DNA of 44,685 bases from an uncultured Candidatus Melainabacteria bacterium (lineage in GTDB: Bacteria > Cyanobacteriota > Vampirovibrionia > Gastranaerophilales > Gastranaerophilaceae): the NCBI GenBank assembly GCA_949915775.1, contig CATLEG010000005.1, forward strand, positions 1 through 44,685, in the 5' to 3' direction. Of the stretch, positions 1-44,685 are shown piece after piece. Below the pieces are notes generated by a model. The model was not told the DNA's origin and ran no database searches. It saw nothing but the letters and a program-made list of their open reading frames with translations. Positions within the stretch are counted from its first letter, which is position 1, and each line of letters begins with the position of its first letter. A program made the translations under genes and the position numbers.

Positions 1-1654
1 CCTGTGCTTGTTTCAATTGTTTCTGATTGCGAGATACTTCGGCTAAAGCCTCAGTATGACGTTTTATTTGTTCGGTTAAGGCTGTTATCTTTGCATCAAG
101 TTCTTTTACCGCATTTATCAAGGCATAAAACATGTCTTCTTTGCGGATTGTTAAAAAGCCGTCTGAACCCTTTTTCACAGCATTTGGAAAAACTTTTTGC
201 AAATCCTGTGCGATTACACCGACATGCGGAACTTTTTTGTCGTCTTTTTTGTATGTATAATTAAAAACTTTTAACTGACGAATTTTATCTAAACCGGAAG
301 TAGATTCTGTACCGACGTATTTTAATCGACGGTCGGATGGTAGATAAGGACCTCCAGCTCTGCTACCATGCCTTTTATAATACCCATCATTATCATACAA
401 TGGATACATATCAGTCATTAATGCTCCTGTTTCCATATGGTGAGTACGTAATCTAATATTTCCAGTATTAGTTGACAATTCGACATCACCATCAACTCTC
501 AAATTGCCTTTGATATATACAGTTGAGTTACTATTACCCAGATATACAATATCACTTGCATCAGAAGCTTCTGTACTGCCGCTTTCCGGACCAGAATTAG
601 CACCTATACACGTTTTGTTAGATCCGGTTACACCTGCACAAGCACCAAAACCTAATGCAGTATTATTAGATACATTAGTTGGTCCACTTACATCATATTG
701 ATAAGCATTAATTAATGCAGCGGCACCTACAGCTGTATTTTTTGACCCTGTTGCATTATCAAATAAAGCATCTAAACCAATCGCGACATTATCAATACCT
801 GTTGTATTTCCGCGTCCCGCTTGTTTACCTATAAATGTATTAGAATTCCCAGTTGTATTATGTAAGCCTGCCCAAACACCTAAAATAGTATTATCAACAC
901 CTGACGTATTATTTACCAAAGCCATATGACCAATAGCAGTATTTTGTTCTCCTAAAGTGTTATGATATAATGCTTGATTACCAATAGCAATATTGTTTTT
1001 AGCTGTAGTATTACTTCCCGCCATATAACCAATAGAAATTCCATAATCACCGCCAGACTTTGCACTATAACCCAAAACAACCGAATAATCACCTGTTGTT
1101 GAATCTCCGGATGTAGCACCTAAAGATGCATTATAACCAATTACAACACCGCCTTTTTTTAATGCTTTAGCGGAATTTCCTATCAATACTCCATAATCTG
1201 AACCAGGATTAACATTTTTTCCTAAAGCTGTTGTATTTGACCCAATTGTTGAAAGACCACTGGCAAAAGAACCTAACATCATACCATTTGATCCTAAATA
1301 CATATCAGCAGTTTTTGTTCCATTCAATTTGAAAGAAATTGCCGGTGTTGAGGTATTTGGAGTATTTATTATCAGTTTACCGGAATCGGTAGCCGCTTTT
1401 GTTGACTGACCTAACATTGCTGATTGGGTATCTTTTACCCCAAAATACGCATCTATACTATCCAAACCTGCCCAGCGCCATGGTGATGATTGACTGTTAT
1501 CTGAACGCATTTTGGTCGTCATTACTGGAGCCATTGCGGCCAATATTATACTCATTATCAAGAGCACAACCATCATTTCTGCTAACGTAAAGGCATTAAT
1601 ATTTCTAGCGTTAAAATTTTTATGCCAAAAATTAGCATAACTTAATATTTTCAT
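1..1654 (-). CDS. Pseudopilin-like protein with YadA-head-like repeats and C-terminal S74-type (tail-spike chaperone) domain; partial, runs off left edge
   Basis: Manual reverse translation from ATG at 1654: MKILSYANFWHKNFNARNINAFTLAEMMVVLLIMSIILAAMAPVM (prepilin-like), repeats such as NTAIGHMALVNNTSGVDNTILGVWAGLHNTTGNSNTFIGKQAG, then SDRRLKYVGTESTSGLDKIRQLKVFNYTYKKDDKKVPHVGVIAQDLQKVFPNAV. No in-frame stop before the window edge; GGGATGG upstream of ATG. Confidence 0.88.
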   Translation of the reverse strand, partial: MKILSYANFWHKNFNARNINAFTLAEMMVVLLIMSIILAAMAPVMTTKMRSDNSQSSPWRWAGLDSIDAYFGVKDTQSAMLGQSTKAATDSGKLIINTPNTSTPAISFKLNGTKTADMYLGSNGMMLGSFASGLSTIGSNTTALGKNVNPGSDYGVLIGNSAKALKKGGVVIGYNASLGATSGDSTTGDYSVVLGYSAKSGGDYGISIGYMAGSNTTAKNNIAIGNQALYHNTLGEQNTAIGHMALVNNTSGVDNTILGVWAGLHNTTGNSNTFIGKQAGRGNTTGIDNVAIGLDALFDNATGSKNTAVGAAALINAYQYDVSGPTNVSNNTALGFGACAGVTGSNKTCIGANSGPESGSTEASDASDIVYLGNSNSTVYIKGNLRVDGDVELSTNTGNIRLRTHHMETGALMTDMYPLYDNDGYYKRHGSRAGGPYLPSDRRLKYVGTESTSGLDKIRQLKVFNYTYKKDDKKVPHVGVIAQDLQKVFPNAVKKGSDGFLTIRKEDMFYALINAVKELDAKITALTEQIKRHTEALAEVSRNQKQLKQAQ

Positions 1655-1716
1655 ACTTCCATCCCTTTCATTATTAATATTATAACGTATTTTTTAAAAA
1701 ATTCAAGTCATTAAAA

Positions 1717-2502
1717 TTATTTAAAATAGTATTCAATATCGGAATTTAAGTCTAATTTTTTCGCATTTTTTTTAAAAATTTTTGATTTTATACCCATTTT
1801 TGCGAGTCTGTATTGCAAACTTATTAGAAGTACGCCTAAACCGTATTTACATGAACGTACAAAATTAATTGATGAAGCTTCTTTAAAATATTTTGTAGGA
1901 CAAGATATTTCACCAATTTTATAATTATTATAAAAAAGAAGTGCTATTATTTCGTTATCAAAAATAAAATCATCATCACATTCAGCCAACGGTAAATTTT
2001 CCAGAACTTCTTTTGTAAACCCTCGAAAACCTGTATGATATTCTGATAGTTTTTCGCCTGTAAAAAAGTTTTCAAAACCTGTTAAAAACTTATTGGCAAA
2101 AAACTTATATAATGGCATTCCGCCTTTTAATGCTGAATTTCCAAGCATTCTTGATGCAAAAACAGCGTCGTATTGTCCAAAAGCCATCATACTTACAATC
2201 GCAGGTATAAGTTTTGGGGTGTATTGATAATCGGGATGCAGCATTACAACAATATCAGCTCCTGCTTTTAAAGCTGCTTTATAACAAGATTTTTGGTTTC
2301 CGCCATAACCTTTATTTTCTTTATGAACAATTGTTGTAATATTTAATTCTTTAGATACTTGTTTTGTATTATCCTGAGAATTGTCATCAACAAGAATAAC
2401 TTCATCGACGAAATCTTTATAAATTTCGTCATAAGTTTGTTTAAGTGTCTTCTCTGCATTATACGCAGGCATTATTACAACTATTTTTTTATTATTTAGC
2501 AT
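1717..2502 (-). CDS. Glycosyltransferase family 2 (dolichol-phosphate mannosyltransferase-like)
   Basis: VVIMPAYNAEKTLKQTYDEI, EVILVDDNSQDNT, HPDYQYTPKLIP motifs. Confidence 0.85.
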   Translation of the reverse strand: MLNNKKIVVIMPAYNAEKTLKQTYDEIYKDFVDEVILVDDNSQDNTKQVSKELNITTIVHKENKGYGGNQKSCYKAALKAGADIVVMLHPDYQYTPKLIPAIVSMMAFGQYDAVFASRMLGNSALKGGMPLYKFFANKFLTGFENFFTGEKLSEYHTGFRGFTKEVLENLPLAECDDDFIFDNEIIALLFYNNYKIGEISCPTKYFKEASSINFVRSCKYGLGVLLISLQYRLAKMGIKSKIFKKNAKKLDLNSDIEYYFK

Positions 2503-2504
2503 TT

Positions 2505-2780
2505 TTTACCCTTGGGCGGCTCATATAAAGCTTTATCGAATCTTTTACTATTTTCCAAACCGCCTACTGTGTTATTTTATCATAAATCGTTGACAATTTA
2601 CCCTTGGGCGGCTCATATAAAGTTTTACCGAATCTTTTATTATTTTCCAAACCGCCTACTGTGTTATTTTATCATAAATCGTTGACAATTTACCCTTGGG
2701 CGACTCATATAAAGTTTTACCGAATCTTTTATTATTTTCCAAACCGCCTACTGTGTCATTTTACTAGGAATCATTAGAAA
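2505..2780. repeat. Three-copy tandem repeat, 92-bp period, upstream of the glycosyltransferase gene
   Basis: TTTACCCTTGGGCGRCTCATATAAAG begins at 2505, 2597 and 2689; copies nearly identical. Confidence 0.9.
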
Positions 2781-2798
2781 ATTTTCGAATCTTTTAAT

Positions 2799-2822
2799 TT
2801 AAAAAAGGCGCCTTTCGGCACC
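2799..2822 (-). terminator. Intrinsic terminator after hpf
   Basis: Minus strand GGTGCC-GAAA-GGCGCC followed by TTTTTT, directly after the stop codon. Confidence 0.85.
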
Positions 2823-3176
2823 TTATTCTTCTACTGTTTCTGCAACATCTTCTGTTCTGATAGAAGATTTGTCTGAACCTAAGCTTTTTTCTTTGAATTT
2901 TTTAACTTGTCTGTCAAGTTTATCAGCTAATAAATCAATGCTTTCATACATAGAATCAGCTGATTCTTCGCAACGAACAACATCTCCAGAATTCAATTTA
3001 CAGCTTACTTCAGCTACGTGTTTTCCTGATGCTGACGGATTTTTAATTACGGACAACACTACATCAATTCCTTGAATCTGATCGTAATGATTTGCTACTT
3101 TGCCGACTTTTTCTTTAACATAAGCTTTAATAGCATCTGTAATTTCAATGTTTCTTCCGTTTACATAAATGTGCAT
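2823..3176 (-). CDS. hpf: Ribosome hibernation promoting factor / RaiA family
   Basis: MHIYVNGRNIEITDAIKAYVKEKVGKV...LLADKLDRQVKKFKEK. Confidence 0.9.
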   Translation of the reverse strand: MHIYVNGRNIEITDAIKAYVKEKVGKVANHYDQIQGIDVVLSVIKNPSASGKHVAEVSCKLNSGDVVRCEESADSMYESIDLLADKLDRQVKKFKEKSLGSDKSSIRTEDVAETVEE

Positions 3177-3244
3177 GTGAACCTCCTATAACATACTGCT
3201 TGTATATTATAACACATATAATCGGATTTTTAAAGTCCTAAAAT

Positions 3245-3490
3245 TTATTCTTCAACAATAAATTGCTGTAATTCAACATTAGGAGTACCGATAACACGCA
3301 CCAATTCCAGTACAGATGCTTTCATCTGGCATTTTTGAGAAGAACCGCTAAAGAAGTCTTTATAGAAACATCCTTCGCAATTGCAACCTCTTTTATAACA
3401 TTCAAGAGCCGTTGGAGTCCATCTTCTGACCGCTACTGCTCTACCCATATCCCTACTTCTAAACAATTTATTCTCCAATCTCTTACCCAA
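3245..3490 (-). CDS. Small Cys-rich conserved protein of unknown function (start uncertain; internal ATG at 3448 possible)
   Basis: RRWTPTALECYKRGCNCEGCFYKDFFSGSSQKCQMKASVLELV; ORF opens with TTG at 3490. Confidence 0.7.
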   Translation of the reverse strand: MGKRLENKLFRSRDMGRAVAVRRWTPTALECYKRGCNCEGCFYKDFFSGSSQKCQMKASVLELVRVIGTPNVELQQFIVEE

Positions 3491-3735
3491 ATCCGGTAAC
3501 CAGGTTATTCCCTTGTCCCCATTAGAGATGTGTCACTATACCAGTGCCCCATGCCTTAATAACTGCGGGTTTTCACCTCTCATATTTACATTATAAAAAA
3601 TCAGAAAATTATTTCAAGGGAAGACCATGTGATTGTGAATATTTGTAACAAACCCCGTTATCTGGGCTGTATAGGGAGTTTTCAAAAGTCAATCATGCCG
3701 GAAATTAAGCTATTACATGATTTGCGGAATAAAAA

Positions 3736-3769
3736 ACATGAAACCATGCTCATGGCATGGTTTTTCATG
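3736..3769 (-). terminator. Strong hairpin, probable terminator of the amidohydrolase gene
   Basis: CATGAAACCATGC-TCATG-GCATGGTTTTTCATG inverted repeat with T-rich tail on the minus strand. Confidence 0.6.
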
Positions 3770-3808
3770 ATTTTATGAACTATTAAGATTTGTAAAACTT
3801 ACAAATTT

Positions 3809-4921
3809 CTATTGTTTTGGCGGGTTTGAATTTTCTTTTTTTATTAAAAATTTATCCAATAAAACACCTACACCCAAAGCTACCACTCCACCAACAACAA
3901 ACCAGCCTTTGTGGATAGATTTTTTTATTTCTTTTTTTACATTTTTAATTGTTTTTCTTGCTTCTTGACCAAGATCAAAAATCTCTTCTGAATTTGGTTG
4001 TGCCCATGTTTTATTTACAAATAAATTCTCTGCATTACCGCTAAATATTTTATTTAAAGCTTTTTCCGCTTCTTCAGGTTTGTCTTTGTAAAATTCTTTT
4101 ATAGTATTCTCAATAAATCCTACAAATTTTCCATATTCTTCTTTAGTTCCCATTTCAGAAATTGGCGTGTCTGAGCCAAACATAATTCTATTTTCACCAA
4201 TTTTTTCAAGTGCTTGTTTTAAAATTCCTTTGTTAGTTTCTGCATTGTTACCCATTCCGGTGAGCCATGAAATATCTACAAACAAATTCGCTTCCCCTGT
4301 TTTTATGGCTTTTGAAATATCATCAATAGTTTTTGTCATCTGCTCAGGATTTGCCATCAAATCAATATGATAAAGAACAACAGGATGATTTGGATGTTTT
4401 TTTGCAAGTTTTATAATTTGTTCCGGATCAGATTTTCCGTCAGTTACTGAGTGAAATACACTTGGCAATCTTTTTTCTTGCGCAAGATTCATATATTGAG
4501 AATAAATTTCAAAATTATCCTTTATCGGCATATTTGTGTTTGACGGATGAAACTTCATGCCGTAAAATTCTCCGGACTCAAGTGCTTGAGTTATTGCACT
4601 AGTATCTTTTGAAATTCCAGGCTGACAGCTAATTAGCGGGTATAATTTTACCTTTTCATTACCTGAAAGTTTTGCCATTTCTTTAGCATTATCAACTTCT
4701 GATTGAAAAATATCACTGTCAAGAGCACTTAAACCGGACAAAGAACTTACCATTACACCTTTAACATTATGAGGCTCAACTGTAGATATAATATTATTGA
4801 CAGAATAATCCATTAATTTATTGCCATGCATACCATCATACATCTTACCCACATGTCCATGTACATCAAAAATTTCTCTGTTTCCTTTGAATGCAAATCC
4901 TGAAATACCTTGAATCTTCAT
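3809..4921 (-). CDS. Amidohydrolase-2 family (TIM-barrel metal-dependent hydrolase) with C-terminal transmembrane anchor
   Basis: FDVHGHVGKMYDGM, GMKFHPSNTNMP, RIMFGSDTPIS; C-terminal WFVVGGVVALGVGVLLDKFLIKK. Confidence 0.75.
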   Translation of the reverse strand: MKIQGISGFAFKGNREIFDVHGHVGKMYDGMHGNKLMDYSVNNIISTVEPHNVKGVMVSSLSGLSALDSDIFQSEVDNAKEMAKLSGNEKVKLYPLISCQPGISKDTSAITQALESGEFYGMKFHPSNTNMPIKDNFEIYSQYMNLAQEKRLPSVFHSVTDGKSDPEQIIKLAKKHPNHPVVLYHIDLMANPEQMTKTIDDISKAIKTGEANLFVDISWLTGMGNNAETNKGILKQALEKIGENRIMFGSDTPISEMGTKEEYGKFVGFIENTIKEFYKDKPEEAEKALNKIFSGNAENLFVNKTWAQPNSEEIFDLGQEARKTIKNVKKEIKKSIHKGWFVVGGVVALGVGVLLDKFLIKKENSNPPKQ

Positions 4922-4932
4922 AAACTAACTCC

Positions 4933-5586
4933 TTACATAAAAAACCACAAGATTATTTTAGCATATCTTGCTAAAAATACAAGTGCAAATGAGAATATTA
5001 AATCGTATATAATTTTAATACCGCTTTGAGCAGCAATCCAGCCGCTCATAAATGTCCAGCCTTCATGTTTAAGTCCGGCGATAAAAAGCATATATAAAAC
5101 ACCAATTAAATGAATTGTTAACACTCCGACTAAAACCGCATGTAAAATATTTCGATTGGAAAATCCGCTTTTTAAAATTGAACCTGCAAAAAATACTGCC
5201 GGAATATATGCCAGAATATAACCAAAACCATATTCAAAAATATATTTTGGCCCGCCTCCAAGTGCAAAAACAGGAATTACAAAAAGACCGAGTAAAATAT
5301 AAGTTAAAATTGCCGCAATACCATATTTTCTGCCTAAAAAAGCACCAACAAACATTACGACAGGAATTTGCGGTATAAATTTATATGTATAAATAAAGTC
5401 AAGAATATTAAGATTTCCACCGCTAAATATATCTTTTGGAATAATAAAATGTGTAATATTTAGCTGTAAAAATGTAGAAATAATTATTAAAAAAATACAA
5501 CAAAGAATTAAAAGCAAACTTCCAATACTGAATCTAATCCCCTCAACTTGTTTTTTTACAACTTTTTTTACAACTTTATCTGTCAT
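4933..5586 (-). CDS. bioY: BioY-family biotin transporter component
   Basis: FIPQIPVVMFVGAFLGRKYGIAAILTYILLGLFVIPVFALGGG, GFGYILAYIPAVFFAG. Confidence 0.8.
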   Translation of the reverse strand: MTDKVVKKVVKKQVEGIRFSIGSLLLILCCIFLIIISTFLQLNITHFIIPKDIFSGGNLNILDFIYTYKFIPQIPVVMFVGAFLGRKYGIAAILTYILLGLFVIPVFALGGGPKYIFEYGFGYILAYIPAVFFAGSILKSGFSNRNILHAVLVGVLTIHLIGVLYMLFIAGLKHEGWTFMSGWIAAQSGIKIIYDLIFSFALVFLARYAKIILWFFM

Positions 5587-6103
5587 AACAAATTTTCCCG
5601 TTTAATTCTAAAACTCTTTTGTCAAAATTCGATTTAAATTTATCGTAAAAAATATTTTCAGTCCACATAATAAGAGCATCTTCGTTATTATCTTGATAGT
5701 AACCTTTTCTTATACCTAATGATTTAAAGCCGTATTTTTCGTAAAGTGCAATCGCGGCAGTATTTCCGGCACGAACTTCAAGAGTAATAAATTTAACCAT
5801 ATTTTTATAACAAGTATCAATAATAGTTTTTAAAAGTGCTTCGGCAATATGGTTTCTTCTATATTTTGGAGTTACAGCAATATTTGTAACATGAGCTTCT
5901 TCAAGAATCTGCCAGCAGCCGGCATAAGCTACTAATTCACCATCTTCGCTAAATACGCTGAAATATTTAGCAAGACTATTAGATAATTCACTTAAAAATG
6001 AATCTTTAGACCAATGATGCGGCCCATAGCATAGTGCTTCTATATCTATAATTTTATCAACATCCGATTTTTCCATCGGTTTAATTTTTACAGATAAATT
6101 CAT
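5576..6103 (-). CDS. rimI: Ribosomal protein S18-alanine N-acetyltransferase RimI-like (GNAT)
   Basis: VTNIAVTPKYRRNHIAEALLKTII, LEVRAGNTAAIALYEKYGFKSLGIRKGYY. Confidence 0.85.
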   Translation of the reverse strand: MNLSVKIKPMEKSDVDKIIDIEALCYGPHHWSKDSFLSELSNSLAKYFSVFSEDGELVAYAGCWQILEEAHVTNIAVTPKYRRNHIAEALLKTIIDTCYKNMVKFITLEVRAGNTAAIALYEKYGFKSLGIRKGYYQDNNEDALIMWTENIFYDKFKSNFDKRVLELNGKICYDR

Positions 6104-6316
6104 AAATTAATCATATCATACAAATTGACCGACAGCAATTTATTAACTTTTATTTACCTCTTGATTAAATGTGGACAATATGCTAGAATTCTTAGTAAAG
6201 AGGGAAAATGGGAACGAGCGTTCGTTAGATCCTGAAACAAGTTCAGGATGACTAGAAAGCGAAGTGACTGACCAAGATATACAAAATACCATGGAAATCA
6301 ACAAAGAGGGTAAAAA

Positions 6317-7189
6317 ATGAAGAATATCGTTGTTTATACAGACCAAAATGAATCAAAATTAGCTGATGTATTAGCTCAAATAGAAGATTCAAATGTAAGA
6401 ATTGAGAATGCTGATAATCTTAAAGATTATGAGACACTAAATCCCGGATTAGTTGTTATAGAAAGTGTTCCTAATATTAAAGATGTTCTAATGACAACAA
6501 AATTCAAAGTGCCTGCCTTATTTATAGGAAATGTTTTTAAAGGTTCTACAGTAAGAGCGGTTATTTTTGATTTTATCAATACTCCGGTTGATAATATGGA
6601 ACTTGTAATAAGAGCAAATGCACTTTTAAAATATAAAGAATTACGTGACAAATTAAAAGTTGTTTCAACAACTGACGAATTGACAGGTTTACATAACAGA
6701 AAATACATGCAGGAACGCCTTGAACAGGAAATCTCTCGTGCAAAACGTTATGGAAACCAACTTTCTTGTCTTTTATTTGATTTAGACTTCTTTAAAGTTG
6801 TTAATGATATTTACGGTTATGAATGGGGCGATGTATTACTACGTTCTATTGCTGACAAACTTAAACAATTAATCAGAAAAGAAGATATTTTAACACGTTA
6901 TGGTGATGAAGAATTTTTATTAATCCTTCCAAATACTTCTGAAGAAAATGCATTCTTATTTGCAGAAAGATTTAGACGTGATATAGAAAAAATGGAATTC
7001 ATTCCGGCAGGTGAAGAAGAAAGACATCCGATTACAATTTCAGGCGGAATTTCTACATATCCTTGTATTGAAGATACAAATGAAGATGCTAATACAATTA
7101 TACGTTATGCAGAACATGCTTTGTATAATGCAAAAAAACGCGGTAAAAACAAAATTGTCCAATTTTCAAAATTAAATTTAGGTGAATAA
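6317..7189 (+). CDS. GGDEF-domain protein with N-terminal receiver-like domain; signature is GDEEF
   Basis: TDELTGLHNRKYMQERLEQEISRAKRYGNQLSCLLFDLDFFKVVND ... RKEDILTRYGDEEFLLILP. Confidence 0.88.
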   Translation: MKNIVVYTDQNESKLADVLAQIEDSNVRIENADNLKDYETLNPGLVVIESVPNIKDVLMTTKFKVPALFIGNVFKGSTVRAVIFDFINTPVDNMELVIRANALLKYKELRDKLKVVSTTDELTGLHNRKYMQERLEQEISRAKRYGNQLSCLLFDLDFFKVVNDIYGYEWGDVLLRSIADKLKQLIRKEDILTRYGDEEFLLILPNTSEENAFLFAERFRRDIEKMEFIPAGEEERHPITISGGISTYPCIEDTNEDANTIIRYAEHALYNAKKRGKNKIVQFSKLNLGE

Positions 7190-7199
7190 GGAACAAATT

Positions 7200-7922
7200 A
7201 TGAAAAAGAATATTTTATTACTAATGGTTATGCTGCTATCAACTGTTACAGCTAATGCTGTGAACTGGCAATTTATTCCAAATGACAACAATATGAATTT
7301 GATGATTGATGAAGATTCTGTCAGATATATCAACAATAACGAAACTTATTATGCAATAAGATTTAAAGTTTTAGATAATCCTGAAAAAGTTGCATATATA
7401 AAATCAAATTCAGAAACTGGTTACATTGGTATAATTGAAACTGGAGATTATACTGAAAAATCTTATAAACCGCATTCTGTATTTTATAATGCACATGTAT
7501 TTATGAAACCATTAAAAGAAGATTCTTTCCTCACATATGCAAACGATTATGTATCGAGTTTGCTTATTGACAGCAATATTGCAGAAAATATAAACGATGA
7601 AGAAAATATTAAACCTGTATCTTATAAAGGACTTGATACACAGGCATTTCTTGCGCAGGTAAGAAGTAAGTTATGGCAAAATTGGAATCCGCCTAAAAAT
7701 AATGTAAATGCAACAATTATGGTTACATTAGGCACAGACGGAAGTTTGCAAAATTATAAATTTACAAAAGAATCAGGTGATGAAGAAACAGACAGATCTA
7801 TTATAAGTGCAATTGAACAAACTGTACCATATATAAAATTTCCTCATTCAGTTAAAAATAGCAGTGCTGCAAATTTCCAATTTACATTTGATAAAAAATT
7901 GTTTAAAAAATCTGTTTATTAA
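7200..7922 (+). CDS. Exported protein with TonB C-terminal-like domain
   Basis: Signal peptide MKKNILLLMVMLLSTVTANA; LWQNWNPPKNNVNATIMVTLGTDGSLQNYKFTKESGDEETDRSIISAIEQ. Confidence 0.7.
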   Translation: MKKNILLLMVMLLSTVTANAVNWQFIPNDNNMNLMIDEDSVRYINNNETYYAIRFKVLDNPEKVAYIKSNSETGYIGIIETGDYTEKSYKPHSVFYNAHVFMKPLKEDSFLTYANDYVSSLLIDSNIAENINDEENIKPVSYKGLDTQAFLAQVRSKLWQNWNPPKNNVNATIMVTLGTDGSLQNYKFTKESGDEETDRSIISAIEQTVPYIKFPHSVKNSSAANFQFTFDKKLFKKSVY

Positions 7923-7931
7923 AAATAAAGG

Positions 7932-8078
7932 ATTTATATACAAGTTTACACTAAATAATAATAAGACAATGTCATTCTGAGCATAGCGAAGAATCTATAA
8001 TAAAAAAGAGATTCTTCGGGCTAAAGCCCTCAGAATGACCTAATTCTGCTTATCTCTTGTATAAACTTGTATATAAGT
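7932..8078. repeat. MITE-like element, copy 1
   Basis: Left end ATTTATATACAAGTTTACACT (7932-7952); inverted right end ending TAAACTTGTATATAAGT (8062-8078); internal GTCATTCTGAG palindrome. Confidence 0.8.
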
Positions 8079-8099
8079 TCCCAAAATAATTTGACGACA

Positions 8100-8130
8100 A
8101 AAAAGAACCTCAAAAGAGGTTCTTTTTTTG
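8100..8130. terminator. Bidirectional hairpin terminator
   Basis: AAAGAACCTC-AAAA-GAGGTTCTTTTTTTG. Confidence 0.8.
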
Positions 8131-8143
8131 TTTTTCTAAATCC

Positions 8144-8335
8144 TTAAACAGCTTTTTGTACTTTACCTGCTCTTAAACAAGATGTACAAACTTTAATTCT
8201 TTTAACAGTACCGTTCATATTAACTTTTACAGATTGTAAGTTTGGTTCTTGAGTATGAACGATTTGTTTATGAGAGAATGTTAATTTTGCTGCTTTCTTC
8301 GGTTGTTTTCCGCATATTTCACATTTTTTTGCCAT
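8144..8335 (-). CDS. rpmB: 50S ribosomal protein L28
   Basis: MAKKCEICGKQPKKAAKLTFSHKQIVHTQEPNLQSVKVNMNGTVKRIKVCTSCLRAGKV. Confidence 0.95.
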   Translation of the reverse strand: MAKKCEICGKQPKKAAKLTFSHKQIVHTQEPNLQSVKVNMNGTVKRIKVCTSCLRAGKVQKAV

Positions 8336-8478
8336 TTTTCTATTCCTTTTCTAGTTCGTGTAATTCAATCATATCTTAAAAATCTGAAAAAATCAAGAAC
8401 CATGTTAAAATTATTTAAGATACTTGTATAAAAAATATAATTATGATATATTTATTTTTGTAGATTAGGGAAATAAGC

Positions 8479-9018
8479 ATGAAGAGTTCAACTATCAGAA
8501 GATCAAATTTATCAAAAGAAAAAATGGCTGTTTTAGAGGCTATATCAAAATACAGACACGATACTTATGACAATTCACCAGGAATTTACGTTCGTCCAAA
8601 TCGTGAAAAAGAGTTAGATGTTTTATGGCAGAATTTTAAAGTTAATCAAAAATCTGACAAATCACCTAATGTTTATTTGATGGCCGGTTTTATTACCGGA
8701 GCTGTTGTCATGCTTATTTTAACAGTTCTTATCAGTTTTTCTGCTAAAAGTATTAATACTGTAAAAGAAAATTCTGTTGCTCCGGTTAAGAAAGAAAAAT
8801 TAAGTTTGAACTTTTTACCATCATCACAAAAAACAGAAGATGAAACTGCCGTCAATGAAGTTTACACAGTACAAAATGGCGACACAATGGAAGCTATCTT
8901 GGTTAGATTTTACGGTTCTTACAGCAAAGAAAAAGAATCACTTGTTTTAAAAACTAATAACATGACAAATCCAAATAAACTTTCAATCGGACAGCAATTG
9001 ACCATTCCGATGGAATAG
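8479..9018 (+). CDS. Membrane-anchored LysM-domain protein
   Basis: TM VYLMAGFITGAVVMLILTVLISF; LysM VYTVQNGDTMEAILVRFYGSYSKEKESLVLKTNNMTNPNKLSIGQQLTIP. Confidence 0.85.
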   Translation: MKSSTIRRSNLSKEKMAVLEAISKYRHDTYDNSPGIYVRPNREKELDVLWQNFKVNQKSDKSPNVYLMAGFITGAVVMLILTVLISFSAKSINTVKENSVAPVKKEKLSLNFLPSSQKTEDETAVNEVYTVQNGDTMEAILVRFYGSYSKEKESLVLKTNNMTNPNKLSIGQQLTIPME

Positions 9019-9084
9019 TGCTACGCACGTAGCCCTGTTAGTAAATATCGGTGAAGACTTAAAAGATATTTGTATAAGTTATAC

Positions 9085-10320
9085 CTAATTTCTTGTATAT
9101 TTTTTCCCGACAAGTTCATCGGGTAAAAATTGTTGTTCAACATCAGGGGCTAGATGTGAATATATATAACCTTCACCAAAACCGTAGTTTTTAGCATCTT
9201 TATAATGTGCATCTCTTAAATGCATCGGAGGAGGAAAATCTTTTCCTCTTTCTATATCTGCTAATGCTTCATCAATAGCCATAATTGTTTCATTTGATTT
9301 TTTTGCACGCGCAACATATATTACCGCCTGAGCTAAAGGAATTCGGCCCTCAGGAAGTCCCAACAACTCAACCGCCTTATAAGCATTTAAAGATATATTT
9401 AAAGCGTTTGGATCAGCATTCCCAACATCTTCTGCCGCACAAACGATAAGACGTCTGGCTATAAATCTCGGGTCTTCACCAGCTGCAATCATCTTTGCAA
9501 GATAATAAATTGCCGCATCAGGGTCAGAACCTCTTAAACTTTTTTGAAACGCCGAAGCGCAATCATAATGTTCCTGCTGTGAATATCTTGTATTACGTTT
9601 TTGACAAATCTCTTCAATTATTTTTACAGTTAAATTCCGCCTGCCATCTTTCAAATCACTTGCAAAATAAGCATTTTCAACAACATTTAATGCATATCTG
9701 GCATCTCCGCGTGCAAGATTAATAATAAAATCAATTGCGCCGGTTTCACAGTCCATCGGAAGATGATTTTTGGCAAGATAAGCAAATCCGCGTTTAATTA
9801 TCTTATTCATGCTTACATCATCTATAGAATTTAATCTTATAACCTGTAATCGTGATAAAAGCGCGGGAACAACCTGAAATGAAGGATTTTCTGTTGTAGA
9901 ACCTATTAAAAATAATGTGCCGTTTTCTAGATGAGGTAAAAGCGCATCCTGCTGAGTTTTTGAATAACGATGAATTTCATCAATAAACAAAATAGTTTTT
10001 TGTCCGGCACGAAGTGCCTCTTTTGCTTTTTCTACAGCATCTTTGATATCTTTAACACCCGAAGTTACAGCAGATATTTCAATAAAATTTGCATTAGTTT
10101 TAGAGGCAATAAGACGGGCAAGAGTTGTTTTGCCACAACCAGGTGTACCCCAAAAAATTAATGAAAATAATCTGTTTGTTTTCAAAAGATTCAAGATAGG
10201 ACTATTTGAAGACACAACATTACTCTGCCCCAAAAAATCTTCAAGAGTTTTTGGACGTAAAATTTCCGCTAACGGAATTTGTTTATTTTGATTTTCGAGT
10301 TCAGTAAATAAATTGTTCAT
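9085..10320 (-). CDS. rarA: Replication-associated recombination protein A (RarA/MgsA AAA ATPase)
   Basis: PLAEILRPKTLEDFLGQ, FWGTPGCGKTTLA, FIDEIHRYSKTQQDALLPHLE, SRLQVIRL. Confidence 0.93.
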   Translation of the reverse strand: MNNLFTELENQNKQIPLAEILRPKTLEDFLGQSNVVSSNSPILNLLKTNRLFSLIFWGTPGCGKTTLARLIASKTNANFIEISAVTSGVKDIKDAVEKAKEALRAGQKTILFIDEIHRYSKTQQDALLPHLENGTLFLIGSTTENPSFQVVPALLSRLQVIRLNSIDDVSMNKIIKRGFAYLAKNHLPMDCETGAIDFIINLARGDARYALNVVENAYFASDLKDGRRNLTVKIIEEICQKRNTRYSQQEHYDCASAFQKSLRGSDPDAAIYYLAKMIAAGEDPRFIARRLIVCAAEDVGNADPNALNISLNAYKAVELLGLPEGRIPLAQAVIYVARAKKSNETIMAIDEALADIERGKDFPPPMHLRDAHYKDAKNYGFGEGYIYSHLAPDVEQQFLPDELVGKKYTRN

Positions 10321-10371
10321 AGTATAATTGTAACATGATATAAATTAAAAGTGAAAAAATAAAAATAAAAT

Positions 10372-10442
10372 CCTGTCATTCTGAGGGCTTTAGCCCGAAG
10401 AATCTCTAAATATGAGATCCTTCGCTATCGCTCAGAATGACA
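10372..10442. repeat. REP-like palindrome, GTCATTCTGAG family
   Basis: TGTCATTCTGAGGGCTTTAGCCCGAAGAATCTC...GAGATCCTTCGCTATCGCTCAGAATGACA. Confidence 0.85.
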
Positions 10443-10456
10443 AAGGTGAGGGGTAA

Positions 10457-11644
10457 ATGAAAAAATTTATATTTATACTTATCACAATATTAGCGGTAAT
10501 TTTGACAATTCCACACAAAAATTCAAAAAGTGAAGAACTTGTTTTTTGGACACTTCAAATGAATGATTTTGCTCCATATATGAACAATGTAATTTCACAA
10601 TTTGAAACAGAAAATCCGGAAATTAAAATTAAATGGATTGATGTTCCGTTTTCAGAAGGCGAAAAAAGAACTCTCGCTTCTGTCTTGAGTGATAATCCTC
10701 CTGATTTAATCAATCTTAATCCGGATTTTACGGCACTTCTTGCTCAACGCGGAGCATTATATGAAATTGCACCCGAATATACAACTCAGTTTAATAAATC
10801 AATTATTAATTCTTTAAAATATAACGGCAAACTATATTCTTTGCCATGGTATGCAACATCTGCCATAACAATTTATAATAAAAATCTGTTAAAAAATAAC
10901 AAAGTCCCATCAACATATGATGAGATGGCAAAAATTGCTCCAAAACTTGAAGCATATGCAACTTTACCAAACATTACCGAAAACGACACTATGCTTAGAA
11001 TTTTAAATAAATATGGTATTACAACAAAAAATATAAATTCTGAACAATCTATAGCCGTTTTTGAACTTTTTAAAAACATGTATGAAAAGGGTTACATTCC
11101 AAAAGAATCAGTAACTCAAACTCATCGTGAAGCGCTAGAAAAATATATGGCTGAACAAATTGTATTTTTTCAAGCAGGTGCAAACTTTTTAAATATGATC
11201 AAAGAAAATGCACCATCAACTTATTCAAAAACAGATGTAGCCCCGCAGCTTACCGGAAAACTGGGTCAAAACGATTTTTCGTTGATGAATTTTGTAATTC
11301 CACTACGTGCAAAACACAAAGAAGAAGCTTTAAAATTTGCGCTATTTTTGACAAATTACGAAAATCAGCTTGAACTTGCGAAATTAACAAATGTTCTTGC
11401 CGTAAACCAGAAAACTCTTGATGATGATTATTACAAAAATTATAATGATTTGATGTCCAAAGCACGTGTTATAAGTGCCAAACAGCTTAATAAAATTGAA
11501 CCGGCATTAAAATCTGAAAGAAACCAAAAAGAAATAAACACAATTGTTAATACAGCTGTTCAACAAATCTTTTTAAACAAAAACACCACCAAGAATATTC
11601 TTGATGATGTTTTTAATAAAATAAAAATTCTGCAAGGTGCATAA
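10457..11644 (+). CDS. ABC transporter extracellular solute-binding protein, family 1 (sugar-type)
   Basis: QFETENPEIKIKWIDVPFSEGEKRTLASVLSDNPPDLINLNPDFTALLAQRGALYEI; export signal; no permease nearby. Confidence 0.85.
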   Translation: MKKFIFILITILAVILTIPHKNSKSEELVFWTLQMNDFAPYMNNVISQFETENPEIKIKWIDVPFSEGEKRTLASVLSDNPPDLINLNPDFTALLAQRGALYEIAPEYTTQFNKSIINSLKYNGKLYSLPWYATSAITIYNKNLLKNNKVPSTYDEMAKIAPKLEAYATLPNITENDTMLRILNKYGITTKNINSEQSIAVFELFKNMYEKGYIPKESVTQTHREALEKYMAEQIVFFQAGANFLNMIKENAPSTYSKTDVAPQLTGKLGQNDFSLMNFVIPLRAKHKEEALKFALFLTNYENQLELAKLTNVLAVNQKTLDDDYYKNYNDLMSKARVISAKQLNKIEPALKSERNQKEINTIVNTAVQQIFLNKNTTKNILDDVFNKIKILQGA

Positions 11645-11648
11645 ATTT

Positions 11649-12098
11649 TTAGCACCAGCACCCGCGCATTCCAAACATACTCGGGCCGCCAAACATAAAA
11701 TTGTCGTAACAGCCTGGGAAAAATCCTCCATAATAACCGCCCCCAAATGGACCGCAGCCATATAAAGAAGATGTCATCATCCATGGATTACAACCAAAAA
11801 TCCCAAAAGGCGATGTTAACATTGCAGCAGCAATTGTACCAGTTGTACCCTGAGCATTAGCAACCGGATTGCCATATCCCGCAGCATTATTAATTGCATA
11901 ACCCAGATAACTGCCTGTTCTTTGCTGAATATCACGCGACATTTCATTTCTTAATGCACCATTCATAATATTATATCCCATATCGGAAAGTGCATATCCG
12001 GCAGGTACACCATTCTGTCTATTATCAATGTAACTTGCTGTACTGCCCATTATCGCGTTAATGTTACTAAGTGCATAAATAGCATTTTCTATACTCAT
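11649..12098 (-). CDS. Unknown protein with Gly/Phe/Cys-rich C-terminus
   Basis: 149-aa ORF; C-term FGCNPWMMTSSLYGCGPFGGGYYGGFFPGCYDNFMFGGPSMFGMRGCWC. Confidence 0.65.
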   Translation of the reverse strand: MSIENAIYALSNINAIMGSTASYIDNRQNGVPAGYALSDMGYNIMNGALRNEMSRDIQQRTGSYLGYAINNAAGYGNPVANAQGTTGTIAAAMLTSPFGIFGCNPWMMTSSLYGCGPFGGGYYGGFFPGCYDNFMFGGPSMFGMRGCWC

Positions 12099-12256
12099 AA
12101 TTTTCTCTCTATTTTTGTGTATGTATATATAAAGTATATAATTTTTTAAAAATTGCGTTCTTTTTATAGATTGTTAACTTTTGTTACACAACAAATACTT
12201 AAATTTAAAGTTTTAAGTTTATATTGCCGATAAAAATAAAGGAAAGGGATTTGAAA

Positions 12257-12748
12257 ATGAACGTTAATGCACAGTACAAATTAGGAATTGATACAACTAC
12301 ATTAAAACAAGTTTCTCAAGAAATCTTGAAACGTGCTGCTGAAAAAAACAGTCAGTATAATACAAATACTGAAACTGTAAATAACATTTTCAAACCCGCA
12401 GATATTGGTTTGGATTTGTACAAAGGTAATGTTGACACAAAACTTGCACGTCAAATTGCTATGAACAATTCCGGCTTACAAATTCAATTAAATAATGAAG
12501 TTTTAAAATCAATTAACTATTTGAATACTAAAGCTGCTCAAAATGTTCAAAAAAATGTTGAAGGCAAAATTACAATTGCATTAAATGAAGGTGTTGGCAA
12601 TATGCAGCATACATCTAATGCTCCAAAATTCAACAGCATTTTAAGTTTAGCAGCAGGAAAAGATAAAAATGGTTCTGCACCATCATATAAAGGCGAATTC
12701 TTATTTATAAAAAAAGATAAAGAAAAAGAAGAAGTTACAGCCGCATAA
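12257..12748 (+). CDS. Hypothetical protein
   Basis: ATG at 12257 preceded by GGAAAGGG; MNVNAQYKLGIDTTTLKQVSQEILKRAAEKN. Confidence 0.7.
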   Translation: MNVNAQYKLGIDTTTLKQVSQEILKRAAEKNSQYNTNTETVNNIFKPADIGLDLYKGNVDTKLARQIAMNNSGLQIQLNNEVLKSINYLNTKAAQNVQKNVEGKITIALNEGVGNMQHTSNAPKFNSILSLAAGKDKNGSAPSYKGEFLFIKKDKEKEEVTAA

Positions 12749-12801
12749 ACTATTTTTTTACACACATTGCAAACGGTAATAATGTATGATATTATGCATT
12801 T

Positions 12802-13215
12802 ATGAGTATTGACATATCAAATCTTAAATTTGCATTACAAACACTAATCGCAAGTATGGATACACTTGAACATAACAAAGCGTGTGATTTTGCTGATATG
12901 CTTGAAGATTCATGTATTAAAAGATTTGAATACACTCTCGAAATTGCAAGAAAATTAATGAAAAAAGTTCTTAAAAAGATTTACGGTAAATCTGAAGAAG
13001 AATTAACAGTTAATAATATTTTCAGATTTATGCAAGGATACAAATTTATTCCAAATTGGGAAAATTGGCGCAGTTATTACGAACAACGCAACAATACCGC
13101 ACATGAATATAATTTGGAAAAATCACGCAAACTTATAGAAATTATTCCACAATTTATTGAAGATACAAAAACTTTAATTTACAATTTAGACGAAAAACTT
13201 CCAAAAAATGATTAA
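12802..13215 (+). CDS. HEPN-domain protein (HI0074/HepT-like), putative toxin partner
   Basis: EQRNNTAHEYN (RX4H HEPN motif); overlaps downstream MNT gene by 8 bp. Confidence 0.8.
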   Translation: MSIDISNLKFALQTLIASMDTLEHNKACDFADMLEDSCIKRFEYTLEIARKLMKKVLKKIYGKSEEELTVNNIFRFMQGYKFIPNWENWRSYYEQRNNTAHEYNLEKSRKLIEIIPQFIEDTKTLIYNLDEKLPKND

Positions 13216-13483
13216 AGGTATAACCGAAAAAGAATATTCTATTATAAAAGATATACTGAAAAATTATTCAGGTGAATTTTTCGCATACGGTTCTCGTGTA
13301 AAAGGAGATTTTTCCGAACTTTCGGACTTGGATATTCTTGTAAAAGCTGATAAAAAAATCATACCCGAATTAAAAGAAAAATTTGATAAAAGCTACTTGC
13401 CTTATATTGTCAATTTTACAGATTACAACTCAATTGATGACAAATTCTTTAATTTAATAAAAAATGATTTAATTAAAATATAA
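13208..13483 (+). CDS. Minimal nucleotidyltransferase (MntA-like), putative antitoxin
   Basis: FFAYGSRVKGDFSELSDLDILVKAD matches GSX10DXD. Confidence 0.85.
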   Translation: MIKGITEKEYSIIKDILKNYSGEFFAYGSRVKGDFSELSDLDILVKADKKIIPELKEKFDKSYLPYIVNFTDYNSIDDKFFNLIKNDLIKI

Positions 13484-13485
13484 AA

Positions 13486-13513
13486 AAAAGGAGGATTTAA
13501 ATCCTCCTTTTTA
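13486..13513 (+). terminator. Intrinsic terminator
   Basis: AAAAAAAGGAGGATTTAAATCCTCCTTTTTA. Confidence 0.85.
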
Positions 13514-13527
13514 GTGTTATACCAATT

Positions 13528-14568
13528 TTATGCAGAAAGCCTAATTTCTTGAGATTTTTTATTATCAGAATATGATTTCACACCGATTGCTCCGCCTAAA
13601 ATACCAACACCTGCTGCAATCCAGCCCCATTTGCCTTTAGATGCTTTTTTGCCAGCATTACCAGCTGCTGTTTTAACATTTTCGGCAGCATCGCTTACAA
13701 TTGTTTTTACTTCTGATGCTGTATCATTTACAACTGTTTCTATTACATCTGAAACCGGTTCTAATTGTTTGCCGTCAGACTCGATTATTGGGGCAAAACC
13801 ATTTTCCATAAATACTTTTGCCGATTCTTGAGCACTTTTCCATGGCGCGTCTGCAATAATTTGATGAGATTTAATTTTTTGATAAAGTTTTTTACCTTCT
13901 TTTGTCATCATACCTTGTGAAGTAAGATATTCTGTATTACGCGACATTTTTGTTGATCTGTATGCTTTATGTTTTTGTTGAGATTGAATTTCAGCCTGTT
14001 TTTTTGCTAATTTGCGTTTTTTAGAACTTTGATAATCTGCATTAGCTTCTTTTTTATTAGCATTATTTGATTTTGGTTTTGGCGCATTTCTTAATGCAAT
14101 TTCTTTTTCGTATTCAGAAGGATTATTTCGTTTCAAAACTTCTAAATAATCATCTGAAGTGAATGCATCTTTAACCATATTTCGTTGTTCTGATGTTTTA
14201 CGTTTACGAGCAAGATTACCCATTTGATTTTGTTCGTAATAGTATCTGTCGGCAGCAGTTTTTTCTTTAAAATATTTTTTGGCTTCATCAAGATTTTTAT
14301 TTTTTATTGGAGTAAAATTAGCTTTAATTTTTTCTGATGGAATGTCATAAACAGTCGCGGCATCAATAACCGCAGTATTCATTGCTTTTTTGCTAATTTT
14401 TTCACCTTTTGAAGTCAATTCTTGTAAATGCCAGCGTACTGCTGCTTGTAACTGGTCTTTAGAAGCCTTAGGATTTTTTTTCATGTAATCAACTGCAAAA
14501 GTTCTTGCTGTTGCTGTTGCATCAATTCTAGCGCACATATCGTTAACCTTTCTATTTTCACTATACAT
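13528..14568 (-). CDS. Hypothetical Lys/Ala-rich protein with C-terminal TM segment
   Basis: Long ORF ending GKWGWIAAGVGILGGAIGVKSYSDNKKS. Confidence 0.7.
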   Translation of the reverse strand: MYSENRKVNDMCARIDATATARTFAVDYMKKNPKASKDQLQAAVRWHLQELTSKGEKISKKAMNTAVIDAATVYDIPSEKIKANFTPIKNKNLDEAKKYFKEKTAADRYYYEQNQMGNLARKRKTSEQRNMVKDAFTSDDYLEVLKRNNPSEYEKEIALRNAPKPKSNNANKKEANADYQSSKKRKLAKKQAEIQSQQKHKAYRSTKMSRNTEYLTSQGMMTKEGKKLYQKIKSHQIIADAPWKSAQESAKVFMENGFAPIIESDGKQLEPVSDVIETVVNDTASEVKTIVSDAAENVKTAAGNAGKKASKGKWGWIAAGVGILGGAIGVKSYSDNKKSQEIRLSA

Positions 14569-14742
14569 GTAAAAAAGAAATCGTCAAAAATTTTGCTATG
14601 GGCGCACTTCGACCATACCATACCATACCATACAGTGATTATACAAGGGTTTCAGCCATTTTGAAATTCATTTTTACATTTCTTTACAATTTAGGCAATT
14701 ATTTACAGAGTAAATACTTTATATATATAAGAGAGGATAATT

Positions 14743-15225
14743 ATGTCGTTAAGAGTAAACGGAACAACTGAAAATACTGATAATATACAACTGAATAAAG
14801 TTGTAACTAATCCATTTACAAATTGTGTATTTGATGGAAGGTTGTCCTCAAATAATAAAACTAATCAATCTTTAAAAGAACAGTTATACGCGAAAGCAGC
14901 AAATTTACCGGATAATATTAGTGAACAATTTTTAGAATATATAGAAAAAGGGGCAACTAAACGAGAATTTATTGATTTATTAAATGAACGTTATGAGAAA
15001 AAACAAGCTGAATTTGAAGTAGCTTGGGCAGAGTATCAAGAAACAAAAAATAATTTAAAATTATTAGAAAGAATATATAATATTTTACAAAATAAATATG
15101 GAGATTCTGAAAGTAATTTTGAACAAAGTCAATTAGCACAGGCTGAAAAGAATTTTAATAATGCAGATATGAGTTCTTGGAACAAGCTTTTAAAATGCCG
15201 TGATATTTCACACAGACTAACTTAA
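14743..15225 (+). CDS. Hypothetical coiled-coil-like protein
   Basis: GAGAGGATAATT upstream of ATG; N-term PFTNCVFDGRL. Confidence 0.65.
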   Translation: MSLRVNGTTENTDNIQLNKVVTNPFTNCVFDGRLSSNNKTNQSLKEQLYAKAANLPDNISEQFLEYIEKGATKREFIDLLNERYEKKQAEFEVAWAEYQETKNNLKLLERIYNILQNKYGDSESNFEQSQLAQAEKNFNNADMSSWNKLLKCRDISHRLT

Positions 15226-15325
15226 ATCAATGTAACATAAGTATTGCATTTTTTCCTTTATATATTATCATGCATTTTGTAGAGTGCTTACGCCAATAAT
15301 CACTCAACAAGTAAAGGAAATTACA

Positions 15326-15589
15326 ATGAACTTAAAAAACAAACAAGAAATCGTTAAAGCTTACGGCAAAAATGAAAAGGACACAGGTTCAACTGCTGTT
15401 CAAGTTGCTATGATGAGCCAAAAAATCTCTGAACTTACTGAACACCTTAAATCAAACAAAAAAGATTTTGCTACAAAAAGAGGTCTTTTAATGATGGTAG
15501 GTAAAAGAAAGAGATTACTTTCTTATTTGAAATCTCAAAATCTTGACGAATACAGAGAATTGATTAAAAAACTCGGTATCCGCGGATAG
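15326..15589 (+). CDS. rpsO: 30S ribosomal protein S15
   Basis: [71 protein letters not shown] 15326 with AAAGGAAA. Confidence 0.95.
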
Positions 15590-15667
15590 CGATTGCGAGC
15601 TGAGGGCGTACGGCGGCGCGAAGGCGACGGCGGTAGACCCTTTAAACGCGAGCAATCAAGAAGTTTT

Positions 15668-15695
15668 AAAGCACCCTTTCGGGTGCTTTTTTAAT
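15668..15695 (+). terminator. Intrinsic terminator downstream of rpsO
   Basis: AAAGCACCC-TTTC-GGGTGCTTTTTTA. Confidence 0.88.
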
Positions 15696-15719
15696 GATTA
15701 TATTTATTTATATTTATTG

Positions 15720-15800
15720 ACCCCTCTCTCTAGCTCTCCCCCTAGGGGAGAGGACATTTTCCTCATTCCCTCTCCTAGGGAGAGGGTTAGGGAGAGGGGT
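15720..15800. repeat. 81-bp ACCCCTCTC palindromic element, left member of inverted pair
   Basis: Reverse complement matches 16162-16242 with 6 mismatches in 81. Confidence 0.92.
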
Positions 15801-15818
15801 TTATGTTATAATAATTTT

Positions 15819-16199
15819 ATGAAAAAATATGATGAAAAATCTCTTCATTATGCAAAACAATTAAGAAAAAATATGACTGATTGTGAACAGGCATTATGGT
15901 ATTATTTAAGAGCTAAAAGATTTTTAGGGCTAAAATTTAAAAGACAGGTTCCAATAAGCAAATATATTGTAGATTTTTTATGTATTGATTACAAAGTTGT
16001 TATTGAACTTGATGGGTCAGGGCATCTGGAAGGGAAACAAGTTGAATATGATATTAAAAGAGATGAATATATTAAAAGCAAAGGATATAAAATTATAAGA
16101 ATTTTAGATAATGAAATAAAAAATATTGAGAGTGTATTAGAATTTATCAGGGTAAATATTGACCCCTCTCCCCAACCCTCTCCCTCGGAGAGGGAATAA
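15819..16199 (+). CDS. DUF559 / Vsr-fold endonuclease-like protein
   Basis: ATG 15819; AKQLRKNMTDCEQALWYYLRAKRFLGLKFKRQVPISKYIVDFLCIDYKVVIELDGSGHLE; C-term DPSPQPSPSERE and stop come from the flanking repeat. Confidence 0.9.
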   Translation: MKKYDEKSLHYAKQLRKNMTDCEQALWYYLRAKRFLGLKFKRQVPISKYIVDFLCIDYKVVIELDGSGHLEGKQVEYDIKRDEYIKSKGYKIIRILDNEIKNIESVLEFIRVNIDPSPQPSPSERE

Positions 16200-16242
16200 G
16201 AGAAAGGTCCTCTCCCCTAGGGGGAGAGCTAGAGAGAGGGGT
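16162..16242. repeat. 81-bp palindromic element, right member of inverted pair
   Basis: See 15720-15800; contains the DUF559 stop codon. Confidence 0.92.
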
Positions 16243-16277
16243 TTTGTGTTATAATCAACATAAAGGAAAATTTTAAA

Positions 16278-17483
16278 ATGAAAATACTTAAATCAATGCG
16301 TTTGCATATCGGAGTTTTTGGCAGAACAAATGTCGGAAAATCGTCACTTTTAAATAGAATTACCAATCAGGAAATCTCTATTGTTTCTGATATTGCAGGA
16401 ACTACAACCGATGTAGTCGAAAAATCCATGGAACTTTTACCGGTCGGGCCCGTAACTTTTTTAGATACAGCTGGGCTTGACGACAATACAGAGCTTGGCG
16501 AAATGCGTATTGAAAAAACATTAAAAGTTTTAAACCGTATTGATGTTGCCGTAATCGTTTGTGATCAACGCGGAATTGAAACTTACGAAGAAGAACTTAT
16601 CGAAAAACTTGATGAGTTAAAAATTCCTTATTTGATTGTCATGAATAAATGCGATGATGTTGTATACCCTCCCCTTGAGGGAGGGTCGAAATCTGTGATT
16701 TCGGGGAGGGGTATTTTGTATACCTCTGTTAAAACCGATGAACAGCTTGTTTTCAAATTCAAAGAGGCTCTTGTAAAACTTTTACCTGATGATTTTGTAA
16801 ATTCTCCAAAAATTGCAGGGGATTTGGTTGAACCTAAAAGTACGGTGATTCTTGTTATTCCGATTGATAAAGAAGCGCCTAAAGGAAGAATTATTTTACC
16901 GCAAGTTCAGACTTTACGCGACTTGTTGGATAATGATTGTCTAACCTATGTAGTTAAAGAAAATGAATTAAAACAGGCACTTGATAACTTAAAAACCCCG
17001 CCGGCACTTGTGATTACAGACAGTCAGGCATTTAAAAAAGTTTCAGAAATTGTTCCTGAAAATATCCCTTTAACCTCTTTTTCCATACTATTTGCAAGAC
17101 TAAAAGGGGATTTGACTGCATTTATCAAAGGGGCTCAGGCAATTGAAAATTTAAATGACGGAGATATGGTTTTAATCCTCGAAAGCTGTACTCATCATGC
17201 GATAGAAGATGATATCGGACGTGTAAAAATCCCTAATTTATTACGCAAAAAAACAGGAAAAAATCTTGTTATTCATAATTATGCAGGACATGATTTTCCG
17301 GATTTGAAAGATTATAAACTGGTAATTCATTGCGGTGCATGTATGACAAACAGGCGTGAAGTTTTATCAAGAATTTTAATTGCAAATAAAATGGAAGTGC
17401 CAATAACAAATTACGGAATAACAATTTCATATTGTCTTGATATTTTACCAAGAGCTGTTAAAATATTTAATGAGGAGAAATAA
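16278..17483 (+). CDS. hydF: [FeFe]-hydrogenase H-cluster maturation GTPase HydF
   Basis: FGRTNVGKSSLLNRITNQEISIVSDIAGTTTDVV, FLDTAGLDD, ESCTHHAIEDDIGRVKIPNLL, HCGACMTNRREVLSRI. Confidence 0.95.
   Translation: MKILKSMRLHIGVFGRTNVGKSSLLNRITNQEISIVSDIAGTTTDVVEKSMELLPVGPVTFLDTAGLDDNTELGEMRIEKTLKVLNRIDVAVIVCDQRGIETYEEELIEKLDELKIPYLIVMNKCDDVVYPPLEGGSKSVISGRGILYTSVKTDEQLVFKFKEALVKLLPDDFVNSPKIAGDLVEPKSTVILVIPIDKEAPKGRIILPQVQTLRDLLDNDCLTYVVKENELKQALDNLKTPPALVITDSQAFKKVSEIVPENIPLTSFSILFARLKGDLTAFIKGAQAIENLNDGDMVLILESCTHHAIEDDIGRVKIPNLLRKKTGKNLVIHNYAGHDFPDLKDYKLVIHCGACMTNRREVLSRILIANKMEVPITNYGITISYCLDILPRAVKIFNEEK
16667..16711. repeat. Palindromic element within the hydF coding sequence
   Basis: CCCTCCC-CTTGA-GGGAGGG then CGAAATC-TGT-GATTTCG then GGGAGGGG; encodes PPLEGGSKSVISGRG. 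Confidence 0.85.
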
Positions 17484-17484
17484 A

Positions 17485-17742
17485 ATGGAACAAACTATTC
17501 AATATAAAACAGAAGGTACTTGCTGCAAACTTATGCAGGTAAAATTTGACGGCGACAAACTTGTTGATGTAGATTTTTTAGGCGGCTGTCATGGAAATTT
17601 ACAAGGAATAAAAGAGCTTGTAAAAGGAATGCCGATTGATGATGTAATTTCAAAATTATCAGGTATAAAATGCGGTAACAAACCGACAAGCTGTCCTGAT
17701 CAGCTTGCTAAATGCCTCAGTGAAATTAAAGCTAATGTATAA
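17485..17742 (+). CDS. TSCPD-domain protein (TIGR03905-like)
   Basis: YKTEGTCCKLMQVKFDGDKLVDVDFLGGCHGNLQGIKELVKG...KPTSCPDQLAKCL; ATG 17485 after GAGGAG. Confidence 0.85.
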   Translation: MEQTIQYKTEGTCCKLMQVKFDGDKLVDVDFLGGCHGNLQGIKELVKGMPIDDVISKLSGIKCGNKPTSCPDQLAKCLSEIKANV

Positions 17743-17753
17743 TTTTTAGTCGA

Positions 17754-17896
17754 TTGGATATTAGTTAAGACGTTAAGACAGTAAGTCGTTAGGACGTTAA
17801 GTTCGTATATGTCAAATATATATTTTCGAGCGATAGCGAGTGAAAAGAACCTACCGTCTTATCGTCTATCGTCCTATCGTCTTATAAAATATCCAA
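17754..17896. repeat. MITE-like palindromic element with GACGTTAAGAC/GTCTTATCGTC arms
   Basis: Ends TTGGATATTAGTTAAGACG / CGTCTTATAAAATATCCAA; middle GTCAAATATATATTTTCGAGCGATAGCGAGTGAAA. Confidence 0.8.
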
Positions 17897-17927
17897 GGTC
17901 TGTTTGGCAGATGGAGCGGCTACGCTC

Positions 17928-18437
17928 CTAACCGATTACGGGCTGTACAAATGTTCTTGCAGCAAGTTCTTTATCAAGCATTAATAATGCTTTTTTATCA
18001 TCACCAATAAGTTTAAGTGTTGCAAGAACTCCGCCTACATTTGCTTCTTCTTCAACTTGTTCTTTCAAATACCAATTCAAGAAAGATAATGCTGCACGAT
18101 CTTTAACTTCTTCTGCAACATCCATTAATGCATTAATTCTTGAAGTTACAAATTCTTCATGAGATAAAACTTGTTCAAAACAAGCAAGTGGTGATTCCCA
18201 TTTAGTTTCCGGTTTTTCGATAGCTTCAAGTTCAACTTCTCCGCCTCTTTCATGAACATAATTAAACATACCCATTGCATGAGCGTGTTCTTCTTGCACT
18301 TGAACAGTAAACCAGTTTACAAACCCTTTAAGATTTAATCTTTCAAAATATGCCTGCATAGATAAATACAGGTATTCAGAGTACAATTCTTTGTTAATTT
18401 GATCATTAAAAGCTTTTTCCATTTTTTCGTTAATCAT
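17928..18437 (-). CDS. ftnA: Ferritin
   Basis: MINEKMEKAFNDQINKELYSEYLYLSMQAYFERLNLKGFVNWFTVQVQEEHAHAMGMFNYV. Confidence 0.95.
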   Translation of the reverse strand: MINEKMEKAFNDQINKELYSEYLYLSMQAYFERLNLKGFVNWFTVQVQEEHAHAMGMFNYVHERGGEVELEAIEKPETKWESPLACFEQVLSHEEFVTSRINALMDVAEEVKDRAALSFLNWYLKEQVEEEANVGGVLATLKLIGDDKKALLMLDKELAARTFVQPVIG

Positions 18438-18461
18438 TTTGTTCTCCTTTTTATAAATGTT

Positions 18462-18578
18462 TTATAAGACGTTAAGACGGTAAGTCGTTAGGACGTTAAG
18501 TTCGTATAGGTCAAATATATATTTTTGAGCGATAGCGAGTGAAATGAACTCATCGCCTATCGTCTTTTAGACTTATAC
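18462..18578. repeat. Second copy of the GACGTTAAGAC element
   Basis: AAGACGGTAAGTCGTTAGGACGTTAAGTTCGTATAGGTCAAATATATATTTTTGAGCGATAGCGAGTGAAA near-identical to 17754-17896. Confidence 0.8.
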
Positions 18579-18753
18579 AATTTGTTAGAACATTAAGTTT
18601 AGGTGCTACAAATATGGAGCGACCATAAAGAACTTATCGTCCTATCGTCTTATCGTCTTTTAGACTTTTCCTTTATTCTACCACTAAAAAATTTTTAAGA
18701 TAAATACTTTGGGCAATGAAAAATTTTTTTGTTCTGCTTAATTTATAATTGCT

Positions 18754-20082
18754 ATGGAAAATTGTGTTAATAAATTACTTTCTGCACTAGGTGAAAATAT
18801 AAAATTAAAACGGGACGAATTTGCTGATTACATTGCATTCCACGGGATAGGTTCTGCCTATAATAAGCGGTGGCTCGGCAATATAGTCCCTGCTGATGTT
18901 TTGAAGCTTTCGGTCAAAGATGCGGTAAACATTATCGCAACTTTGTCGGAAAGCGGTGTTTTTTACGACAAATTTCCAGATTATATTGAAACCCCAAATT
19001 ACGGTGACAAATGGGGAAGATTAGCAAATTATATAGAAATAAATGACCGCGCAATTGCATATATGGATAATGGATGCACATGCAAAGGGATTTTAAGCTG
19101 CATAAAACTTTTGACTGCAATTCCTCCGTCTGCAAAAAGTTGGGCAAATTGCGTAATCCTATCACAGGTATGGCAGAACATTTTCGGTGACGCTTATGAA
19201 AAAGGTCCATTTGAAGAAAATTCTATTTACGGTTTAAGGCTAAATACAAGTTATAGTGATAATATTATAGATTACTCAATTGTTGATAAAATCACACCCG
19301 AAGAACAATTAAAAGCTTTTGTTGATTTAGCACATTTCAGAGGAATAAAAGTCGGTTTCAGACATGTAATTTCAGCTGACCAGATGAAAGTTGCAAAACC
19401 TTATCAGGATGATGAAACTTTTAATTGGAACAATCCAGAACATGTTGAAATTTATATATCTGAATGCGTTAAACTGATGAATTTGGGTTTTGAATGTATG
19501 TTTATAGATTCTGCAAAACACATTGGCGGATATGACATGGGAAATTACAAAGGTGTTGGTGCGCTGCCGGAGTATCATCAAATGCAGTATATTTTGTATG
19601 AAATCAGATGCCGTACCGGAAAAACAGATTTAAGTTTTGTTGGAGAAAAAAGTACATCAGACTTTGAAAGATACAGACTTATGGGTTTGAATGCAGGGAC
19701 TGATTTTATCACCGGCGACAATTTTTATACGGTAAGAGATTTATCAGAAACTCTTAAATACAATAGAGAATATGCCCCTGGAGTCGAGATCACAAATGAC
19801 AATAATGAAGGCGGGCTTTCATATGAACAGAAACTTAATCGTATAAATACAGCTTTGTTCGGATATTATCTTGCAAGTGATAAACTGCCGAGCTTTATGC
19901 AGATGAACGATTTATTTCCTCTGCGATATGACACAACAACTCATCATCTTATGATGACAAATCCATCTTATTCAACAGATGGTACAGCTTTAAGCCACTG
20001 GGAAAATTTATTCACAAAAGATGACGGACGAGATTATAACAGACGCGTCGGTGAAATTTTTGCGTGGGGGCTAAATTGTTAA
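18754..20082 (+). CDS. Divergent alpha-amylase-like (GH13-type) TIM-barrel protein
   Basis: FVDLAHFRGIKVGFRHVISADQ, GFECMFIDSAKHIGGYDMGNY, LSFVGEKSTSDFERYRLMGLNAGTDFITGD. Confidence 0.5.
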   Translation: MENCVNKLLSALGENIKLKRDEFADYIAFHGIGSAYNKRWLGNIVPADVLKLSVKDAVNIIATLSESGVFYDKFPDYIETPNYGDKWGRLANYIEINDRAIAYMDNGCTCKGILSCIKLLTAIPPSAKSWANCVILSQVWQNIFGDAYEKGPFEENSIYGLRLNTSYSDNIIDYSIVDKITPEEQLKAFVDLAHFRGIKVGFRHVISADQMKVAKPYQDDETFNWNNPEHVEIYISECVKLMNLGFECMFIDSAKHIGGYDMGNYKGVGALPEYHQMQYILYEIRCRTGKTDLSFVGEKSTSDFERYRLMGLNAGTDFITGDNFYTVRDLSETLKYNREYAPGVEITNDNNEGGLSYEQKLNRINTALFGYYLASDKLPSFMQMNDLFPLRYDTTTHHLMMTNPSYSTDGTALSHWENLFTKDDGRDYNRRVGEIFAWGLNC

Positions 20083-20219
20083 GTAGATAAGTAGTTAAGA
20101 CAATAGACGATAAGTTCTTTTCAATCGCTACGCTCCATATATTTGTACTTTAGCTCGATATGAACTCAACGTCATAACAACCTACCGTCTTAACGACATA
20201 CAAAAAAAGGAGAAACAAA

Positions 20220-21518
20220 ATGACATTTAATCCATTAGAAGAAAAGGGAATTCCCGTAGAAAAACAAATCAGAAGTTGGCATGAAATTGTCAAAAGACCA
20301 TTTGACAAACATGATATTGACTGTTATTCAAGAACAAGACAAATTTTAATGAACGGTATTGAAGTTGAAGCTTGGAATTTTAAACACAATTTTGCAAGAT
20401 GCTGTCCTGATGCTGATGTAAGAAAACTTATTGCATTATCAAGAAGAACAGAAGATATGCAGCAAACAACAGTTAACTGGTTAACACCTGCTTGCCAGAA
20501 TGTACTTGAAACAACTTTAGGCTATGAACAAGTTGCAGTAGATTTGACAGCTTGGCTTGCTCAAAACGAACCTGATGAATATGTTAAATCAGTTTATGAT
20601 ATGGGTTTGTTAGAAGACTTTGACCACCTTTACAGATACAGCCAATGGGCATATATGATTCATGGCATTGACCCTGATAATATTTTGCAAGGTATGACAG
20701 ATGTTGTATTAAGCCGTCCGACACAAAACCACCATAACTGCAGCGGCGTAAGACTGATGAATCACTATGATAAAGATACTGCATCACCTCAAACTAAAGT
20801 TAATCTTTACACACTTGTTTCAGGCGAACAGCAAACACATAACTTCTATGCCGAACATGGTATGATGTACGGTAATGATGATTTGAGAAGAACTTTCGGT
20901 GAAATTTGCGACGTAGAAGAAGAACACGTAACAATGTATGAAAGTTTAATTGACCCGAACGAAACTCCGTATGAAAAATTACTTCTTCATGAATTTACAG
21001 AAGTCTGCACATATTACAATTGCTACAAAGACGAAGAAAACGATAAATTAAAACAAATTTGGGAAGAATTTCTTGCTTTTGAACTCGGACACTTACAAAT
21101 CGCAGCGGACCTGTTCAGAGAATATGAAGACCGCGATCCAGAAGAAGTTATCGGTAATAAAATAGTTCTTCCATGTCACTTTGAAGAACAAAAAGAATAT
21201 GTTACAAATATTTTAGAAAACGAAATCGACAAACGTCACGACGGTGAAGGCGGTTTCACTACAATAGATGAACTTCCTGAAGATTGGCCAAGCTACAGAA
21301 TTCAAGAAATCGTAAACGGCGAAGGTGCACCATCTGAACAAACAATACAACTGATTAAAACTTCAATAAATATGGATATTGTAACAGCAGACCCGAAACT
21401 TCGCAAAAAAGAACCAGACCTTTTGGAACGAGGACTTGAACCTGAAATGCAAGCTCCAAATACCGTTACTGTAGAAGAATATGAAGAAATGGTCGACGTC
21501 GAGTCTATGGAATTTTAG
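20220..21518 (+). CDS. Large uncharacterised ferritin-like (diiron) superfamily protein
   Basis: ICDVEEEHVTMYESL, LLLHEFTEVCTYYNC, FLAFELGHLQIAADLF ExxH-type helices; AAAGGAG before ATG. Confidence 0.55.
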   Translation: MTFNPLEEKGIPVEKQIRSWHEIVKRPFDKHDIDCYSRTRQILMNGIEVEAWNFKHNFARCCPDADVRKLIALSRRTEDMQQTTVNWLTPACQNVLETTLGYEQVAVDLTAWLAQNEPDEYVKSVYDMGLLEDFDHLYRYSQWAYMIHGIDPDNILQGMTDVVLSRPTQNHHNCSGVRLMNHYDKDTASPQTKVNLYTLVSGEQQTHNFYAEHGMMYGNDDLRRTFGEICDVEEEHVTMYESLIDPNETPYEKLLLHEFTEVCTYYNCYKDEENDKLKQIWEEFLAFELGHLQIAADLFREYEDRDPEEVIGNKIVLPCHFEEQKEYVTNILENEIDKRHDGEGGFTTIDELPEDWPSYRIQEIVNGEGAPSEQTIQLIKTSINMDIVTADPKLRKKEPDLLERGLEPEMQAPNTVTVEEYEEMVDVESMEF

Positions 21519-21610
21519 AACAGAGGACAAGATGTCAAGAAGGCAAGCTTATTTCGTGAGCTTTGCTCACTGATAACAGCTTGACCTCCTGACATCCGAA
21601 CTTCTGTTCT
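21517..21610. repeat. Long interrupted palindrome overlapping the stop codon
   Basis: AGAACAGA..GATGTCA..AAGCT..GTGAGC-TTT-GCTCAC..AGCTT..TGACATC..TCTGTTCT. Confidence 0.8.
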
Positions 21611-21629
21611 TCTATAAAGGAGTATAATT

Positions 21630-21872
21630 ATGAAACTCATGAAAATTCTGAAAATATCAGCTTATACAACAATAATTGCAGCAGGTATATTTATGATTGT
21701 AAAAGGCTGTATGGAAAAACGCAAAAAAGATACTAAAGAAAAAATGATTTTAATTGCAAAACAGCTTAACACAGATATCAAAAATACCGAACGCAAGACT
21801 TCTCCAAAATATCATAAAAAAAATCAAGAAAAATATGATGAAATGTGGGGCAAAGAATCAAGTTGTAATTAA
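21630..21872 (+). CDS. Small membrane/hypothetical protein
   Basis: AAAGGAG RBS; N-terminal TM ISAYTTIIAAGIFMIVKGCM. Confidence 0.65.
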   Translation: MKLMKILKISAYTTIIAAGIFMIVKGCMEKRKKDTKEKMILIAKQLNTDIKNTERKTSPKYHKKNQEKYDEMWGKESSCN

Positions 21873-21879
21873 TTTAAAA

Positions 21880-21912
21880 GTAAACGGATTATATAATCCG
21901 TTTATTTTTTTA
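21880..21912 (+). terminator. Intrinsic terminator
   Basis: AAACGGATTATATAATCCGTTTATTTTTTT. Confidence 0.85.
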
Positions 21913-21942
21913 TAAGTTAATTGTCCAAGTTGCAAAATATAA

Positions 21943-23262
<1,320 letters not shown>

Positions 23263-24522
23263 TTAAAATCTGAATAAACTTTCAAAAATACCTTCCGAAT
23301 ATGTCGGATGGGCAAAACAAACTTTTTTCAAATCATCAATCGTCATGTTATTTTGCATGGCGATTGTTATTTGCTGTATCATTGCAGATGCCTCTTTAGC
23401 AACTATATGCGCTCCGACAATTTTCCCATCCTGCGAAAGAATTTTTATAAACCCTTCTGTACAATTATCACAATGAGATTTGCCAAGAGCAGAAATAAGC
23501 ATATTTGATTTTTGATAAGTACCTTCTTTTAAATCCTGTTCACGTTTCCCAACCCAAGCAATTTCAGGACATCCATAGACAACAGACGGTACAAGGTTTT
23601 CATCAAATTCGATCTCTGATATTTCAGAAATAGCCTGTTTTATTGCAAAATGCGCAAGCTGAATTTTGCCGCAAACATCACCCAACGCGAGCGAGCAAGA
23701 CGGCACCGATACAAATGGGGTTCTTCCTGCCGCAAGTAAAACACATTCCGGTTCCAAAACTTCACCGGATTTGAGAGTTATCACACATTTATCCTTCTCC
23801 CCGATAGTGGGAGAAGGTGTCCGCAGGACGGATGAGGGGGATGTATTAATATACATTTTAATCTTTTTAGATTTAAAAATTCTTTCAACACGTTTAGAAA
23901 CTTCAACATCTGCAAGCGGCAAAAGATGTTCAGCAAGTTCAATAATACTAACCTCTACACCAAATGCTGAAAATATACGCGCCCATTCAATTCCTATTGC
24001 ACCGGAACCTATTATAGCAATACTTTTGGGTAAAGTTTTAAGTTCTAAAATATCATCGGAACTTAAAATAAATTTGTGGTCAAACCTTAACCCCTCAAAA
24101 TCTCTGGGTTTAGAACCTGTTGCAGTAATAATTTTTTCGCAAATGTACGTTTCACCATTTGCTATAATTTTACCATCCTCAATTGATGCTTCAGTATTAA
24201 CAACAACCACACCGGTGTTTTTCAAAGATAATTCCAGTGATTTTCGTAATTTTTCAACAATTTTATCTTTATGTTCAACAACTTTTGCATAATCTACAGA
24301 AATATTTTCTACATTTATTCCCAAATCCGCTGCACATTTCATCTCTTCAAAAATTTCAGCCGAATGTAAAATAGCTTTAGTCGGAATACAGCCTTTATTT
24401 AGACAAGTACCGCCTATTTTATCTTTTTCAAATAAAACTACAGACAACCCTTTTTTTCTAGCCTGAAAAGCTGCCGTATATCCTGCCGGTCCGCCTCCTA
24501 TAATTCCTATATTAAAATTCAT
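23263..24522 (-). CDS. lpd: Dihydrolipoyl dehydrogenase-like flavoprotein, atypical (palindrome insertion and missing central segment)
   Basis: GGTCLNKGCIPTKAILHSAE redox disulfide, GSGAIGIEWARIFSAFGVEV, FAHPTYSEGIFES; 419 aa. Confidence 0.88.
   Translation of the reverse strand: MNFNIGIIGGGPAGYTAAFQARKKGLSVVLFEKDKIGGTCLNKGCIPTKAILHSAEIFEEMKCAADLGINVENISVDYAKVVEHKDKIVEKLRKSLELSLKNTGVVVVNTEASIEDGKIIANGETYICEKIITATGSKPRDFEGLRFDHKFILSSDDILELKTLPKSIAIIGSGAIGIEWARIFSAFGVEVSIIELAEHLLPLADVEVSKRVERIFKSKKIKMYINTSPSSVLRTPSPTIGEKDKCVITLKSGEVLEPECVLLAAGRTPFVSVPSCSLALGDVCGKIQLAHFAIKQAISEISEIEFDENLVPSVVYGCPEIAWVGKREQDLKEGTYQKSNMLISALGKSHCDNCTEGFIKILSQDGKIVGAHIVAKEASAMIQQITIAMQNNMTIDDLKKVCFAHPTYSEGIFESLFRF
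23793..23840. repeat. Palindromic element within the lpd coding sequence
   Basis: CCTTCTCCCCGATAGTGGGAGAAGG plus GTCCGCAGGAC; encodes SPSSVLRTPSPTIGEK. Confidence 0.85.
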
Positions 24523-24567
24523 AAAAACCCTCTCCCTAACCCTCTCCCTTGGAGAGGGAATTTATAA

Positions 24568-25686
24568 TTATCGTGTATAAACTCTCGGTAATCTTACTTT
24601 TAAACGGCAAGTTAACTCATAGTTTATTGTTCCTAAAATTTTTGCCCATTCGTCTATAGAATGATTTTCATCAAGCAATGTAATGACATCACCTGTTTTA
24701 GCCTCAATTCCCGTTATATCAAACATCATTTGATCCATAGTAATATTTCCGATTTGTTTAACTTCATGACCGTTCAAAACTCCGGAAATTTTATTTGATA
24801 AACTTCTTGGTACTCCATCAGCATAACCAAGAGGAATTGTGGCAATTTTTTTTGTTCCATGTGCTACAAAAGTATGGCCATAACTTACACCTTCACCATC
24901 TTTTGCATCATGGATATTAACAATTCTGGCTTTTAAAGACATAACAGGTTTTAATTCAAATTTTCTCGAAACATCTCCAGGTAAGTCCGGATAAAGTCCA
25001 TAAATACCAATTCCGGCACGTCTCATATTTGATTTAACATCATAACACATTGAACCGGCAGTATTTAAGATATGCAGCAACAAACCATCTGTCTCAATTT
25101 GCGATATAACTTTATTCCATCTGTCAATTTGAATTTGAGTTTTTTCTCTGTTTTCTGCATTTGCAAGATGAGTAAAAATCCCTCCAAATTCAAGATAATC
25201 AGCATTTTTAACTTCATTTATAAATTCAACGGCATCATCAATAGAAATTCCTATTCTATTCATGCCTGTATCGAGTTTGATATGAACTTTCGGTTTAATA
25301 CCTGTTCGTTTATACGCTTGTTTACAAGCTTCTAAATGTTCTTTTGAAAAAATCGAAATAATTAAATCTGCTTTAACGGCACTTTCGACAGCCCAAACAG
25401 GAACCGCACCAAGCACAAGAATTTCACAATTAATTTTCGCCTGTCTTAAATCCACACCTTCATCAATTGAAGCAACACCGAGCATATCAGCACCGGATGC
25501 TAAAAGAGTCGGCGCAAGCATAACAGAACCATGTCCGTATGCATCAGCTTTTACAACTGCTAAGAGTTTTGTATTTTTCGGAGTATTTTTTTTAATTTGG
25601 CGCATATTATAAGAAATATTTTCCAGATTAATTTCTACCCAGCTATCTCTATGTATATTTATATTAGTTTGTCTGACATTTTTCAT
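24568..25686 (-). CDS. alr: Alanine racemase
   Basis: LLAVVKADAYGHGSVMLAPTLLASGADMLGVASIDEGVDLR, HIKLDTGMNRIG. Confidence 0.95.
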   Translation of the reverse strand: MKNVRQTNINIHRDSWVEINLENISYNMRQIKKNTPKNTKLLAVVKADAYGHGSVMLAPTLLASGADMLGVASIDEGVDLRQAKINCEILVLGAVPVWAVESAVKADLIISIFSKEHLEACKQAYKRTGIKPKVHIKLDTGMNRIGISIDDAVEFINEVKNADYLEFGGIFTHLANAENREKTQIQIDRWNKVISQIETDGLLLHILNTAGSMCYDVKSNMRRAGIGIYGLYPDLPGDVSRKFELKPVMSLKARIVNIHDAKDGEGVSYGHTFVAHGTKKIATIPLGYADGVPRSLSNKISGVLNGHEVKQIGNITMDQMMFDITGIEAKTGDVITLLDENHSIDEWAKILGTINYELTCRLKVRLPRVYTR

Positions 25687-25747
25687 ATTAAATTCAGTAT
25701 ATTACTAAAAGCATATTAAGGCAAAACTATTACACAAAATACACATA

Positions 25748-25775
25748 AAAAAATAACCCGAAATCGGGTTATTTT
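25748..25775 (-). terminator. Intrinsic terminator of the rpsF-ssb-rpsR operon
   Basis: AATAACCCGA-AA-TCGGGTTATT with T-run on the minus strand. Confidence 0.85.
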
Positions 25776-25794
25776 CTTTCAGTTTTTTGATAAA

Positions 25795-26028
25795 TTAATC
25801 AAAAACGTAATCAATAATTGCAGCTTCTCTTGCGCGTTTAATAGCTCTAACAATCATTCTTTGATGTTTTGCACAATTGCCTGTAATACGACGAGGAATA
25901 ATTTTTCCTGCTTCTGTCAAGTATCTTTTCAATTTTGCAGCATCTTTGTAATCAATTGTTTCAACTTTGTCTGCACAAAGTCCGCAATTTTTACGTTTTT
26001 TCTTGTCATCATTGTTTAATCTTGCCAT
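25795..26028 (-). CDS. rpsR: 30S ribosomal protein S18
   Basis: [63 protein letters not shown]; internal ATG 26028 preferred. Confidence 0.93.
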
Positions 26029-26219
26029 TTTATTTTTTAACCTTTCTACCATTTATTTGTATCACTTATTAAAATCTCGTCAGTCGCTTCGCTTTTGTTC
26101 ACTTTTCAGAAATTCTATCTAAAGTCCAAACGCTTGCTCCCGTTTCTAGCCTTTCTAGCCTATATTTGTGTTACTTATTAAAATTTTGTTTGCTGCCTAC
26201 TTGATGGGTGGCACGCAAC

Positions 26220-26462
26220 TTTTACCAATTTCGGACTTTATATCCAACGCCCAGGTGGTGGGTGGAGCGGCTATGCTCCTCTTGCTCGTTCGCGTTTAAC
26301 GGGTCTACGGCTTTTTACCAATCCTGGACTTTATATTCAATACCCAGGTGGCGGGTGGAACGGCTAGGCTCCTCTTGCTCGTTCGCGTTTAACAGGTCTA
26401 CGGCTTTTTACCAATCCTGGACTTTATATTCAATACCCAGGTGGCGGGTGGAGCGGCACGCT
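26220..26462. repeat. Three-copy tandem repeat, 93-bp period, between ssb and rpsR
   Basis: TTTACCA at 26221, 26314, 26407; each copy has a GGAGCGG...GCTCC palindrome, first two have CTTGCTCGTTCGCGTTTAACRGGTCTACGGC. Confidence 0.9.
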
Positions 26463-26463
26463 C

Positions 26464-26862
26464 CTAAAACGGAATTTCGTCTTCGTTAATTAATTCATTT
26501 GACATATCGTCAGATTCAAATTTAACGATTTCTTCAGTGCCGAAATCAGAACCTGCTGAGACTGATGCTTCGCCCATTTTTTCAATAGTATTTGCATCAA
26601 TTTCATAAATTCTTTTTTCAGAACCATCATCCATTTTAACAGTCGCTGTTTGAAGTCTGCCTTCAACCAGAACTTTTTCACCTTTTGAAAGTGATGAAAC
26701 AGTTTCATCTAGAGCAGTTCTTCTTGAAACAACTCTAACAAGAATTTCATCTCTTTCTCCGATATTAAGAACAAAAGCAGAAACCGCAATATTGTTTTGT
26801 GTAAAACGTTTTTCCGGTGTTCTGTAAACTGTTCCTGTAACTACTGATTTTGCTAATGACAT
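26464..26862 (-). CDS. ssb: Single-stranded DNA-binding protein
   Basis: MSLAKSVVTGTVYRTPEKRFTQNNIAVSAFVLNI...DEIPF acidic tail. Confidence 0.92.
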   Translation of the reverse strand: MSLAKSVVTGTVYRTPEKRFTQNNIAVSAFVLNIGERDEILVRVVSRRTALDETVSSLSKGEKVLVEGRLQTATVKMDDGSEKRIYEIDANTIEKMGEASVSAGSDFGTEEIVKFESDDMSNELINEDEIPF

Positions 26863-26876
26863 TTTTTCCTCTTATT

Positions 26877-27158
26877 CTATTTAGCTAAGAACATTGTTCT
26901 TAAAATATTGTCATTCAATTTTAATTGACGTTTAAATTCAGCAACATTTGATTCAGGCAAGCTGATTTTAGATGTTACAAAGAAACCGTCTCTGAAATTT
27001 TGAATTTCATAAGCTAATTTTTTTCTGCCTGTTTTGTCAGTTGAATCAACTTTACCTTCCAAAGCTGTAACTGATTTTCCTAATGCTTCAATAGCCTTAT
27101 CTGCTTCTTCAGCATCAAGAGTTGGTTTGAATACTGTTAATAATTCGTATGTTTTCAT
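26877..27158 (-). CDS. rpsF: 30S ribosomal protein S6
   Basis: MKTYELLTVFKPTLDAEEADKAIEALGKSVTALEGKVDSTDKTGRKKLAYEIQNFRDGFFVT. Confidence 0.93.
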   Translation of the reverse strand: MKTYELLTVFKPTLDAEEADKAIEALGKSVTALEGKVDSTDKTGRKKLAYEIQNFRDGFFVTSKISLPESNVAEFKRQLKLNDNILRTMFLAK

Positions 27159-27211
27159 TATTTTCTCCTATTCTAGTGTATGAGATAATTCTACCATGGA
27201 AATATTAAATT

Positions 27212-28045
27212 TTACAAGATATAATCTGCAAAAAAACTGTAGTTTGCCGAACCAATTAGAAAAATATCTTGATTAAAATTATCTTTCGAGCCTTGCCATT
27301 CAACAAATACAGCCCCGCCCGGCAGATTTACTTTTACTTTTTGTTCTGTTAAGTTATTTGAAACACAAGCTGCAACACTTGCACATGCTCCGGTGCCGCA
27401 AGCAAGAGTAATACCGCACCCGCGCTCATAAACACTCATATCAATTTCCATACGTGATTTTACTTTTACAAATTCGGTATTGGTTTTTTCAGGAAAATAT
27501 TCGTGTTTTTCAATATAAGGCCCGTATTTTTTTGCAAGTTCCATTGTATCATCTTCTGTTATAATCACACAATGCGGATTTCCCATTGAAACAGGGTTAA
27601 TCTCAAAACTTTTGTCAAGAACTGTTATTGTTCTTTCACCGTAAAATGGGATTTTTTTATCTTCAAATATTGGACACCCCATATTTACTTTTATCAATCC
27701 GTTATCCAACAGTTCTGGTTTAATAATTCCGGCAAGGGTTTTTACACTAAATAATTTTTTATCTACAAGCTTATTATCAGAAACATATTTTGCAAAACAT
27801 CGCATACCATTTCCGCACATCTGAGCAGTAGTTCCATCTGAATTATAAAAATACCAGCCAATATCAACTTCTGTTTCATCGGTTTTTGGAATAATCATTC
27901 CATCTGCTCCAACACCAAAATTTCTGTCACATATTTTTTTTGCAAGTTCGCTCATAGACAAGCCTGTTTTTTCATATTCAGAAAAATCTACTATAACAAA
28001 ATCATTACCGCAGCCTTGCATTTTTGTTATTTTAATTGTTTTCAT
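27212..28045 (-). CDS. dapF: Diaminopimelate epimerase
   Basis: MKTIKITKMQGCGNDFVIVD, DRNFGVGADGMI, AQMCGNGMRCFAKYV, ERGCGITLACGTGACASVAA. Confidence 0.96.
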   Translation of the reverse strand: MKTIKITKMQGCGNDFVIVDFSEYEKTGLSMSELAKKICDRNFGVGADGMIIPKTDETEVDIGWYFYNSDGTTAQMCGNGMRCFAKYVSDNKLVDKKLFSVKTLAGIIKPELLDNGLIKVNMGCPIFEDKKIPFYGERTITVLDKSFEINPVSMGNPHCVIITEDDTMELAKKYGPYIEKHEYFPEKTNTEFVKVKSRMEIDMSVYERGCGITLACGTGACASVAACVSNNLTEQKVKVNLPGGAVFVEWQGSKDNFNQDIFLIGSANYSFFADYIL

Positions 28046-28157
28046 AAAATTCCTTTCAAATTTATAATAACACAAATTAGCCATAAGGCTAATTGCATAT
28101 ACTATTTATTTATAATATCCATATTATTAAGTTACTTTAAGCAACAGGTCTTTTGAT

Positions 28158-28916
28158 ATGACAGAAATTTCTGATTGTGCTGATACGCCGGTTAATTATT
28201 ACTGTAATAAATTAACAAACCAACAGGAAATATTTGTCGCAACTTTAACACATGATTTAAAAAATGTGGTAACTGCACAGATAAGCAGTATGGAAATGTT
28301 AAAAAACGGAAATATCGGTACATTAAATTTGGAACAAACTAATGTTTTAGATTTATTGGTTGAATCTTCAAAGTATATGCAAGATATGATTTTAACTCTT
28401 TTAGACACTTACAAATATGAAAACGGTTCAATTCATCTGGAAAAAGAAAATTTTGACTTAAAAGAAATTGTAGAACGCTGTATTCAAGAAACTTATTCAC
28501 TTGCAACAGATAAAAATTTAAAAATTTCATACATTTCTAACGATGAAGTACTAAATGCAGACAAAAGACAAATTAGGCGTGTAATTTCAAATTTATTAAA
28601 CAATGCAATAAATTATGGTTTTAAAAATTCTGAAATAAAACTTAAATCATACACTAAAAATAAAAAGGTTATTTTTTGCTGTGAGAGTACAAGTCCGGTA
28701 ATTTCGGAAGAAGTTAAAGAACATATTTTTGAAAAATACGTTTGTGAATCACAAAAATATGAAAAAATTGGTTTTGGTTTGGGATTATACCTTGCAAGAA
28801 AAATTGTCGAAGCTCATCAAGGTAAAATTTACCTTAATGCTGAAGGTTTTAAAAATAACTTTATTTTCGAAATTCCAATTAATTCAGGAAAAGATTATTC
28901 ACAAATTATTTGGTAA
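28158..28916 (+). CDS. Soluble sensor histidine kinase (HisKA-HATPase), orphan
   Basis: FVATLTHDLKNVVTAQ H-box, RRVISNLLNNAINYG N-box, GFGLGLYLARKIVEAHQGKI G-box; no TM segment. Confidence 0.9.
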   Translation: MTEISDCADTPVNYYCNKLTNQQEIFVATLTHDLKNVVTAQISSMEMLKNGNIGTLNLEQTNVLDLLVESSKYMQDMILTLLDTYKYENGSIHLEKENFDLKEIVERCIQETYSLATDKNLKISYISNDEVLNADKRQIRRVISNLLNNAINYGFKNSEIKLKSYTKNKKVIFCCESTSPVISEEVKEHIFEKYVCESQKYEKIGFGLGLYLARKIVEAHQGKIYLNAEGFKNNFIFEIPINSGKDYSQIIW

Positions 28917-28918
28917 AA

Positions 28919-29052
28919 ATTTATATACAAGTTTACACTAAATAAGGTCTAAACGTCACCCTGAACTCGTTTCAGGGTCTAATAAATAGGAGATGCTGAA
29001 ACAAGTTCAGCATGACAAATATTTTATATCCAGTGTAAACTTGTATATAAAT
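28919..29052. repeat. MITE-like element, copy 2
   Basis: Perfect 21-bp terminal inverted repeats ATTTATATACAAGTTTACACT (28919-28939) / AGTGTAAACTTGTATATAAAT (29032-29052). Confidence 0.92.
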
Positions 29053-29114
29053 CTCTATAATAACTCCTTGATTAATTATATACTTTTGATATAATTACAT
29101 CAAGGAGAGTGTAT

Positions 29115-30563
29115 ATGAAAATATTATTTGCAGCAGCAGAAGTAGCACCGTTTTCTAAAGCAGGAGGATTGGCAGATGTTGTAGGAAGTTTGCCTAAACA
29201 TCTCGAAAAAGATGCAGAAATTGCAATCTTTACTCCGCTTCATGGACTTATTGATGTTAATAAATGGGGCATTAAAGAACTTGAAAATTCTGAAATGTGG
29301 CTTACTTTCGGCGGAATGGGACATAAATTCAGATTATTTATGTGTAAACTTCCCGGTACAAATATTAATGTATTTTTCGTACACAATGATTGGTATTTTT
29401 CTTGTTTTAAAGATGTTTATCCAAAATGGCTTGATACTAAGTATGAACATGAAAGATATATTGCATTCTCACTTGCTACAATGGAATATGCTAAACTTTT
29501 GAATTTCAAAGCTGATGTAATTCATGCAAACGATTGGCACACCGCAATGATTCCAGTTTATCTTCACAGTAATTACAGGTATGATGAATTCTGGCAGAAT
29601 ACTAAATCCGTTTTTGAAATCCACAATCTTGCATATCAGGGTATTTGGTTTGAAGATGTTTTAGATTTTGCAAATATGAGAAAAGATATTGTGTTCAATG
29701 AATGGGGAGTTGAACATTTTGGAAGAGTTAATTGGATGAAAGGGGCAATTAATTATTCTGATAAAATTATTGCTGTTTCTCCAAACTATGCAAGAGAAAT
29801 TTTAACCGGCGAATTTGGCGAAGGTATGGATTACACATTGAGAATGAACCAGCACAAACTTGTCGGAATATTAAACGGTATAGATTATGATGTATTTAAT
29901 CCAAAAACCGATAAAAATATAGAAAAAAATTATGATATTAAATCTTTAAAAAATAAAGAAATAAATAAAAAAGCATTATGTGAAAAATTTGGTCTGGAAT
30001 ACAATCCTGAAAGACCATTATATTCAATGGTATCAAGACTTGTCGGTCAAAAAGGTATTGATTTAATCAGACAGGTAGAAAACGAATTAAAAAATCTTGA
30101 TGCTGATTTTGTATTTTTAGGCAGCGGTGACAAAAATTATGAAAATCTTTTAATCTGGCTTTCAAACAATTCGTCTAATATTCGCGCCTATATTGGCTAC
30201 AAAGGTGATTTAGCTAATCAAATTTATGCAGGAAGTGATTTTTATCTTATGCCATCAAAATTTGAACCCTGCGGCTTGAGTCAATTAATTGCGATGAAAT
30301 ACGGTGTTTTACCTGTTGTAAGAGCAACCGGCGGACTTGAAGATACAGTTACCGGTTATCCCCTAAACGATTCTACAGGATTCAAATTCTGGGGCTATGA
30401 CGGTTGGCAGATGCTTGAAGCAATTAAATGTTCAATGAATGTTTACAAAGATAAATACACATTTAATGCTATGCAAAAAACAGCAATGGAAAGTGATTTC
30501 TCTTGGAAAAGAAGTTCTAAAGTTTATTTGGATTTATACAAAGAACTTGTGCTACGTGCGTAA
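29115..30563 (+). CDS. glgA: Glycogen synthase
   Basis: MKILFAAAEVAPFSKAGGLADVVGSLPKHL, VIHANDWHTAMIPVYL, PSKFEPCGLSQLIAMKYG. Confidence 0.95.
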   Translation: MKILFAAAEVAPFSKAGGLADVVGSLPKHLEKDAEIAIFTPLHGLIDVNKWGIKELENSEMWLTFGGMGHKFRLFMCKLPGTNINVFFVHNDWYFSCFKDVYPKWLDTKYEHERYIAFSLATMEYAKLLNFKADVIHANDWHTAMIPVYLHSNYRYDEFWQNTKSVFEIHNLAYQGIWFEDVLDFANMRKDIVFNEWGVEHFGRVNWMKGAINYSDKIIAVSPNYAREILTGEFGEGMDYTLRMNQHKLVGILNGIDYDVFNPKTDKNIEKNYDIKSLKNKEINKKALCEKFGLEYNPERPLYSMVSRLVGQKGIDLIRQVENELKNLDADFVFLGSGDKNYENLLIWLSNNSSNIRAYIGYKGDLANQIYAGSDFYLMPSKFEPCGLSQLIAMKYGVLPVVRATGGLEDTVTGYPLNDSTGFKFWGYDGWQMLEAIKCSMNVYKDKYTFNAMQKTAMESDFSWKRSSKVYLDLYKELVLRA

Positions 30564-30617
30564 AACATGTACCATTATCTTCTAAGTCTTTACCGATATT
30601 TCCCGGCAAGAAATAAT

Positions 30618-32114
30618 TTAACCAAGCAAACCTAAGCTGTTTAATTTTTCACTTATTTCATTCATTAAATTAACATCATCTGTGCGGCGAGCATGGTTTT
30701 GAGCTTTTGTTAAAAGACTTTTTGCTTTTGTAATATTGTTTAACTCAACCATAGTGTCTGCGGCTTTTTCATAATTTTGTGCTGTTTTTAACGGAGAATC
30801 TGCTTCCGTATAATGTTTTACGGCATTTGAATATGATTTTAATGCTTTTTGCGGTTCACCAAAAGCATTATAAGCATCCCCAAAACTTGAAGATACAAAA
30901 CCTTTAACTTTTGAATTGTCTGTTTGTTCAGCCAAATCATTTGCAACAGTATAATAATTTACAGCATCAAAATCAAATTGATCAGTAAAAATATTACCCA
31001 TTTTTGTTAATGAAGTTGATTGAGCAGCAAGATTTTCAGCAGCACCTGCATATGAAACTGAGTTAAAATAATGATCTAATGCCGGCTGAATTTGATTTAC
31101 ATCGTCATAAATCTGTGCCATAGAATAGTGTGCTTTTGTTTTTATATTGTTATCAGATGTATTTTGAATAGATTGATTATAGCTTTTTAATGCTTGCGCA
31201 AAATATGAATGATCATCATAAATTTTGCCAACTTCATAAAAGATTTTTGATTTTGTTTCGTTGTCACCAACTTCATTTGCCCGATTTAAAGCTTTTTCAA
31301 ATGCCGCAATTGCTTTTTCCGGTTCATTTGCATAAGCAAGTTTTTTTGATTGTATAAATAATGATTTTAATTCTTTGTCTTGAGGAATTAATGATACAAC
31401 TTTTGCATTTGTTTTAATTTCTTGTTCTACAGGTTCCGGAACTGTTTGAGCTACAACGGTTTTTTCTTCTGTTTTTGTTTGCTCTTGTGTGCTGCCTTCA
31501 GGAAATTTTACCAAAAATTGAGGATTAATTTCATTTTCATTATATTTAAAATCAATTTGCTGTAAGAATAATGCATCAACCCAGTTTTCAACAACTTTTG
31601 ATTCTTTATTTAAGGTTTGGGAAATATATGTATCAAGAATTGATGATGCATTTTTCAAATTTGATTTAACTAATTTAGGATTTGCATTTTCTTTAGTGAC
31701 CTGTTTTTCAACAAGAGAAAGATAACCTTCTACCTCTTCTTTCAGGTTTTCAGGTGTACCAATTGCAGCTGCCGTATTTCTAAAATCCTTCAAAATCTGA
31801 GCAATATTAATAACTGTGCTTCTTCCGGAAAGAGTTTTAGTAGGTTCTGCAACATTTTGAACAGGCTGGTTATTTTTTGCCTGAGCCTGAATTTGAGAAC
31901 GCATTTGACGCCAATCAACTTCTTGATTTTGTTGTTGATATGCTGGTGTATATGACGGTTTTTTCTGTTCAACGTATTGCAAACCTTTACTTTTAGAATT
32001 CTGATCAGACTGCTGTTCACGTTGAGCAGACGTGTTTTTCTCTTCATCTTGTTTTGATTTAACAAGATTACCGTTATTATTTAGATATGGACGTTGAAAA
32101 ATACCGTTTAACAC
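30618..32114 (-). CDS. TPR-repeat protein
   Basis: A-x-x-x-Y/F TPR-like periodicity in C-terminal half (EKAIAAFEKALNRANEVGD, AQALKSYNQSIQNT, QKALKSYSNAVKHY). Confidence 0.8.
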   Translation of the reverse strand: MLNGIFQRPYLNNNGNLVKSKQDEEKNTSAQREQQSDQNSKSKGLQYVEQKKPSYTPAYQQQNQEVDWRQMRSQIQAQAKNNQPVQNVAEPTKTLSGRSTVINIAQILKDFRNTAAAIGTPENLKEEVEGYLSLVEKQVTKENANPKLVKSNLKNASSILDTYISQTLNKESKVVENWVDALFLQQIDFKYNENEINPQFLVKFPEGSTQEQTKTEEKTVVAQTVPEPVEQEIKTNAKVVSLIPQDKELKSLFIQSKKLAYANEPEKAIAAFEKALNRANEVGDNETKSKIFYEVGKIYDDHSYFAQALKSYNQSIQNTSDNNIKTKAHYSMAQIYDDVNQIQPALDHYFNSVSYAGAAENLAAQSTSLTKMGNIFTDQFDFDAVNYYTVANDLAEQTDNSKVKGFVSSSFGDAYNAFGEPQKALKSYSNAVKHYTEADSPLKTAQNYEKAADTMVELNNITKAKSLLTKAQNHARRTDDVNLMNEISEKLNSLGLLG

Positions 32115-32358
32115 TATTCTACCCTCTGGTATAAATACTATATACCAAAACCCGTTTTACGTGCTCATACTTTCGTATGATATGTTTTTAATAAAATTTG
32201 AAAAAATGTCAATCTAAAAACCTTCGTGCTTGTCACAAATAAAAATAAATAATATAATATATACATGAATGAAAATCTAATATTTTTAAACGCTTATATA
32301 GTAAGACGTTTTGAATTAACAGGAATTTTACATACTTTACAAAACGAAAGGGAAAACA

Positions 32359-32496
32359 ATGGAAAATATTCTAAATACAATATGTAATATATGTATTTTT
32401 ATAATGTTTGGTTATTTCTTTTATGCTATATATCTTATGAATAAACAAGACCATGAAACCGGTTTTATAACAAAACAGCCTAAGAAACAAAAATAA
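32359..32496 (+). CDS. Small putative membrane protein, 45 aa (below ORF-track cut-off)
   Basis: AAAGGGAAAACA then ATG: MENILNTICNICIFIMFGYFFYAIYLMNKQDHETGFITKQPKKQK. Confidence 0.5.
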   Translation: MENILNTICNICIFIMFGYFFYAIYLMNKQDHETGFITKQPKKQK

Positions 32497-34122
32497 TTAT
32501 TGATGAAAATCTTTACCGCCAACAATTTTTAAGTGGCGGTTGTTGCCTTCTCCAATAGATTTGCTTTCTAAATTGTGCTGTTCAACAAGTTCGTGCTGTA
32601 ATTTTCTTATATGTTGATTTTGAGGCTGTAATTCTATTTGTCTTTCACCGGCAAGAATTTTATTTATTGCTGCTTTTGCCTCATCTAAAGCTCGTTCTGC
32701 ATCATCATAATAACCGCATAATGTTTCTGTAGTTTCTGTAATATCCAATGCTTCTTTCAAAACTTTTTGAATTTGTGCCATTGAATTTGTTTTTACATAG
32801 AAAATTTGCAATCTGTAATCATTTGCGGTACTAAGAACTTTTGCTCCGCCTTTTATAAAGTTTTTATGCGCAATTACAATATCTGCATCATCAAGATTTC
32901 GCGTAATTTCAGCATTCAAATCAAGCCGCTCTATTACTTTTTCAACAATAGTTCTTGATACTGCATATAAATAAATCTTTTTACAGCCTTTAATCGATTC
33001 AATATATTTTTCTCTTGAAAAACTAAATTTTAAACTATCAGTATTATGTTCAGGTTGAATTTTTTGTTCAAGTTTATTTATCTCTTGCGGAATATCAGCA
33101 AGTGACGGTTCTTCTTTTTGAGTTTGAGTAACTTGAGATTCTAAGGATTTATCAACTTTTCTAATTTCAGGTCTAATAGGCCAGCCGCGTAAGATATAAT
33201 CAACAGCCTCAGCAGTATCCTTATAAACAGCAAGTGTATTTCTGTCTAGAATTTCGATTACAACATCAAAAGTCGGTTGTTTTTCTCTTTCAAGAACTGT
33301 TTTTTGTGAGGCTCTTCGTTTAGCTTCATCATCGCCCAAAGTAACAGATTGAATTCCTCCGACCAAATCTGATAGAGTTGGGTTTTTAATCAAGTTTTCC
33401 AAACTATTACCATGGGCTGTTGCAATCAACATAACTCCGCGTTCTGCAATAGTACGTGCTGCCTGAGCTTCGGCTTCCGTACCTATTTCATCTACAACAA
33501 TAACCTCCGGAGTGTGATTTTCAACAGCCTCAATCATAATATCTTTTTGAAATTCCGGTTGAGTAACCTGCATACGTCTTGCATGACCGATTGCAGGATG
33601 AGGAGTGTCACCATCGCCCGCAATCTCATTAGAGGTATCAACAATAACAACACGTTTTCCGAGTTCATCCGCTACAAGTCTTGAAATTTCTCTTAATTTA
33701 GTAGTTTTTCCAACACCTGGACGACCCAAAAACAGAATACTTTTATTCATTAAGCAAATATCTTTGATACATGCAATAGTTCCTGTAACAACTCTACCAA
33801 TTCTACAAGTTAAACCGATTATTTTCCCCTGCCTGTTTCTTATGGCACTAATCCTGTGTAAAGTTCCCGGAATTCCAGAACGATTATCAGAAGTAAATTC
33901 TTGAAGCCTGCTTGTTATATGATTTATATCTTCATCAGTAACAAATTCTTCGCCAAGATAATCTATTTTGCCTCCGGCATGACGAATTTCAGGGGTTCGT
34001 CCGATGTCCAGTACAATCTCAATCACATCTTCCATTTTTTCATAAGATATGTACCTTTTGACCTTATCGGGTAAGACTTCAGTCAGCCTGTCTAAATCAT
34101 TGTGGAATTGTAAGTTGCTCAT
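32497..34122 (-). CDS. AAA ATPase with C-terminal R3H-like region (Ycf45 / SpoIIIAA-like)
   Basis: LFLGRPGVGKTTKLREISRLVADELGKRVVIVDTSNEIAGDGD, VIVVDEIGTEAEAQAARTIAERGVMLIATAHG. Confidence 0.88.
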   Translation of the reverse strand: MSNLQFHNDLDRLTEVLPDKVKRYISYEKMEDVIEIVLDIGRTPEIRHAGGKIDYLGEEFVTDEDINHITSRLQEFTSDNRSGIPGTLHRISAIRNRQGKIIGLTCRIGRVVTGTIACIKDICLMNKSILFLGRPGVGKTTKLREISRLVADELGKRVVIVDTSNEIAGDGDTPHPAIGHARRMQVTQPEFQKDIMIEAVENHTPEVIVVDEIGTEAEAQAARTIAERGVMLIATAHGNSLENLIKNPTLSDLVGGIQSVTLGDDEAKRRASQKTVLEREKQPTFDVVIEILDRNTLAVYKDTAEAVDYILRGWPIRPEIRKVDKSLESQVTQTQKEEPSLADIPQEINKLEQKIQPEHNTDSLKFSFSREKYIESIKGCKKIYLYAVSRTIVEKVIERLDLNAEITRNLDDADIVIAHKNFIKGGAKVLSTANDYRLQIFYVKTNSMAQIQKVLKEALDITETTETLCGYYDDAERALDEAKAAINKILAGERQIELQPQNQHIRKLQHELVEQHNLESKSIGEGNNRHLKIVGGKDFHQ

Positions 34123-34408
34123 TTTCTTTTCTGCCTTTATAACAATATATTTATCAGCGGAATTATTTTTACCTTACACTTATATTATACCACTTTTTTA
34201 AAATTTCTCATCAATCTAAAGTATTACAATGGTAGTAAATTTACATTACTTAATGTATTTTTTATTGGCTTGTTTAAGTTAGTATAAGTATATTTACTTT
34301 CGGGGTGTTTGTAGTATAATTATTACGAGAGGTATAATCCTCACCCGCCCTGCGGGCACCCTCTCATATAGCTAGAGGGAAGTATTATGTAATTAGAGGG
34401 ATAAATTT

Positions 34409-35362
34409 ATGAGTAAAAAAATAGCATTTCTTTTTCCGGGTCAAGGTTCTCAAGCTGTTGGAATGGGAAAAGATTTATATGACAATTTCGAATCTGCAAA
34501 AAATGTTTTTGATACAGCAGATAAAGTTTTAGGAAAAAGTATTACAACATTATGTTTTGAAGGCCCTGAAGATGCCCTCAAGCAAACTGTTAACACACAA
34601 CCTTCAATTGTTACAATGTCAATTGCAACAATGGAAACTTTAAAATCTGAATTTGATATTAAAGCCGATTATGTTGCCGGTCACTCTCTTGGTGAATATT
34701 GTGCTATGTATGCAGCAGGCGTAATGAGTTTGGAAAATACTTTAAAAGCAATCCAAAAACGTGCAGACTTGATGTCAGAAACCAAAGGTGGTGCTATGGC
34801 AGCGGTTTTGAATGCATCAGAAGATGTTTTGAAAGCAGGTCTTGCAGAAGGCTCAAAAGTTGGATATGTTGACGTTGCAAACTACAATTCACCTGCTCAA
34901 GTTGTTATTACAGGTGATGAAAATGCTGTTAAAGCAGCATCTGATTATATGCTTGCAAACGGCGTTAGACGTGTTGTACCTCTTGCAGTTTCTGGGGCAT
35001 TCCATTCTAAATTCATGGAAAATGCAGGTAAAGAATTTGAAAAATTTGTATCAGATTTAGAAATAAATAACGCTTCAATACCTGTTATCACAAATGTTGA
35101 TGCAACAGAAACTACTGATAGTGAAGATTTTAGAGTAAAAATGCCGAAACAAATTTATTCATCAGTATACTGGACTCAAACAATTGAAAAAATGGTTGAA
35201 AACGGTGTAGAAATCTTTATCGAAATCGGACCAGGCAAAGTTCTTGCAGGTTTGAATAAAAAAATTGCACCTGAAACTAAAGTTTTCAATATATTTGATA
35301 AAGTATCTTTAGATACAACTATTGATTCTTTAAAAGAAGAATTAATGTGTGGTATAAATTAA
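34409..35362 (+). CDS. fabD: Malonyl-CoA:ACP transacylase
   Basis: FLFPGQGSQAVGMGKDLYD, VAGHSLGEYCAMYAAGVMS. Confidence 0.95.
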   Translation: MSKKIAFLFPGQGSQAVGMGKDLYDNFESAKNVFDTADKVLGKSITTLCFEGPEDALKQTVNTQPSIVTMSIATMETLKSEFDIKADYVAGHSLGEYCAMYAAGVMSLENTLKAIQKRADLMSETKGGAMAAVLNASEDVLKAGLAEGSKVGYVDVANYNSPAQVVITGDENAVKAASDYMLANGVRRVVPLAVSGAFHSKFMENAGKEFEKFVSDLEINNASIPVITNVDATETTDSEDFRVKMPKQIYSSVYWTQTIEKMVENGVEIFIEIGPGKVLAGLNKKIAPETKVFNIFDKVSLDTTIDSLKEELMCGIN

Positions 35363-35469
35363 TTAGCAACATGCGCCGCAGTTGTATCGGTAGGTTGGAC
35401 ATACTCAACAGAATAATAAGGATAAGTAGGTCGGGATTACTATCCTGACAAAAATAAGGAGAAAGATTA

Positions 35470-36201
35470 ATGACAGACAGAAAAATTGCTTTAATTACAG
35501 GCGGATCTCGCGGTATCGGTTTAGCTTGTGCGTTGGAACTTGCTAAAGCAGGATGCGATATTATTATCAACGACATTTGCGATGCAGAAAAAGCGCAGCC
35601 GGCTTTAGATGAAATTAAAGCTTGCGGTGTTAACGCTTATTTCTACAGCTTTGACGTATCAAATTATGATGCTGTAAAAGAAAATGTTGATAAAATGATT
35701 GCAGATCATGGAAAAATTGACATCTTATTGAATAATGCAGGTATTACAAGAGACGGCTTATTCTTAAGAATGGATATGAACCAGTGGGAAAGCGTTATTA
35801 AAGTTAATTTGACATCTGCTTTTTGTGTAACTAATGCAGTTGTTAAATATATGATGAAAGCTCGTCAAGGTTCAATTATTAATATGTCAAGTATTGTAGG
35901 ACGTCATGGTAATGCTGGTCAAGCAAACTATTCAGCATCAAAAGCAGGTCTAATCGGTTTAACTCAAACTCTTGCAAAAGAATTCGGTTCAAGAAATATC
36001 AGAGTAAATGCTGTTTGCCCAGGCTTTATTCAAACAGCTATGACTGCTGAATTGCCTAACATTGATGAATACTTGAAAGCTATTCCGATGAAACGTTTAG
36101 GTACACCTGAAGACATCGCTAAAGTTGTTAAATTTTTAGCTTTGGATACAGATTATGTAACAGGCCAAGCAATTGAAGTAGCAGGCGGTTTAATGATATA
36201 A
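35470..36201 (+). CDS. fabG: 3-oxoacyl-ACP reductase
   Basis: ALITGGSRGIGLACALELAKAG, LLNNAGITRDG, QANYSASKAGLIGLTQTLAKE. Confidence 0.95.
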   Translation: MTDRKIALITGGSRGIGLACALELAKAGCDIIINDICDAEKAQPALDEIKACGVNAYFYSFDVSNYDAVKENVDKMIADHGKIDILLNNAGITRDGLFLRMDMNQWESVIKVNLTSAFCVTNAVVKYMMKARQGSIINMSSIVGRHGNAGQANYSASKAGLIGLTQTLAKEFGSRNIRVNAVCPGFIQTAMTAELPNIDEYLKAIPMKRLGTPEDIAKVVKFLALDTDYVTGQAIEVAGGLMI

Positions 36202-36279
36202 TGCGAGGCGCAGTTCATTCTCCGCACTTGAAAAAATTCAACCAATGTTAGGACGATCTTTGTTAATCTGCTTACAGGG

Positions 36280-36308
36280 TTGAAAAACAAAAACAAATAT
36301 GTTATAAT
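36280..36308 (+). promoter_or_regulatory. Sigma70-type promoter of ncRNA copy 1
   Basis: TTGAAA-17 bp-TATAAT, extended -10 TGTTATAAT. Confidence 0.8.
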
Positions 36309-36313
36309 AAAAC

Positions 36314-36532
36314 CACAGGGTGGCACCTTGAGAAAGTGCCGGAACTCTTAGAAGCTTGAACGGTTCTTACTTAACGTGAGAGCCGTTTTTTAATATAAAT
36401 AAAATCATAAAGATTAGTAGTAAACTAATATTGAATTTATCCATATCAGCCCCCTTTCTAGTCGGGAACCAACCCGAAGCTTGAATTTTGTTGTTAGCAG
36501 TTCCTTTTCGAAAGAGTTTCTTTTACCCTGTG
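36314..36532 (+). ncRNA. Putative structured RNA, copy 1
   Basis: Closing helix CACAGGGT/ACCCTGTG; GGCAC..GTGCC hairpin; GGAACTCTT/AAGAGTTTC helix; AACGGTTCTTAC/GTGAGAGCCGTT hairpin; TCGGG/CCCGA hairpin. Confidence 0.7.
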
Positions 36533-36550
36533 TAATCTATTATATAACAC

Positions 36551-36579
36551 TTGAAAAACAAAAACAAATATGTTATAAT
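36551..36579 (+). promoter_or_regulatory. Sigma70-type promoter of ncRNA copy 2
   Basis: TTGAAA-17 bp-TATAAT, same spacer as copy 1. Confidence 0.8.
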
Positions 36580-36583
36580 AAAA

Positions 36584-36808
36584 ACACAGGGTGGCACCTT
36601 GAGAAAGTGCCGGGAACTCTGTAGAGATTGAAAACAGTTCTTACTTAATGTAAGGGCTGTTTTTTATTATGAATATAATCAAAAAAATCATTATTAATGT
36701 TAAATTGATATCTTTCTTATTACCCTCCTTCCTTCGGAACTAACGACCGAGATTGAAAATAACTGTTGTGTCGAAGTTTCTAAGAAAAGAGTTCCTTTTA
36801 CCCTGTGT
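36584..36808 (+). ncRNA. Putative structured RNA, copy 2
   Basis: Same helices: ACACAGGGT/ACCCTGTGT; GGAACTCT/AGAGTTCC; AACAGTTCTTAC/GTAAGGGCTGTT. Confidence 0.7.
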
Positions 36809-36925
36809 TATTTAGTTTTCAATATAATGAAGTCATTACGAGGGAGGTAAGAGTTTACCGACCGAAGTAATCCAGATAATGAATTATTTGAATTGCCGCG
36901 TTGCATTGCTCCTCGCAATGACGTA

Positions 36926-37144
36926 TTACAAATCGACTTTTGAAACGTCTGTCAGGGTTGCAAAATCCATGTCAAGTGCTTTAGCAATCTTTTCTAAAGT
37001 GTCTAATGTTGGTGAAACTTGTCCTGTCTCAATTTTCCAAATAGTATTTTTATCAACACCAGCCAAATTTGCTAATTCTAACTGTGATAAATCTCTTTTA
37101 TTCCGTTCTAGTTTTATTTTTTTAGAAATTTTTTTACTTATCAT
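36926..37144 (-). CDS. XRE-family HTH regulator
   Basis: RDLSQLELANLAGVDKNTIWKIETGQVSPTLDTLEKIAKALDMD; internal ATG 37144 preferred. Confidence 0.88.
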   Translation of the reverse strand: MISKKISKKIKLERNKRDLSQLELANLAGVDKNTIWKIETGQVSPTLDTLEKIAKALDMDFATLTDVSKVDL

Positions 37145-37246
37145 ATTTAATTCAACTTTTATAACATTATAATAAGATATTGACTTATTGTAGACAACTA
37201 TATATAATATGATTATACCTGAATATAATAAGATAAGGAGAAAAAT

Positions 37247-37567
37247 ATGTTTAGTAGAAATAGTTGTAAAGAACAATTTTATAAGAATTTACCATTATAC
37301 TTTAAAGACAATTTTGAGGGTAAATTTGTACATGAGGCAGTTTATAAAACATTTAAAAAAGAAGTATTTTTATTAACACAAACATATGTAAGGTTTGGAA
37401 TGTTACTTACAGCTCTTGTTGCAATCAAGGAACAAAAAAGTGAAAATTTATCATTAGTTTTATCAAATTTACTTGATGAATACATTAAACGTGTAGATGT
37501 TATTTGTAAACAATTAAACAGCATACTTGAACCGATAGCCAACGAATTAAATGTAACAATTTCTTAA
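37247..37567 (+). CDS. Hypothetical helical protein, divergent from the XRE gene
   Basis: AAGGAG RBS; 106 aa. Confidence 0.7.
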   Translation: MFSRNSCKEQFYKNLPLYFKDNFEGKFVHEAVYKTFKKEVFLLTQTYVRFGMLLTALVAIKEQKSENLSLVLSNLLDEYIKRVDVICKQLNSILEPIANELNVTIS

Positions 37568-37645
37568 ATGAGTTGCAAATTTATCTTGAATTAGTATAAT
37601 GTTATTGAAAACTAGTAATTACAATTAAACTATGAGGAAAAAAAG

Positions 37646-37876
37646 ATGAGTACATTAGAAAAAGTAAGAAAAGTTGTTGTAGACCAATTAAGTGTTGATG
37701 AAGCTTTAGTTACTCCAGAAGCTAGCTTTACAGCTGATTTGGGTGCAGATTCTTTAGATACAGTTGAATTAGTTATGGCTTTCGAAGAAGAATTTGGTTG
37801 CGAAATCCCTGATGAAGAAGCTGAAAAAATTCAAACTGTTCAAGATGCAGTTAACTACATTGATTCACACAAATAA
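37646..37876 (+). CDS. acpP: Acyl carrier protein
   Basis: [45 protein letters not shown]. Confidence 0.96.
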
Positions 37877-37925
37877 GTGCTACATAGTCCTTCAGTAGGG
37901 CGGTCGCAAAGTGAATAAAAATTAT

Positions 37926-37967
37926 TGCGAGGGTGAAAATTGAATATTCAGTTTTACCCTCGTATTT
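37926..37967 (+). terminator. Long hairpin between acpP and fabF (attenuator or terminator)
   Basis: CGAGGGTGAAAATTGAATATTCAGTTTTACCCTCG. Confidence 0.6.
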
Positions 37968-37987
37968 ATTAAAAGGATAGTAAAGAG

Positions 37988-39238
37988 ATGACTAAAAGAA
38001 GAGTAGTAATAACAGGACTTGGAGCCGTTTCACCATTTGGCGTAGGGGTTGATAAATTTTGGAATAGTCTTGTTGAAGGTAAAAGCGGCATAAGCACTTC
38101 TGAGCTTATCGATATTGACAAACATGTTGTTAAAATCTCAGGTGAAGTGAAAAACTTTAATCCTGAAGAATATTTAGATCCTAAAGAAGCTAAAAAAATG
38201 GATAGATTTATCCAATTCGCTATGATTGCTGCTGATGAAGCTGTTAAAGATGCGAAATTGGAAGAAGTAAATGATGTTGACCCTTATAAAATCGGGGTTA
38301 TGGTTAGTGCTGCAGCCGGCGGTTTCAGAACTTTCGAAGATAACCACATTAGAATTCTTGAAAAAGGACCAAACAAATGTTCTCCATTTACAATCCCAAT
38401 GATGATTGTAAATATGGCATCAGGCAGAATTTCTATGAAATACGGTTTTAAAGGTATTAATAAAGTTGTAGTTTCAGCTTGTGCAACAGGAACTCATACA
38501 GTTGGTGATGCTTTCCGTTCTATTCAGTACGGAGATGCCGATATTATTGTTGCCGGCGGATGTGAAGCAACTATTTGTGATGTAGGTATAGGCGCTTTCT
38601 CTAGTGCAAGAACACTTTCTAAACGTAATGATGAACCGACAAAAGCCTCTCGTCCTTGGGATGTTGACAGAGACGGTTTTGTTATGTCAGAAGGTGCCGG
38701 CGTTCTTATTTTAGAAGAATACGAACATGCGAAAAAACGCGGTGCTAAAATTTATGCAGAAGTTGTAGGTTACGGTCAAACAGGTGATGCTTATGATGTT
38801 GTAGCTCCAGATCCTGAAGGACAGGGAGCCGTTCATGCTATGAAATTCGCTCTTGAAGATGCCGGTATGAAACCTCAAGATATTCAATATATCAACGCAC
38901 ATGGAACAAGTACAGGTTTAGGCGATATTGCTGAATCTAAGGCTATTGAAAGCTTATTCGGAAGTAAAGATGAAAATAAAAATCTTCTTGTTAGCTCAAC
39001 AAAATCAATGCATGGCCACCTTCTTGGTGCTACAGGTGCTGTTGAAGCTATTGCCTGCGTAAAAACAATTACAGAACATATTGTTCCTCCAACTATTAAT
39101 CTTGATAATCAGGATGAAAAAGTTGGAAATCTTGATTATGTTCCGCATAAAGCAAGAAAAGCTGACATTGATGCTGCTTTGTCAAATTCTTTCGGATTTG
39201 GCGGTCAAAATGCATCTCTTATTATTAAAAAAGTTTAA
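37988..39238 (+). CDS. fabF: 3-oxoacyl-ACP synthase II
   Basis: VVITGLGAVSPFGVGVDKFW, VVSACATGTHTVGDAFR, NAHGTSTGLGD, SNSFGFGGQNASLI. Confidence 0.96.
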   Translation: MTKRRVVITGLGAVSPFGVGVDKFWNSLVEGKSGISTSELIDIDKHVVKISGEVKNFNPEEYLDPKEAKKMDRFIQFAMIAADEAVKDAKLEEVNDVDPYKIGVMVSAAAGGFRTFEDNHIRILEKGPNKCSPFTIPMMIVNMASGRISMKYGFKGINKVVVSACATGTHTVGDAFRSIQYGDADIIVAGGCEATICDVGIGAFSSARTLSKRNDEPTKASRPWDVDRDGFVMSEGAGVLILEEYEHAKKRGAKIYAEVVGYGQTGDAYDVVAPDPEGQGAVHAMKFALEDAGMKPQDIQYINAHGTSTGLGDIAESKAIESLFGSKDENKNLLVSSTKSMHGHLLGATGAVEAIACVKTITEHIVPPTINLDNQDEKVGNLDYVPHKARKADIDAALSNSFGFGGQNASLIIKKV

Positions 39239-39257
39239 AGACTTTCTTTTTTATTTA

Positions 39258-39292
39258 TATAGGAGGTTCCGGGGGGAGCCTCCATTTTTTTA
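39258..39292 (+). terminator. Intrinsic terminator after fabF
   Basis: GGAGGTTCC-GGGG-GGAGCCTCCATTTTTTT. Confidence 0.8.
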
Positions 39293-39309
39293 TGAAATTT
39301 AGATACAAG

Positions 39310-39965
39310 CTTATACTAAAACTTCACACATCGTCCCCTCCATCGGCACTACGTGCGTAGCCACGCCGATAAACATTGATGATATTTGTTCTGTTTTGGA
39401 GAAGGTTAGCCGCTTGACCCGCCACTTGGGTTTTGGTGTTATTTTAAAGGCGTCATTGCGAGGAGCGAAGCGACGTGGCAATCCATTAATTTATAGGTTA
39501 AGTAATCAAAATAAAACCCTCCCTTACCACCTCTCACAAACGATACTCAATCGTTTGTTCGGCAGAGTCTTACAAAAGGAGGGGATAAAAAAGTCACGTC
39601 ATACTGAACTAGTTTCAGCATCTCAAGTTAACCCTCTCCTGTCACTTCGTGACACCTGCTTGGTTACTCGTGTTAAACGGCAATTCCGCATTTTGCCGCA
39701 GAGCCTTTGGCTCTTTGCAAAATTGCTCCAGCCTCGGCTCGCAATCCGCCTCCCCCAAGGGAGGGAAAATACTCTGTGCGCGATACCTACATCAAAATCT
39801 ACAAAATCTTCACCAATGTCTACCGGCAGGGCTACGTGCGTAGCACACGATAAGAACTTATCGACCTATCATCTTAACGTCTTAAAGACTGATAAAAACC
39901 CCTCCCTAACCACCTCTCACAAACGATACTCAATCGTTTGTTCGGCAGAGTACCTTGGAGAGGGA
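39310..39965. repeat. Island of nested palindromic repeats, including a 43-bp unit present twice (39526-39568 and 39909-39951)
   Basis: ACCACCTCTCACAAACGATACTCAATCGTTTGTTCGGCAGAGT identical in both copies; other hairpins GTCAC-TTC-GTGAC, GAGCC-TTT-GGCTC, CTACGTGCGTAG. Confidence 0.85.
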
Positions 39966-39972
39966 ACAATTA

Positions 39973-40191
39973 TTACCTATTAAAAATATTCTTATCTTTC
40001 AAATCTTTTTTATGAACTAAAAGTCCGCATTTTGAACAGGCAAGTATTTCACCGGAGCTATCAACAGGCAAAAATACATGCTCGCAATCTGTTTCTTTAA
40101 GTTCATCCTGCGCAAAAGGGTCAAACTTTTTTGAAGATTCGTATTTTTTATCCGGAAAAATCCATCTAAAAATTAATTCAACCAAATACAT
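39973..40191 (-). CDS. Small zinc-ribbon-like protein
   Basis: CEHVFLPVDSSGEILACSKCGLLVHKKD. Confidence 0.65.
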   Translation of the reverse strand: MYLVELIFRWIFPDKKYESSKKFDPFAQDELKETDCEHVFLPVDSSGEILACSKCGLLVHKKDLKDKNIFNR

Positions 40192-40192
40192 T

Positions 40193-40576
40193 TTATAATA
40201 CAAAACCTTCCGGCAAAAGCTCATTTATTGTATGTACACGAATTCCATCTGAACATAATGTGATAACATCTAAACCATTATCGGATTGAAATTCACTTAA
40301 AACCTGACGACAGGCACCGCAAGGTGTGCAATTTTGCATGTTTGGAGAAAAAATAGCTATTGCTTTAATTTTTCTTTCACCTGCTGCAATTGCAGATCCA
40401 ACAGCATTACGTTCCGCACAAATTGTTAAGCCGTAACTGGCGTTTTCAAAATTACATCCGGTAAATATTTTATCATTTTCTGTTAAAATACAAGCTCCAA
40501 CCGGAAATTTTGAATAAGGAACATAAGCGTTTTTTGAGGCTTCTTCTGCCAATTTTATCAATTCTTCATATTTCAT
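40193..40576 (-). CDS. cdd: Cytidine deaminase
   Basis: YSKFPVGACILT, NASYGLTICAERNAVGSA, PCGACRQVLSEF. Confidence 0.95.
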   Translation of the reverse strand: MKYEELIKLAEEASKNAYVPYSKFPVGACILTENDKIFTGCNFENASYGLTICAERNAVGSAIAAGERKIKAIAIFSPNMQNCTPCGACRQVLSEFQSDNGLDVITLCSDGIRVHTINELLPEGFVL

Positions 40577-40647
40577 AATTATAATTTAATCTTTTTTTTT
40601 ATAAATGCAATCCTTTAATCATACGAGATTTATGTTATAATAAAGTT

Positions 40648-41436
40648 ATGAAAATACTCGTTAAAATAATATTATTACTGTTTATTTTAGCAGCACCGGC
40701 ACAAGCTGTAGAAGTCTTAGTTTTACCGGTTGATTTAACTAATACTAAAGAAAATTATTATAGTTTTGACGAAGTTTCAGAAATTGTTTCTAATGATATT
40801 ATAAAAGAATTTAATCGTTCAAATGGGAAAGTAACCTCCCCCCAGCTGCCTGAAATTCGTGTGAAAATAAACAATAATTCAGCTCTTAAACAGGATATTG
40901 AAAATTCATTAAACTTATACAAAAATAAAAATTCGATAGATTATGAAAGTTTCAAAAAAGTATGCCAAAATTTTTCTTGCAATAAAATACTTTTAGTATC
41001 AGCATCTGCCGTTAATAACAAAAATTCTATAAAACGTAGTATTTGGGAAGTTTTAGAAATATCAACAGCATTTGATGTTTCTTATCCGTTTAGACTTGAA
41101 ACTTCTGTTGTACTTATTGATACAGAAAATGATATTGTAATGTGGAGTAATAATTATTCTTTAAAATTATCCAATAATAACAATACTTTTTCAGCAAAAA
41201 ATTATGCACAGGCAAATGCTGAATTAGAAAAAATAAAATTATACTCAAAAACAGCAGTAGCACCATCTGCATCACAAAATATAATATTAAGATTTTATCC
41301 AAAATCAATCCGGCCGATTCAACAAGAGATAAAAGAAACTACCGGCGGCGCTTTAAGATTTGACAAAAATATTCCTGAAAAGCCGAAACTCAGACCTCGT
41401 GAGGATTTTTACGGCGATACACTTTTTGGGATTTAA
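40648..41436 (+). CDS. Exported protein of unknown function
   Basis: Signal peptide MKILVKIILLLFILAAPAQA. Confidence 0.7.
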   Translation: MKILVKIILLLFILAAPAQAVEVLVLPVDLTNTKENYYSFDEVSEIVSNDIIKEFNRSNGKVTSPQLPEIRVKINNNSALKQDIENSLNLYKNKNSIDYESFKKVCQNFSCNKILLVSASAVNNKNSIKRSIWEVLEISTAFDVSYPFRLETSVVLIDTENDIVMWSNNYSLKLSNNNNTFSAKNYAQANAELEKIKLYSKTAVAPSASQNIILRFYPKSIRPIQQEIKETTGGALRFDKNIPEKPKLRPREDFYGDTLFGI

Positions 41437-41726
41437 TTTATCGGATTTTTAATAGTATCTCTGCGTTTATCAACATTATCTAGTTGATTCTGTTTTATCG
41501 CATTATTATTTTGGTTCATTTTTTGTTGAAGTGTTTGAACATTTTTCTGATTTTGAATATTATCTTTGTTAATTTGTTCATCAGGTTTGTTAATCATTTG
41601 TTTCATTTCTACCTGAGAAGGTGTATTTGCCGCAACTTCATCAAGTTCTTTAAACCTGTCTTTTGCATCAAAAAATGCGATAAAAGCTATAATAAATATT
41701 GATAAAAATATAAATGATTTTTTCAT
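41433..41726 (-). CDS. Small exported/anchored Asn/Gln-rich protein
   Basis: MKKSFIFLSIFIIAFIAFFDAKDRF... Confidence 0.6.
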   Translation of the reverse strand: MKKSFIFLSIFIIAFIAFFDAKDRFKELDEVAANTPSQVEMKQMINKPDEQINKDNIQNQKNVQTLQQKMNQNNNAIKQNQLDNVDKRRDTIKNPIN

Positions 41727-41835
41727 AAGAACTTCACCTTTCCGTCATATTGTAACCATTATTGTTGTAAAAATAAATTAATCACTTGCATAAAATTTTA
41801 CAAAATGCTAAAATGCTTAAAGAAGGGAGAAACTT

Positions 41836-42003
41836 ATGGCAAGATTAATAAGACCCAGCTGGGCAATCAGATGTGTTCAATCAGGATGTAAAACATTATT
41901 TGAAGTCGCAAAATTGGAAGATGGAAAACAACAGGAAGTTGTTTGTCCAAATTGCGGCGAACATTATGTTTACCCGATTTATGAAGAAAAAGAAGAACAA
42001 TAA
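41836..42003 (+). CDS. Small zinc-ribbon protein, 55 aa (below ORF-track cut-off)
   Basis: AGAAGGGAG then ATG: MARLIRPSWAIRCVQSGCKTLFEVAKLEDGKQQEVVCPNCGEHYVYPIYEEKEEQ. Confidence 0.75.
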   Translation: MARLIRPSWAIRCVQSGCKTLFEVAKLEDGKQQEVVCPNCGEHYVYPIYEEKEEQ

Positions 42004-42110
42004 CAGATACACTCCAGAGAGGGTGGAAATCTGCGCGAGTCCGCAGAGGGTGAAAGCGGAGCGTACCCGTTTAATGCGGACGATGCAAGATATGATTTTC
42101 GGGAGGAGTC

Positions 42111-43049
42111 TTGTTCAACAATACGGATAAACGTTATAATCAGTTCAGTGCATATTTAAAAAATAAATTCGGCGTCAAGGTATATAAAATAACACTTGAT
42201 GCCGGTTTTTCATGTCCAAACAGAGATGGAACGATTTCAACTGGCGGTTGTATTTTTTGTGATGATGGAGGAAGCTTTTCTCAAGCACACTCTAATAGAC
42301 TTTCTATTGAAGATCAAGTTAATATAGGTGCTGAAACTTTAAAAAACAGGTTTAAAGCACAAAAATTTATGTCATATTTTCAAGCATTTTCGAATACTTA
42401 CAAACCGGTTAATGAACTTGAAAAAATTTATAACTCTGCATTAAATCATCCCGATATTGTTGGAATTTCAATCGGAACGCGACCGGATTGTGTAGATGAT
42501 GAAAAATTAAAACTTATTTCATCATATAAAGATAATTATTACACCTGGATTGAATACGGTTTACAATCAATTCATAATAAAACTTTATTAAAAATTAATC
42601 GCGGGCATGATTATGATTGCTTTTTAAGAGCATATGAAAAAACAAAAGAAGCTGGTATTAATGTATGTGTACATGTGATTTTTGGAATGTGGGAAACTCA
42701 TGATGAAATTATGCAGACAGCCAAAGAGCTTGCCAGATTAGAAGTTGACGGTATAAAAATCCATATGCTATGCGCTCTTGAAAATACAAAATTTGCTCAA
42801 ATGTACAGAGCCGGTGAAATTGATTTTATGAGTGAAGATGAATATGTACAAACAGTTTGTGACTTTTTAGAATATCTTCCGCCTCAAACTACAATTCATC
42901 GTCTAGCAGGAAACGGATATACAAAAACTCTCATTGCACCGCGCTGGCTGGGGAAAAAACTCGATTGTCTTAATAAGATTGATAGAGAATTTATTAACAG
43001 AAATTCATATCAAGGTCGTCTTCACTATGGGAGAGGGAGCAGTTGTTAG
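42111..43049 (+). CDS. Radical SAM protein, TIGR01212/YhcC-like
   Basis: ITLDAGFSCPNRDGTISTGGCIFCDDGGSFS; ISIGTRPDCVDDEKL; TTG start with GGGAGGAG. Confidence 0.9.
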   Translation: MFNNTDKRYNQFSAYLKNKFGVKVYKITLDAGFSCPNRDGTISTGGCIFCDDGGSFSQAHSNRLSIEDQVNIGAETLKNRFKAQKFMSYFQAFSNTYKPVNELEKIYNSALNHPDIVGISIGTRPDCVDDEKLKLISSYKDNYYTWIEYGLQSIHNKTLLKINRGHDYDCFLRAYEKTKEAGINVCVHVIFGMWETHDEIMQTAKELARLEVDGIKIHMLCALENTKFAQMYRAGEIDFMSEDEYVQTVCDFLEYLPPQTTIHRLAGNGYTKTLIAPRWLGKKLDCLNKIDREFINRNSYQGRLHYGRGSSC

Positions 43050-43202
43050 AACGGAGTGAGTTACTAGGGTATTTACAAATAAACTTAGCTGTGAAATAAT
43101 AAAAGAGCTAATGTAACAAATTTTTACAAAAACTGGTTAGGGTAGCAAAAAAATTTCTTGACGCTTGTTAAAGCCTCTACAAGAAACTATGGAGAAAATA
43201 TA

Positions 43203-43895
43203 ATGTTAACAGTTACTAATTTTTCAAATCCCGTTTTCACTGCAAAAAAACAAAACACATCTTCAAAGAATCTTAATGAAGATAGAATTATAAGGTTTGA
43301 TGAAATGGATCAAGACACATATGATACCATGAGAAGTGAACTTGAAGAACAACGAGAAGAACTGGAAGAATTAGCTGATGACAACAAAGAATATAAACTT
43401 CCAAAACCTGTTAATACTGCATTAAAGGGCGGAGCGATTGTCACAACCGGTTTGCTAGGCGGTATGGCATCAGGCTGGGGTACAAAAAAATCTATTACTG
43501 GTCTAAAAAAACTGGTTAATACTGATGCTGTAAAAAGTGTCAAGGCTCATGCCAAAGAAACAAAGAAATTCATTTTTGATAATGCGAAATTACTTAAAGC
43601 AAACTTCCTCAAATCAAAAGTTTATACAATGCCCGCAAATTCTATTAAAAAAGCTTATACAAAATTTAGTAAAACCCAAATTGGCGAACCGCTTGTAAAA
43701 TTCTTTAATAAAATTGGTAATGGCATAAAAACCGGTTATACAAAGATTAAAAACGGTATTAAGCATTTGTGGAATAAAATCCGCGGCGTAAAAAATAAAG
43801 CCTGGGAAAAAGCAGCTGTAAATACAGTCGGCGTTTCCGGCGGTGTTGCATCCGGTGTAACTGCACTTAAAGAGCAGAACAAAAAGGAAGATTAG
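43203..43895 (+). CDS. Hypothetical protein with hydrophobic Gly-rich segment
   Basis: TTGLLGGMASGWGTKKSITGLKKL; ATG 43203 with GGAGAAA. Confidence 0.65.
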   Translation: MLTVTNFSNPVFTAKKQNTSSKNLNEDRIIRFDEMDQDTYDTMRSELEEQREELEELADDNKEYKLPKPVNTALKGGAIVTTGLLGGMASGWGTKKSITGLKKLVNTDAVKSVKAHAKETKKFIFDNAKLLKANFLKSKVYTMPANSIKKAYTKFSKTQIGEPLVKFFNKIGNGIKTGYTKIKNGIKHLWNKIRGVKNKAWEKAAVNTVGVSGGVASGVTALKEQNKKED

Positions 43896-43897
43896 TT

Positions 43898-44404
43898 ATG
43901 TCTGTAAGTATGCTTGACAACCAAATAGCTTTTTCCGGCAAGAAAAAAACTAAAAATTTTAAAGAATACCGAAAAGAACGTTCTCAAGAACAAAAAGATG
44001 CCGAAAAAAAAGTTGTTACAGGAGGCGGAGCTGTTGCAGCTACTACTGCGGCTGCTAATTCAAAAGCTGTGAAATCCGGAGTTGATATTTTCAGTTCAAG
44101 TAAAAAAGCTGCTGCCGGAATGAAAAATATAACAAATACAGCTAAAGCTGCCAAAAATGTAACTAAACAAACAAGCTCATTATGGACTAAGGTTTGTGAA
44201 AATGCGAAATGGGCTAAAGATTCTATTATAAAATGGGGAGCGAAATTCCAAAATTCCAGATTTATTCGACCATTAGTACAAAATAGAGTCTTCAAATACT
44301 GTGCAGGTGCATTAGGATATGGTTTTGGTGTTATAACATTAATTTCTGGATTATCTGATATAGGTCAAGTTGCCACTGATGTTGCCGAAAATCTTAACAA
44401 GTAA
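43898..44404 (+). CDS. Hypothetical protein with C-terminal hydrophobic segment
   Basis: MSVSMLDNQIAFSGKKKTKNF; starts 3 bp after the preceding stop codon. Confidence 0.65.
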   Translation: MSVSMLDNQIAFSGKKKTKNFKEYRKERSQEQKDAEKKVVTGGGAVAATTAAANSKAVKSGVDIFSSSKKAAAGMKNITNTAKAAKNVTKQTSSLWTKVCENAKWAKDSIIKWGAKFQNSRFIRPLVQNRVFKYCAGALGYGFGVITLISGLSDIGQVATDVAENLNK

Positions 44405-44685
44405 CCCTTGACAAACACCAAAAAATCGTAAATAATAAGATAGAAGAAGAATTAAAGCTTGGAAGAGCGGAAGTTCGGAAGAGGTCAGGCTATTAAAAAA
44501 ATAATTTTCTGACTTGTCATCTTCTTGCCCTCTGAGCAACTATGGAGGTAAATTTATGTTTAACAAAACTTCACACATTGCCCCCCCCCCGAAAGCCATT
44601 TAGCAAGGATTTTGAACTGGTTTTGGTGTAAAATTTTCGTCATCCTGAGCAAAGCGAAGGATCTCAAACCCACCCCTACCCTCTC

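Follow-up and report, generated by a model that had tools for sequence, protein, structure and literature searches.

The fabG-acpP interval carries two structured, promoter-driven units

The window analysed here is a 44,685-nucleotide stretch of DNA from an uncultured Candidatus Melainabacteria bacterium. Between its fabG and acpP genes lies a pair of structured, promoter-driven units of about 270 bp each (copy 1 at 36280-36532 and copy 2 at 36551-36807), together with an XRE-type helix-turn-helix regulator (36926-37276, minus strand) and a 106-aa protein of unknown family (37247-37567, plus strand). A plus-strand promoter sequence, TTGAAA-17-TATAAT, opens each unit (36280-36308 in copy 1 and 36551-36579 in copy 2) and scores 11 of 12 matches in both. 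Compared to shuffled sequences, the 220-nt units gave folding z-scores of -5.8 and -5.9 and their 86-nt 5' parts gave -3.5 and -5.3; positions, promoters and folding thus agree with a preliminary description of the locus, made from the sequence alone, which had proposed two promoter-driven structured units. All of the helices listed in that description were found, these being the closing helix CACAGGGT/ACCCTGTG in both units, the GGCAC/GTGCC hairpin, the AACTCT/AGAGTT helix and a 12-bp hairpin followed by a T-run. The units had also not been recognised there as RNase P, tmRNA, SRP or a known riboswitch, and an Rfam scan likewise gave no family at the gathering score and only chance-level matches at a relaxed threshold. 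Elsewhere in the window, a 195-aa ORF (39396-39983) seems to be spurious, its translation resembling short dispersed repeats read through as protein (RGAKRRGNP, RHTELVSAS).

The plus strand is predicted to encode a short, terminated antisense RNA

In 98% of 114 homologues the plus-strand promoter matched at 10 or more of 12 positions, compared to 1% of shuffled sequences, with an average match of 10.9/12. The changes in the 12-bp hairpin between copies, which the preliminary description had taken to be compensatory, proved to be real, and as wobble pairs counted in the plus-strand reading were 133 G.T to 5 A.C, this terminator hairpin has been under selection as RNA of the plus strand. The earlier suggestion of a promoter-driven structured RNA that stops at the hairpin and T-run, at about 80-90 nt, is supported. 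In copy 1 the predicted RNA, of about 80 nt, would run from approximately 36314 to 36391 (plus strand) and comprise a 5' hairpin, a direct repeat, the terminator hairpin and the T-run, and its predicted counterpart in copy 2 lies at 36585-36666 (plus strand). This RNA is likely to be the antisense antitoxin of a peptide gene on the minus strand.

The 3' half of the unit resembles a gene for a small membrane peptide

The strong plus-strand promoter, the stable fold and the covarying terminator hairpin and closing helices would also suit a free-standing non-coding RNA of the plus strand, in which the hairpin acts as an attenuator and read-through gives a 220-nt structured RNA. The preliminary description had read the 3' half in this way, as the read-through part of a plus-strand RNA, and had taken the lack of a long ORF as a sign of a purely non-coding RNA. 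Alignment of the copies showed instead that the 3' half behaves as a coding gene of the minus strand with its own promoter-like sequence, in which a Shine-Dalgarno sequence, AAAGGGGG, is followed after 5 bases by an ATG and a frame for the 25-residue peptide MDKFNISLLLIFMILFILKNGSHVK. In copy 1 the ORF lies at 36367-36444 and the Shine-Dalgarno sequence at 36450-36457, both on the minus strand.

Such a minus-strand frame was present in 23 of the 24 copies aligned first, the exception being copy 2 of the window. By automatic criteria, a Shine-Dalgarno sequence, an ATG and a frame of 24-29 aa with a hydrophobic core were found in 108 of 114 full copies (a count that includes L194, which is frameshifted part-way); of the remaining six, two have a weak Shine-Dalgarno sequence with an open frame, three, including window copy 2, have lost the ATG and one is frameshifted. 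Across 61 representatives, pN/pS was 0.42 in the toxin frame and higher, at 0.81 and 1.67, in the two remaining sense frames; third codon positions were the most variable in the toxin frame. The core of the peptide has a mean hydropathy of 3.3 and its C-terminal tail is positively charged (net about +2). No family was found for it in Pfam, NCBIfam or PDB profiles, which gave only weak single-member matches.

The promoter-like sequence of the minus strand averages 8.2/12 matches compared to 7.1 in shuffles and reaches 9 or more in 43% of copies compared to 8% of shuffles, and so is not obvious in every copy; in copy 1 it reads TTGTTT-17-TATAAT (36539-36567, minus strand) and overlaps the antitoxin promoter of copy 2. 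In type I systems the promoter of the antisense RNA is usually strong and the opposing mRNA promoter weak. The predicted full-length toxin mRNA of copy 1 would be about 220 nt in length (36314-36532, minus strand). Copy 1 is, as judged from these elements, a complete module. In copy 2 the toxin reading frame (36641-36718, minus strand) is otherwise open and has AAG at the ATG position (36716-36718); this copy is probably antitoxin-only, its toxin start codon having been lost, so that no toxin would be made.

A direct repeat that differs between copies and agrees within them

A short direct repeat, mostly of 7-11 nt, is present in nearly every copy; its first occurrence (DRa) lies within the antitoxin, after the 5' hairpin and before the terminator, and its second (DRb) lies upstream of the Shine-Dalgarno sequence, on the side of the toxin 5' UTR. 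The repeated word varies among copies, yet agrees inside a copy: copy 1 has GAAGCTTGAA twice (DRa at 36351-36360, and DRb at 36476-36485, the complement of which falls in the 5' UTR of the toxin mRNA) and copy 2 has GAGATTGAAAA twice (36624-36634 and 36749-36759), all in plus-strand coordinates. In tests that treat copies as unrelated and leave shared ancestry uncorrected, the within-copy match was 8.31 nt compared to 5.26 nt (sd 0.15) with shuffled partners, a difference of about 20 SD over 65 representatives, and the predicted duplex between antitoxin and 5' UTR was -18.8 kcal/mol compared to -12.8 kcal/mol when shuffled (sd 0.41). The cognate duplex was predicted to be stronger than the non-cognate duplex from the same genome in 163 of 198 comparisons, with some cross-pairing remaining; for instance, good binding to the copy 1 UTR is predicted for the copy 2 antitoxin (-24 versus -29 kcal/mol). 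The predicted antitoxin contact is upstream of the Shine-Dalgarno sequence and not on it.

As the repeat varies between copies and matches within them, the toxin mRNA and the antitoxin appear to recognise each other by it, and the repeat would serve as a recognition tag between the two RNAs, by analogy with par/Fst. The matching repeats are complementary only between transcripts of opposite strands, which argues against a single non-coding RNA of the plus strand.

The predicted ends of the toxin mRNA can pair

The closing helix CAGGGT/ACCCTG (P1) is almost invariant across copies, and its inner arm (P2) covaries, for example as GATACTC/GAGTATC, CAGCTC/GAGCTG and AAGACTC/GAGTCTT. P2 pairing, computed on the minus strand, was -12.1 kcal/mol compared to -7.7 kcal/mol when shuffled (sd 0.31), in a test that again takes copies as unrelated and makes no correction for ancestry. 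Wobble counts for the two strands, at 57 and 55, assign P2 to neither one. As transcription of the antitoxin is expected to end short of the 3' arm, P2 most likely joins the 5' and 3' ends of the toxin mRNA, by analogy with hok and aapA. In folding predictions, truncation at the 3' end did not increase exposure of the Shine-Dalgarno sequence (unpaired approximately 0.20 in the full-length and 0.17 in the truncated form), and a fold-back and processing step is therefore not supported by the modelled folds.

P2 can form just as well in RNA of the minus strand, and with this, the coding behaviour of the 3' half and the repeats, we regard a free-standing non-coding RNA as very improbable. Readings as a retron, bridge RNA, tracrRNA, T-box leader or 6S-like RNA were also weighed from the layout and were dropped on the minus-strand ORF and the coevolution of the repeat.

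Distribution and genomic context

Further copies lie on other contigs of the source genome, and the genus yielded more than 20 good ones. A covariance model of the element (R1) detected it in 16 of 33 genomes of the genus. It was found in 74 of 192 sampled Candidatus Gastranaerophilales genomes and 26 of 45 genera, with up to 9 copies per genome, and is thus conserved well beyond the single contig from which it was described. The preliminary description had overlooked these dispersed homologues in the source and other genomes, as it had the minus-strand peptide gene and the variable direct repeat of each copy. In a 292-genome sample of the phylum, all matches fell in one family except for one weak match, and the sample of the order gave one further match in another family. 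A DNA pattern scan of named genomes found 74 places, mostly in records titled Candidatus Gastranaerophilales or Melainabacteria (NCBI taxonomy places the order in Candidatus Melainabacteria), with many of the others in untitled gut or rumen bins; the two titled Brachyspira and Acinetobacter are metagenome bins. Searches of phage, plasmid and viral contigs gave no match.

Among congeners with a readable fabG end, to which the comparison was confined (17 others being left out), seven have a fabG-acpP gap of about 100-240 nt with no insert, two carry about 1 kb of other DNA there and one, G032, has a copy of the module; one G024 contig ends at the start of a module copy after fabG. As congeners differ in the content of this gap, the module has been gained or lost there. 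The pair does lie between fabG and acpP, as the placing of the units in the fatty-acid cluster implied, but the tie to that cluster is accidental, the gap being short and empty in most readable congeners. At L263 and L288, from two congeners and both directly after fabG, a common stretch starting CAAGCCGAGCAGAGCCACGAAGATTGC precedes the module and resembles a dispersed repeat.

Dispersed copies, terminal inverted repeats (CACAGGGT/ACCCTGTG) and presence or absence between congeners are all features of MITE-like mobile repeats, for which the RNA and ORF signals would be incidental. The inner arms of the module, however, covary rather than keep one sequence, its ORF is under purifying selection and its promoters are conserved though they lie outside the inverted repeat, and we consider this explanation to be extremely improbable.

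XRE-type regulators adjoin module copies at 11 loci. Copies occur in prophage-like regions, beside baseplate J genes in G096 and between amidase and terminase genes in G194, and also in ordinary intergenic regions. The prophage-like regions with the module (L290, 5230-6434, and L291, 8393-8616, with terminase, amidase and baseplate J neighbours) include a four-unit array. In G117, an array with a 321-bp period holds about four (4.2) units (L181, 3416-4740), with one further unit nearby; two units of the G117 array have the same toxin and tag and the others have different tags. Two copies (L188, 4014-4235, and L045, 6606-6829) are recombined or truncated, one with a replaced antitoxin segment and one without the 3' closing arm.

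That copies are also found outside prophages, in ordinary intergenic regions, and that toxicity is a prediction would suit an antisense-controlled small membrane protein pair rather than a toxin-antitoxin system, the peptide being non-toxic at natural levels and having some other role in the membrane. We think this unlikely, as a small hydrophobic peptide, a strong antisense promoter and patchy presence make up the usual type I picture, tandem multi-copy arrays with copy-specific antisense tags are typical of type I systems, and decayed copies drop the peptide and keep the antitoxin, as is usual for them.

A candidate type I toxin-antitoxin family of gut Melainabacteria

Each unit holds a small hydrophobic peptide gene with a ribosome binding site and an antisense RNA with, as far as the sequence can tell, its own promoter and its own terminator, and pairing of this RNA with the toxin mRNA is predicted, by overlap in cis and by the coevolving repeat. 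With a probability of roughly 0.87, we read each unit as a type I toxin-antitoxin locus of an undescribed family in gut Melainabacteria. The observations behind this reading are drawn from sequence (the ORF and its coding pattern, the promoters, the terminator, repeat coevolution, helix covariation and distribution), and it is from these that we infer transcription and toxicity.

In the mechanism that we propose, the weaker minus-strand promoter would give an mRNA of about 220 nt for a 25-aa single-pass membrane peptide, and the strong plus-strand promoter an antisense RNA of about 80 nt, with its 3' end at the hairpin and T-run. This antitoxin would overlap the 3' part of the toxin mRNA and pair, through the copy-specific repeat, with the toxin 5' UTR upstream of the Shine-Dalgarno sequence. 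The presumed mode of translational block is that this pairing would prevent translation and/or mark the duplex for RNase III. Pairing of the 5' and 3' ends of the toxin mRNA (P1/P2) may hold the full-length transcript inert until a putative 3' processing.

Searches of the open-access literature, coverage of which was incomplete, turned up no account of type I systems from Melainabacteria, so that priority is not certain. If the reading is true, the range of type I systems would come to include Candidatus Melainabacteria, where upwards of 100 copies with natural variation would amount to a large natural experiment in how antisense RNAs and their targets change jointly and stay selective, and the module would explain unannotated repeats in many gut genomes.

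Comparison with known type I systems

Reports of type I systems were for a long time confined to Proteobacteria, Firmicutes and Tenericutes, and a first candidate from cyanobacteria followed in 2025 (PMC12390103). The msoT1/msoA1 pair of Microcystis aeruginosa resembles the module in being a type I candidate in the Cyanobacteriota/Melainabacteria group; by its description it is set apart by a 63-aa toxin with two predicted membrane helices, and no multi-copy direct-repeat family is described there. The zor/orz loci of E. coli are similarly duplicated, with a short variable segment that sets antitoxin specificity, and antitoxin-only copies are known (PMC3919570, PMC11264685). They differ in their limited 18-nt complementarity, lack the direct-repeat logic and are unrelated in sequence.

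The par locus of pAD1 (RNA I/RNA II-Fst) shares with the module opposing promoters, a small hydrophobic toxin, a short antisense RNA with its own terminator, and DNA direct repeats that give antitoxin/toxin mRNA complementarity and vary between loci (PMC7472228); direct repeats common to the antitoxin and toxin RNA genes are likewise found in the module. In contrast to par/Fst, the terminator of the module is not bidirectional, as its wobbles fit the plus strand only and no minus-strand T-run follows the hairpin, and its peptide has no recognisable Fst/Ldr signature (P/D/S/TXXXG) or PXXXG in the peptide alignment or by Pfam and NCBIfam. Moreover, the overlap with the antitoxin takes in the 3' part of the toxin ORF as well as the 3' UTR, the repeat is further upstream of the Shine-Dalgarno sequence and the host phylum is different.

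The aapA/IsoA systems of Helicobacter and hok/Sok are like the module in having a toxin mRNA of about 220 nt with pairing ends, an antisense RNA and several chromosomal paralogues (PMC6733600). End pairing of this type is predicted for the module, with P1 conserved and P2 covarying, although wobbles do not fix the strand on which it is used. The peptide is not recognisably related to theirs by Pfam, NCBIfam and PDB profiles, a variable direct-repeat tag is not described for those systems in the consulted passages of PMC6733600, and 3' processing is a proposal for the module.

As its terminator is not bidirectional and its peptide is not recognised, the module, which resembles par in the working of its tag and hok/aapA in that of its fold, is by the tests run a member of neither. 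We consider it reasonably probable that it forms a distinct Melainabacteria family, joining par-style variable tags, which make mutually selective pairs within a genome or array, to a toxin mRNA with hok/aapA-style folding of its ends.
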